This document shows, piece after piece, positions 1 through 42,492 of a stretch of 42,492 bases of DNA. The notes beneath the pieces are model-generated. The model was given only the letters and a program-made list of their open reading frames with translations. It was not told the DNA's origin and did no database searches. Position numbers and translations under genes: made by a program. The first letter of the stretch is position 1, and each line of letters opens with the position of its first letter. This stretch comes from a virus: the IMG/VR virus record IMGVR_UViG_3300034146_000013, positions 1 through 42,492 of that record. One strand, given 5' to 3'.

Positions 1-22
1 TCCCTAAACACGATGAACAAGT
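1..22. repeat. left end of the assembly overlap
   Basis: These 22 bases match 42471-42492 at 21 positions; base 9 is C here and base 42479 is G there (Asn versus Lys codon). The reading frame continues across the join. This is best read as the overlap of a circular or circularly permuted genome, not a biological terminal repeat. Confidence 0.8.
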
Positions 23-1692
23 TCGTGAAGCAGACGCTCGGACCGTCCTTCACGCGCATGTTCAAAGACGTAGCTCCCACGATCAAGCCGCTCACGGACG
101 GATTGCTCGGACTCGTAAAGAACATGCTCCCCGGATTCGAGGCTCTCGTTAAAGCGTCGAAGCCGTTCCTCGAAGGTCTCGCGAGCGCGCTTCCGGGTCT
201 CGGAACCTCGTTGAGTATGTTCTTCGGTCTCATCTCTTCCGCTGGTCCGGAATCGACGCTGTTCTTTAAGGACTTGATCGGTTTCATCGGCTTCATGATC
301 GTTCAATTCGGTATGGCGATTGCCGCTACCGCGAAGTTCTACGGAGTTGTTCGTAACTTCTTCACCTCGATTCCCGGATGGACATCGGCCGCGATCGGAT
401 GGTTCAAGAATCTAGGTACGCAGATATCCGGGTTCGCCTCCGGCGTTGGTTCGTGGTTCTCGAATGCCGCATCGAATGTGGGTTCCTTCTTCTCCGGATT
501 GTGGTCCTCGATCTCCGGCTTCTTCGGAAGTATCGCATCGTGGTTCGCTGCACTCCCCGGAAGGTTTACGGCGTGGCTCTCTGGCGTATGGAGTGCGATT
601 TCCGCATGGGGAACGAGCGTCGGTAACTTCTTCTCCGCGCTACCGGGCCGGATCGGCGCGTTCCTCATGGCTCTTCCGGGAGTCCTGCAAAATGCCTTCT
701 CGACGGCAATGCACGCGGCGCTATTCGCAGTCGGCTACGCGATTGGCTCGATCATTAAGTTCTTCATCGAGCTTCCGGGGAAGGCGCGCTCCGCCGTCTC
801 TTCGCTGTGGTCCGCGATCTCCGGCGCGTTCAACTCCGCAAAGTCGAACGCGATCAACGCGGGAACCGCGCTCGTGAACGGAGTCATCAACTTCTTCCGC
901 ACGGCACCCGGAAAGGCTCGCGCCGCGTTCGCTTCGCTGTGGTCGAGCATCTCCGGAGCGTTCTCGTCCGCGAAGACGAATGCGCAGAATCAGGCGACGT
1001 CGCTCGTGAACAACGTCACGAACTTCTTCCGGCAGCTTCCGGGCCGTGCGCGCTCCGCCGTCTCTTCGCTGTGGTCGAGCATGTCCGGCGCGTTCTCCTC
1101 CGCCGTCTCCGCCGCGCGCTCGAAGGCGAACGAACTCGTGAACGGCGCGATCAACTACCTCCGGAGCCTTCCGGGGAAGGCGCGCTCCGCAGTCTCCGGT
1201 ATCAAGTCGAGCATCCTCGGAGTCTTCTCCGGTGCCGGCGGATGGCTTCGTTCTGCCGGCGCGGCCATCATGGACGGTCTCGCGGCCGGCATCCGGGCGG
1301 CCGTGGGCCGCGCGATCTCCGCCGCAGTCGGCGCGATGAAGTCCGTCCTGAACGGCGCGAAGTCCGCTCTCGGCATCTCGTCTCCGTCGAAGGTGTTCCG
1401 GGATCAGGTGGGTAAGTGGCTCCTCCCCGGAGCGATGGTCGGCGTGAAGAAGACGATCCCTCTCGCGCGTCGTCGCATGGCGGACGCTGTTCGCGCCATC
1501 GTTCCCGCCGTGACTCCGGGCGGAGCCGGCCGCGCCGTCGGGCCGGCGTACACGACGGCAACCGGCACGACGTACCAATTCGCGGCCGGATCGGTCGTGC
1601 TCGATGCCTCGAAGATGAAATCTATCGAGGACGTTGTTAACCTCATCGCGGGAATGCAGCGCGGAGCGCGTACCGCATACGCGGCTAGGTAG
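1..1692 (+). CDS. tape measure protein, C-terminal part (gene split by window ends)
   Basis: Open from base 1, in frame with the coding sequence that runs off the right end at 42492. Joining the two across the 22-bp end overlap gives a protein of about 764 residues starting at 41868. Tape measure proteins set tail length and pass through the tail tube into the host membrane. This part is hydrophobic and Ala/Gly/Ser-rich, with long helical stretches and several membrane-like segments (around bases 200-360 and 660-780). Near bases 771-1200 it carries 44-residue repeats marked by PGKARS and SLWSSISGAFSSA. Position after the tail chaperones and before tail-tip genes supports the call. It ends at TAG 1690-1692. 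The ATG at 13 is internal, not a start. Confidence 0.93.
   Translation, partial: SLNTMNKFVKQTLGPSFTRMFKDVAPTIKPLTDGLLGLVKNMLPGFEALVKASKPFLEGLASALPGLGTSLSMFFGLISSAGPESTLFFKDLIGFIGFMIVQFGMAIAATAKFYGVVRNFFTSIPGWTSAAIGWFKNLGTQISGFASGVGSWFSNAASNVGSFFSGLWSSISGFFGSIASWFAALPGRFTAWLSGVWSAISAWGTSVGNFFSALPGRIGAFLMALPGVLQNAFSTAMHAALFAVGYAIGSIIKFFIELPGKARSAVSSLWSAISGAFNSAKSNAINAGTALVNGVINFFRTAPGKARAAFASLWSSISGAFSSAKTNAQNQATSLVNNVTNFFRQLPGRARSAVSSLWSSMSGAFSSAVSAARSKANELVNGAINYLRSLPGKARSAVSGIKSSILGVFSGAGGWLRSAGAAIMDGLAAGIRAAVGRAISAAVGAMKSVLNGAKSALGISSPSKVFRDQVGKWLLPGAMVGVKKTIPLARRRMADAVRAIVPAVTPGGAGRAVGPAYTTATGTTYQFAAGSVVLDASKMKSIEDVVNLIAGMQRGARTAYAAR
771..1200 (+). repeat. 132-bp tandem repeats inside tape measure gene
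   Basis: The segment contains about three and a quarter copies of a 132-bp (44-codon) unit beginning near 771, 903, 1035 and 1167. Each begins with a LPGKAR-like motif and continues with a Trp-containing SLWSSISGAF motif and a NELVNGxxNF-like end. Similar looser units precede it. Tape measure proteins often grow and shrink by such unit duplication, which changes tail length. Confidence 0.8.
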
Positions 1693-1700
1693 GAGGCGGA

Positions 1701-2048
1701 ATGGCTACTCCATCGGAGAACGCGCGGAAACGCGCTCGCGCGGTGAAGAGTGCGTACGACGGTCCGGTTACGGTCTCCACGCCGAACGGGGAAGTTCAGA
1801 TCGAATCGCTCGACGTGACGGAGGACGGAACGCGCTCGCGCGTCGAAGTCGTGGTTTCCGGCGCGGAAGGCGGGGATCCGAACTTCGTCATCGTCAACCC
1901 TCCAACCCTCGTTCCGGATCCCGCCGGAGACGTAGCGGTTCGCGGGCAGCTATACCGGGAAGACCCGATCGCGGCCGTCGCGTACGTGATCGCGGAACAC
2001 GGCGGAGCGACGGCGAAGCAGAAGGACACGCGGAGGGGACGTCGATGA
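1701..2048 (+). CDS. hypothetical tail-module protein
   Basis: 115 residues, starting 8 nt after the tape measure stop with a strong site (AGGAGGCGG) before ATG 1701. The N-terminus is basic; the middle is beta-rich with a VSTPNGEVQIESL stretch; the C-terminus (AYVIAEHGG, then Lys/Arg-rich) is charged. I recognise no domain. Its stop overlaps the next start (ATGA at 2045), so it is translationally coupled to the large minor tail gene. Position suggests a small tail-tip or tail assembly factor, but that is inference only. Confidence 0.75.
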   Translation: MATPSENARKRARAVKSAYDGPVTVSTPNGEVQIESLDVTEDGTRSRVEVVVSGAEGGDPNFVIVNPPTLVPDPAGDVAVRGQLYREDPIAAVAYVIAEHGGATAKQKDTRRGRR

Positions 2049-5000
2049 CTGTCACGATCGTATTCGGCAAGACATCGGACGGGTACCTCTACTCGTACGA
2101 TGCCTCGCAGACAAACGCGCGGAATGGGCCGGCGGACGGCGTTGCCGGCGGGAACGCTGCGTTCGTCGGCCGGAATAACAACGATGGACAGTTCGCCGCG
2201 TTCCTCGGATATGTCGGGTACGACTACCCGGCGATTCCCGCAACCGACGTGGTCACCGCTGCGGCCGTGCGTCTCTACGTGGCGAACCTCCTTTCCCCGT
2301 CTTTCGCACAGGATCTCGTGTGGCGTGGCTTCGCGTGGTCCGGCTCCGGCCTTCAAGTCGCGGACTGGCGAAACCCGACGCAGATTGCGGCGCTCCGGAA
2401 CGACGGTCTCGTCCACATCCTCTCCGGCGCGAAGGCGCAATTCGTTCAGGCTTCCTCGGACGAGTTGCTCGCGGCGATGCGGCCGGCAACGTCAATGGAG
2501 CATCTCGTCCACACGAGTAACAACCTCGCGGGAGCGTCTCCGACGCGGGACGAAGCCATCGCCTTTTCGACGGCCGACGAAGCGGGGACGACGTTCGATC
2601 CGCAGATGGTTTACACGAGTGTTCCCCGCTCGACGCTCTTCGGGGTTCTCGGCGCACAGGTGGAACTCTCCGACGGGTGGGCATGGCTCGAATCCAACGG
2701 AGCCGCTACGCCGACGATCAATCTCAAATACCGTCCCTTCGGCTCCGCCACCGTGACCACGATCGGCGCGATTCCCGTCGGCACGGCCGTGAATCAGTTC
2801 GCCGTTCCCGGCGGGTATCAGGCACTCGCGCTCGTTGCCGATCCCGCCGGCAACCTCGCCGTTCTCGGTTGCTACTCGCAAGCGGAGAACTCGCTCGCGA
2901 TCCTGCCGTTTCAGCGCGGATCCGGTACGACGTGGACCGTGAAGCCGATGCGCTCAACGGCGATGCCGACGTACGGCGCGGCGATCAATCAGGTTGTGGC
3001 GACGTGGCACCCGTACGGCTCCGGCTCGATCGTCGCGTTCGTGGGTCATCTAGGATCGGCCGGCGACTCCGTCGCGCACAACGAGACACAACACGCGATC
3101 TTCGACTTCGCTCCGCTTCTCGCGAACACGGGAAACGGACTTCGCGGCTCCGGCTATTCGCTGCCCGCTCTTGGGTACACGGTTCCACATTCGGACTACT
3201 TCAACGGATGGCACAACGAGACCGGCAACGGGATGGATCTCGCGTCCCCGTCGCAACAAGGCGGGAGCGCGGATCAGGCGTACTTTGCTTCCTTCGGCGG
3301 GGATCAGAATCTCGGAGACAACAAGCGCATTCATGAGGGTTGGTACATCATGAATGGAACGTCTACGGGTTTTCAGTGGACGAAGCTACAGGAGATCGGT
3401 TCGTACGCCCGGAAGGATGCCGGCGGTAAGGTCCGCGTCGTTCCCGTTTCCTCGCAAGCTGCCGCGTTCATCACGACCGACAGCGATGCGGGATGGGGAA
3501 TGACGGTTCGCGTTCGGAACCACACGGGGACGGACTCGACGTCGATCGGCTCCTTCATTTACGGTGACGACATCCCGTCTCTGAATGATGGTCCCGCGCT
3601 CGCGCAGTCCCCGGCATGGGATGCCGTTTACAACGAGATCGAGAACAAACTCCACATCTACTACGTCGATAAGAACGATGCCGGCCGCGTCCGTCGTACC
3701 GCGATCGATCTAACCACAATGGGCCGGACGATGACGGAAACGCTCGTGTACGACGATGCGGGAGCCGGAGTCGTTCAGGCCATCCGCGTTCAGCGGAACG
3801 CCGGAGTTGGGCAGACAACGCTAGTCTCCATCGCGATCAACACGGCCGGCGTTCTCTCCACTCAGTACGTCGTGGACACGTTCAACATCGCGCCGACTGC
3901 TCCGACACTCGTCACGCGGGCGAACTTCGACGCGTCCACGGCCGCGAACTTCGATTGGGATTTCAACGATCCCAACGGGGATGCGCAGTACGCATACCAA
4001 CTCGAAATCTCGAACGTCGCAACGGGAGTCGTGGTTCTCGACACGGGGAAGACGGTCTCCGCCACCTCGAACCGAACCGTCGCCGGCAACACGATCCCGA
4101 ACGGCGCGGATTACCGTTGGCGCGTCAAGACGTGGGATCCGTCCGACGTCGAGTCTCCGTGGTCCGGGTACGGCACCTTCACCACGTCGGCCGGCGGAAC
4201 CGTCACGATCACCACGCCGGCAACCGATAACCCGCTGAACGTCATCACGGACGATCTCCCGATCGCGTGGAATGTCTCCGGCACGGTTCAGGCCGCTTAC
4301 CGGGTGTGGCTCTACCGTGGCGCGACTCTCGTCTCCGATACGAATTGGATCGCGTCCACGGCGACCACGGCGACGGTTGCGGGGATGCTCTCGGATCAGG
4401 CACACGAGATCCGCGTTCAGGTTCGCAACGCTTCGGCCGTAGTGACGAACACGGCTTCCCGATTCCTCACGCCGTCGTACTCCATCCCGGAGAAGCCTCT
4501 CGTCTCGATTCAGTCGAACCCGGAAGACGGGTACGTTCTCATTGCCGTTGACAACCCTTCTCCCGGCGCTCCTGCTCTCGGCGTTCCGGAGGAGGGATTC
4601 GAGACCGGCGTGGACGGGTGGACTCCGGGACCGAACGCGGCCGTTTCGCACGAGGTGACGGAGGTTCATCGGGGAGTCGGCGCGCTCCGGATCACGTCGA
4701 ACCTGAACGGGCAGGATCCCGTGTACGCGCGTAAGTACGGATCGCAAGTGGACGTGATCCCCGGCAACCGGTACACAACGCGCATGTGGGTTTGGGCATC
4801 GATCGCGTGCAACATCTCCGCCACGATCGATTGGTCGAACTCCGTCTTCACGTACCTTTCCTCTTCCTCGTTCGGGACGCTCGTTTCCGCGCAGCAATGG
4901 ACGATGATTCAGGGAACGGGTACCGCTCCCGTGGGAGCAGCGAAGGCAGTCTTCGGGCCGTCGGTCTCCGGCGGAGTGGCGGCCGGAACGTATATCATCG

Positions 5001-5188
5001 TGGACGAAGTCACGCTAGGAACGGCTTCGGACCGTCCCGACGTGTCCGGGAATCAGATCCTCCGGCGCGCGGCCGGAACGAACGACCCGTTCGAGGTGAT
5101 CGGGGAGACGGATCCGGACGGGGAGTTCCGCGACTACACGGCAACGGCCGGCGTGACGTACGAATACATCGTGAGGGGGAACGCGTAA
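2045..5188 (+). CDS. minor tail protein with fibronectin III-like and carbohydrate-binding-like domains
   Basis: About 1,047 residues from ATG 2045, chosen because it overlaps the upstream stop as ATGA; the frame is open further upstream to 1634, but that part overlaps the previous gene and reads as junk. The N-terminus (GKTSDGYLYSYDASQ, then AAVRLYVANL) resembles DNRLRE-type beta domains. The middle reads like a beta-propeller or lectin-type region. A fibronectin III-like domain lies around residues 617-720 (APTAPTLVTR to YRWRVKTWD), with a second Ig-like unit after it. A jelly-roll, carbohydrate-binding-like domain begins at EEGFETGVDGWTPG (around residue 850). Such proteins form tail-tip fibres that touch the host surface. 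It ends 1 nt into the next gene. Confidence 0.85.
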   Translation: MTVTIVFGKTSDGYLYSYDASQTNARNGPADGVAGGNAAFVGRNNNDGQFAAFLGYVGYDYPAIPATDVVTAAAVRLYVANLLSPSFAQDLVWRGFAWSGSGLQVADWRNPTQIAALRNDGLVHILSGAKAQFVQASSDELLAAMRPATSMEHLVHTSNNLAGASPTRDEAIAFSTADEAGTTFDPQMVYTSVPRSTLFGVLGAQVELSDGWAWLESNGAATPTINLKYRPFGSATVTTIGAIPVGTAVNQFAVPGGYQALALVADPAGNLAVLGCYSQAENSLAILPFQRGSGTTWTVKPMRSTAMPTYGAAINQVVATWHPYGSGSIVAFVGHLGSAGDSVAHNETQHAIFDFAPLLANTGNGLRGSGYSLPALGYTVPHSDYFNGWHNETGNGMDLASPSQQGGSADQAYFASFGGDQNLGDNKRIHEGWYIMNGTSTGFQWTKLQEIGSYARKDAGGKVRVVPVSSQAAAFITTDSDAGWGMTVRVRNHTGTDSTSIGSFIYGDDIPSLNDGPALAQSPAWDAVYNEIENKLHIYYVDKNDAGRVRRTAIDLTTMGRTMTETLVYDDAGAGVVQAIRVQRNAGVGQTTLVSIAINTAGVLSTQYVVDTFNIAPTAPTLVTRANFDASTAANFDWDFNDPNGDAQYAYQLEISNVATGVVVLDTGKTVSATSNRTVAGNTIPNGADYRWRVKTWDPSDVESPWSGYGTFTTSAGGTVTITTPATDNPLNVITDDLPIAWNVSGTVQAAYRVWLYRGATLVSDTNWIASTATTATVAGMLSDQAHEIRVQVRNASAVVTNTASRFLTPSYSIPEKPLVSIQSNPEDGYVLIAVDNPSPGAPALGVPEEGFETGVDGWTPGPNAAVSHEVTEVHRGVGALRITSNLNGQDPVYARKYGSQVDVIPGNRYTTRMWVWASIACNISATIDWSNSVFTYLSSSSFGTLVSAQQWTMIQGTGTAPVGAAKAVFGPSVSGGVAAGTYIIVDEVTLGTASDRPDVSGNQILRRAAGTNDPFEVIGETDPDGEFRDYTATAGVTYEYIVRGNA

Positions 5189-5622
5189 TGCCGTGGGCCG
5201 ATTCGGATCCCATTACCGCTTCGCTCAACATTCGCGGAGTGTGGATCCACGATCCGGACGATCCGGAGACGACGCTTCGCTTCTTCCCCTACGGCGCGAA
5301 TCAGCGCGGGGATTCCTTCGACCCGATGCAGTCGGGAACGTACTTCATCGGCCGCGAGGATCCCGTCTTCGACTACGGCGACCCGTCGTCCTTCTCGGCG
5401 GACTTCACGATCGACGTCCCTCACGGATCGGACTACGCGGAGACGATGCTCGAACTTCGCGCCTTCGCCCGGATGAAGAAGAACCTCTTCGTCCGGGACA
5501 ACCGGAGCCGCGCCGTGTACGGCACAATGAGCAACTTCAAGACGAACGATCAGGGGTGGGGATCGACGGTTTCCTTTACCTTCACTCGCGCTCACCGCAG
5601 CGTCGAAACGGTCGTGATCTAA
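5188..5622 (+). CDS. minor tail protein (tail tip), 144 aa
   Basis: Starts at ATG 5188 inside the preceding TAATG junction and ends at 5622 in another TAATG junction, so it is coupled on both sides. The protein is beta-rich, begins MPWADSDPITASLNIRGVWI, and contains FIGREDPVFDYGDPSSFS and FKTNDQGWGSTVSFTFTRAH. No catalytic motif is seen. Size and place between the long fibre-like protein and the hub-like protein fit a tail-tip structural component, roughly the place of a distal tail domain. Family assignment is inferred from order. Confidence 0.75.
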   Translation: MPWADSDPITASLNIRGVWIHDPDDPETTLRFFPYGANQRGDSFDPMQSGTYFIGREDPVFDYGDPSSFSADFTIDVPHGSDYAETMLELRAFARMKKNLFVRDNRSRAVYGTMSNFKTNDQGWGSTVSFTFTRAHRSVETVVI

Positions 5623-6758
5623 TGCAGCGCATCGCGCCTCCGACGGGAGACCGGAATCCGAACGGGCACACGGAAGCGGAGGTTCTCGCGGTTCTCCGTG
5701 GGGACTATGGGTTCCGGCGCTTCTCGTTCCGACACGAACTCCTAGACGCTGGGAACGTCTACATCCTCGATCTCGAAAACGTCGAAGCGTCCTCGATCGA
5801 AATGAATTGGCTAGGGGACATCAAGCGGACGGCGAAGTTCAGCATCCGCGAGACGGGAGAGATCGACTATCTCGCGGACCGGATCAAGCCGTACGTTCGG
5901 ACGTGGCTCCCGCCGTACGGTCCGGAGGACTACGTCGAGCATCCGCAAGGAGTCTTCCTTCTCTCCTCCCCCGTTCGGAACTCCGACGAACAGAACCGCG
6001 TGACGCGGGAAGTGAATGCATACGATCCGTTGAAGGTGTTCACGGACGACAAGGTTCTCACGCGGTACACCGTGGCGGCCGGCGCGAAGTACACGGATTC
6101 AGTCTCGACGCTTCTCGGATCGATCCCGAAGATTGTCGCTCCGTCCACAAAGACACTGCCGGCCGCGATGGAATGGGAGCCGGGAACGACGAAGCTCAAA
6201 ATCATCAACGAGCTACTAGGCGCGATCAATTACGAAGCGCTCTCGTTCGATGAGGACGGGAAGGCTATCGCGCAGTCCTACCGGGATCCGCAGACACGAG
6301 CGGAGGAGTTCACGTACGGAGTCGGCGTGGCCGGTCTCGTGGTCCCGAACGCGGATCAGGAACTCGATCTCTTCGACGTCGCGAACGCGTGGAGTCTCAC
6401 CGTTTCCGACCCGGATAAGCCTCCGCTCACGGCGACGTACACGAACTCCGATCCCGCGTCTCCGACGTCCACAGTTCGCCGGCAGCGGACGATTGTGGAC
6501 TTCCGCACGGAGGAGGACGCGGCGGATCTCGCGACGCTACAGGCGAAGGTGGCGCGTCTCGCGTTCGAGGCTTCTCAGGTGTACGAAGCCCTCAATTTCA
6601 CAACCGCGCTCATGCCGATTCACTCCGGCAATGACGTTTACCGAATCGTCTATCCCTCGCTCGCGATCAATACGAAGTACACGGAGCAAACGTGGAGCCT
6701 CGATCTCCGCGCGGGATCCACGATGAAGCATCGAGCGCGAAGGGTCGTGACCGTATGA
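5622..6758 (+). CDS. tail tip hub-like minor tail protein
   Basis: 378 residues from ATG 5622 (TAATG junction). The N-terminal half has the LDLENVEASSIEMNWLGDIK pattern followed by RIKPYVRTWLPP and GVFLLSSP, typical of siphophage tail-hub proteins of the gp27-like fold that form the ring closing the tail tip. The C-terminus has a helical ATLQAKVARLAFEASQ segment and then beta strands. It ends in an ATGA overlap with the next gene. The hub assignment rests on motif feel, size and synteny, so moderate confidence. Confidence 0.75.
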   Translation: MQRIAPPTGDRNPNGHTEAEVLAVLRGDYGFRRFSFRHELLDAGNVYILDLENVEASSIEMNWLGDIKRTAKFSIRETGEIDYLADRIKPYVRTWLPPYGPEDYVEHPQGVFLLSSPVRNSDEQNRVTREVNAYDPLKVFTDDKVLTRYTVAAGAKYTDSVSTLLGSIPKIVAPSTKTLPAAMEWEPGTTKLKIINELLGAINYEALSFDEDGKAIAQSYRDPQTRAEEFTYGVGVAGLVVPNADQELDLFDVANAWSLTVSDPDKPPLTATYTNSDPASPTSTVRRQRTIVDFRTEEDAADLATLQAKVARLAFEASQVYEALNFTTALMPIHSGNDVYRIVYPSLAINTKYTEQTWSLDLRAGSTMKHRARRVVTV

Positions 6759-7639
6759 TCGAGCCGATCTCCTTCCTCGATGGAGTCTCCGGGTATGTGC
6801 GGAAGTCCACGAACGGAGCAGCGGATAAAGGGATCCGTCTCGCTACGATCGATCCCGCGTACGACGCTTTCGATCCGCCGTATCCTGACGGGATTCCGCT
6901 ACCGAAGGTGACGTTCGAGGGGGAGGCGACCCTTTCCGGCAAGACGTACGCTGTTGCGTCCGGATACGTTCCCTCTCCGGGTGCGCGCGTGTGGATGGTC
7001 CCGATTGGGAATACGTGGCTCATTGCCGGCGCGGCACAACACTATTCCGCGCAAGGGTTCTACTCGAATCCGGCAGCTAGTACGGTCGGCGTGGAGTTCG
7101 GGGACGGATCGTATTACGACACGACTTCTGGCCTTACGCTTCTCGGAGACGCGGATATCGCCGGAGACTTGTCCGTCGGAGGAATCGGGAAGGTTACGTA
7201 CAAGAGGAAGACGTCCGCCACTTCCCGCGCGTCCACGGCAACGAATGCAGCGGATCCGGAAATGTGGAACGTCCCGATCGGAGTCGGGACATGGCTCCTC
7301 GAAGCGTATCTTCTTTTCACCGGAACGACGGGAGACTTTCAAGGGCAATGGGTTTTCACCGGAACGTATAACGGCATCAAGGGAGTTCAGGGTCCGTCTT
7401 CCGCGACGGAGTTGCAGGATCACGCGAACACGCTCATGCGGACTTCCGGTCACCAATTCGGAACCGCCATCGCGTACGGCGTGAACAACGCGGGAACATA
7501 CACGCTCGCCGTGGAACGTGGAATCGCGAACGTCACCGTTGCCGGCGCATGGGGTTACTCGTGGTCTCAGCAAACATCGGACGTGGCCGCTACTGTTCTC
7601 CGAGAAGGCTCATTCCTACGAGCGGAAAGGGTTGCATGA
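6755..7639 (+). CDS. minor tail protein, possible receptor-binding/tail spike
   Basis: 294 residues from ATG 6755, overlapping the upstream stop by 4 nt. The N-terminal 110 residues look like a small beta-barrel adaptor (VTFEGEATLSGKTYAVASGY, VWMVPIGNTWLIAGAA). A short linker GLTLLGDADIAGDLSVGGIG of the type seen at phage fibre necks follows. The C-terminal half is a beta-rich head domain (YKRKTSATSRAS onward, WLLEAYLLFTGTTGDF). That adaptor-linker-head layout and the last structural position before the endolysin fit a receptor-binding tip protein. Confidence 0.7.
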   Translation: MIEPISFLDGVSGYVRKSTNGAADKGIRLATIDPAYDAFDPPYPDGIPLPKVTFEGEATLSGKTYAVASGYVPSPGARVWMVPIGNTWLIAGAAQHYSAQGFYSNPAASTVGVEFGDGSYYDTTSGLTLLGDADIAGDLSVGGIGKVTYKRKTSATSRASTATNAADPEMWNVPIGVGTWLLEAYLLFTGTTGDFQGQWVFTGTYNGIKGVQGPSSATELQDHANTLMRTSGHQFGTAIAYGVNNAGTYTLAVERGIANVTVAGAWGYSWSQQTSDVAATVLREGSFLRAERVA

Positions 7640-8046
7640 TGACTAACCCGAAGAATCCCGTGACGTCCGCGCTCACAGACAAGGGATCCGCAACGGCCGA
7701 AGAGGTAGCAGCGCTCGCTACGCGGATCACGGCGCTCGAACAACTTCTCGCGCAGAAGATCCCCGGATTCGAGGCGGTAGGCGGACGCGTCTCGGAACTG
7801 TCAACGGCGTTTCAGTCTGCGAATCAACGTCTCGCCGGCCTCGAATCTGCCGTTCAGGAGTTGAAGGACACGCCGGCTCCCGGCGGAGCGGAGGACATCG
7901 CGCTTCTCCGGTCCGAAGTGGCCGCTATGTCGGCACGCGTGGAGGCCGTAGAGCAGACACGCGCGCGTGGCGGTAGGCTCTCCAATCGGCTAGCCTCGAT
8001 AGAGGCGAAGCTAGATCAGATTGTACCGGGAGGCGGTTCTCAGTAA
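7636..8046 (+). CDS. coiled-coil tail-associated protein
   Basis: 136 residues. Two consecutive ATGs (7636 and 7639) give an ATGATGA overlap with the upstream stop; 7636 is reported. Sequence is heptad-rich almost throughout (VAALATRITALEQLLAQ, RVSELSTAFQSANQRLAGLE, LRSEVAAMSARVEAVEQ), ending in a flexible Gly/Ser tail. No known domain. It could be a trimeric fibre stalk or a small chaperone for the neighbouring tip protein. Coupled to the endolysin by TAATG. Confidence 0.7.
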   Translation: MMTNPKNPVTSALTDKGSATAEEVAALATRITALEQLLAQKIPGFEAVGGRVSELSTAFQSANQRLAGLESAVQELKDTPAPGGAEDIALLRSEVAAMSARVEAVEQTRARGGRLSNRLASIEAKLDQIVPGGGSQ

Positions 8047-8915
8047 TGGCAGTGGCGGGAGTCATCCTCAAAGCGCCGGACTTCAAACTTCCGGCCGCGA
8101 ACCCGTCGGATCTGTACCCGGATCCGCTGTGGTGGTTGTGGCTTCGTACGAAGGCGTACGTCGGCGCGGATCTCGCTCTCGGCGGGATCTACGCGAACAA
8201 GTCGGGTTTCCACAACACGGGCAACGCGAACAAGTCGCGATGGCCGAACAACTACTCGATCCGTGACAAGGTGAATCAGTCCGGACCGGGAATGACGAAG
8301 TCGTGCGGACTCGATCTGACGTTCCGTTCCGCGCAGTCCGGCAACTACACGAACATCGATCTCATCAGTTCGAGGCTCATGTCCTCGATGCTGAACCCGA
8401 ACGATCCGCGACTCGACATGTACCTGTTCGAGTTCTACGGGCAGATCGACAACGATCGCGTGGTCGAGGGATACAACGAGTACAAAGAGGACGACGTCTC
8501 CTCCGATGACTCGCATCTCTGGCACATCCACGAGAGCGCGCTCCGCTCGAAGGTGGGCGATTGGTGGGGAGCGTGGGCGACGTACACCGTTCACTGCGGA
8601 CTGTCCGTCGTTCAGTGGAAAGCGACGCTCCCGAACTCCGCGCCTCCGGCTCCGAAGCCGAAGCCGGTTCCGGTCCCCGCCGGCATCCCGACGCACGCTC
8701 CCGGCTCTCGCACGATCCGGGAAGGCGCGAAGGGGACGGACGTCCTGTTCGTTCAGAAGTTCATCGGGGAGAAGCGCTGCGGCAAGCCGGACGGGGAGTT
8801 CGGCCCGAAGACGACGGCCGGCGTGAAGTGGTATCAGGGAATGCGGTTCGGGTGGACGAAGCCGGACGGCGTTCTCGAAAAGGGTGGGCAGACGTGGCGC
8901 GCGATGGGTCACTAG
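8046..8915 (+). CDS. endolysin: M15-like peptidase plus peptidoglycan-binding domain
   Basis: 289 residues. The N-terminal domain (about 1-190) carries an Asp in SCGLDLTF and a HLWHIHES motif about 70 residues later; the Asp plus HxH arrangement is that of M15/VanY zinc D-Ala-D-Ala or L-Ala-D-Glu peptidases. A Pro/Lys-rich linker (APKPKPVPVPAG) follows. The C-terminal domain (about 225-285: REGAKGTDVLFVQKFIG, DGEFGPKTTAGVKWYQG) is a PG_binding_1 repeat. Cleavage of peptide stems of the host wall at the end of infection is the expected job. There is no signal peptide, so export should depend on the holin-like proteins encoded next. Confidence 0.88.
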   Translation: MAVAGVILKAPDFKLPAANPSDLYPDPLWWLWLRTKAYVGADLALGGIYANKSGFHNTGNANKSRWPNNYSIRDKVNQSGPGMTKSCGLDLTFRSAQSGNYTNIDLISSRLMSSMLNPNDPRLDMYLFEFYGQIDNDRVVEGYNEYKEDDVSSDDSHLWHIHESALRSKVGDWWGAWATYTVHCGLSVVQWKATLPNSAPPAPKPKPVPVPAGIPTHAPGSRTIREGAKGTDVLFVQKFIGEKRCGKPDGEFGPKTTAGVKWYQGMRFGWTKPDGVLEKGGQTWRAMGH

Positions 8916-8937
8916 GTTGTCTCCGATCCTGACGGCG

Positions 8938-9264
8938 ATGAGAGAGGGGGGACCGTGGTTCCTCCTCTTCTTCGTTGTGCTCTCCGGCATCACCGGACTT
9001 CTCTTCGCGTTCTCGCGGGGGATCCTCGTTCGCGGCGGAGAAGTCGATCGAATCGAGCGCCGGATCGAGAAAGACACGGAGCGGACGCTCGCGCTCTACT
9101 TGAAGCAGATCGATCTACTCACGGCCGCCGCAACCAAGAAAGACGAGACGATCGCGGTTCAAGATCGGCAGATCGAGAAACTGATCGACTCGAACGAGGT
9201 TGCGACACAAGCGCTTGACAAGATTGTCAAGGAGGCGGAGAAGCGTGGATTTTTTCAGGCGTAA
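8938..9264 (+). CDS. membrane protein with coiled coil, lysis cassette
   Basis: About 108 residues from ATG 8938. TTG 8917, directly after the endolysin stop, and GTG 8884 are in-frame alternatives; none has a convincing ribosome site, so the start is uncertain. One N-terminal membrane helix (WFLLFFVVLSGITGLLFAF) is followed by a long charged helix (RIERRIEKDTERTLALYLKQ and on) predicted as coiled coil. One-helix proteins of this type next to an endolysin are often annotated as holin or spanin-like, but function is not provable here. Confidence 0.7.
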   Translation: MREGGPWFLLFFVVLSGITGLLFAFSRGILVRGGEVDRIERRIEKDTERTLALYLKQIDLLTAAATKKDETIAVQDRQIEKLIDSNEVATQALDKIVKEAEKRGFFQA

Positions 9265-9478
9265 GAGGCGGGACGAGTATCATCCGCCTCCGCCTCCGCC
9301 GGCCGAACTCGAAGAGCGCGTTCAGGAGGTGACCTCCACGGCAGATACGCAGCACGACAAAGCGTGCGCGCGAGAAGAGGACATCAACGCTCGTTCGGCT
9401 AGATCGAGTAGAATCAAGCGCGACAACGCGTTAGGTCCGCGATTCTGGCAGGCCGTTGGAGAGCATCGAGGTACGTAA
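9245..9478 (+). CDS. small proline- and charge-rich protein, lysis cassette
   Basis: 77 residues from GTG 9245, chosen because AAGGAGG at 9229-9235 lies 9 nt upstream; the frame is open further back but overlaps the previous gene more deeply. The protein starts with a basic patch (DFFRRKRRDEY), then a run of six prolines, then a charged region with two isolated cysteines absent of any CxxC pattern. No membrane segment. Overlaps the previous gene by 20 nt and abuts the next. Unknown function. Confidence 0.6.
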   Translation: MDFFRRKRRDEYHPPPPPPAELEERVQEVTSTADTQHDKACAREEDINARSARSSRIKRDNALGPRFWQAVGEHRGT

Positions 9479-9829
9479 ATGCGAGAGTTCCTTTCATCCC
9501 CATATTGGGATTGGCTCACGATTGCCGCGTGCGGGATCGGTCTCGTTGCTGCGCTCGCCTTCGTCGTGAAGTATCAGCGCGAAGTCGGCTTCGGATGGTG
9601 GAGGCTCACGGACGGCCGCCCGAACCTGTTCGGTCGCTTCCTGATGATCCGGAAGATCCTTCTCTCCATGCTGTTCGGGATCATCATCACGAACCGCTTC
9701 ACGGACGAATGGCTAGGCCGGAGCGCATTGACGGCCGTCCTCATGCTTGCGTTCGCGCTGCATACGTTCGTGCCGTATCGTCTCCTGTCGGAGGCACGGA
9801 AAGAGTCCACTCAGGAGGTAGGGAAATGA
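9479..9829 (+). CDS. membrane protein, holin candidate (three helices)
   Basis: 116 residues, ATG directly after the preceding TAA. Three hydrophobic segments are visible: WLTIAACGIGLVAALAFVV (about 12-31), LLSMLFGIIIT (about 60-75, short) and LTAVLMLAFALHTFVPY (about 84-100). Charged C-terminus. Size, topology and place beside the endolysin match class I/III holin-like proteins of actinophages. It ends in an ATGA overlap with a second small membrane protein, as often seen for paired holins. Confidence 0.7.
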   Translation: MREFLSSPYWDWLTIAACGIGLVAALAFVVKYQREVGFGWWRLTDGRPNLFGRFLMIRKILLSMLFGIIITNRFTDEWLGRSALTAVLMLAFALHTFVPYRLLSEARKESTQEVGK

Positions 9830-10062
9830 CAGGCACGGAGTACAACGGATCGGCGGACGGCAAGGGGAAGCTCCCCTTCGACGGCGCGATCGGCAACATC
9901 GTCAACGGCATGGTGTTCACGGCGATCGGGTACGCGGTCGAGGCCGTCGGCTCCTTCGACGTCACGGCGCTCCCGGACGCGATCGAACCGCTCGTGGCCG
10001 GCGTCATCGCGACGGGGATCGGTCTCCTCACGACGAAGGTTCTTCCGCGCTTCAAGCGGTGA
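9826..10062 (+). CDS. small two-helix membrane protein, probable holin
   Basis: 78 residues from ATG 9826, preceded by AGGAGGTAGGG. Two hydrophobic segments (VNGMVFTAIGYAVEAVG and PLVAGVIATGIGLLTTKVL) are separated by a short turn, with a basic C-terminus (PRFKR). This is the layout of a class II holin. It is the last rightward gene of the late transcript and is followed 57 nt later by a strong hairpin. Confidence 0.75.
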   Translation: MTGTEYNGSADGKGKLPFDGAIGNIVNGMVFTAIGYAVEAVGSFDVTALPDAIEPLVAGVIATGIGLLTTKVLPRFKR

Positions 10063-10118
10063 CCTGAGAGCGTCCCTGCCGGTCCGCCGGGAGCCACCCT
10101 AAGAAGACCCTACAGACA

Positions 10119-10161
10119 CACTGAACGGCCCGGAGCTTTACGCTCACCGGGCCGTTCAGTG
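10119..10161. terminator. 15-bp hairpin ending the late operon
   Basis: Perfect stem of 15 bp (arms 10119-10133 and 10147-10161, core AACGGCCCGG) with a 13-nt loop. It can act on both strands; no clean U-run follows on +, while on - a T-rich stretch follows. The same core is reused in hairpins at 16065 and 24713. Confidence 0.8.
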
Positions 10162-10236
10162 CCTTCCGGGCCAGTGTTACGGCCAGTCCGCCGGGAGCCG
10201 CGTCTCCGCCGGGCCGACCTTCTCCACTGTCCTTAA

Positions 10237-10256
10237 GTTACCATCTTCTTAGTAAG
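10237..10256 (-). promoter_or_regulatory. operator/promoter element a
   Basis: On the - strand this reads CTTACTAAGAAGATGGTAAC followed by TT, giving a TAACTT -10. It points left, toward the late terminator, with no recognised gene downstream apart from a possible 16-codon peptide (10227 down to 10177). The surrounding 240-bp gap otherwise holds only hairpins. Its flank is repeated, inverted, at element c. Confidence 0.6.
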
Positions 10257-10271
10257 ATCACAAGGGGTCCG

Positions 10272-10293
10272 GGCCGGCGGTTTCCCGCCGGCC
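10272..10293 (-). terminator. hairpin after gene at 10304-11074
   Basis: A 9-bp perfect GC stem (GGCCGGCGG against CCGCCGGCC) with a 4-nt loop lies 10 bp beyond the stop codon of the leftward gene. No U-run is present, which is common for actinobacterial terminators. Confidence 0.6.
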
Positions 10294-10303
10294 GCTCCCC
10301 GAA

Positions 10304-11074
10304 TCAGGCGGGACACTCCGGGCAGAGCATCCGCTCTCGGGCCGGCGCGGAACGGTGCCATTCGTTCCCGCATCGCCCGGTTCGGCCGCGCCATGCGTCG
10401 GAGCCGACGATCCGGAACAGAATCCCGAAGGCCGTGCGGTCGATGATTCCAACCGTGAGATCCTTCCCGAAGCCGTGGTATGTGACGTGCTTCGCGTCCA
10501 CCTCCACGACCCGGAGGAACTGTCCCGTCCGGTACCGCTCGATCGTGTCTCCCTGCTCCGGAGCCTTCCGCGCCGCGTCCTCCCGGAGCGCGTCCGCGAA
10601 GTCCTGTCCGATCGCGTCGTGGTACTTCTTCGCGACCCGCTCACAGTCGGCCGTCGAAGCGTCCGTGAGGAAGATGTCGTACTTCGTGAGCCACTCCATG
10701 ATCTGTTCCGCGCTGTCCGCCGCGTCCTTCTCCGCCTTCGCCGCGTCGAACTCCTCGTTCATCGCGAGCGCTTCGACGTGAGCCTTCTTCACTGCGGCCG
10801 GCGATTCCGGAGCAAGAATGAACGTCTGGTGACCGTAGGCGCGGACAACGCCGGCCGTGGTGACAACCTCGCGGGGGACGTTGCGCTCGTACTGCCGGCG
10901 GGTACCGGCGCGGACTTCGAGGACTCGCGCCACGGTCGCTCCGGTCTGCTTCGTCGCCGGGACCATCTCCGCGTCGCGCTCCATGAGCTTCGCCGTCGCG
11001 TCGCTCTCGCGAACGATCAGGATCCGGGTTCCGACTTCGAGGTTCGCCGTCGTGATCTTTCCCTTTGCAGTCAT
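10304..11074 (-). CDS. hypothetical protein with C-terminal zinc-ribbon-like end
   Basis: 256 residues from ATG 11074, with AAAGG 9 nt upstream. The N-terminal 90 residues look like a beta-rich domain (LEVGTRILIVRESDAT, VARVLEVRAGTRRQYERN). A charged helical middle follows, then another beta segment (GQFLRVVEVDAKHVTYHGFG). The end has RCGNEWH and CPEC, three cysteines and a histidine that could bind one metal. Not recognised. It stands alone between element b upstream and a hairpin downstream, as a single-gene operon. Confidence 0.75.
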   Translation of the reverse strand: MTAKGKITTANLEVGTRILIVRESDATAKLMERDAEMVPATKQTGATVARVLEVRAGTRRQYERNVPREVVTTAGVVRAYGHQTFILAPESPAAVKKAHVEALAMNEEFDAAKAEKDAADSAEQIMEWLTKYDIFLTDASTADCERVAKKYHDAIGQDFADALREDAARKAPEQGDTIERYRTGQFLRVVEVDAKHVTYHGFGKDLTVGIIDRTAFGILFRIVGSDAWRGRTGRCGNEWHRSAPARERMLCPECPA

Positions 11075-11128
11075 CAGAAGAGCCTTTCGTTTCGTTGTGT
11101 TCCTTGCTTGTACCCATAGCCTAACACA

Positions 11129-11148
11129 CTTACTAAGAAGTTGGTAAC
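11129..11148. promoter_or_regulatory. operator element b
   Basis: CTTACTAAGAAGTTGGTAAC, a 20-bp inverted-repeat site 55 bp upstream of the leftward gene starting at 11074. On the - strand a TAGGCT hexamer lies a few bases downstream of it and could be that gene's -10. The + strand end (TAACCC) is not a good -10, so this copy may act as operator only. Confidence 0.6.
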
Positions 11149-11180
11149 CCCTACGTGTGAGGAATCGCGCCCTTGACAGA

Positions 11181-11200
11181 CTTACTAAGAACGCAGTAAG
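11181..11200 (+). promoter_or_regulatory. operator/promoter element c
   Basis: CTTACTAAGAACGCAGTAAG, preceded by TTGACA (11173-11178) and continuing into TAAGTT (11197-11202), an 18-bp spacer: the best sigma-70-like promoter in the window. It points right into the 3' end of a leftward gene, where a hairpin follows within 50 bp. The downstream bases AAGGACAGTGGA are shared with element a. Confidence 0.7.
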
Positions 11201-11250
11201 TTAAGGACAGTGGAAAAGGTCTGCGGTTCGCGGGTCGCGCGCACGAAGAA

Positions 11251-11272
11251 GGCCGGCTCCGAAGAGCCGGCC
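11251..11272. terminator. GC hairpin with CGAA/TTCG loop
   Basis: Perfect 9-bp stem (GGCCGGCTC against GAGCCGGCC) closed by a 4-nt loop, lying 10 bp past the stop of the leftward DUF3307 gene. On the - strand it is followed by TTCTTC. It also faces the rightward promoter c. Confidence 0.75.
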
Positions 11273-11281
11273 CGGTTCGGG

Positions 11282-11863
11282 TCAGATGCAGGCGATCAAC
11301 GCGGGAACGAAGACTCCCAACACGATGTGCCAGGACTGATCGAGTGCCCATCCACCCGTTCCGAGAGACGGATTGTCTCCGACGCGATCCCCAAAGATTT
11401 TGCCTTCGCCGTAGCAATCCCAACACTTGCCGTTGGTCTCGACGTCCGTGGAGGTTCCCTTCCCTTCGCACGTCGAGCAGTCCGTCATGCGGTCGATGCG
11501 GATGTCCGCGCGCGGAACGCCGAGACGGAGGAAGTTCTCCTTGCCGGGGATCATCCGTGCGAGACGGAACATGATCCCGAACTCGCGGCGATCGGCCGCG
11601 TAGTGCGTCACGGCGGAGAAGAGCAGCGCCGCGAAGAGCGCGAACGGGTTCACCTTCGTTCCGGTGACGAGAAGCGTCCCGATCGCGAAGACGGCTTGCG
11701 TGAGCGTGTACGTCGCGACGTGAGCGAGACACGCGAGCCTGCCTTCGTGGCCGGCGCATCCCTTCTTCGCTGCCTGCCGGTCCGTCTGAACCCAATAGTC
11801 TCCGGCGTGGTGGGCCGCGTAGAGCGCGAGTCCGATTCCTGCAAACGTTCCGATGTCTGTCAT
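11282..11863 (-). CDS. DUF3307-like membrane protein with inserted DnaJ-type zinc motif
   Basis: 193 residues. The N-terminal half resembles DUF3307 integral membrane proteins: AHHAGDYWVQTD near residue 16, hydrophobic segments around 50-70 (YTLTQAVFAIGTLLVTG) and 72-90 (NPFALFAALLFSAVTHY), each with conserved His. Between the membrane part and the final helix sits CSTCEGKG and, about 15 residues later, CWDCYGEG: two CxxCxGxG modules as in the DnaJ zinc centre. The last segment (WHIVLGVFVPALIACI) is hydrophobic. A -10 box TAAGCT in element d ends 6 nt before ATG 11863, so the mRNA should be leaderless. The function of DUF3307 is unknown. Confidence 0.8.
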   Translation of the reverse strand: MTDIGTFAGIGLALYAAHHAGDYWVQTDRQAAKKGCAGHEGRLACLAHVATYTLTQAVFAIGTLLVTGTKVNPFALFAALLFSAVTHYAADRREFGIMFRLARMIPGKENFLRLGVPRADIRIDRMTDCSTCEGKGTSTDVETNGKCWDCYGEGKIFGDRVGDNPSLGTGGWALDQSWHIVLGVFVPALIACI

Positions 11864-11871
11864 GCATGAAG

Positions 11872-11891
11872 CTTACCAAGAAATGAGTAAG
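11872..11891 (-). promoter_or_regulatory. operator/promoter element d (leaderless)
   Basis: On the - strand CTTACTCATTTCTTGGTAAG continues into CT, giving TAAGCT, then 6 nt and the ATG of the DUF3307 gene at 11863. The first base of the site is shared with the preceding terminator hairpin. Confidence 0.7.
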
Positions 11892-11920
11892 CCGGACTGT
11901 CGCCTAGCTGACAGTCCGGC
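11891..11920. terminator. 11-bp hairpin ending the WhiB operon
   Basis: Perfect stem GCCGGACTGTC against GACAGTCCGGC with an 8-nt loop. It lies 15 bp past the stop of the leftward membrane gene and abuts operator d, insulating the WhiB operon from the DUF3307 gene. Confidence 0.8.
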
Positions 11921-11935
11921 CCGGAACTCGTGTGA

Positions 11936-12406
11936 CTAGTGCCATACCTCCACGATCACGCGGCAACACGCGCGACCCGGACGGGTGCAACCGAGAAGCA
12001 GCGCGACGACGATCATTCCGCCGATGATCGTTCCCCACGGCAACGCTGCCGCTGCGGTGAACACGGCCGCGAGCGCGTTCAGTACGAGCATGACGACGAT
12101 TGCGAGACCGGAGAGAACCGTCCCCACGAGCGCGCATCCCTTCGCCCACGCCGGCATCGGCTCCGGGAGCGGCTTCGCGAGCGAGACCTTCACGCCGAAC
12201 CCGCCTCCGGCGCGTCGGTGGAACTGTGCAAGCTCCGACGCGGAGAAGACGTACCCGCGACGCTGCAACTTCTTCAACTCGCGGAGAACGGCCGCTTTCG
12301 ACTTCTTCCGGATCAGGTGAGTCCCGACGGGACGCATGATCAACGTCTCCGCCGGCCGGCGGACAACCTCCGCCGGCCGCTTCCGCTCCAACTCCTCACG
12401 AAGCAC
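11936..12406 (-). CDS. hypothetical membrane protein, WhiB operon
   Basis: 156 residues from GTG 12406, picked because AGGAGGGAAGG lies 7 nt upstream and the start falls just inside the end of the WhiB gene (11-nt overlap). The N-terminal 75 residues are basic and helical (SKAAVLRELKKLQRRGYVF, a winged or HTH-like feel). Two membrane helices follow (CALVGTVLSGLAIVVMLVLN and PWGTIIGGMIVVALLLG). Unknown family. Last gene of the four-gene leftward operon started by operator e. Confidence 0.7.
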   Translation of the reverse strand: MLREELERKRPAEVVRRPAETLIMRPVGTHLIRKKSKAAVLRELKKLQRRGYVFSASELAQFHRRAGGGFGVKVSLAKPLPEPMPAWAKGCALVGTVLSGLAIVVMLVLNALAAVFTAAAALPWGTIIGGMIVVALLLGCTRPGRACCRVIVEVWH

Positions 12407-12746
12407 GAGAGTACCTTCCCTCCTGAACGACTCCCTTCCGGAGCCACTCTCCACCGAACACGCCGCTCTGCTCCGTCTCGATTGCCCACGGGAGACACTC
12501 GGACGAGAACGGGCACGCGCGGCAGTGGGCAGCGGCACGAGCGCGAGCCTCCCACCCGGACGCGCGTCGGGTGTCATCCGTGAAGTCGTCCGCGTTCGCG
12601 GCCGTCCCGCACGCACCCTTTCCCATCCTCACGAACTCCGGAGTACGGAGCCGGCGCGCGCGCTCCTCCGCAACGCGGATCTCCTCCGTCCGCTTCTTGT
12701 CCTCCTTCGTGATGATCAGTGGCGTTGTGAAAACTCGCTGTCCCAT
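12396..12746 (-). CDS. WhiB-like transcription factor
   Basis: 116 residues from ATG 12746 (TAATG junction with the upstream gene; GGGAG 8-10 nt before it). Four cysteines have WhiB spacing: one in GACGTAANADDF, two in HCRACPF and one in SSECLPWAIETEQ, followed by GVFGGEW in place of the usual GVWGG turn. WhiB proteins bind a 4Fe-4S cluster and work with the primary sigma factor; phage versions can override host WhiB2-type regulators. The long N-terminal helix (KEDKKRTEEIRVAEERAR) precedes the core. A good candidate for controlling phage or host promoters. Confidence 0.88.
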   Translation of the reverse strand: MGQRVFTTPLIITKEDKKRTEEIRVAEERARRLRTPEFVRMGKGACGTAANADDFTDDTRRASGWEARARAAAHCRACPFSSECLPWAIETEQSGVFGGEWLRKGVVQEGRYSRAS

Positions 12747-13468
12747 TACATGACTCCCACGGTAATTGCGACGACGAACAGGATCAGGACGTGACCGAAG
12801 CGGATGTTCCACAGCGAGAGCCGGACGCGGCGCTTATCCCGACGACGACGCATCCGCTTCGCGCTGTCCCGCGTGATGCGACGCGGGTTCGCTTTGTTGA
12901 GCTTTTCGTTATAGACCGGTTGGCAGAGCTTCACGAAGAGCCACTCGACGGCGTGAAGGATGTCCTTCTTCTTCCCGAGAGGAATCCGCAGTACGCAGAC
13001 CGGATCGAGATCGGACCACGCGGCCGGCGGCTTCCTCCATCGTCCTCCGCCGCGCGTGTGTTCTAGGTGGCGATCCCGGAAGGTGACGGTTTCTCCGACG
13101 TACGCGAAGTGACGTCCGCTCGTGAAGAGAACGAGGAGACCGATCCACCACGGGGAGCCCATGAGGTGAAGGATCAGCGCCGCGATTCCCGCTCCGATGG
13201 GGAACGCGTACCACGGCGTACCGATCTTCGTGTGGAGCAGTCCGAGAAGGGATGCCGGCTTCCGCGTCCGGTAGACGTAGACTCCGCCACCTTCTCTTAC
13301 CTCGCCTTCCCGCCGTTCCCCCGCGCTCCGCTTGACGCGTGGTAGTGGTCGCAGTGAACGCAGCGGTACACCTTCCGCGAGTTCGCCTTCGTCTCCGCCC
13401 GAAGCCTGCCGACTTCGGACTTCGCGAGCGCTCGCGTCGCGTAGATGACTTTCCCGGTTGCCTGACAT
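12746..13468 (-). CDS. GIY-YIG nuclease-like protein interrupted by membrane helices
   Basis: The conserved part runs from about 13290 down to 12746. GVYVYRTRK (GIY half) is followed by about 45 residues containing two hydrophobic helices (WYAFPIGAGIAALILHLMG and WWIGLLVLFTS), then AYVGETVTFRDRHLEH (YIG half with Arg) and EWLFVKLCQPVYNEKLN (catalytic Glu and the usual PxYN end). A very basic segment and a final membrane helix close it. The only ATG/GTG/TTG in frame is ATG 13468, which makes the first 57 residues overlap the zinc-ribbon gene as low-complexity sequence; the true start may be non-standard near 13300. GIY-YIG enzymes cut one DNA strand with a metal; a membrane-anchored form is unusual. 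Confidence 0.6.
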   Translation of the reverse strand: MSGNRESHLRDASAREVRSRQASGGDEGELAEGVPLRSLRPLPRVKRSAGERREGEVREGGGVYVYRTRKPASLLGLLHTKIGTPWYAFPIGAGIAALILHLMGSPWWIGLLVLFTSGRHFAYVGETVTFRDRHLEHTRGGGRWRKPPAAWSDLDPVCVLRIPLGKKKDILHAVEWLFVKLCQPVYNEKLNKANPRRITRDSAKRMRRRRDKRRVRLSLWNIRFGHVLILFVVAITVGVM

Positions 13469-13485
13469 CTCTCCCTCTCGAACAT
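13297..13485 (-). CDS. small zinc-ribbon protein
   Basis: 62 residues from ATG 13485 with GGAAGGGA 9 nt upstream. It has an early Cys (ERCQATGKVIYATR), a helical Ala/Arg middle, and YRCVHCDHYHASS, a Cys pair plus two His that form a short metal-binding knuckle common in small phage proteins. Related in pattern to the protein at 33922-34080. First gene of the leftward operon from operator e. Confidence 0.75.
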   Translation of the reverse strand: MFERERCQATGKVIYATRALAKSEVGRLRAETKANSRKVYRCVHCDHYHASSGARGNGGKAR

Positions 13486-13524
13486 CGGATGAGTCCCTTC
13501 CTCGTGCGGATCGACAAGGAAGAC

Positions 13525-13544
13525 GTTACCACCTTCTTAGTAAC
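13525..13544 (-). promoter_or_regulatory. operator/promoter element e
   Basis: On the - strand GTTACTAAGAAGGTGGTAAC continues into GT, giving a TAACGT -10. The leader to ATG 13485 is about 30 nt and contains the ribosome site. It drives the zinc-ribbon, GIY-YIG, WhiB and membrane protein operon. One base overlaps the stop codon of the upstream gene. Confidence 0.7.
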
Positions 13545-14086
13545 TACGCTAGTAGGCGGATCTCCTCAATCGGTACGCCGTTCAGCGGACGGCCGCCGGC
13601 CTCGAACTCCACATCGAGGCAGCGTTCCGGCAAGAACGCGAGCACGCGTCCGCGTCCCAACTCCGGATGCGTCCGCCACTCAACGATCGAGCGACCCGGA
13701 ACGATGTCATGCCGGCCGCCGCTCCCCTTGCGAACCGGAGGCGTGGAGAACGCTTTCGAGCCGGCCTTCGTGAGCTGTCCGCCACGGATGATCCCTACCG
13801 TCTTCCTACCGGAGAGCTTCCGCTTCTTCCGGCGAAACCATCGCTTCGTGAGCTTCGCCGGCCCGGTACGGAACAGGCGACCCGAGAAGCGCGCGATCTT
13901 CTTCGAGCGGCGTACGGCCTTCTTCGCTTGCCGCTTCGCGACGCGCTTCGTGATCCGCGCGAAGACCTTCGGCATCCGCCGGAGCTTCCGCTTCGCCTTC
14001 CTTCGCATCCGCCGCAGCGTGCGGAGTAGATCCTTCTTCGTCATGAAATCAGCGTACGCCCGGATCCCTTGTTTTACTAGGTTCAT
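13544..14086 (-). CDS. very basic DNA-binding-like protein with Tudor/KOW-like C-terminus
   Basis: 180 residues from ATG 14086; ATG 14044 is an alternative. On the - strand TATGAT sits exactly 6 nt before ATG 14086, which suggests a leaderless start there. Residues 15-90 are packed with Lys and Arg (TKKDLLRTLRRMRRKAKRK and on), histone-tail-like. The C-terminal 50 residues (LGRGRVLAFLPERCLDVEFE) have a small beta-barrel pattern. Non-specific nucleic acid binding is likely by composition only. Divergent from the FtsK-like gene. Confidence 0.7.
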   Translation of the reverse strand: MNLVKQGIRAYADFMTKKDLLRTLRRMRRKAKRKLRRMPKVFARITKRVAKRQAKKAVRRSKKIARFSGRLFRTGPAKLTKRWFRRKKRKLSGRKTVGIIRGGQLTKAGSKAFSTPPVRKGSGGRHDIVPGRSIVEWRTHPELGRGRVLAFLPERCLDVEFEAGGRPLNGVPIEEIRLLA

Positions 14087-14092
14087 GGTGGG
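14073..14092 (+). promoter_or_regulatory. operator element f in the divergent FtsK/basic-protein promoter region
   Basis: TTTACTAGGTTCATGGTGGG keeps the left arm and spacer of the repeat; the right arm is degenerate and the -10 would be TGGGAT for the rightward FtsK-like gene. It covers the first codons of the leftward basic protein, whose TATGAT -10 lies just to the right, so one bound protein could control both genes. Confidence 0.5.
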
Positions 14093-14103
14093 ATCATAGG
14101 TAG

Positions 14104-16050
14104 ATGAAGAGGACACACCTTATACCACTTCTCTCCGCGAAGTGCGACGGCGTGACATGCCGATCCTGCCCGCGTCCGTGGCGGTTCTTCGTGACCGGCA
14201 TGGAACTTTGGGGACACGGCGACAACGCGACCTTTCTTCACGACGCGACGGAGGACTACCGGCGGAAGCCGCTCGAAACGCTGTCCCGCGCTAGGTGGCG
14301 ACGCGTCGTCATGCGATGGGGCATCCTCGGCGTACCGCTCCTTCTCGCGTCCACGTACGCAGCGGCGAAGGCCGTTTCGTGGACGTGGCGACTCTTCGAC
14401 GCGATCCCTCCCGGATGGTCAACGCTGCCGTGGGGATGGTTCATCTTCGCTTACGTCATGGCCGGCGGGATCGCGGGGATCACGTTCGGCGGACAGGCGG
14501 TAGCGGCGTGGTGGGTCGTGCGGGAAGTGCGACAGACGTACATCTTCCCCGCAGCGCAAGTGTTGTCGCATGTGACCGGCGTGAAGCTCCGGAAGCGTGA
14601 CAGGCTCGCCGCGATCGAACTCCCGGAGAACTTCGGGGAGGAAGTCGAGGACGGCAAGGATCCGGAGCCGGTTCGTGTATACGTGCCGGAGATCGCGCTT
14701 GACGCGGCGATGAAGAAGCGCATCGCGGATCAGGTGGGAGCGCGTCTCGGACTCCCGGAACCGATCGCGAAGTGGACGGAGACCGGCGTTCCACAGCGGT
14801 ACGTCGATCTCTACCCGCAAGCGGTTCCGCCGAAGGCCGTCTCGATCGATGACCTTCTCGAAGAACTTCTCGCGGGCGACATCGATCATCCTCTCGTGGG
14901 AGTGATGACGGGTGGCCGAATCTCGCGGATGGACTTCAAGAACGACAGTCCTCACTCTCTCGGCTCCGCCGGCAGCGGAGCGGGGAAGTCCACGCTCTAC
15001 AAGCTGATCGCGATGCAGCGTCTTCGCCACGGCGGGTACGCGATGATTCTCGACTTCAAGAAGTGGAGTCATCTCCGTTGGGCCGGCAGGCTCCCGAACG
15101 GACGCGTCCTGATCGAGGACGAAGTTCCTCGCATCCACAACGCACTAGCGAAGCTGTTGGACGAACTCGTTTGGCGGAAGTCCTTCAACCTCGAAGACGA
15201 AAAGAAGTTGGACGAACTCCCCACGATCGATGTCTTCGTGGAGGAGATCAACACGCTTCTTCCGCTCCTCGTGGACTACTGGACAGCGTTCACGGCGGAA
15301 CAGAAGGTCCGCGCACGGATCCGCGTCCGGAAGGCGAAGGAGGCCATCAAGGATCTCGAATGCCCGAAGGACGAAGTCCCGGACGTCTACCTCGCGGAGT
15401 TGGAGGAGGCGGAGGAGGCTCTCGTTCAGGCTCTCTCGCTGCCGAAGAAGTCGCCGGCCGTTCAGGCGATTCGCTACGGCGTGAACCTCGGACGCGAGTT
15501 CCGCATTCATTTCCACTTCATCGGGCAGAGCATCGACGCGGCAGCGGCCGGCGGACGGAACACGCGCGAGAGCTTCCGGACGCGTCTCCTTGCGCGATGG
15601 GACGCGAAGACGTGGAAGATGCTCGCGGACGGAATCCCGTTCGTCGCGTGTCCGTCCGGGGACGTAGGGATCTGGGCACACGTCCACGGCGGACAGTACG
15701 AGATCATCCGCGTCCCGTTCGTCCCGGACGCATGGGCCGTGGAGTACGTCCTCGGCGGGATGCGTCCGTCCCTGCCCATGTTCCACGGCGACCCGCGTCC
15801 GTCCATCGACGCGGAGCCGGCGACGGCATCGCTCGCCGCTGCGGAGCCGCTCTCGAAGATCGTCGGGATCCTGCCGGCGAAGGCGGACGGGTCGAAGATG
15901 ACATTGAAGGCGCTCCAACTCGCTGCCGGCCGCGACGGCTTCCCGGACCGGCAGAACGACCCGGAGCCGGGGAAGGCCGCTCTCTACATCCCGGAGGAGA
16001 TCCTCGCGTGGTTCCGGGACCGGGAGCGGCTCCCCGCCATCGGCAGCTAG
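14104..16050 (+). CDS. FtsK/TraB-like DNA translocase ATPase
   Basis: 648 residues from ATG 14104. The N-terminus has a Cys cluster (CDGVTCRSCPRPW). Two membrane helices follow near residues 76-100 and 112-140 (GILGVPLLLASTYAAAKAV and FIFAYVMAGGIAGITFGG). The motor domain has Walker A GSAGSGAGKSTL at about 285-296 and Walker B TIDVFVEEIN at about 372-382, plus a long helical insert before HFHFIGQSIDAAAAGGRN, the region corresponding to the FtsK sensor. FtsK/SpoIIIE and actinomycete TraB proteins are hexameric membrane pumps that move double-stranded DNA. No gamma DNA-reading domain is evident. Alone on + between leftward genes, closed by its own hairpin. It may move phage or plasmid-form DNA; terminase packaging is encoded elsewhere. 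Confidence 0.85.
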   Translation: MKRTHLIPLLSAKCDGVTCRSCPRPWRFFVTGMELWGHGDNATFLHDATEDYRRKPLETLSRARWRRVVMRWGILGVPLLLASTYAAAKAVSWTWRLFDAIPPGWSTLPWGWFIFAYVMAGGIAGITFGGQAVAAWWVVREVRQTYIFPAAQVLSHVTGVKLRKRDRLAAIELPENFGEEVEDGKDPEPVRVYVPEIALDAAMKKRIADQVGARLGLPEPIAKWTETGVPQRYVDLYPQAVPPKAVSIDDLLEELLAGDIDHPLVGVMTGGRISRMDFKNDSPHSLGSAGSGAGKSTLYKLIAMQRLRHGGYAMILDFKKWSHLRWAGRLPNGRVLIEDEVPRIHNALAKLLDELVWRKSFNLEDEKKLDELPTIDVFVEEINTLLPLLVDYWTAFTAEQKVRARIRVRKAKEAIKDLECPKDEVPDVYLAELEEAEEALVQALSLPKKSPAVQAIRYGVNLGREFRIHFHFIGQSIDAAAAGGRNTRESFRTRLLARWDAKTWKMLADGIPFVACPSGDVGIWAHVHGGQYEIIRVPFVPDAWAVEYVLGGMRPSLPMFHGDPRPSIDAEPATASLAAAEPLSKIVGILPAKADGSKMTLKALQLAAGRDGFPDRQNDPEPGKAALYIPEEILAWFRDRERLPAIGS

Positions 16051-16064
16051 CGCACGGCACAGCG

Positions 16065-16095
16065 AACGGCCCGGAGAGCGTCTCTCCGGGCCGTT
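16065..16095. terminator. 13-bp hairpin after the FtsK-like gene
   Basis: Perfect stem AACGGCCCGGAGA against TCTCCGGGCCGTT with a 5-nt loop, 14 bp past the stop codon, then CTGTTACT. The remaining gap to the leftward gene at 16173 holds a degenerate regulon repeat (16098-16117) and a small 7-bp hairpin (16139-16155). Confidence 0.85.
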
Positions 16096-16172
16096 CTGTT
16101 ACTAGGAAGTGAGGAGGGAGGGTGGCTACCTCTACGCGCGTAAGCAGGGCTTACGGCCTCCCGCGAGGTACC

Positions 16173-16463
16173 TCATTCGAGGATGCCACGCTCCATCCTC
16201 TTCCGGAGTTGGTACGCGGCGGAGGCCATCGCGGCGCGCTCCGGCGTGTTGTGGACTGCGCAGCACTCCGGGCCGGCGGGATCGAGTCGGCCGCTGCACG
16301 GGCAGAAGCCGGCGTTGCAGGTCTTCGGCGTGAAGGTCCGGCCGTCCCGTGTGGTGACCGGTTCGAGGCAGCGGCAGGGATACGGCTCCGTGACCGGCGT
16401 ACCGGCGATCAACCAACGGCCGAAGGCCGCTCCCGAAGGAGCGGCCTTACTCGCTTCTGTCAT
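16173..16463 (-). CDS. small cysteine-rich hypothetical protein
   Basis: 96 residues from ATG 16463, with GGAGAG 9 nt upstream and starting 2 nt after the stop of the DUF2637 gene. Seven cysteines occur in the middle (PCRCLEPV, TCNAGFCPCSGR, ECCAVH), suggesting one or two metal sites, followed by a basic helix. No family recognised. A perfect hairpin with a UUCG loop covers codons 5-14, so the start region may also be an attenuator or the real start may lie downstream. Confidence 0.65.
   Translation of the reverse strand: MTEASKAAPSGAAFGRWLIAGTPVTEPYPCRCLEPVTTRDGRTFTPKTCNAGFCPCSGRLDPAGPECCAVHNTPERAAMASAAYQLRKRMERGILE
16423..16448 (-). terminator. UUCG hairpin within the start of the cysteine-rich gene
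   Basis: On the - strand AAGGCCGCTCC, loop TTCG, GGAGCGGCCTT: an 11-bp perfect stem, of the type used as a terminator elsewhere here (28053). It lies 18 nt past the stop of the DUF2637 gene, inside the next reading frame, so it may reduce transcription into that gene. Confidence 0.5.
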
Positions 16464-16465
16464 GA

Positions 16466-17308
16466 TCACTTCTCTCCGTTCAGCGCCGCGCGGACGCGGG
16501 CGATGTGGGTAGCGGACTGTCCGACGATCGAGGCGATTGTCTCGTCCGTGGTGGACGCGTCCTCCGTGATGATCTTGATCGCACGCTTCGTCCGCTGCCA
16601 CGGCTTCGCGGTTAGTCCGTCCACCATGTCGAGGACGTCCACGTCCGTCCGTCCGTCCGTCAGGAGACGAACCGCCTTCTCGACGTCCCACGCCGCGACG
16701 CGTCCGGCACCCGTGATCGTCTTCGCCTTCGGCGCGTCCACCTTCGGAGCGGCCGGCTTCGGCGTGGCCTTCACGATCGGCTTCGGAGCAGTGAGCGGAA
16801 CGATCGGGAGCAGTCGGCGGGAGCCGGCTCCGATGAAGCGCGAGACCGGAGCGGGAGCCGGCTTCACGAACGGCACGATCGGGAGCAGATCGGGGAGGAC
16901 GGTTACGATCTTCTCAACTTCAACGATCTTCTCAACCTCGATCGTCTCCGGCTCGATGGCCTTCGCCTTCTTCGCGGTTCCCTCGATCACGAACGCGACC
17001 ACCATGCAAACCGGCATCGACGCTGCGATCATGAGCTTCGGCATGTGGAGCGCGTTCTCCGCGTGAGCGTTGAACGCGAGGGAGAAGATCGCGCCGACAA
17101 GGATTGCGAAGATGCCGGCGACCCGACGTCCGGTCTGAACGGCGCGGATCCCGACGTACAGGAGACCGTCGATGCCGATCGCGTAAACCGGCGAGACGAA
17201 CCACGGGTTCGACTGCGAGACGACGCTCATGATGTGGCCGGCGGAGGCGATGAACGCGGCTCCGGCAACGGCTCCCGCTGCCTGCTCCGACTTGATGTTG
17301 AACTTCAT
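16466..17308 (-). CDS. DUF2637-like membrane protein with C-terminal HTH
   Basis: 280 residues from ATG 17308 with GAAGGGA upstream. Residues 8-110 contain three to four membrane helices with the DUF2637 pattern (SAGHIMSVVSQSNPWFVSP, YAIGIDGLLYVGIRAVQ, VAGIFAILVGAIFSLAFN), known from actinobacterial plasmids, conjugative elements and phages. A Val/Glu stretch (EVEKIVEVEKIV) and a Pro/Ala/Lys-rich linker follow. The last 80 residues are helical with an HTH-like end (DETIASIVGQSATHIARVRA). This suggests a membrane-tethered DNA-binding protein. The membrane and linker halves together with the FtsK-like ATPase nearby recall plasmid spread and transfer regions; a direct link is inference. Confidence 0.8.
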   Translation of the reverse strand: MKFNIKSEQAAGAVAGAAFIASAGHIMSVVSQSNPWFVSPVYAIGIDGLLYVGIRAVQTGRRVAGIFAILVGAIFSLAFNAHAENALHMPKLMIAASMPVCMVVAFVIEGTAKKAKAIEPETIEVEKIVEVEKIVTVLPDLLPIVPFVKPAPAPVSRFIGAGSRRLLPIVPLTAPKPIVKATPKPAAPKVDAPKAKTITGAGRVAAWDVEKAVRLLTDGRTDVDVLDMVDGLTAKPWQRTKRAIKIITEDASTTDETIASIVGQSATHIARVRAALNGEK

Positions 17309-17343
17309 TTGATAGGTCCCTTCTCGTTGGCTTCTGAGAAGAG

Positions 17344-17363
17344 CTTACCACGAACTTAGTAAG
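17344..17363 (-). promoter_or_regulatory. operator/promoter element h
   Basis: On the - strand CTTACTAAGTTCGTGGTAAG continues into CT, giving TAAGCT, identical to element i over all 20 bp. About 33 nt of leader with a ribosome site precede the DUF2637 gene start at 17308. Confidence 0.75.
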
Positions 17364-17375
17364 AGACGGAAGAGC

Positions 17376-17402
17376 GGGGACGGACTAAGTTCGTCCGTCC
17401 CC
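17376..17402. terminator. 10-bp hairpin after gene at 17417-17713
   Basis: Stem GGGGACGGAC against GTCCGTCCCC with a 7-nt loop, 15 bp beyond the leftward stop codon. It separates the 17.4-18.5 kb operon from promoter h. Confidence 0.75.
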
Positions 17403-17416
17403 TGCTTCGTCCCGTA

Positions 17417-17713
17417 TCAGTCCTTCGCGAACGCGTCCGGTCCGGCCTCGATCTGCACGACGCGGCGCGTGATGGTCTCGACGTGCGCGAGGTTCACGAC
17501 GACGACGTCCCCCGCGAAGACGGAATCCATCTTGTCGAAGACGTACCCGACGGCGAACCCGGACGGAAGGTCTCCGAGGATCGGCGCGACGCGCTCGCCC
17601 ATCGCGATTTCCTCTTCCGACGCTTCCTCGATCTGCCGCTCCCGCAGCGGCTCCGTGATGATGACGCGTCCGCTGATGAACCGGATCTCGTCTCGCTCGA
17701 CGTTGTGAATCAT
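17417..17713 (-). CDS. hypothetical protein
   Basis: 98 residues from ATG 17713 with GGAGG 8 nt upstream; the start overlaps the stop of the preceding gene by 4 nt. The sequence is acidic and beta-rich (RDEIRFISGRVIITEPL, FAGDVVVVNLAHVETITRRV). No domain recognised. Third gene of a leftward operon driven by element i and ended by a hairpin. Confidence 0.75.
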   Translation of the reverse strand: MIHNVERDEIRFISGRVIITEPLRERQIEEASEEEIAMGERVAPILGDLPSGFAVGYVFDKMDSVFAGDVVVVNLAHVETITRRVVQIEAGPDAFAKD

Positions 17714-18288
17714 GATTGAACCTCCGGGTTCAGGTTGTGGATCTCGTGGTTGTGGCGGTAGTTGCAGGTGACGGGAGATCCCGTCGAGTTGTAGATCGAG
17801 CGGATCTGCGCTCCGCAGACGAACTGATCGATCGTCCCGCGCTCGAATCCGTGACGCGGATACCCACTCCACGTTTGCGCCATTGCTGCGGCGCGGATTG
17901 CGTGCGAGAGCGGGTTCTTCCCCTTGCCGACGGTTCCGCCGACGATCTCCTGAGTGATCTCCTCGATCCGCTCCGGAGCCTGTTCCTCGATCAGAAGCGG
18001 ATAGGCCGGCGTGGCGCGTCGTCCGTCCATCACGGACGGGAAGAGCGTCTCCGCGTCCGGGACGAAGTTGCCGGCGAAGTTCGCGAGACGGGAGAGCAGA
18101 TCCTCCATGAGGTACCCGCGATCGTACTCCTTCTCCGCGTTCGGGTCGGTTGCCGTCTCGCCGTTGAGCTTCCGCGCCGTGTCATCGAGGAGCGCGAGGA
18201 TCTGCTCCCCGATCTCCTGACGGGTCTCCACGATGCCGGCCGCACGCTGATTCGCGAGATCCTGTGCCGTGTACTCGAAGTAAGTCAC
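17710..18288 (-). CDS. hypothetical protein
   Basis: 192 residues from GTG 18288, preceded by GGAGGACGA; the GTG lies in a GTGA overlap with the upstream stop. Mostly helical, acidic N-terminal half (ALLDDTARKLNGETATD). The end has CGAQIRSIYNSTGSPVTCNY followed by RHNHEIHN, two Cys and three His that could bind metal. Not recognised. Confidence 0.75.
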   Translation of the reverse strand: MTYFEYTAQDLANQRAAGIVETRQEIGEQILALLDDTARKLNGETATDPNAEKEYDRGYLMEDLLSRLANFAGNFVPDAETLFPSVMDGRRATPAYPLLIEEQAPERIEEITQEIVGGTVGKGKNPLSHAIRAAAMAQTWSGYPRHGFERGTIDQFVCGAQIRSIYNSTGSPVTCNYRHNHEIHNLNPEVQS

Positions 18289-18515
18289 TCGTCCTCCAAT
18301 GCCTCATCGATGATCCGGTCCACCTTCTTCTGTGCGACCTCCACGCGCCACACGATCACGATCATGATCCCGAACACGATGACCGTCCGGAGCGGGTTTT
18401 CCGCAAGAACCGCGTAAATCTGAACGATCGCGTTCAGGATCCACGCTCCCGCGCTCTCCGCAACCTCGATGATCCGTGCCGGTAGAGAGGCAATGAATCC
18501 GTAAATGTTTTCCAT
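18285..18515 (-). CDS. small single-helix membrane protein
   Basis: 76 residues from ATG 18515. An amphipathic N-terminal region (GFIASLPARIIEVAESAG) is followed by a strong membrane helix (LRTVIVFGIMIVIVW) and a charged tail (AQKKVDRIIDEALEDE). The -10 TAAGCT of element i ends 6 nt before the ATG and there is no ribosome site, so translation should be leaderless. Unknown function. Confidence 0.75.
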   Translation of the reverse strand: MENIYGFIASLPARIIEVAESAGAWILNAIVQIYAVLAENPLRTVIVFGIMIVIVWRVEVAQKKVDRIIDEALEDE

Positions 18516-18523
18516 GAGAAGAG

Positions 18524-18543
18524 CTTACCACGAACTTAGTAAG
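18524..18543 (-). promoter_or_regulatory. operator/promoter element i (leaderless)
   Basis: On the - strand CTTACTAAGTTCGTGGTAAG then CT (TAAGCT), 6 nt, ATG 18515. The 20-bp site is identical to element h. A weak -35 (TTCCGT) lies 18 bp upstream of the -10. Confidence 0.8.
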
Positions 18544-18551
18544 ACACGGAA

Positions 18552-18581
18552 GAGCCGCGCCAAAGAATCTCGACGCGGCTC
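18552..18581 (-). terminator. hairpin after DUF1353 gene
   Basis: Arms GAGCCGCG and CGCGGCTC with a 14-nt loop, located 7 bp past the stop of the leftward DUF1353 gene and directly upstream of promoter i. Outer ACGGA/CCGT bases can extend the stem with a bulge. Confidence 0.65.
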
Positions 18582-18587
18582 CGTGGA

Positions 18588-19145
18588 TCAGACAGAGAGA
18601 GAGCCGGCCTCCGTCTTGCCGTCGATCACGCGCGACCACGCGAGTTCGATGATGTTGTGGACGATGACGGCAGCGGCGACGACGATCATCGCAAGAGGCG
18701 GGAGGACGGAGCACAGGAACGCGATCGTCCCGAGCATCATCTTTGGGAACGTCCGGAGCCATCCGGGCCGGCGCGTCTTCGAGAAGAGAGCGGCCCACCG
18801 AACGCCGGTCCACATGAGGAGCCGACGGTACGCCGGGACGCGAAGCTCCCGCAGCGCGCGGAGGAACAGGCCGTCCGCGTCCACGGACGACACGCGGCCG
18901 GACTCCACGCAGTGAGTGAGAAGGAAGTCGTGAAGGATCGCAGCTTTCGTGTACGACCCGAAGCGGGCGATCAGCCATACCGCGATACGGGGAACGGTGG
19001 CGAAGTCCGTCACGTACCCGGCAGGGACGATGAACTCGTCCACGTCCCCGATGTACCGAACCTCCTCTTCGAGCCTCCACAGAACCGGGGAGATCGGCTC
19101 AACGAGCACGCGATCCCCGCGAGTGCCTTTCGATGCGAACGGCAT
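18588..19145 (-). CDS. DUF1353 family protein
   Basis: 185 residues from ATG 19145, AGGAGG 5 nt upstream, in a TAATG junction. The pattern VPAGYVTDFATVPRIAVWLI, then KAAILHDFLLTH, then ADGLFLRALRELRVPAYRR and MWTGVRWAAL is the DUF1353 core found in many phages and some bacteria. Its function is unknown; the conserved D, H and D residues suggest a metal site. A C-terminal hydrophobic segment (AFLCSVLPPLAMIVVAAAVIVHNII) is a likely membrane anchor, longer than the minimal domain. Confidence 0.85.
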   Translation of the reverse strand: MPFASKGTRGDRVLVEPISPVLWRLEEEVRYIGDVDEFIVPAGYVTDFATVPRIAVWLIARFGSYTKAAILHDFLLTHCVESGRVSSVDADGLFLRALRELRVPAYRRLLMWTGVRWAALFSKTRRPGWLRTFPKMMLGTIAFLCSVLPPLAMIVVAAAVIVHNIIELAWSRVIDGKTEAGSLSV

Positions 19146-19339
19146 TACGCCTCCTGTCCCGGCAGAATCGCACCCGACGCGAGAAGATCCTCCACGGTCG
19201 CGATCATGGTTGCCTTGTTCGCGGAAGGGACGTCCTCCCACGGAACCGCGCTCTCTTTGCGCGTCTCGTACCCCTTCGAGGGTGCGACGCGCTCGTACGC
19301 CTCATGGAACGCTTTCGCGATTCGTTCCGCATCCGACAT
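19145..19339 (-). CDS. small conserved phage protein (RyR-like pattern)
   Basis: 64 residues from ATG 19339 with AGGAGG 8 nt upstream. Pattern RIAKAFHEAYERVAPSKG, then VPWEDVPSANKATM, resembles short RyR-domain-like phage proteins and is similar in layout to the protein at 35235-35402. Role unknown. Coupled to the DUF1353 gene by TAATG. Confidence 0.75.
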   Translation of the reverse strand: MSDAERIAKAFHEAYERVAPSKGYETRKESAVPWEDVPSANKATMIATVEDLLASGAILPGQEA

Positions 19340-19362
19340 GGTTACGCCTCCTAGATACGGCG

Positions 19363-19393
19363 AAGCCGCGTCCCCGATCGGTGGACGCGGCTT
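19363..19393. terminator. 11-bp hairpin
   Basis: Stem AAGCCGCGTCC against GGACGCGGCTT with a 9-nt loop, 19 bp past the stop of the leftward gene at 19412. It should end that gene's transcript or attenuate read-through into the next pair. Confidence 0.75.
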
Positions 19394-19411
19394 TCGCTGT
19401 GAGCGGATGGA

Positions 19412-19747
19412 TCAGACGAGAGTGTCGGCCGCGTCGTCGCCGGCCGGCGCGTCGGTGGAGTCGGTCTCGGAGCCGGCGTTCTGCTCCTTGCGCTCCCGCG
19501 CGACCTTCTTCTTCAGGACGACGGCGACGGTCTCGGCGTCACCCTGCACGGAGACGACGGTCCGCTTCTCGTCCTCCGTGCCGATGGCCTCCACCTCCAC
19601 GACCCGCGCGGAGAAGTCGCCCGACTTGCCGTCGATCTCCTTCAAGCCGGCCTTCGCGGCGAAGTTCATGACGGCGAAGTCGCCGTAGGCGAAGGTGACG
19701 TACTCGTCCGACTCGACGGCCGCGATGGTCACGAGGTACTTCGACAT
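19412..19747 (-). CDS. hypothetical protein with acidic tail
   Basis: 111 residues from ATG 19747 with GAGGAG 7 nt upstream. The N-terminal 85 residues look like a compact alpha/beta domain (YLVTIAAVESDEYVTFAYGD, GDFSARVVEVEAIGTE, TVAVVLKKKVARER). The last 25 residues are acidic and Ser/Thr/Ala-rich. Not recognised. The position beside the putative ssDNA-binding gene suggests a DNA metabolism role, but there is no motif to prove it. Confidence 0.7.
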   Translation of the reverse strand: MSKYLVTIAAVESDEYVTFAYGDFAVMNFAAKAGLKEIDGKSGDFSARVVEVEAIGTEDEKRTVVSVQGDAETVAVVLKKKVARERKEQNAGSETDSTDAPAGDDAADTLV

Positions 19748-19768
19748 TGTGGCTCCTCATTGTTTGGC

Positions 19769-19785
19769 GTTACGTTCATCGTAAC
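19769..19785 (-). promoter_or_regulatory. short palindrome upstream of gene at 19412-19747
   Basis: GTTACGTTCATCGTAAC: 6-bp arms and a 5-bp centre. It resembles a shortened version of the dispersed repeat (GTTAC arms, GAAC-like centre). On the - strand it includes TACGAT, a possible -10. The 98-bp gap holds nothing else visible. Confidence 0.45.
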
Positions 19786-19845
19786 ACTCATGACCCGGAT
19801 CGGGACCGGCGAAGTACCGATCCGGGAGAATGAATGTTCGAGAAA

Positions 19846-20502
19846 TCAGCGGATCTTGAAACCTTCGGTCCGCGCCACGTTCCACCACGCGCGAGCCTTC
19901 GCCATCGCGTCCGGGTTCGTGTCGAGCAACTCGAAGTGCCACTTCGCCTTCGGACGCTCGCCGGCCTTACGCGGGTCCGCCTTGACCTTCGCCTCCCACG
20001 CAGCGAGTTCCGCCGCGAAGTCCTCGTACGTCTTGCCGTTCCGCATCTCCTTCGCGGAGTAGCCGGCGCGGATCCGACCCACGCCGAACGGACGCGGCGA
20101 CTTGTCGAGCTTGTTCAGGCTCCCGATGATGTTCGCCCACGAGACACGGAAGTTCGGGACCGTGAAGGGGAACTCCTCCACCGTCATGATCTTCGCCTCG
20201 AACTCGTTCTCCTTCCCCTGAACCTTCGAGCGGTACTCGTACTCCATCTTCCCGCCGTCGAGGATGACGAGATCCACCGTCCATTCCTCACGAACCGCCG
20301 GGAACCCCTTCGATTGGAGGTAGTCCGAGACCTTCGCCTCCGGGTCGAACGAGCGCGGGACGACGACGATCGTACGGCCTTCGAGGACGTCGATCGGGGG
20401 ACGCGGCACGAAGACTCCGCCGGACTTCACGTCCTCCGACGTTGCGAACGGGTCGTTCTCGTCCACGCCGACGGCGAACGGGTCATCCATGACATCCGAC
20501 AT
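19846..20502 (-). CDS. putative single-stranded DNA-binding protein
   Basis: 218 residues from ATG 20502 with AGGAG 9 nt upstream. It starts with two DPFA motifs (MDDPFAVGVDENDPFATSED), an acidic DPF signal like the tips of SSB proteins and also present at the start of the neighbouring nuclease. Then comes a beta-rich domain (IVVVPRSFDPEAKVSDYL, WTVDLVILDGGKMEYEY) that could be an OB fold, and a helical C-terminus with KAKWHFELLDTN. The gene order SSB-like, nuclease, helicase fits a recombination/replication cassette. Inference from order and pattern, not a clear family match. Confidence 0.6.
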   Translation of the reverse strand: MSDVMDDPFAVGVDENDPFATSEDVKSGGVFVPRPPIDVLEGRTIVVVPRSFDPEAKVSDYLQSKGFPAVREEWTVDLVILDGGKMEYEYRSKVQGKENEFEAKIMTVEEFPFTVPNFRVSWANIIGSLNKLDKSPRPFGVGRIRAGYSAKEMRNGKTYEDFAAELAAWEAKVKADPRKAGERPKAKWHFELLDTNPDAMAKARAWWNVARTEGFKIR

Positions 20503-20543
20503 GCTGTTGCTCCTACTGTTTGGGGAGGTGAGTCCTCCCAACG

Positions 20544-20614
20544 TGGGGACTTCGGGATTTGAACCCGTTCGTCTCTCGCGAGACTTTAGCCATGTGGCCG
20601 CGTCCGGCCTCCCC
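20544..20614 (-). tRNA. tRNA-like cloverleaf without a normal anticodon loop
   Basis: On the - strand the 3' half is tRNA-like: T-arm CGGG-TTCAAAT-CCCG followed by AGTCCCC and A, with GGGGA at the 5' end pairing TCCCC. In the middle are GGCC-ACAT-GGCT and GTCTC-GCGA-GAGAC. The latter, in the anticodon-arm (or long variable-arm) position, is closed by a GNRA tetraloop, so there is no 7-nt anticodon loop with U33. Length about 71 nt; no encoded CCA. It could be a decayed class II tRNA or a tRNA-like RNA. It sits between two leftward genes of one operon. Confidence 0.5.
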
Positions 20615-20667
20615 TTGCGCGGTATTTGTAGCACGCGCCGCGCCGCGTGTCTTGCTCCCCCCGGAGC

Positions 20668-20802
20668 TTAGCTTCGGCCGGCGCGGCGCGCGGCCTCCGC
20701 CGCGTTCTCCGCGTTGATCCGGTCGTTCTCGATCCGGTCGTTCGCGGTCCGGCTAGCCTGCGATGCCTGACGGTTGACCGCGTCTCCCTGGTGATTCGAC
20801 AT
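20668..20802 (-). CDS. tiny charged protein, 44 aa
   Basis: ATG 20802 with GGAGA 9 nt upstream; stop TAA 20668-20670. The sequence begins MSNHQGDAVNRQASQASRTA and continues with a repeated DRIEN/DRINAEN helix, then Ala/Arg-rich to the end. Fully helical and highly charged. It is the first reading frame after promoter k. Function unknown; composition resembles small phage anti-host or DNA mimic peptides, but that is guesswork. Confidence 0.55.
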   Translation of the reverse strand: MSNHQGDAVNRQASQASRTANDRIENDRINAENAAEAARRAGRS

Positions 20803-20850
20803 GATCCGTGTTCTCCGTTCGCCGGTCTGTGTTGCTCTGTTGAGTAGAAC

Positions 20851-20870
20851 TCTACTAGGAACTTAGGGAG
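20851..20870 (-). promoter_or_regulatory. operator/promoter element k
   Basis: On the - strand the site reads CTCCCTAAGTTCCTAGTAGA and runs into TAGAGT as -10, with TAGACA 18 bp upstream as -35. Left arm degenerate. The sequence GAACTCTACYANGAACTTAG on + is shared with element l. It drives the tiny protein, tRNA-like RNA and SSB-like gene. Confidence 0.6.
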
Positions 20871-20875
20871 TGTGT

Positions 20876-21973
20876 CTACCCCCGGAGCAAACTTTCTTCG
20901 AGCCTCTTCGCGGCCGTCTGAGCTTCCTCCGCGAGAATCACGTTCCACACGCGCTTCTCCTTGCACTCCTTCACGAGCGCCGCGCCTTCCTCGCGCGTGG
21001 AGACCGCAGCGAAGCGCGCCGCGTACCGCTCCGTCTCCGTCACGCTGGGAGCCTCACGGAGCCACGCACGCGGCTTCTTCGCGGACTTCCCTCCCCGGCG
21101 GTCGAGCACGACTTCCCGCGCGAGTTGCGCCGTCTTGTACCCGGCTTGAATGTCCACCTCGTACACGTCCACGGCGGGGACTCCGGAGGGATGCTCCTTC
21201 GGCATCCACAGGACGTGTGCGACGTCGAGCGACACCTTCGGCATATCGACCCACCGACCCTCACGCGGGTTTGCCGTGCCCGCCGGCTCCCACATCGCGA
21301 CGGCGCGCGCGTAACAGGCGAGTTGTGCCGCGATCTCCAACCACGTCCAAAACTTCTTCTGTGTTTTCAGGTCCCCGATGTGAAGACCCTTCGTCCGGAG
21401 ATCGATCAGGACGGCATCGAGCGTCCCGATCGCGTCGAACTCCGGGATCACCACGCGGCGCTCTGCGAGACCCGGTACCCGTTCGAGTTCGTTCCGGAGA
21501 AGCGCGGACTTGAAGAGCGACAGATGTTCGCGCGCGAAGCTGTCCGGCATCGCAGCGGGGATCGCTAGGTGGTCCGCCTCCACGAGTTCATGACGCGCGT
21601 TGCCGAACTTCGCTCCCTCGTTCCCGCCGGAAATGTCTTTGCAGCGGTTCACGAACTCTTCGATCTCCGCGCGCCGCGTCGGGTAGTCCTTCCCCTGAAC
21701 CGCAGCGAGCGTGAGCCGGAGATCCCGGAGGACAGCGTCCGCGTCAACGTGAACCGCAATCATGATCTGTTCGATCTCCCACACACGAAGGGAGAACTGA
21801 TCCGTGATCGCCTTCACGAGGTTCGTGACCCGCTGCCAACCGCCGGTTTTCTTCGACCCGTCGAGATCCGGGAGCCGGTAGCGGCCGGCGCTGATGATCG
21901 CGTTCCGCTTCGCCATGAGCGCCACGCCGGCGATGTCATCCCCCGTGGCGAACGGGTCCTCCATGAGTCGCAT
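20876..21973 (-). CDS. RecB/Cas4-like PD-(D/E)XK exonuclease
   Basis: 365 residues from ATG 21973 (TAATG junction with the helicase); ATG 21964 is an alternative. RecB-family signatures appear in order: a His in FGNARHELVEAD (about 122-133), Asp in GTLDAVLIDL (about 183-192), DLKT in IGDLKTQKK (about 198-206), then an AAQLACYARAVAMW helix that supplies the usual Gln-Tyr pair. The N-terminus has MEDPFATGDD, the same DPFA signal as the SSB-like protein. Such nucleases process DNA ends for phage recombination. Placed directly after the helicase, likely working with it. Confidence 0.85.
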   Translation of the reverse strand: MRLMEDPFATGDDIAGVALMAKRNAIISAGRYRLPDLDGSKKTGGWQRVTNLVKAITDQFSLRVWEIEQIMIAVHVDADAVLRDLRLTLAAVQGKDYPTRRAEIEEFVNRCKDISGGNEGAKFGNARHELVEADHLAIPAAMPDSFAREHLSLFKSALLRNELERVPGLAERRVVIPEFDAIGTLDAVLIDLRTKGLHIGDLKTQKKFWTWLEIAAQLACYARAVAMWEPAGTANPREGRWVDMPKVSLDVAHVLWMPKEHPSGVPAVDVYEVDIQAGYKTAQLAREVVLDRRGGKSAKKPRAWLREAPSVTETERYAARFAAVSTREEGAALVKECKEKRVWNVILAEEAQTAAKRLEESLLRG

Positions 21974-23700
21974 TAGCTCCCCTTCACTCTGCGGACAAGC
22001 GGGTCGATCCGCCGCGTCCCCTCTACCTTACCGATCAGGTCTGACACTTCTCCGGCCTTCATCCCCGGCTCTACCTTGATCCTGTACGACTTCGCGAGGT
22101 TGACCGTCTTCGTTGACGGAGGAGCGCTCCGCCACTTCGCCTTCTTGTTGGCGAGGTTCATCGTGTCCGTGCCCATGTCCACAGCGAGCAACTCCGCTGC
22201 CTCCATCGCGGCTTCGAGCGTGAGCGCGCGATGCGTCGTCATCCCGACGTTCTTCCGGATTCCCGACGCGATCATGAGTTCCCGGCGAAGGTCTGCATCC
22301 TTGTACCGTTCCGCGCCGAACATGGTCGAAGGAGCCTTCGCACACCACGCGACGGACCACGTCCCCGGCTTCGGCCATTCGACAAGGAAGATGTACGCGT
22401 CCGTTCCAGCGGGGATGAAGTGGTTCCCGCCGGCAGTCTGAATCCACACCTTCGAGCGCTTCGCAGCGCCGATCGGGTCGAACTCCTTCGTGACCACTTC
22501 TCCTGTGTAGAAGGCCGGCGCGTCCTCCTCCACGCCTTCGCCCGCGTCGAACTCCTCTTCGAGTTCGGAGAGCGTCTTCCCGCTGCGCATCTTCTCCGGA
22601 TCGAGCGGCTTCTCCGACAGATCCGCCATGCTGCGGAGATCGTGAATGCCGTTCGCGCCGACGACGTCGAGGAGTAGACAGTCCTGCTCTTCGTACGGAC
22701 GGGACTTATCCACGCGGAGGCCACGGCCGACGATCTGAACGTAAAGCCGCTTCGACTTCGTGGGCCGTCCGATGACGATGCAATCGACTTCGGGATCGTC
22801 GTAGCCAACCGTCAGGATCATGCAATTCACGACGACGGTTCCGCGCTTATGCCGCGCGAGGATCGCGTCTCGTTCGTCCTGTGACAGTCCGCCGTGGATC
22901 ACCTCCGCCGGGATGCCGGCAGCGTTGATCGCGTCCGCGAAGACGTAGCTCGATGCGATCGTGGGGAAGAACGCGAGGATCTTCCGATCCGCCGCGTTGT
23001 CCACGATGGACTGTGCCACGAGTTCGGGAGCGAGCGAGTCCGCGAGCGCTTCGCCTAGCTCTCCGTCCTTATAGTCCGCACGCGTGGCCTTGACGTTGCG
23101 GAGGTTCAGGTCCGGGACCGTCACCGCGATACCGCGCGGAGGGATCAGGAACTTCTTCTTGATCATCCACGTCAACGGCAGCGTGTACGTGATCTCTTGC
23201 CACACGGAGGCGATGCGGCCGTCCGACCGATACGGCGTAGCAGTCACGCCGACGGCCTTCGTCTTGCCGGAGAAGCAACCGAAGTGTTCGAGGATCCGCA
23301 TGTACGACGGAGCCGCAGCGAGATCGCACTCATCGACGATGATCCGGCACACGTCCCGAACTTGCGCCATGCGCTTAGGGTTCTTCAACGTCTGCACGCT
23401 CGCGACGATGACGTCCGCCGTGGTCTCGTTCTCGCGCGCCTTGACAACGCCGATGATGAGATCCGGCGCGACGGCGCGGAGAGCCTTCACGGTCTGCCGC
23501 GCGAGTTCGTCCGTGTGAACGAGGATCACGACCCGCTTATCCGGGAAGCGTGCGAGGAGCCGGCGACACATCTCCGAGAACGTGATCGTCTTGCCGGCTC
23601 CCGTGGGAAGAACGAGCATCCCCCGCATGTGCGAGGGATCCTCATCGAGCCACGCTTCCGTTTTCTCGATCGCGGTCTCTTGGTACGGGTAGAGCTTCAT
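21973..23700 (-). CDS. superfamily 2 DEAD/DEAH-type helicase
   Basis: 575 residues from ATG 23700 (ATGA overlap). Motifs: Q-like YPYQETAI at the start, Walker A LPTGAGKTIT at about 31-40, motif II IIVDECD at about 119-125, motif III-like VGVTATPYRSDG at about 150-161, motif VI VQIVGRGLRVDKS at about 323-335. The family is the UvsW/SSL2-like group common in phages. The C-terminal 230 residues are an extension with FKGAAKRSKVWIQTAG-like beta strands and no known motif. Predicted to unwind or remodel branched DNA during replication and recombination. Confidence 0.88.
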   Translation of the reverse strand: MKLYPYQETAIEKTEAWLDEDPSHMRGMLVLPTGAGKTITFSEMCRRLLARFPDKRVVILVHTDELARQTVKALRAVAPDLIIGVVKARENETTADVIVASVQTLKNPKRMAQVRDVCRIIVDECDLAAAPSYMRILEHFGCFSGKTKAVGVTATPYRSDGRIASVWQEITYTLPLTWMIKKKFLIPPRGIAVTVPDLNLRNVKATRADYKDGELGEALADSLAPELVAQSIVDNAADRKILAFFPTIASSYVFADAINAAGIPAEVIHGGLSQDERDAILARHKRGTVVVNCMILTVGYDDPEVDCIVIGRPTKSKRLYVQIVGRGLRVDKSRPYEEQDCLLLDVVGANGIHDLRSMADLSEKPLDPEKMRSGKTLSELEEEFDAGEGVEEDAPAFYTGEVVTKEFDPIGAAKRSKVWIQTAGGNHFIPAGTDAYIFLVEWPKPGTWSVAWCAKAPSTMFGAERYKDADLRRELMIASGIRKNVGMTTHRALTLEAAMEAAELLAVDMGTDTMNLANKKAKWRSAPPSTKTVNLAKSYRIKVEPGMKAGEVSDLIGKVEGTRRIDPLVRRVKGS

Positions 23701-24122
23701 CGCCCGATCACGTCCACTTCCCCGAAGCCGGCGCGGAGGTTCGCGAGCGCTGTCTCCATCGGGTCCGGCATGTTCACGCGGACACGGACCTTCGCGTCCG
23801 GGTCGCGCGGGAAGAAGCCTTCCTTGCCGTTGATCTCCATCCCGATTTTGATCCGGCCGTCATCCTCATGCCACGGCGGAATCGAGGTGATGCGGTACCA
23901 CTCGCCGTTCGGAGCGAGAACCTCGTTCCCCTCGAAGACTTCGCGCCACGGCCGATCGAGTTCGACGGCAGTCACGACGGCCTTCGGGATCAACTCTTCG
24001 AGCCTGAAACACGCGTCTTGGAGCGCTTCGCTCGCGTCTTCCGCCTGTCCCACGGTTTCCGTCTTCGCCCATTTCCGGGCCGTGTCTACCACGGCCCGGA
24101 GAGCGTCTTCAAGATCCGTCAT
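23697..24122 (-). CDS. hypothetical protein
   Basis: 141 residues from ATG 24122. The first 50 residues are a helical region (EDALRAVVDTARKWAKTE, SEALQDACFRLEELI); the second half is beta-rich with WYRITSIPPWHEDDGRIKIG and KEGFFPRDPDAKVRVRV. Not recognised. Overlaps the helicase start by 4 nt, so it is likely coupled to it. Confidence 0.75.
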   Translation of the reverse strand: MTDLEDALRAVVDTARKWAKTETVGQAEDASEALQDACFRLEELIPKAVVTAVELDRPWREVFEGNEVLAPNGEWYRITSIPPWHEDDGRIKIGMEINGKEGFFPRDPDAKVRVRVNMPDPMETALANLRAGFGEVDVIGR

Positions 24123-24310
24123 CAGTCCTCATCATCGTTGCGCATGAAGGAGGGAGCCTCCTCGTACGGCGGTTCGGCCTTCTCGCAGTGGATGCAACGT
24201 CCCCGGTCCGACAACTTCTCCGTTCCCGGCGTGATCCGGTTCCCGTAGTGGGAGCAGTACCACTTGTTCAGGCCGGCGTTCGCGTTGATGCAGAGAACGA
24301 TCGTGTCCAT
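24122..24310 (-). CDS. small zinc-binding-like protein
   Basis: 62 residues from ATG 24310 with GGAAGGA 8 nt upstream. Cys residues in WYCSHYGNR and RCIHCEKAE give three Cys and two His, a plausible single zinc knuckle. Acidic C-terminus. First gene of the leftward helicase-nuclease operon driven from element l. Confidence 0.7.
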   Translation of the reverse strand: MDTIVLCINANAGLNKWYCSHYGNRITPGTEKLSDRGRCIHCEKAEPPYEEAPSFMRNDDED

Positions 24311-24361
24311 CGGGTGAGTCCTTCCGTCCCGCCGGAGTTGCTCCCCGGCTCTGACTAGAAC

Positions 24362-24381
24362 TCTACCATGAACTTAGTAAG
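24362..24381 (-). promoter_or_regulatory. operator/promoter element l
   Basis: On the - strand CTTACTAAGTTCATGGTAGA runs into GT, giving a TAGAGT -10; TTCCGG lies 17 bp upstream. It drives the leftward operon 24310-20876. With element m, 40 bp away, it forms a divergent control region in the 167-bp gap. Confidence 0.7.
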
Positions 24382-24420
24382 TCCGGAAGGGGGGAGTCGA
24401 GCTTGCGCTCCGTGATCTCA

Positions 24421-24440
24421 GGTAGTACCTTCTTAGTAAG
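24421..24440 (+). promoter_or_regulatory. operator element m
   Basis: GGTAGTACCTTCTTAGTAAG matches the repeat in its right arm and spacer. It lies 37 bp before the rightward gene at 24478, on the other side of the divergent region from element l. No good -10 follows on + (TAAGTG), so direction is unsure. Confidence 0.55.
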
Positions 24441-24477
24441 TGTCCGGCACGCGGACGCAAGAGAGAGGATGCACACC

Positions 24478-24690
24478 ATGAGCGTTGCGCTCGCTGCCGA
24501 ACTCACGGCGGGTAAGAAGGACAAGCGGCTCGAAGCTGCCATCACTGCCGGTCTCGACGCGGAGATCACGATCCGGGCGAAGGAGCTTGCCGGCGGCCGT
24601 GACCCGAAGATGTTCCGGTCCGCTGCCGCGCGGGATCTCCTCGTGGAGGGTGCGCTCGCCGTCCGACGGAAGCGCGCCGCGAAGGCGTAG
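24478..24690 (+). CDS. small basic hypothetical protein
   Basis: 70 residues from ATG 24478, chosen for AGAGAGGA 8 nt upstream. Ala-rich helices (LAAELTAGKKDKRLEAAITAG, split by a turn) end in a basic tail (RRKRAAKA). It could be a small DNA-binding protein; it is the first gene right of the divergent operator region and precedes the primase, a natural place for a regulator. No family recognised. Confidence 0.65.
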   Translation: MSVALAAELTAGKKDKRLEAAITAGLDAEITIRAKELAGGRDPKMFRSAAARDLLVEGALAVRRKRAAKA

Positions 24691-24712
24691 ACTGACAGTC
24701 CCCTACATAGCA

Positions 24713-24742
24713 AACGACCCGGAGCGCTACCTCCGGGCCGTT
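24713..24742 (+). terminator. hairpin between small gene and primase gene
   Basis: Arms AACGACCCGGAG and CTCCGGGCCGTT pair over 12 positions with one mismatch and a 6-nt loop. Same core as the hairpins at 10119 and 16065. Just upstream, 24694-24706 is a 13-bp exact copy of 27302-27314. Possibly an attenuator for the primase gene. Confidence 0.6.
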
Positions 24743-24761
24743 CTCAACGCTAAGGACGTAT

Positions 24762-27164
24762 ATGGAACAGGTTACCACGGGGAGCGGACGTTACGCGCCC
24801 AATCTGCCGGGACAGGATCTCGAACTCAATCCGGAACATCGGCGCGAACTGATCCGAGACTCCGCGATCGACGTCGAGGTGATCCGGGAGCGCGGGTACA
24901 AGACAATGAGCCGGCCGGAGAAGTCCGGCGGAGGCATCTACTACGAGCGCGGATACCGCATGGTCAACGGGACCGTGCGCGACTTCCTCTCCGCTCTCGG
25001 CTTCCCGTCATGGGCAATTCGGGAGGACTACTTCTATCCGGGTCTGTGGATCCCGCAGTACACGCCGCGCGGGCAGCGGTACGCGGGACAGTTCAAGCCG
25101 AAACTCCCGGTTGCCAACCGGGACGGTAAGCGGATGAAGTACGCCTCCGCGAAGGGCAACGCCGTCCGGCTCGACGTGCATCCGCGATGGACGCGCGATC
25201 GTGGGCAGGAAGACGCGGCGCTCCTCCCGTGGATCAACACGGTTGACCGGCGGTTGTGGATCACGGAAGGCGTGAAGAAGGCGGACTCGCTCACGTCCCG
25301 CGACGAAGTGACGATCGCGCTCTCCGGCGTGTTCAATTGGCGAAACACTCACGGCACGTTGGGCGATTGGGAAGACGTCACGCTCAAAGGTCGCGAGATC
25401 ATCATCTGCTTCGACGCGGACGCGATCACGAAGACACAAGTCGCGCAAGCTATGGCGCGTCTCGGAAAGTGGCTCAAACACAAGGGAGCCGCGAAGGTTC
25501 ATTACTGCGTGGTTCCGGGTGAGGTGAACGGAGCCGGCGTGAAGGGAGTCGATGACTTCTTCGCTGCCGGCGGATCGATCAAGGAACTCGAACGCGCCTT
25601 CTCCCCGAAGCCTCCCCGCGTGGCGGACACGGAGGACAAGTTCACGGACGCGCGTCTCGCGGAGGTTCTCGCGGTCGAAGTTCTCGACGGCGCGTTCTGT
25701 TGGGCGGCCGGTCTCGATTGGTTGCAGTACGACGGCCGAAAGTGGCAAGAGGTTCACGAAGTCACGGTTCTCGAAGCCGTGCGACAGTGGGCCGTGGATC
25801 ACTTCGCCGCTGCGGCCGATCGGCTCCGCAACAAGGATGACGCGTCCGCTGCGGCCGATGTGGACGGATGGCGGGGGCTGCTCTCGAAGAACCGGGCGAA
25901 CTCCGTTCTCGCGTTCGCACGCGGCATCGTGGAGAAGCAGGCCGGCGACTTCGACGCGGACCCGGATCTCCTGAACATGCCGAACGGAGTCTTCAACTTC
26001 ACCACGGGGGAGTTGATGCACCATTCTTCGGAGTTCCTGTTCACGAAGATCACATCCGGTTCGTACCGGCCCGGATACACGCATCCCGATTGGGATCGCG
26101 CGCTCGAAGTGCTGCCGGCCGACGTGATGGAGTGGTTCCGCGTCCGGGTCGGACAAGCCATCACGGGACACACGACTCCGGACGGAGTCGTACCGATCAT
26201 GAAGGGTGGCGGGGAGAACGGTAAGGGTCTCCTCATGACGGACGGCATCCTCCCCGCGTTCGGCAACTACGCCGCTCCCGCGTCCTCGAAGCTCTTCGCG
26301 TCCGCGAAGAACGAGCACTCGACGGAACGCGCGGAACTCCGGGGACAGCGTCTCGTGATCGCGGAGGAGTTGACCGAAGGCCGCTCGATCGACGTAACCG
26401 CGTTGAAGCAGATTGCGGACGTCGGAGAGATCACGGCGCGGCGGACGCATCGCGATAACATGCGGTTCATCTGTTCACATTCGCTCTTCGCTACGACGAA
26501 CTACACGCCGGTAATCTCCGAGACGGATCATGGAACGTGGCGACGTCTCGCGCTCGTGATCTTCCCGTACACCTTCGTCAAGCCGGGACAACCGATCATC
26601 GACCCGGACAACGAGCGTCGCGGAGATCCGACGTTGAAGGCGCGGATCAAGGCGGGACGCGGCGGACAGCACGATGCAGCGGTGACGTGGGCGATCGAAG
26701 GCGCGCTTCTGTGGTACGCGAACATGCGCGCGATCGAAGCTGCCGTGGAGGCCGGCGAAGAGGCTCCTCCGTCCGTGATGCTGCCTCCCGCGAAGGTCCA
26801 GGCGGACACGCTCGCGTGGCGCAAGGAGGCGGACAGGATCCTCGGATTCTGGGAGGAGAAGCTCGTTCCGGATCCGACGTCCATCGTTCTCGCGTCCGAC
26901 GTCACGGATCACTTCAACGAGTGGCTAGGAGCCGGCGGACATTCACCGTGGGCGAAGGAGACCTTCGGTCCCCGCTTCAAAGATCACGCCGAGACGAAGC
27001 GTCACCGCGCGGCCTTCACGCCACGGAAGAGGCTCGCGTCCGTCATGGGGCATGTGGTCCGGCGGCCGTCCGCGCACGCGTTCCCCGGCGCGGAGAAGCC
27101 GATTCCGAAGCAGGCGGACGCGTGGCAAGGGTTCCGGTTCCGCACAGACGCGGACGACGTCTGA
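24762..27164 (+). CDS. P4/D5-type primase-helicase
   Basis: 800 residues from ATG 24762, AAGGA 5 nt upstream. The N-terminal half contains a Toprim-like DUF3854-type domain: LWITEGVKKADSL at about 164-177 and REIIICFDADA at about 210-220. The C-terminal half is the D5/P4 superfamily 3 helicase: Walker A MKGGGENGKGLLM at about 480-492, Walker B LVIAEELTEG at about 529-538, sensor SLFATTNYTPV at about 572-582, followed by the WRRLALVIFPYTFV strand. Such proteins prime and unwind at a dedicated origin, as phage P4 alpha does. No DNA polymerase is encoded, so host polymerase III is the likely partner. It ends 18 bp before the 90-bp inverted-repeat element. Confidence 0.9.
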   Translation: MEQVTTGSGRYAPNLPGQDLELNPEHRRELIRDSAIDVEVIRERGYKTMSRPEKSGGGIYYERGYRMVNGTVRDFLSALGFPSWAIREDYFYPGLWIPQYTPRGQRYAGQFKPKLPVANRDGKRMKYASAKGNAVRLDVHPRWTRDRGQEDAALLPWINTVDRRLWITEGVKKADSLTSRDEVTIALSGVFNWRNTHGTLGDWEDVTLKGREIIICFDADAITKTQVAQAMARLGKWLKHKGAAKVHYCVVPGEVNGAGVKGVDDFFAAGGSIKELERAFSPKPPRVADTEDKFTDARLAEVLAVEVLDGAFCWAAGLDWLQYDGRKWQEVHEVTVLEAVRQWAVDHFAAAADRLRNKDDASAAADVDGWRGLLSKNRANSVLAFARGIVEKQAGDFDADPDLLNMPNGVFNFTTGELMHHSSEFLFTKITSGSYRPGYTHPDWDRALEVLPADVMEWFRVRVGQAITGHTTPDGVVPIMKGGGENGKGLLMTDGILPAFGNYAAPASSKLFASAKNEHSTERAELRGQRLVIAEELTEGRSIDVTALKQIADVGEITARRTHRDNMRFICSHSLFATTNYTPVISETDHGTWRRLALVIFPYTFVKPGQPIIDPDNERRGDPTLKARIKAGRGGQHDAAVTWAIEGALLWYANMRAIEAAVEAGEEAPPSVMLPPAKVQADTLAWRKEADRILGFWEEKLVPDPTSIVLASDVTDHFNEWLGAGGHSPWAKETFGPRFKDHAETKRHRAAFTPRKRLASVMGHVVRRPSAHAFPGAEKPIPKQADAWQGFRFRTDADDV

Positions 27165-27182
27165 GCTGCGGAAACGCGGTAG

Positions 27183-27272
27183 GGTGTGACCTGTGTGAGT
27201 ACCTTTGGGAAAATCTCTAAAACAACACACACATAGGGAGATTTTCCGGAGGGTACTCACACGGGTCACACC
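27183..27272. repeat. 90-bp inverted-repeat element, copy 1
   Basis: Left arm 27183-27219, 14-nt loop, right arm 27234-27272. The arms contain GGTGTGACCTGTGTGAGTAC and GGGAAAATCTC with near-complete reverse complements. GTGTGA occurs twice in each arm, 9 bp apart. A second copy of identical length lies at 41136-41225. It sits right after the primase-helicase stop codon. Confidence 0.9.
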
Positions 27273-27283
27273 CCCTCCCGAAG

Positions 27284-27303
27284 TTCCCTAAGAAGTTAGT
27301 AGA
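27284..27303 (+). promoter_or_regulatory. operator element n (degenerate)
   Basis: TTCCCTAAGAAGTTAGTAGA retains the centre and part of the right arm. It overlaps TAGACA, which stands 17 bp upstream of the next -10 and can serve as its -35. Confidence 0.5.
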
Positions 27304-27306
27304 CAG

Positions 27307-27326
27307 TCCCCTACGAAGTTGGTAAG
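27307..27326 (+). promoter_or_regulatory. operator/promoter element o (leaderless)
   Basis: TCCCCTACGAAGTTGGTAAG runs into CT: TAAGCT at 27323-27328, with TAGACA 17 bp upstream and ATG 27335 only 6 nt downstream. It drives the 27.3-29.1 kb genes and predicts a leaderless transcript whose first reading frame is a 14-codon peptide. Confidence 0.75.
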
Positions 27327-27334
27327 CTATCCCC

Positions 27335-27379
27335 ATGAGCCGGGAAGTCCGGCCACAAACGGAGGGCTACAGACCGTGA
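27335..27379 (+). CDS. 14-codon leader peptide
   Basis: ATG 27335 sits 6 nt after the -10 of element o and opens a frame MSREVRPQTEGYRP ending in TGA 27377-27379, which overlaps the GTG of the next gene (GTGA). Internal GGAGGG is also the ribosome site of that gene. A leaderless ribosome reading this frame would stop on the downstream start, a simple coupling device. The sequence has no run of one amino acid to suggest classical attenuation. Confidence 0.45.
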   Translation: MSREVRPQTEGYRP

Positions 27380-28044
27380 GCGACTACACTCCCGCGCAGA
27401 CGAAGGCGATCGAGGCCGGCGGAACGAACAACGTCCCCGTTGGGAACTCCCTCGTGAAGAAGGGCATCTTCGAGGACAGCGGGAAGGGACTGCACGAGTT
27501 CCGCTTCGTCCCCGTCGGCACGATGGCGAAGGAGATCGAGGCGGAGAAGGAGTACGCGGAGGCGATCGAGAAGGAGGAGAACGAGACTCCCACCTCCGAA
27601 GAGTGGGAGATCGCGCAGCACAACGCACGCGAGCGCCACGAGGAGATCGAAGCGCTCTCTGACGAGTACATGACGTGCGATGCGGAGCGCGGTGACGAGA
27701 TCGAGGCGCGGCTCCGGGAGTTGGGCGCGTTCGTTCCGGTTCTCTCGAAGACGTCGGACGCGGAGGTTCGTCTCGCGGAGGCGATCGACGCGGACGACAT
27801 GGAGGCCGCGAAGCAGATCATCGAGGAAGCGGCTCCGGCCGTCGTGGTCCGTGACCCGAAGGAGACGCGGTACGCGCACGTCGATCGGTGGACGGACGAG
27901 AACCTCCTCACGAAGTACGGGATTCTTCACCGGCGGTTGATGCGGCGGACGCTCCTCAAAGCGGACCGGATGCAGGCGGAGCGGCACTGTCAGAAGGTGG
28001 AGAACGAACTTCTCTCCCGTGGCATCCGTCCGGACGGGAAGTAG
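27376..28044 (+). CDS. hypothetical acidic helical protein
   Basis: 222 residues from GTG 27376, with GGAGGG 9 nt upstream; the frame is open further left but overlaps promoter o. The start (GGTNNVPVGNSLVKKGIFED) is followed by long Glu/Lys/Ala helices (EIEAEKEYAEAIEKEENE, QHNARERHEEIEALSDEY), probably coiled coil, and a basic C-terminal helix (HRRLMRRTLLKADRMQAERH). No known domain. Closed by a strong UUCG hairpin, so it is essentially its own transcription unit. Confidence 0.75.
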   Translation: MSDYTPAQTKAIEAGGTNNVPVGNSLVKKGIFEDSGKGLHEFRFVPVGTMAKEIEAEKEYAEAIEKEENETPTSEEWEIAQHNARERHEEIEALSDEYMTCDAERGDEIEARLRELGAFVPVLSKTSDAEVRLAEAIDADDMEAAKQIIEEAAPAVVVRDPKETRYAHVDRWTDENLLTKYGILHRRLMRRTLLKADRMQAERHCQKVENELLSRGIRPDGK

Positions 28045-28052
28045 TCGAACCG

Positions 28053-28076
28053 GGCCGGCTCCTTCGGGAGCCGGCC
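28053..28076 (+). terminator. UUCG hairpin terminator
   Basis: Perfect 10-bp stem GGCCGGCTCC / GGAGCCGGCC with a TTCG tetraloop, followed by TTCCCTC, 8 bp beyond the stop codon. Strong rho-independent-type structure. Confidence 0.85.
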
Positions 28077-28098
28077 TTCCCTCGTGGGAGGAGGCGTA

Positions 28099-28491
28099 AT
28101 GGCTAGCGATCTTGCGAAGTTTTTCTCTGACATCTATGACAAGTATGAACTAACGCCGGCAGAGTACCGCGCGCTCTACCGCGCACAGGGCGGCCGTTGC
28201 TTCGTGTGCCGACGCGCGCAAGGGAAGTCGAAGCGTCTCGGCGTAGATCACAATCACTTGACCGGTGAGGTTCGCGCGCTGCTCTGCACGGGCAGTCTCA
28301 ACGCGAACACTTGCAACCGGTTGATTGCGATCTACACGCGCGATGCGCTGATCCGTGGCGCTGCGGTTCTCTCCGATCCTCCGCCGGCTCGAACTGTTCT
28401 CGGCGTGATGCGCGGGGAGCACGACGGAGACCCGGAGATTCCCTCGCTCGTGGGGAACCCGGCGTTCCGGCTGCACGAGGTATTGCGGTGA
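28099..28491 (+). CDS. endonuclease VII-like recombination nuclease
   Basis: 130 residues from ATG 28099 with GGGAGGAGG upstream. The pattern is GGRCFVCRRAQG, then LGVDHNHLTGEVRALLC and NTCN: the His-Me finger fold of phage endonuclease VII with CxxC zinc pairs and the DHNH catalytic core (residues about 30-75). T4 endonuclease VII resolves branched DNA before packaging. The remaining 50 residues are a flexible tail. GTGA overlap with the next gene; the early half of the late operon. Confidence 0.9.
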   Translation: MASDLAKFFSDIYDKYELTPAEYRALYRAQGGRCFVCRRAQGKSKRLGVDHNHLTGEVRALLCTGSLNANTCNRLIAIYTRDALIRGAAVLSDPPPARTVLGVMRGEHDGDPEIPSLVGNPAFRLHEVLR

Positions 28492-29126
28492 GCTTCGACC
28501 GCGCACGGATCCCGGAGAATCCGGCGGAGCACGAGTTCGAGACTGTGATCGTGAGCAACCTCGATCCCCGTCCGGATGACGCTCCGCCGGTTCCCGCTCC
28601 CGTGGCTTCGCTCGTGAAGACGCTTGAAGCGGCCGGATGGACGGTCCGCGTCGGGTTCTCTCGCGCGTGGAGGCGCGCGCCGAAGACGGGTCACTACCGG
28701 AAGGCGGAGTTCTTCGGCGTGTTCGCCGGGGACCACCCGTCGTGTGAGTTCCGCGTTATCTCTGTGTACTGGCGTTTCGCTGACAAGGCGGAACTCTTCG
28801 CGTGGTACCGCGACGTGATGGCTCTCGAACTCGTCACGAAGGCTTCCGGAGAACCCGCCGGGTGGACGTGGCAAGACGGCCGGATCGTGCGTGGCTTCAC
28901 GCGTCACCGCGTCAAGGTGACGGACATCAAGGAGTTTGCGCGCGTCCGTGGTTCCGTCCTTCCCGGATGGTTCGCCGGCATCGCGCGGCGCTTCGCGGAG
29001 CAGGCAACTAAGGCACTCTGCGGAGCACTCGAAGCGCACGATCCGCACGTATGGGAGACCGGAGGCGGGACGGCGAAGTCGTGCTCCGGGAAGGCTACGA
29101 AACCGAAGGAAGTGGAGGCTCCGTGA
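28488..29126 (+). CDS. hypothetical protein
   Basis: 212 residues from GTG 28488 in a GTGA overlap. It has a KTLEAAGWTVRVGFSRAWRR motif, then EFFGVFAGDHPSCEFRVISV and YWRFADKAELFAWYRDVMA, a compact alpha/beta domain, then a GWTWQDGRIVRGFTRHRVKV strand pair and a basic end. Similar proteins are common next to terminase genes in actinophages, but I do not recognise a family. Function unknown. Confidence 0.75.
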   Translation: MSFDRARIPENPAEHEFETVIVSNLDPRPDDAPPVPAPVASLVKTLEAAGWTVRVGFSRAWRRAPKTGHYRKAEFFGVFAGDHPSCEFRVISVYWRFADKAELFAWYRDVMALELVTKASGEPAGWTWQDGRIVRGFTRHRVKVTDIKEFARVRGSVLPGWFAGIARRFAEQATKALCGALEAHDPHVWETGGGTAKSCSGKATKPKEVEAP

Positions 29127-29428
29127 GGCTAGGGCCGATTCTCCCGTGGCCGGACGATCCGCCTCCGCATCCGGAGGACGCGGCTCGATGGGAGCGGTTG
29201 CAGCGTCCGATGCGGCTTCGCGTTGCGTCTCGCCGGCTTCGTGAGGCGCGGCAGATCCGAGACGGCGCGAAGCGGCATCGGATGGTGAAGCGGAGGCGCG
29301 ACGCGCTCCGCAGACTGATGAAGGAGGAGGCGCGTAGATGCGGCGCATCGCGGGGGAAGTCGGGTTCCTCGTGCTCGTGGGATTCTCGATCGTGGGAGCC
29401 GTGGCTCTCCGGGTCGCAGCGGCCGTGA
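29123..29428 (+). CDS. small basic hypothetical protein
   Basis: 101 residues from GTG 29123 (GTGA overlap). Starts PWPDDPPPHPEDAARWERL, then a long Arg-rich helix to about residue 72. The last 30 residues overlap a different-frame gene starting at 29338 and are Ser/Arg/Trp-rich, unlike the rest. Either the two genes overlap by 91 nt or a base is missing and this protein ends near 29337. Confidence 0.55.
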   Translation: MRLGPILPWPDDPPPHPEDAARWERLQRPMRLRVASRRLREARQIRDGAKRHRMVKRRRDALRRLMKEEARRCGASRGKSGSSCSWDSRSWEPWLSGSQRP

Positions 29429-29457
29429 GCGACGTTCGGGAACGCTGGGAGCAGTAG
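29338..29457 (+). CDS. 39-residue membrane peptide
   Basis: ATG 29338 preceded by AAGGAGGAGG at good distance; stop TAG 29455-29457. The sequence starts MRRIAGEVGFLVLVGFSIVG and continues AVALRVAAAVSDVRERWEQ: one membrane helix with a basic start and charged end. It lies in another frame over the end of the previous gene. Function unknown. Confidence 0.6.
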   Translation: MRRIAGEVGFLVLVGFSIVGAVALRVAAAVSDVRERWEQ

Positions 29458-29485
29458 GGACGGCCCGGACGCGGTATGCTTCGTC

Positions 29486-29992
29486 ATGCCGCGTCCGGCT
29501 CATAAAAACTGTTGGAATGGAGGATCCGTGGCACTGCCGAATCCGGCGCTCGCCGGCCGCAACGGACAGATATGGAAACTGTATTGCCGTGGCCTGAATC
29601 AGGAAGCGCTAGCGGAGAAGTTCGATCTCTCGCAGTCTCGCATTTCGCAGATCATCAACGAGGTTCGCGATTCGATTCCCATCGAAGAGCGTGACGCGGT
29701 TGTGAAGCAGGAGGTTGACTTCCTCCGGGAGCTTCGCGCCGAAGTCCTCGAACTGTGGGACGCGGACGCTCCGGATCTCGTGTCGAACGGCCGCGTGATC
29801 GAGGGGACGAAGGATCACGGCGGACGTCTCGCCGCTCTCGCGCGCGCGGAGTCTCTGACGGCGCGTCTGCATCGCGTGTTGCAGATCGACGCTCCCGTGA
29901 AGGTGGATCTCACTCTCGGCGGGGAAGAGGAAGCCACGCGGCGCGCTGCGGCGGAAGCTGCCGTTCACCTCCACGGCGGTACGAATGAGTGA
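29486..29992 (+). CDS. terS: terminase small subunit
   Basis: 168 residues if started at ATG 29486, which lies 5 nt after a TATGCT -10 (leaderless start possible); GTG 29528 with GGAGG 4 nt upstream gives a shorter 154-residue form. An HTH (NQEALAEKFDLSQSRISQII, about residues 36-55 of the long form) follows an Ile-Trp-Lys-Leu helix, then a helical oligomerisation region and a flexible tail. It binds phage DNA and starts packaging with the large subunit encoded next but two. HTH plus position directly before TerL make the call. Confidence 0.85.
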   Translation: MPRPAHKNCWNGGSVALPNPALAGRNGQIWKLYCRGLNQEALAEKFDLSQSRISQIINEVRDSIPIEERDAVVKQEVDFLRELRAEVLELWDADAPDLVSNGRVIEGTKDHGGRLAALARAESLTARLHRVLQIDAPVKVDLTLGGEEEATRRAAAEAAVHLHGGTNE

Positions 29993-30563
29993 CTACCTTG
30001 ACCATCCGTTGACGCTCGTTGGACTGTGCGCCGTGATCGGCGGGATCCTGCTTCTCGTCACGGCGTGGGCATTCACGGGGGAGTACGAGCGCGGAGGCCG
30101 TGACTCGCAGCATCGCCGGCCGCGCAAGCTAGAACCGTGGCACGTCGAGCCATCCGGGGAGCGACCGATCGTCCCGGATACGAAGGTCTCCGCGCGGCAT
30201 AGACTCGACACGGTACGGGAAGAGACAACGAACCTAGGCGCGTACGCTGCGGACGTGGCTTCCGCTCGTGCGCGCGTGGTGATGATCGGACCGGAGGGGA
30301 TCGAGGATGGCAATCACACCCGGACGACGCGACGTCTACGACAAGTTGAAAAAGAGCATGGGGAAGAAGAAGGCCGCGCGCATCGCGAACGCGGGGAAGA
30401 CGAAAGCCGGCCGCTCGAAGATGGCGAAGAAGGCAGCGGCGACGCGGAAGCGCCGTCGCTAAGTTGGTTCCGTCATCCCGGTACCGGCGAATACATCTTC
30501 GTTGACGCGGCCGGACGGCAAGTAGAGTGGGACAACGGCGAAGAGGAGCGGTACCCGTCGTGA
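29985..30563 (+). CDS. membrane-anchored hypothetical protein containing a nested gene
   Basis: 192 residues from ATG 29985, overlapping the TerS stop by 8 nt. One N-terminal membrane helix (LVGLCAVIGGILLLVTAWAF) is followed by a basic then acidic hydrophilic region, and a C-terminal motif FRHPGTGEYIFVDAAGRQVE that looks conserved. Bases 30307-30462 also encode a different protein in another frame, which explains the Glu/Arg-rich low-complexity stretch here. No domain recognised. Confidence 0.65.
   Translation: MSDYLDHPLTLVGLCAVIGGILLLVTAWAFTGEYERGGRDSQHRRPRKLEPWHVEPSGERPIVPDTKVSARHRLDTVREETTNLGAYAADVASARARVVMIGPEGIEDGNHTRTTRRLRQVEKEHGEEEGRAHRERGEDESRPLEDGEEGSGDAEAPSLSWFRHPGTGEYIFVDAAGRQVEWDNGEEERYPS
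30307..30462 (+). CDS. small basic phage protein nested in another gene
   Basis: 51 residues from ATG 30307 with GGAGGGGATCGAGG upstream; TAA at 30460-30462. The sequence VYDKLKKSMGKKKAARIANA, then GKTKAGRSKMAKKA and an Arg-rich end, matches a small Lys-rich protein type that I recall near terminase and portal genes of many actinophages (DUF7196-like). It lies wholly inside the frame of the 29985-30563 gene. Likely nucleic-acid binding by composition. Confidence 0.75.
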   Translation: MAITPGRRDVYDKLKKSMGKKKAARIANAGKTKAGRSKMAKKAAATRKRRR

Positions 30564-32119
30564 GCCGTTGGGATGCAGGGTGGCACGGCAGATTGCGCAG
30601 CATCATTGCGGATCTGCCGTTCCGTCCACAAGCGGAGCGCATCGCCATTCGGCGGGAACTCGCGAAAGACCCGGTTGCCTTCGCCGTCCTGTACCTCTCC
30701 CATCACCTCAAAGACTCTGCCGGCCGCGTCACGTTCTCCGAAGTGCATTACGAGTGGGCACGAATCGCGGAATCGTGGCGCGGCGCGACAGAACCGCAAG
30801 AGAACCGGAACGCGTTCATCGCGCCGCGCGAGACGGGGAAGAGTACGTGGTGGTTCCTCGTGCTCCCGCTGTGGGCCGCAGCGAACCATGTTCGGCGCTT
30901 CGCTGTGGCCTTCGCCCATGCGGACTCGCAAGCTACCGGGCATCTAGCGACGTTCAAGCGTGAGCTTGACACGAACACGCTCCTCCGTGCCGACTTCCCG
31001 GATCTGTGCGAGCCTGCCAGGAAGCAGACAGGAACGACGCTCGCGGACCGGCAAGGGATGCTGCACACGTCCAATGGCTTCGTATTCGCGGCGCGCGGCG
31101 TGGATACCGCGTCTCTCGGCTTGAAGGTGGGCGAGACGCGTCCCGATCTTCTCGTCTTCGATGACATCGAGCCGGACGAAGCGCGGTACTCACCCGATCT
31201 CGCAAAGAAGCGTCTCGGCACGATTCAGGACGCGCTTCTCCCGCTGAACATCCGCGCGGCCGTCGTCATGGTGGGAACGGTGACGATGCCCGGATCCATC
31301 ATGCATCAACTCGTCCGTGTTGCTGCCGGCGCGGAAGACAACGAACTCCAATGGATCCGTGACGAGAAGATCAAGCCGCATCATCACGTTCCGATCCTCT
31401 CCGACGACGAAGGAAACGAGCGCTCGATGTGGCCGGAGAAGTGGCCGCTCGAATGGCTGCTCTCGATTCGGCATACGCGCTCATACGCGAAGAACTACGC
31501 GAACGATCCGATGGGCCGCGATGGCGACTACTGGACTTCCGACGATTTCGTGTACGACACTATGGGACCGTACGCGACGCGATGGATTCTCCAACTCGAT
31601 CCGGCAGTCACCACGAAGGGCACATCCGATTACACAGGATGGGCCGTGGTCGCGTACAAACCGCCGATGACGGGACCACTCCTCGGAGCGCCGTCCTCGA
31701 TTCCGCCGGAGAGACCCGTCGTAGAAGTGGTGGATGCAGGTAAGGTGAAGCTCGCCGGGGACGCGCTCCGCTCGTGGGTTCTCCGGAAGCTACAGGAGTG
31801 GGAACGCATCAAGGCGGTACGAGTCGAGGTGAATCAGGGCGGAGACCTTTGGTACACCGTTCTTCACTCGCTGCCGGCGAAGCTGATCGTCCACACATCG
31901 AACGAGTCGAAGGAGGTTCGCTTCGCGTACGCGCTCGATCTGTATCAGCGCGGACACGTCCTCCACCGAAAGAGGCTCCGGGAACTCGAAGAGCAAATGG
32001 TCTCCTTCCCGCGAGCGCCATACGATGACATCGCGGACGCGGCCGTTTGTGGCGAGTTGTTCTTCCTGAACGAGGTTCCGCGCGTGCGGACCTACACGGA
32101 ATCAAAGGAGTATGCGTAA
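30560..32119 (+). CDS. terL: terminase large subunit
   Basis: 519 residues from GTG 30560 in a GTGA overlap. ATPase: Walker A IAPRETGKSTWW at about 88-99, Walker B DLLVFDDIEPDEA at about 195-207 and the GTVTMPGSIM coupling region after it. Nuclease: first Asp in LQLDPAVTTKGTSDYTGW at about 343-360 and a later PYDDIADA at about 486-493. This is the canonical motor that pumps DNA into the prohead through the portal and cuts it. Length is normal. A headful or cos mode cannot be decided from the sequence alone, although the permuted assembly fits headful. Confidence 0.95.
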   Translation: MSRWDAGWHGRLRSIIADLPFRPQAERIAIRRELAKDPVAFAVLYLSHHLKDSAGRVTFSEVHYEWARIAESWRGATEPQENRNAFIAPRETGKSTWWFLVLPLWAAANHVRRFAVAFAHADSQATGHLATFKRELDTNTLLRADFPDLCEPARKQTGTTLADRQGMLHTSNGFVFAARGVDTASLGLKVGETRPDLLVFDDIEPDEARYSPDLAKKRLGTIQDALLPLNIRAAVVMVGTVTMPGSIMHQLVRVAAGAEDNELQWIRDEKIKPHHHVPILSDDEGNERSMWPEKWPLEWLLSIRHTRSYAKNYANDPMGRDGDYWTSDDFVYDTMGPYATRWILQLDPAVTTKGTSDYTGWAVVAYKPPMTGPLLGAPSSIPPERPVVEVVDAGKVKLAGDALRSWVLRKLQEWERIKAVRVEVNQGGDLWYTVLHSLPAKLIVHTSNESKEVRFAYALDLYQRGHVLHRKRLRELEEQMVSFPRAPYDDIADAAVCGELFFLNEVPRVRTYTESKEYA

Positions 32120-32301
32120 TGGAGCGCGTCTTCATTGTGGACACGCCCGAAGGCGAACGCGTCGCGACGTACGAAGGTCGCGTGATCGTTGCGACCACGG
32201 AACAGGAAATCGCGGCCGGTCCGACGCGGCACACGGACGACCCGGAGAACCGCAAAATCACCGTGACTGAGTGGATCGAAGCACATGGAGGGGAACTGTG
32301 A
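32119..32301 (+). CDS. small hypothetical protein
   Basis: 60 residues from ATG 32119 (TAATG junction), with AAAGGAG 9 nt upstream. Beta-rich start (MERVFIVDTPEGERVATYEG) with an acidic loop and an ITVTEWIEAHGGEL end. Coupled to both terminase and portal genes. Unknown; small proteins at this spot are frequent in actinophages. Confidence 0.75.
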   Translation: MERVFIVDTPEGERVATYEGRVIVATTEQEIAAGPTRHTDDPENRKITVTEWIEAHGGEL

Positions 32302-33998
32302 CGGGTAGCGCAGACCTGATCGAAGGCATGAAGGGTCTCGATGAAGTAGCGCCGTACTACGAGAAGATGTGGCGTTACTTCGCGGAGGATCTCCCGGAGC
32401 GGTTCGCGTCGGACCGGTTGAAGCAACTCATCGGGAAGACTGCACAGGACTACCGGTTCCGTCTCTCCCGCGTTCCCGTCGAGACACTCGCGAACCGTCT
32501 CGGTATCAACTCGATAGTGTCTTCGCGCGAAGGTGTGAACGCGCGAATCGAGGAGATCCGGCAGGCAAACGACATGGAACTAGTCGAGCCGTACATCACG
32601 GAGCGGACGCTCGCTCTCGGAGACTCGTACCTCCTCGTGTGGCCGATCATGGACGAAGAGATCCTCGCGGAGGACACTCCGCCGGATCTCGACGCGATGG
32701 CCTCCGGCGTGGAACTCGCGTATCAGTCGCCGCTTTCCTGCCGCGCCTTCTACGACAACGAAGACGGCCGCCGGCAGCGTTTCACGATCCGCCGTTGGAA
32801 AGAGAAGACGGCGATCGGGGAGGAAGTGTGGCGCGCGGAGGTTTGGTATTGGGACCGGGTCGAGCCGTTCATCTCGAAGCCGGGATCGAAGGGACTCGAC
32901 GTCTCGGAATGGGAGGAGTACGCGGAAGACGCAACCGGAACGCGCACGGCCGCCACTCCTGACAACTGGCCGGAGCCGCACGACTTCGGGGAGATCCCGA
33001 TTAAGCACATGCGGACGGACATGCCGTACGGCCGCAGCGAGATCGAAGACTTCGTGGGAGCACAGAACATCCTGACGAAGGCCACCGCCACGCAGTCTTC
33101 GGGCATCGAGTCGAACGGGTGGCGCGAGCGTTACACGATCGCGGACGACAAGGCGATTCTCGAACAGAAGGCGGATATCGTCCCGTGGGAGGACGCGGAG
33201 GACGCTCCTCCCGCCGGGCCGGCTCCCCTTTCTGGCCGGCGCACAGGTCCGGGCACGGAGCAGAAGTACCACGGCGTGAAGGGAGTCGGAGAGTTCTCCG
33301 CGACGGATCTCCGCGTCTTCGAGAGTCCGATCGATCAGTGGGTCCGTCTCGGAGCCGCTGCTTCCGGAACGCCGTTGACGGAGTTCGATCCTCGTTTCGG
33401 CGCGAACATGAGCGGCGTTGCGTGGGACCGGGCGGAACGGCCGATCAAGAAGAAGGAGGCGGACCGGAAGCGGTTCTTCCTCCGGTTCTGGCGTGAGACG
33501 TACGAACTCGCGCTCGCGATCGTGGGCATCCGCGACGCGGGGGAAATCTCCGTGAATTGGGCTCCGCCGGAGGTTGTCTCCGATCCGGATTGGTGGGCGA
33601 CGGCAACGGTCCGCCGCGATCACGGCGTACCGCAGAAGGCGATCCTCCTCGAAGCGAACTACACGGAAGAGCAGATCAAGGCGTGGGAGGACGAGAAGGA
33701 CGACGACGCGGAGACGCTCGATCGCGCGATCTCCCGAATCGCGCTTCTCGGAGACGCGATGCAGAAACTAGGAGCCGGCGCGACGCTTCTCGGCATCCCC
33801 ACGGATCGGATCGCAACGCTCGTGGAGGCGCTCCTCGTGGACGCGGGTTCGCCCGGAAAGCTCGTTCTCGAAGAGAAGGAGCCGCTCGAACTCGAACCGG
33901 CCGACGATGAGGACGAAGACGATGAAGCCGTGTCGGAGGAAGAGGCGGTACCGGGACGCGATAGCCGCAGCGCTCGCACTCGAAGCGATGCGCGATAA
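32298..33998 (+). CDS. portal protein
   Basis: 566 residues from GTG 32298 in a GTGA overlap. The start (YEKMWRYFAEDLPERFASDR, LKQLIGKTAQDYRFRLSRVP) and the long middle beta region with AYQSPLSCRAFYDNEDGRRQ, then PIKHMRTDMPYGRSEIEDFV, follow the SPP1 gp6-like portal family. The C-terminus is helical, then very acidic (LEPADDEDEDDEAVSEEEAV). Portals form the dodecamer through which DNA enters and the head-tail joins. The last 77 nt also encode the start of a zinc-ribbon protein in another frame. Confidence 0.9.
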   Translation: MTGSADLIEGMKGLDEVAPYYEKMWRYFAEDLPERFASDRLKQLIGKTAQDYRFRLSRVPVETLANRLGINSIVSSREGVNARIEEIRQANDMELVEPYITERTLALGDSYLLVWPIMDEEILAEDTPPDLDAMASGVELAYQSPLSCRAFYDNEDGRRQRFTIRRWKEKTAIGEEVWRAEVWYWDRVEPFISKPGSKGLDVSEWEEYAEDATGTRTAATPDNWPEPHDFGEIPIKHMRTDMPYGRSEIEDFVGAQNILTKATATQSSGIESNGWRERYTIADDKAILEQKADIVPWEDAEDAPPAGPAPLSGRRTGPGTEQKYHGVKGVGEFSATDLRVFESPIDQWVRLGAAASGTPLTEFDPRFGANMSGVAWDRAERPIKKKEADRKRFFLRFWRETYELALAIVGIRDAGEISVNWAPPEVVSDPDWWATATVRRDHGVPQKAILLEANYTEEQIKAWEDEKDDDAETLDRAISRIALLGDAMQKLGAGATLLGIPTDRIATLVEALLVDAGSPGKLVLEEKEPLELEPADDEDEDDEAVSEEEAVPGRDSRSARTRSDAR

Positions 33999-34080
33999 GG
34001 GAGCGGTTCGGTTCTACCGCTGCCCGCATTGCGCGGGATTCCACGTCACTTCACAGGAAAGGCGGAACGGTGGAGGTTAA
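33922..34080 (+). CDS. small zinc-ribbon protein overlapping portal gene
   Basis: 52 residues from ATG 33922 (GAGGACGAAG upstream), stop TAA 34078-34080. It begins MKPCRRKRRYRDAIAAALAL and ends with FYRCPHCAGFHVTSQERR: a Cys pair and His knuckle like that of the protein at 13297-13485. It starts 77 nt inside the portal gene. Function unknown; likely metal and nucleic-acid binding. Confidence 0.7.
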   Translation: MKPCRRKRRYRDAIAAALALEAMRDKGAVRFYRCPHCAGFHVTSQERRNGGG

Positions 34081-34282
34081 GGACGTCCCTCCCGGCTCAC
34101 AAGCGGTTGTGATGAAAGTCGGGAACAAGCCGATGCGCGTCGTGGGATGGGTGATGCCGACGCGTGGCGCGATGGGGGAACTTCTCCGCGCCATTGCCGA
34201 TGAAACCGACGCGATCGAGGAGGAATGGGATGCCGCCACGCCCGAAGCTAGCGGAACGAGCGCCGACGGCCCGGAAGCCTGA
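34070..34282 (+). CDS. small hypothetical head-module protein
   Basis: 70 residues from GTG 34070 with AGGAAAGG 7 nt upstream. A compact beta motif (VPPGSQAVVMKVGNKPMRVV, GWVMPTRGAMGELL) is followed by an acidic tail. It overlaps the preceding gene by 11 nt and the minor head gene by 53 nt. Family unknown. Confidence 0.65.
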   Translation: MEVKDVPPGSQAVVMKVGNKPMRVVGWVMPTRGAMGELLRAIADETDAIEEEWDAATPEASGTSADGPEA

Positions 34283-35231
34283 CGACACGCCGGATGAGGA
34301 GACGCTCGCCTTCGAGGAGGCCGTCCTCCGTGACGTCGTGGGCAGCGTGGGAGACGCTCTCGCGGCCGTGATCCGGGCAGTCCTGGCAGCGTTCGAGGGT
34401 GCCTCTATCGCGGCCGGAGGGACGCTCTCAGAGGAGCAGGCGAAGGCCGTCGGGAAGGCGGCCGGCGCGCGGATCCGGCGGGAGGAGTGGTACCCGATGC
34501 GGCCGGCGCTCGCCGCGTCCGCCGTTGCCGCTCACGCTCTCGGCGTGGAGCGCGCGGCGCGGCGGATGCCCAACGAGACCGCGAAGGCGAAGGCGCGCTC
34601 CACGAAGACGCCGAAGAAACGTCCCGTTCCCAATGTGGACGCGCAACTCCGGAAGGCTCTCCGTGAGGCGGAAACCCTTGCGCGGCAAGGGATCCGGAAC
34701 CGCACGGAAGCCGCACAGGTGGTCGCGAAGGTCTCGAAGGGGAAGGCGCGTGTCGAAGCTGCCGCGCGCAGCATCGCGAACGAGGGGATCAACGCGGGGA
34801 CGATCGACGTCGCGAAGAAGATGCAACTCCGCGTGATGTGGATTGCGGAGCGGAACGCGTGCCTCGATTGTCTCGCGCACGCGGGTTACGTGGCCGAACC
34901 GGGAGACCCGTTCCCGCCGGTCTCGTTCGACCCGAACGCGAAGAAGGTTGCGGCCGTAGCGCTCTGCCCGCTGCATCCCAACTGTCGATGCCAACTCCGC
35001 ACGACGGATCTCCCCGCCGGTCCGCCGCCTTCGGACCGTTCGAGCCTTTCGCCGGCCGCGCGTCTCGCAGCGGAGGCGCGGCGATCGGTTGTGTACCAAT
35101 GGACAGAGTACGAATCCGGGCCGGCGATGCAGCGTGCGGCGGAGGCTCTACTCTCCGCCGGAGCCGGCCTCCCTGCTAGTGTTGAGCAACGCGCGCGGCG
35201 GATGCTGCGAGCAAAGAAACGAGGAGGCTAA
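34230..35231 (+). CDS. minor head protein, phage Mu F-like
   Basis: 333 residues from ATG 34230 with GAGGAGG 6 nt upstream. Long helical N-terminal region, then the conserved Mu F-type core: MWIAERNACLDCLAHAGYV, PFPPVSFDP and CPLHPNCRCQL, where the two CxxC-like pairs and HPNCRC are the family signature (residues about 210-275). Mu F-like proteins sit at the portal inside the head. The C-terminus is helical and basic. Some family members are fused to toxins or proteases; no such addition is seen here. Confidence 0.88.
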   Translation: MPPRPKLAERAPTARKPDDTPDEETLAFEEAVLRDVVGSVGDALAAVIRAVLAAFEGASIAAGGTLSEEQAKAVGKAAGARIRREEWYPMRPALAASAVAAHALGVERAARRMPNETAKAKARSTKTPKKRPVPNVDAQLRKALREAETLARQGIRNRTEAAQVVAKVSKGKARVEAAARSIANEGINAGTIDVAKKMQLRVMWIAERNACLDCLAHAGYVAEPGDPFPPVSFDPNAKKVAAVALCPLHPNCRCQLRTTDLPAGPPPSDRSSLSPAARLAAEARRSVVYQWTEYESGPAMQRAAEALLSAGAGLPASVEQRARRMLRAKKRGG

Positions 35232-35234
35232 CTC

Positions 35235-35402
35235 GTGGAGGACTTCGCGAAGATCGCGTACGAAGCGTACGTGAAATCGTGTGGCGGGAAGAGCGTCCGT
35301 GGTGACGCGCTCCCGTCGTGGGAGGAACAGAAGCCGGAGATCCGCGCACACTGGGACGCTGCCGCGCAAGCGGTTCTCGCGGCCTCGATGGGTGGCGAGT
35401 GA
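35235..35402 (+). CDS. small conserved phage protein
   Basis: 55 residues from GTG 35235 with AGGAGG upstream. Motifs FAKIAYEAYVKSCGGKS, LPSWEEQKPEIRAHW and AAAQAVLAA match a short phage protein type found in head and early regions; similar in layout to 19145-19339. ATGA-like junction with the scaffold gene. Function unknown. Confidence 0.75.
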   Translation: MEDFAKIAYEAYVKSCGGKSVRGDALPSWEEQKPEIRAHWDAAAQAVLAASMGGE

Positions 35403-35956
35403 TGGCGGACGAAGACGACGACAACACGACCGAAGAGACCACGGAAGAGGAGACGGAGGAGACGACCGGAAAGGACGACTCCGACGACGACAACTCCGAT
35501 GATGCCGACGACGACGGGAAATCGAAGAAGGATCCCGAACTCGAAAAGGCCATCAAGGCGCGCGATCGTGCGAAGCAGGAGAACCGCCGGCTCCGCGCCG
35601 AACTCGAAGCGAAGAACAAGAAGAAGGGCGACGAAGAGCCGGATCCTGTCGCGGAAGCGAACACGAAGATTGTTCGTACTGCGGCTCACGGCATCCTTCG
35701 CGGTCTCGGCATCGAGGACAAGGAAGATCGCATCGCCGTTCTCGATCTGCTCCGGCTCGATGATGTGACCGTCGATTCCGACGGAGCCGACGAAGACGAG
35801 ATCGAAGAGCGGATCGAGAACCTCCGCTCGATTCTCGGCGTGAAGACGTCGCGCACGGCGCGCGTTCCGCGTACCGTGAAGACGAACCGGGAGACGAAGG
35901 ACACGAACTCCGACCCGGACAAGGCGCGCTATAACCGGATCCTCGGACGGCGCTAG
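35402..35956 (+). CDS. scaffold-like protein
   Basis: 184 residues from ATG 35402. The first 45 residues are almost all Asp, Glu and Thr; then a coiled coil (LEKAIKARDRAKQENRRLRA, LEAKNKKK); then a helical body (IVRTAAHGILRGLGIEDKED) and a basic end (RYNRILGRR). Acidic, helical, coiled-coil protein directly before the major capsid gene is the standard scaffold layout; the basic C-terminus usually contacts the capsid protein. Confidence 0.85.
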   Translation: MADEDDDNTTEETTEEETEETTGKDDSDDDNSDDADDDGKSKKDPELEKAIKARDRAKQENRRLRAELEAKNKKKGDEEPDPVAEANTKIVRTAAHGILRGLGIEDKEDRIAVLDLLRLDDVTVDSDGADEDEIEERIENLRSILGVKTSRTARVPRTVKTNRETKDTNSDPDKARYNRILGRR

Positions 35957-35995
35957 CGGAGTGGTCCCGCGTGCCACCTATCCCGCGCGGTCGAG

Positions 35996-36022
35996 CGGCC
36001 GGCTTCCCCACGGAGCCGGCCG
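35996..36022 (+). terminator. hairpin between scaffold and capsid genes
   Basis: Arms CGGCCGGCT and AGCCGGCCG, extended by two more pairs across a bulge, then TTTCGTG. The 184-bp gap also has TATCAT at 36030-36035, a possible -10 for the capsid gene, without a clear -35. Confidence 0.65.
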
Positions 36023-36140
36023 TTTCGTGTATCATGCGAAGCAGGCACGGAGCCGGACGGCTTCCGCCGGAACACGCATTGCCGGATGGCAAGCGGGACG
36101 ATCCCCATCCCTCACGCCATACCGAAGGAGTGTGACCGGC

Positions 36141-37133
36141 GTGACCACAAACCGTCAGGATCTCGAAAACCTCATCCCCGTCGAAACTTCCCAGGAAGTG
36201 ATTCAGCGGGTCGCGAAGGTCTCCGTGATGGAGAACGTCGCTCCGCCGGAGACGATGACGTCGGACACGAAGCAGGTCGCGCGGTTCGGCGGGTTCTCCG
36301 TCGCCTCCGTCGCGAAGGGCGCGGAGTACGGCTTCTCCACGAACACTCAGGATCTCGTGGACCTGATCGCGCGCAAGATCGGTGGCGCGGCGAAGATCGC
36401 GGAGGAAGACCTCACGGACACGATCACCGGCGAAGGCACGATGCGCCGGTACGAGCAGGAGGCCGGCTCCGCGCTCGCGAAGACCTTCGACCACGCGTGC
36501 ATCGGCACGACGGGTGCGATGAACGGGACCACGATCCCGTTTCAGTCGATCTACAACGCGATCGGTACCGCGCAGTCAACCCCGTGGGGTTCGTACACGG
36601 CGAACGCCAACCGGATTCAGGTCCCGCGCCTGACGACCGGTTCGCCCACGCCGGCCGCGACGTGGCTCGACGCGGTCTCGGACTTCCTCTCGCTCTGGGA
36701 GAACTCCGACTTCTACGATGAGGGGAATCAGTTCCTCTTGGCTTCGCCGCAGATCAAGGGGATCTTCCGGAAGGTGCGGAACGGCGACTCGGAGCCGCTC
36801 TTCATCGACTCGAACCGCAGCGGAGCCGGCGCGAGCCTCTTCGGCATCTCGGACTTCCGGTTCACCACGGGTGCGCGCACGCACGCGACGATGACGGACA
36901 CGCCGACGGGGAACCCGCTGATCATCATCGGCAACCGGAACGCGTTGAAGCGCGGTCTCGCGCGGACGTCGGCCGGCATGGTTCCCGGCAACCCCGGCGT
37001 TCAGTGGCAGCGTGCCGCACAGGGTATCGGCTTCCTCTCGGACGAAGCCATCATGAAGGCGATGATGCGTCGTGCGTTCGTCGTCACCGTGCCGCAGGCC
37101 ATCGCGGTTCTCGAAATCACGCCCGGTTCGTAA
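36141..37133 (+). CDS. major capsid protein, HK97 fold
   Basis: 330 residues from GTG 36141, chosen because AAGGAG ends 10 nt upstream; GTG 36132 is too close to it. Typical HK97-type parts: N-arm with NRQDLENLIPVETSQEVIQR, P-domain and E-loop with MTSDTKQVARFGGFSVASVA, spine helix EEDLTDTITG and the A-domain with TGNPLIIIGNRNALKRGLAR. Size fits a fold without a fused protease, and no separate protease gene is seen, so maturation may need none. Flanked by hairpins on both sides, which should raise its relative expression. Confidence 0.9.
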   Translation: MTTNRQDLENLIPVETSQEVIQRVAKVSVMENVAPPETMTSDTKQVARFGGFSVASVAKGAEYGFSTNTQDLVDLIARKIGGAAKIAEEDLTDTITGEGTMRRYEQEAGSALAKTFDHACIGTTGAMNGTTIPFQSIYNAIGTAQSTPWGSYTANANRIQVPRLTTGSPTPAATWLDAVSDFLSLWENSDFYDEGNQFLLASPQIKGIFRKVRNGDSEPLFIDSNRSGAGASLFGISDFRFTTGARTHATMTDTPTGNPLIIIGNRNALKRGLARTSAGMVPGNPGVQWQRAAQGIGFLSDEAIMKAMMRRAFVVTVPQAIAVLEITPGS

Positions 37134-37139
37134 TCGACT

Positions 37140-37172
37140 CCGGCCGTCCGCTTCCCCGTGGCGGACGGCCGG
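37140..37172 (+). terminator. 12-bp hairpin after the capsid gene
   Basis: Perfect arms CCGGCCGTCCGC and GCGGACGGCCGG with a 9-nt loop, 6 bp beyond the capsid stop codon, then TTCCCGCTTTCC. It can limit read-through or protect the capsid mRNA 3' end. Confidence 0.8.
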
Positions 37173-37199
37173 TTCCCGCTTTCCGAAGGAGAACGCATC

Positions 37200-37469
37200 A
37201 TGAGTGACGAAAAGAACCTCGAAGGCCAGTCCTTCCGGAACGAGGCGCTCACCGGATCCGGAACCGTCACGGAGGATGGCACGTACGCGGAGCCGCTCCC
37301 GGACCCGACGGAGGCGCGCGGTCTCGGCGCGCGGCGGACGTCCGGCGGCCGACTGCTCCCGGATCTGCCTTCCGCCGAGATCGAGGGGAACGGTTCGCCG
37401 GCCGGCGACTCGAACCCGGACACGGAGAACGCGAAGCCGAAGACGGCGACGCGAGCGCGCAACTCCTGA
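37200..37469 (+). CDS. hypothetical head-module protein, low complexity
   Basis: 89 residues from ATG 37200 with GAAGGAG 8 nt upstream. Composition is rich in Gly, Pro, Asp, Glu and Thr; it contains YAEPLPDPTEARGLGARRTS and ends in a Lys/Arg/Thr tail. Probably disordered. Place between two hairpins right after the capsid gene suggests a capsid-associated protein; unproven. Confidence 0.7.
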   Translation: MSDEKNLEGQSFRNEALTGSGTVTEDGTYAEPLPDPTEARGLGARRTSGGRLLPDLPSAEIEGNGSPAGDSNPDTENAKPKTATRARNS

Positions 37470-37474
37470 GAACT

Positions 37475-37510
37475 CCGGCGGGGACGAGTGGCCTCCTCCG
37501 TCCCCGCCGG
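37475..37510 (+). terminator. 12-bp hairpin
   Basis: Perfect arms CCGGCGGGGACG and CGTCCCCGCCGG with a 12-nt loop, 5 bp past a stop codon. Together with 37140-37172 it brackets the 89-residue gene. Confidence 0.75.
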
Positions 37511-37538
37511 CCTCACAGCGAATCAGGGAGTCTGAACA

Positions 37539-37913
37539 ATGGTCGCAACGGGACGAGTCGTAACCGCCGGTCCGGGCGGTTCTTCGTCGTGGGGAGACAT
37601 CACCGGGAAGCCGGCGACGTTCCCGCCTTCGACCCACTCTCACGCGTACGCCGACGTGACCGACAAGCCGGCGACGTTTCCTCCTTCGACGCATTCGCAC
37701 GCGTACGCCGATGTGACCGGGAAGCCGGCGACGTTCCCGCCTTCGGCGCATTCGCACGCAGTCTCGGACGTCACGGGATTGACGACGGCGCTTGAAGAGC
37801 CGGCGCGCGTGTACGTCCACAACGGAACGACTTACGTCCTGTCCACGACGACGGACATCTTCATCGGTCCGACCGATCCCGGCTCCGGTTTGTGGATTGA
37901 CACCGATGCCTAG
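37539..37913 (+). CDS. head or tail fibre-like repeat protein
   Basis: 124 residues from ATG 37539. Three 19-residue repeats with core DVTGKPATFPPSTHSHAYA (residues 20-76), a fourth partial copy, then a compact C-terminal beta domain (RVYVHNGTTYVLSTTTDIFI). The HSHAYADVTGKPATFPPS-type repeat is well known from phage fibres and forms a trimeric stalk. Its place in the head block points to a capsid fibre or decoration. Coupled to the next gene. Confidence 0.8.
   Translation: MVATGRVVTAGPGGSSSWGDITGKPATFPPSTHSHAYADVTDKPATFPPSTHSHAYADVTGKPATFPPSAHSHAVSDVTGLTTALEEPARVYVHNGTTYVLSTTTDIFIGPTDPGSGLWIDTDA
37596..37766 (+). repeat. three 57-bp tandem repeats in the fibre gene
   Basis: Units 37596-37652, 37653-37709 and 37710-37766 encode the 19-residue fibre motif; the second and third are close copies of the first. 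They can expand or contract by slippage or recombination. Confidence 0.85.
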
Positions 37914-38514
37914 GCTTCGCGCATTTCATGGCGGACAGTGGCGAGACACGCCGCTTCGCGGAGCCGTGGACTTCGACGGACAGCGTCTCGCGTTCGGGCC
38001 GGCGGACGAAGAGCCGGTTACCGTGAACGAGTTCTTCACGTTCCCGACTCCGGTGAATCCCGATTGGGCCGACTCGAACACGAACGTTGCGTGTCGGTTC
38101 GCGACTACCGCTCCCGGCGACTTCATCGGCGTTCGTTACTGGCGTCCGCCGACGTACTCCCCGAACGGAACCGTCTTCGGCGTGAACGAGGACACGGGAG
38201 CAGTCATCGCGAATCCTGTTGCGGAAGCTGTGGACGGAATCCGTGGAGCGTTTGTCGAACTCCTCTTCGCCGCTCCGGCTCCGATCGTCCCCGGCGTGAA
38301 CTATCTCGCGGCGTATCACACGAGTCGGTACGGCTTCACGCGAGTCACGGAAGGCGCGACGATTCCCTTCCTGACGGAGCATCTCTACACGGATCCGGTT
38401 TCGATGGCGGCCGTGTCGAAGTTCCGTTTCGGCGGAGAGTTGACCGGAGGCGCGTTCTCCTCCGCGCCGAACTTTCACTTCAACGTCTCTCCGATCGTGA
38501 GGTTCACGTCGTGA
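37906..38514 (+). CDS. DUF4082-like capsid decoration protein
   Basis: 202 residues from ATG 37906, overlapping the fibre gene by 8 nt. The second half of the sequence (FTFPTPVNPDWADSNTNVAC, GDFIGVRYWRPPTYSPNGTV, GVNYLAAYHTSRYGFTRV) has the DUF4082 pattern of a beta-sandwich found in secreted and phage surface proteins. With the fibre gene before it, a fibre tip or head decoration role is likely. GTGA overlap with the next gene. Confidence 0.75.
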   Translation: MPRLRAFHGGQWRDTPLRGAVDFDGQRLAFGPADEEPVTVNEFFTFPTPVNPDWADSNTNVACRFATTAPGDFIGVRYWRPPTYSPNGTVFGVNEDTGAVIANPVAEAVDGIRGAFVELLFAAPAPIVPGVNYLAAYHTSRYGFTRVTEGATIPFLTEHLYTDPVSMAAVSKFRFGGELTGGAFSSAPNFHFNVSPIVRFTS

Positions 38515-39239
38515 CCGTCATTGCCTCTTCGGGAACCGCCGTGACGCTTCTCGCACAGTTCGAGAGCGACGGCATCGCAACGGATCCGGAGCTTCCCCTC
38601 CTTCTCTCCGTTCTTCCCGCTGCCGGCGGAGCGGCCGTGGTCGAAGCCGTCGAGCCGACCCGGATCACGGCGGGGATCTTCTCGTACACATGGACTCCGC
38701 CGGCCGTGACGTCCGTGACGGATTACGTTGCGATGTGGGATCCTGCCGGCGATGACATCGCGGCCGTCGAAACCGTCCGCGTCTTCCCCGCGTCCGCGTC
38801 TGTGTGGGCGACCCCGGAACAGGTGAAGGCAGTCACAGGGAAAGAGATCGGAACGGACACGATCGCGGTTGCGTCGAGCATCATCGACACGTTCGCGGGG
38901 ACGGACCCGGAAATGCCGGCGGACGCGATCTCCGGCGTGGACCGGCGACACCTTCGCCGCGCAACGGCGTGGCAATCGCTGTGGGTCGCGAACAAGCCGG
39001 GACTGATCGAGGAGCGCGAGAACGCGTCCACCGTCACGAGCGATGGGCAGTCCGTGACGCGGGAGGATCGCGCGGACGTGATCCTTCACCCTCTCGCGCG
39101 TCGGGAACTCGTCTCGCTCTCGTGGGTCGGTACGCGTACCGCGTTCGTCCCGCCGATGATGCTCGCCGCGCAGCGGAACAACTTCCTGAACGAGCGGAGC
39201 GATCCCGCGTGGTTCGGCGGGGAAGGAGCGCTTCCGTGA
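38511..39239 (+). CDS. head-tail connector protein with N-terminal Ig-like domain
   Basis: 242 residues from GTG 38511. Residues 1-95 look like a beta-sandwich (GTAVTLLAQFESDGIAT, TAGIFSYTWTPPAV). The rest is helical (TPEQVKAVTGKEIGTDTIAV, RRHLRRATAWQSLWVANKPG) as in gp6-type adaptors that bind the portal. Position between capsid and stopper genes agrees. The added Ig-like unit is not standard for the family. Confidence 0.75.
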   Translation: MTVIASSGTAVTLLAQFESDGIATDPELPLLLSVLPAAGGAAVVEAVEPTRITAGIFSYTWTPPAVTSVTDYVAMWDPAGDDIAAVETVRVFPASASVWATPEQVKAVTGKEIGTDTIAVASSIIDTFAGTDPEMPADAISGVDRRHLRRATAWQSLWVANKPGLIEERENASTVTSDGQSVTREDRADVILHPLARRELVSLSWVGTRTAFVPPMMLAAQRNNFLNERSDPAWFGGEGALP

Positions 39240-39565
39240 TTGCAGTCCCGAATACCACCGTGACCATCCTCGGCGGGAACACGGAGAGCGAATATGGCGA
39301 CGTTCTCGACTCCGATACGCCGGCAGGTACGGGCATCCCGTGTTCCATTGTGGAGGGACGGCAAATCGTCTCGACGGAATCGGATGCGCAAGCGCGCGCG
39401 GTCAACTACTACACGGGACGGCTTCCGAACGGAACAGTCGTGACGGAGAAGAATCGGCTCCGCGACGATCGAACCGGCGAGACGTACTCCATCGACCATG
39501 TGACACGGCCGCATAACGCAATGATCCCGCAAGACGTAAGGCTTGATCTCCGACGCGTCCTGTGA
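39236..39565 (+). CDS. head-tail stopper-like protein
   Basis: 109 residues from GTG 39236 (GTGA overlap). Beta-rich; ends with GRLPNGTVVTEKNRLRDDRT and YSIDHVTRPHNAMIPQDVRL, the pattern of small stopper proteins of the SPP1 gp16/HK97 gp7 kind that plug the portal after packaging. Assignment from size, pattern and order. Confidence 0.75.
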   Translation: MIAVPNTTVTILGGNTESEYGDVLDSDTPAGTGIPCSIVEGRQIVSTESDAQARAVNYYTGRLPNGTVVTEKNRLRDDRTGETYSIDHVTRPHNAMIPQDVRLDLRRVL

Positions 39566-39581
39566 GCTAGGCTCGACACGT

Positions 39582-39626
39582 CCCGACAAGGGACGGACGG
39601 ACGTACGGACCTAACCCGACAAGGGA
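39582..39626 (+). repeat. 12-bp direct repeat before the HK97 gp10-like gene
   Basis: CCCGACAAGGGA occurs at 39582-39593 and 39615-39626, start to start 33 bp. The second copy runs into the ribosome site GGGAGGTGG of the next gene. The 70-bp gap has no other visible signal apart from GGACGGACGGACGTACGG between the copies. Confidence 0.6.
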
Positions 39627-39635
39627 GGTGGACGA

Positions 39636-39947
39636 ATGGCATCGCGGACGCGTGTAGTGATCTCCGCTCCGGGACTCGTCCACCTTCGCCGGGTCGTGGA
39701 CGCGGAACTCGTCCACCCGATCACGGACGACGTCGCAGAGGACGCGCGGAGGTACGTTCCCGTCCTGTCTGGTGACCTTCTCTCCACGATCGAAGCGGAG
39801 CATCTCGAAGGCGAAGGCCGCGTTCACTGCGGCGACGTTGGGCGCGGCGTTGATTACCATTTGTACCAAGAGTTCGGGACGTCCAAAATGTCCGCGCAAC
39901 CGTACATGCGGCCGGCGCTCTACAAGACGCGGAGCGTGGGTCAATGA
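39636..39947 (+). CDS. HK97 gp10-like head-tail joining protein
   Basis: 103 residues from ATG 39636 with AAGGGAGGTGG upstream. The C-terminal YHLYQEFGTSKMSAQPYMRP is the HK97 gp10 family signature, here preceded by the usual ARRYVPVLSGDLLSTIE. These proteins cap the tail or complete the head-tail joint. Overlaps the next gene by 4 nt. Confidence 0.85.
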   Translation: MASRTRVVISAPGLVHLRRVVDAELVHPITDDVAEDARRYVPVLSGDLLSTIEAEHLEGEGRVHCGDVGRGVDYHLYQEFGTSKMSAQPYMRPALYKTRSVGQ

Positions 39948-40405
39948 CGCTGCCTAGCCTCCACCACCCGACAAGCGAAGCCGTCGCCGTAGCGTGGCTC
40001 TCGACGTGGTTCCCGGTAGGGGTGGCGACGTCCCTCCCGAAGCCGGGTACGTGGTCAACGCTCTCCGGCTCGATTCAGGGGTTCGCGACGGTCTCCATCG
40101 TGGGAGGCAGGATCGCCGGCGGCTTCGGCCGAATGCCGGTTGTCTCGCTGGGAACGTGGGCCGCTGTCCCCGGCTCCGATAACCCGCAGTGGGGAGCCGC
40201 GTCGCAACTCGCGGAGAAGATCGTTCGTCTCGCGCAGACTCCGACGTTCGATCCCGTGTTCGTCCGGCAACGCGCCGGGTACGAACGCGCACTCGTCCAC
40301 TCGATCAGTCTCGTATCGGAGCCGAGACGAATCCCGGACCCGGACGCGTCCGCAGCACATTTCGAGACGGAGTTCGTCCTCGTGTGGACGGCCGAACCGG
40401 ACTAA
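39944..40405 (+). CDS. tail terminator-like protein
   Basis: 153 residues from ATG 39944. Pattern: AVAVAWLSTWFPVGVATSLP at the start, then beta strands (GFATVSIVGGRI, MPVVSLGTWAAV) and FETEFVLVWTAEPD at the end, with a central helix (AASQLAEKIVRLAQTP). The alpha/beta fold and position before the major tail protein fit the ring that ends tail polymerisation (lambda gpU/SPP1 gp17 class). Confidence 0.8.
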   Translation: MTLPSLHHPTSEAVAVAWLSTWFPVGVATSLPKPGTWSTLSGSIQGFATVSIVGGRIAGGFGRMPVVSLGTWAAVPGSDNPQWGAASQLAEKIVRLAQTPTFDPVFVRQRAGYERALVHSISLVSEPRRIPDPDASAAHFETEFVLVWTAEPD

Positions 40406-40420
40406 CCCGAAGGAGACGAA

Positions 40421-40567
40421 ATGCGAACCATCGTGACGACGATCCGCCCGGACGAGACGATCGACGTCGAGGAAGACGAGTTCCTCGATCTGCAACGGCA
40501 AAACCTCATCAAGGAAGACAAGACGCCGGGAACGGCGAAGGCGAAGAAGGAGACCCCGAATGCCTAG
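40421..40567 (+). CDS. small hypothetical protein
   Basis: 48 residues from ATG 40421, AAGGAG 5 nt upstream, overlapping the major tail gene by 8 nt. It begins MRTIVTTIRPDETIDVEEDE and has FLDLQRQNLIKEDKTPG and a Lys-rich end. Found at this position in many siphophages as a short unknown. No function assigned. Confidence 0.75.
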   Translation: MRTIVTTIRPDETIDVEEDEFLDLQRQNLIKEDKTPGTAKAKKETPNA

Positions 40568-41135
40568 CGCATCGAACATCATCGCCGGGCCGGCGGAACT
40601 CTTCCGCGCGGACTTCGGCGCGACGGAGCCGCTCGACACGGCGGTAACCGATCCGATCGGAGCGCCGTTCGCTTCGCTGGGAGGCACGGACGACGGCGTA
40701 ACGCTGAACGTCTCCCACGAGTGGATGAACCTCCGCATGGATCAGATCATCGACTCCGCCGGCAAGCGCAAGACGGGTCGGACGATCACCGTCGCGACGA
40801 ACCTTGTCGAAGGCACGTTGGAGAACCTCCTTCTCGCCATCGCGCAGAGTGCCGACTCCATCGACACGGGCGGGACCGGCGGTACCGCGTGGCGTGGCTT
40901 CGAGGTGGAGGGGGACGACTCCGGCGAGGAACCGGAGTATTCGTCCATCATCCTCCGGGGACGTGCTCCCGGCGGGAAGCGTCGCCTCTTCATCCTCCGG
41001 AAGGCGTTGCAGGTGGAGGACGTCGAGAGCGCGTACAAGAAGGATGACCAGTGGCTCATTCCGGTCACGTTCGAGTGTCATTGGGTCTCGACGTCGATCC
41101 GCCCCTTCCGGGTCGTGGAGAGCGCCGCAGCCTAG
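40560..41135 (+). CDS. major tail protein
   Basis: 191 residues from ATG 40560. Pattern GPAELFRADFGATEPLDTAV, GGTDDGVTLNVSHEWMNLRM, then GRTITVATNLVEGTLENLLL and PGGKRRLFILRKALQVEDV with KKDDQWLIPVTFECHWV, typical of siphophage tail-tube proteins (beta-sandwich, LxxLLLAI helix). Placed after the terminator and before the frameshifted chaperones. Its stop codon TAG is shared with the start of the second inverted-repeat element. Confidence 0.9.
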   Translation: MPSASNIIAGPAELFRADFGATEPLDTAVTDPIGAPFASLGGTDDGVTLNVSHEWMNLRMDQIIDSAGKRKTGRTITVATNLVEGTLENLLLAIAQSADSIDTGGTGGTAWRGFEVEGDDSGEEPEYSSIILRGRAPGGKRRLFILRKALQVEDVESAYKKDDQWLIPVTFECHWVSTSIRPFRVVESAAA

Positions 41136-41225
41136 GGTGTGACCCGTGTGAGTACCTTCGGGAAAATCTCTATACACGGAAGCTCTTAGGGAGATTTTCC
41201 TAGGGGTACTCACACAGGTCACACC
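41136..41225. repeat. 90-bp inverted-repeat element, copy 2
   Basis: Left arm from 41136 to 41172, 14-nt loop, right arm 41187-41225. Arm sequences are nearly those of copy 1 (27183-27272); loop sequences are unrelated. It directly follows the major tail gene stop and leaves 36 bp to the chaperone start, where AGAGGAGG supplies the ribosome site. Confidence 0.9.
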
Positions 41226-41261
41226 TTCCCCATTTTCCCAGGTCAGAGGAGGCCACCTCAA

Positions 41262-41567
41262 ATGTTCAAGATCGACACTTCCGCTCTCCCGCAGTCCACG
41301 AAGCGCGAACCGCTCTTCGAGATCGACGGCACGGAGTACACGATCCCCGTCAGTCTCGGCGGGGAGATCGGGCTCCGCGCGACACGCATCGTGGAGGAGA
41401 AGGGAGAACTCGCGGGAGAACTGTTCGTCATCGATCAGACGATCGGTCGCGAGGCATACGACGCGCTGTGCGCCGTGGAGAACCTCCCGAAGAGCGTTCT
41501 CGCGGGGATCATGTCCGTTTGCCGGGAGAAGGTGTTCGGCGGGATGGAGCAGGAGGGAAAAGGCTAA
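41262..41567 (+). CDS. tail assembly chaperone, short form
   Basis: 101 residues from ATG 41262 with GAGGAGG upstream. Contains FEIDGTEYTIPVSLGGEIGL, then LFVIDQTIGREAYDALCAVE. The frame ends in TAA right after the slippery GGGAAAA. In siphophages the short protein coats the tape measure with the longer frameshift product. Order (major tail protein, this gene, tape measure) makes the call firm. Confidence 0.9.
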   Translation: MFKIDTSALPQSTKREPLFEIDGTEYTIPVSLGGEIGLRATRIVEEKGELAGELFVIDQTIGREAYDALCAVENLPKSVLAGIMSVCREKVFGGMEQEGKG

Positions 41568-41857
41568 GGGAGCGAGTCGCGCAAGTCGCGTGGATCGTTG
41601 ACCACGAACGCGACGTTCTCGCAGACTTTCGCGCGATCTATCACCTCTCGTGGCCGGACGCTCTCGCTCTTCCCGGACCGGAGTTTTTCGCTCTCGCTGT
41701 GCGCCTTCCCGCGTACGCCGGAGTAATGAAGATCCGGGCCGAAGAGCAGGATCGTAAGACGAACAGGAATGTGAAGCCGGGAGCGAAACTCGTGGACAGC
41801 GAACGGCACGCGATCGAGGCGGATCCTCTTCTCGCGGATCTGATCGAGTTCGGATAA
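41262..41857 (+). CDS. tail assembly chaperone, -1 frameshift product
   Basis: A -1 slip at GGGAAAA (41555-41561) would extend the short form by 98 residues to about 198 in total, giving GKRLRERVAQVAWIVDHERD and on, with LSWPDALALPGPEFFALAV and a Lys-rich middle, ending in LLADLIEFG at 41857. The downstream frame has no own start with a ribosome site. This arrangement (lambda G/GT type) is near universal in long-tailed phages. Confidence 0.85.
41555..41561 (+). promoter_or_regulatory. -1 ribosomal frameshift site GGGAAAA
   Basis: Codons GGA-AAA in the 0 frame are preceded by G, so the heptamer has X-XXY-YYZ form; both tRNAs can re-pair in the -1 frame. The 0-frame stop TAA follows one codon later, which favours slipping before termination. 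Confidence 0.88.
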
Positions 41858-41867
41858 GGGAGTCGGG

Positions 41868-42492
41868 ATGGCGGACGGTTTCAAGATCGCAGACGCGTAC
41901 GTCGCGGTTCTCGCAGACATTGACGAACGTGCGATCACATCGTCCGCCATCACGGCCGGCGACACGGCCGGCTCCGTCATGGGGCAGCGGACCACATCGG
42001 GATTCACGAAGCGGCTCCGGGACGAGAACGGGAAGTTTGTCTCCGCCGGCCGCATCTCCGGCGAAGGAGTCGGCAAGGGAGCCGGCGACGGCATCGGGGA
42101 CGGCGCAACCGGGAAGCGTGGCCTTCTCGGCAAAATCGGCGGGATGCTCGGCGGAGCCGGCGGTCTCGCGGGTGGCGTGATGTCCGGCGTTGCCGGCATG
42201 GGTCAAAAGCTCGGCGGGATGCTGCCGGCCGTCATGACGAACCCGTACGCGCTCGCGGCTGTTGCTGCGGCCGGCGCGACGCTCGCTCCCGCGCTCGCGG
42301 CCGGTCTCTCCGGCGCGCTGATCGGCGGAGCCGGTCTCGGCGTTCTAGGTCTCGGCGTGATGATCGCGAAGGAGAACCCTCGCGTCCAAACCGCTGCGCG
42401 CGGTTTGGGTAACCGCTTGAAGTTGGAGTTCACGAAGGCTGTCGGTCCGCTGATCACGCCGATCGTTGAATCCCTAAAGACGATGAACAAGT
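41868..42492 (+). CDS. tape measure protein, N-terminal part
   Basis: From ATG 41868 (GGGAGTCGGG just upstream) to the window edge, 208 codons. The start is MADGFKIADAYVAVLADIDE; then a Gly/Ala-rich region with GKRGLLGKIGGMLGGAGG and hydrophobic stretches (YALAAVAAAGATLAPALAAG, LSGALIGGAGLGVLGLGVMI) typical of tape measures, then KLEFTKAVGPLITPIVESL. It continues in frame at base 1-22. The joined length (about 764) is short and predicts a tail of roughly 110-120 nm if the usual 0.15 nm per residue holds. Confidence 0.93.
   Translation, partial: MADGFKIADAYVAVLADIDERAITSSAITAGDTAGSVMGQRTTSGFTKRLRDENGKFVSAGRISGEGVGKGAGDGIGDGATGKRGLLGKIGGMLGGAGGLAGGVMSGVAGMGQKLGGMLPAVMTNPYALAAVAAAGATLAPALAAGLSGALIGGAGLGVLGLGVMIAKENPRVQTAARGLGNRLKLEFTKAVGPLITPIVESLKTMNK
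42471..42492. repeat. right end of the assembly overlap
   Basis: Twenty-one of 22 bases match positions 1-22; base 42479 is G where base 9 is C. Circle length is therefore about 42,470 bp. Confidence 0.8.

Follow-up and report, generated by a model that had tools for sequence, protein, structure and literature searches.

The 42,492-nucleotide stretch of viral DNA analysed here, referred to as the window, carries a long hairpin-forming dyad immediately past its primase-helicase gene, which we read as a replication origin of the phage with a probability of roughly 0.87, the double-stranded dyad being the putative binding site of the primase-helicase acting as initiator. The origin recognised by this protein, suggested in the first-pass annotation, is supported at the sequence level by the presence of a dyad beside every assessable homologue of the gene, and by likeness to the crr site of phage P4. 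The dyads have a common architecture and a strict association with the gene, all of the half-sites of a dyad change together, and the arrangement is independent of both strand and gene boundaries.

The dyad and its neighbouring primase-helicase

The first copy of the dyad occupies positions 27182–27273 (no strand), and begins 18 bp past the primase stop codon, which ends at 27164, exactly the distance given in the first-pass annotation. The 90-bp inverted repeat described there is real, with 32 Watson-Crick pairs, 4 G:T pairs, and 3 mismatches over 39 opposed positions, and a loop of 14–20 nt, set by where pairing is taken as ending. The left arm (27184–27198, plus strand) carries GTGTGA half-sites at 27184–27189 and 27193–27198, a period of 9 bp, and the right arm (27257–27271, minus strand) carries the inverted half-sites at 27257–27262 and 27266–27271. 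Beyond the GTGTGA pairs both arms contain GTACC, as had been claimed, followed by GGAAAATCTC. Between the arms, the core (27204–27251, no strand) contains an inner inverted repeat formed by GGAAAATCTC/GAGATTTTCC and, on the minus strand, a sequence, TCCCTATGTGTGTGTT, that weakly matches the core motif of the family. A chance origin of the hairpins of the window is excluded by their folding z-scores (−6.3 to −10.6), by their ungapped hairpin scores (24 and 20, where 20 shuffled windows reached no more than 15), and by the arm word GTGTGACCNGTGTGAGTACC, of which the window has exactly four occurrences with 0.00 expected. No match for the element was found in Rfam.

The proposed initiator, a protein of 800 aa encoded at 24762–27164 (plus strand), comprises a Toprim-like DUF3854 domain carrying EGVKK...DxD, a D5_N/SF3 helicase, and a C-terminal winged helix, with viral and SaPI5 primase-helicases as its closest solved relatives. 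The C-terminal 161 residues, modelled separately (pLDDT 88), adopt a helix-helix-strand-strand winged helix in the model, resembling the RFX DNA-binding domain with a target TM of 0.71–0.74 and a weak Foldseek E-value (0.006–0.3). The C-terminus is accordingly described here as a predicted RFX-like winged helix (residues ~701–793, coding region 26862–27140, plus strand), and is the proposed binder of the half-sites. No HUH domain is present among the Pfam or PHROGs matches of the primase-helicase, in scans covering some of the genes of the window, and a rolling-circle double-strand origin is disfavoured, the neighbouring initiator being a primase-helicase without such matches. GC skew turns near 24.5 kb, however gene direction turns at the same place, and the skew is therefore uninformative on the origin.

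Several other features of the genome were observed. The window ends (42471–42492 and 1–22) form a 22-base repeat with one mismatch, and joining them yields a single tape-measure frame of 764 aa that matches a 768-aa protein of the relative G001; from the repeat and the joined frame, the record probably represents the whole genome, assembled as a circle of about 42,470 bp. The tape-measure gene also contains four 132-bp repeats (752–1235), each encoding 44 aa. Seven CTTASTAAG palindromes lie in gene gaps (10248, 11129, 11181, 17355, 18535, 24373, and 24432), some within longer repeats (17335–17375 and 18515–18555 are 98% identical), with similar words found 3' of the first dyad and also in the relatives L006 and L011; these palindromes probably serve the phage group as operators or promoters. 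Two short hairpins at 10119–10161 and 16064–16096 have a common GAACGGCCCGG stem, also found in G001, and, in contrast to the dyads, probably act as genuine terminators in this phage.

Fixed geometry and changing words among relatives

A blind scan of 53 non-redundant primase loci, for a 6-mer repeated at period P (≤1 mismatch) and inverted (≤2 mismatches) with the partner sought 82–91 bp across, placed a dyad beside the primase homologue in 46 loci at P = 9, compared with 0–2 of the 53 at each of the remaining periods between 5 and 14, the period table being computed with separate flanks. At P = 9, shuffled sequences gave none, and the region 1.5–2.7 kb away gave 0/47. The seven loci outside the 46 consist of four with looser 9-bp dyads, one degenerate (L167), one with a 10-bp dyad (L189), and one cut by the contig end. 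The first-pass annotation had proposed asking whether the element tracks with the primase gene, and this check, now run, finds a dyad adjoining the gene in 52 of the 52 assessable homologues among the 53 relatives, with common descent of the dyad able to explain part of the association among the closest of them.

Within this set, 35 distinct arm words are held in a span of 86.5 ± 2 bp (82–91 bp), and the dyads share a CCTATACGCGAGG-like core motif between their arms (EM log-likelihood of 185 compared with about 40 in shuffles). Arm mismatches are nearly absent from the half-sites and concentrated in the 3-bp spacer, a distribution to which the selection rule partly contributes. The core motif lies about 5.5 bp toward the primase-3' side of the centre in nearly all of 52 dyads, whatever its direction. 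In the closest relative, L006/L031 (primase identity 81%), hairpins are present at both orthologous sites, with GTGTGAGCTGTGTGA replacing the GTGTGACCYGTGTGA of the window at both, and the copy beside the tail gene is also present in L005, a contig of 10 kb. More distant primases are accompanied by dyads of wholly different sequence, such as TGCAAGaggTGCAAG, GGGAGGAtaGGGAGGA, TGTACCnnnTGTACC, TAGACgggtTAGAC, and GTTACnnnnGTTAC. Searching phage records for the element at the DNA level returned nothing relevant, as the words change between clades.

The placement of the dyad relative to the gene also varies, with 11 dyads intergenic and 3' of the primase, 5 upstream, and 30 within an open primase-polymerase frame. 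In nearly all of these 30 loci the frame continues for about 2 kb, the product being a DNA polymerase where read, and RefSeq gives the fusion in the Streptomyces phage-plasmid pS1D4-14.2 as one CDS spanning the dyad. At the fused loci (L010, L155, and others), the dyad encodes a Pro/Gly-rich linker between primase-helicase and polymerase, for example VPPVPP...GGTGGT. In Streptomyces plasmids of 14, 28, and 29 kb the dyad lies 42–62 bp past the primase stop, which supports the origin reading, as plasmids must carry an origin; in a Thermaerobacter plasmid it lies upstream of the primase. Dyads of 9-bp period are also found near the primases of BPP-1, AcaML1, and mycobacteriophage Anaya, and were not found near those of OscarSo, Wyvern, FuzzBuster, TforTroy, Armstrong, Mufasa, and BcepC6B, seven annotated phages with more distant relatives of the primase, which counts against the origin reading. 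Four 90-kb phages (G005, G015, G020, and G043) contain a second, shorter relative of the D5-like primase-helicase, in an open frame of 315–458 aa.

The second copy claimed for the window is found 14 kb from the first, at 41136–41225 (no strand), and is 83% identical to it, with the same half-sites and a different core. GTGTGA again occurs twice at a 9-bp period in the left arm (41137–41151, plus strand), and twice in inverted form in the right arm (41210–41224, minus strand). This copy abuts the stop of the major tail protein gene directly upstream (40560–41135, plus strand; 191 aa), in a synteny kept in L005/L032 and L031, and is followed by a small gene starting at 41262, which is probably a tail chaperone, judging by its position.

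A second dyad with the half-sites of its own genome occurs in 18 of 41 genomes, or 19 counting G002, with one site found in the other 22. Foreign half-sites used as a control gave 9/123 matches, partly because some half-sites are related, such that single weak second copies (G008, for example) need caution. Where checked, second copies sit in structural-gene regions, with neighbouring genes that vary by clade: tail genes flank the copy in the clade of the window, and a distal tail gene precedes it in the 90-kb group. The spacing between the two copies is 0.31–0.50 of the genome in all two-copy genomes, counted round contigs that may be incomplete. Both copies of a genome share half-sites even where relatives differ, as between the window and G001, and in G002 the two cores are identical. 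The second copy of the window is probably, though less certainly than the first, a further start site used by the same protein, and the pattern of second copies fits two origins dividing the work. Two sites, as envisaged for an origin in the first-pass annotation, are present in the window and in 19/41 genomes, and an obligatory P4-like two-site mechanism is no more than a candidate, the second copy being common yet not universal.

Alternative readings of the dyad

A transcription terminator or attenuator, in which an RNA hairpin ends or tunes transcripts past the primase and the highly expressed tail gene, would account for both window copies lying just past a stop codon and in the same sense as the flanking genes, for the great stability of the RNA hairpin, and for the second copy occupying the interval between major tail gene and chaperones, at which expression is reduced in many siphophages. 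However, neither window copy has a T-tract or a terminator-like call, the dyad lies inside an open frame in 30 relatives and upstream of the primase in 5, and an RNA stem would have no use for the 9-bp repeat inside each arm. Mismatches of the G:T and A:C types are equally frequent (22 and 23), and the core motif runs with the gene in 24 cases and against it in 25, indicating no strand preference. Furthermore, a separate real terminator precedes the dyad in the S. anulatus plasmid, pRN1, and P4. An intrinsic terminator was rejected for want of a T-tract or hit and for the open frame through the dyad, an RNA-structure reading is ruled out by frame, position, and strand symmetry, and the attenuator put forward in the first-pass annotation fails on the in-frame and upstream dyads. 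Judged from these sequence features the dyad is a DNA element and not a terminator, and regulation through an RNA hairpin is highly improbable.

Even less probable is a mobile hairpin (a MITE or REP-like repeat) inserted twice, the other alternative of the first-pass annotation, which is contradicted by the fixed association with the primase gene. Whilst two copies per genome, second copies at different genes in different clades, and the identical cores of the two G002 copies, as after recent copying, are what such an element might leave, the primase-side copy is fixed by the gene in every assessable homologue despite complete sequence change, and positions are orthologous in L005, L006, and L031. 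The flanking target duplications expected of insertion are absent at the copies, as is any transposase. Both refuting tests set in the first-pass annotation, on primase homologues lacking the element and on flanking target duplications, thereby come out on the side of the origin reading. An improbable, though less remote, reading is that the primase-helicase or another phage regulator binds the dyad for autoregulation, partition, or counting and not for initiation, with the second copy especially open to a regulatory or crr-like helper role. Iterons and a shared trans factor would fit any protein that binds DNA in a sequence-specific manner, roughly half of the genomes contain a single site, and the second copies are surrounded by late genes; however, replication of pRN1 depends on its site in cis (PMC4234260, PMC3869888), the sites of phages A2 and Sfi21 are annotated origins, and P4 crr itself belongs to replication.

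Comparison with known origins and a proposed mechanism

The origin reading places the dyad among initiator-iteron origins, a known kind represented by P4 crr/ori, the PICI ori, and pRN1, and this assignment is well supported. The parallel with P4 is closer than the first-pass annotation stated. The P4 initiator likewise combines Toprim, SF3, and winged-helix domains (the winged helix of the window being a weak fold match), crr lies directly downstream of alpha, and ori forms a second, distant site. In crr, the type-1 repeats at 4314 and 4323 have a spacing of 9 bp and the inverted repeats at 4366 and 4384 one of 18 bp, such that P4, like the window, has 9-bp direct pairs beside the initiator gene on one arm and inverted partners on the other. 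P4 needs both sites, its crr consists of two 120-bp direct repeats, its ori has another layout, and its half-site is of the GGTGAACA type, whereas the second copy of the window is a full dyad like the first and many relatives have one site.

Replication of the Sulfolobus plasmid pRN1 requires a stem-loop in cis, which is also sufficient for it (PMC4234260; also PMC3869888), and the arms of this stem-loop, TGTCCAtagTGTCCA, contain TGTCCA twice at 9 bp. The authors of these studies describe an origin without iteron structure and do not report the 9-bp arm repeats (PMC4234260, PMC3869888). As in the window, a stem-loop of about 100 bp lies 3' of an SF3 primase-helicase gene and keeps its structure whilst its sequence changes, however pRN1 is an archaeal plasmid with a prim-pol in place of Toprim and a 58-nt loop.

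In PICI origins, a melting region 3' of rep is flanked by two sets of iterons, an arrangement said to be absent from other bacterial replicons (PMC6092414), with SaPI Rep and Cch2 binding iterons through the C-terminal domain (PMC7581432) and two hexamers suggested (PMC6092414, PMC7581432). The window resembles them in the two sets of short iterons flanking a proposed melting region immediately 3' of the helicase gene, although its core is not strongly AT-rich. SaPIs and PICIs are satellites, whereas the dyad described here occurs in autonomous actinobacterial phages and plasmids, can be in-frame, and can be duplicated. The window itself is not a PICI satellite, as it encodes its own terminase, portal, capsid, and tail genes. 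An annotated origin also follows the primase directly in Lactobacillus phage A2 and Streptococcus phage Sfi21, where inverted iterons surround an AT-rich core (TATACGTAGAG in A2), however iteron spacing is irregular in A2 and 8 bp in Sfi21, and both lack the compact 85–91-bp dyad.

Extrapolating from these families, initiation would begin with binding of the C-terminal winged helix of the primase-helicase to the GTGTGA half-sites, two per arm and 9 bp apart, giving one protein array per arm with the arrays facing each other. Two SF3 helicase rings, head to head, would then load flanking the conserved core and melt it, after which the Toprim primase domain would make primers, possibly from the core motif, and two forks would leave. 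We give about even odds to a broader proposal, that one architecture of inverted 9-bp-spaced half-sites, about 85–100 bp across, serves the SF3 primase-helicases of actinobacterial phages and plasmids, P4, BPP-1, and pRN1, with words that turn over with the initiator, sites that can hide in the initiator frame, and, in many phages, two work-sharing origins one third to one half of a genome apart.

No earlier description of the dyad in actinophages was found in the literature searched. New features are the compact geometry, fixed while its words turn over freely, its occurrence in autonomous phages and plasmids of actinobacteria, the in-frame placement in many of these, and the frequent second copy. 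The origins of most actinobacterial phages are unmapped, and the layout would give a simple rule to locate them beside SF3 primase-helicases, one that works although the origin sequences have nothing in common. It would also supply the recognition motif missing for the pRN1 origin, and extend beyond the PICIs a layout previously called unique to them, whilst raising the prospect of an origin within a protein-coding frame, and of paired distant origins in one phage genome.
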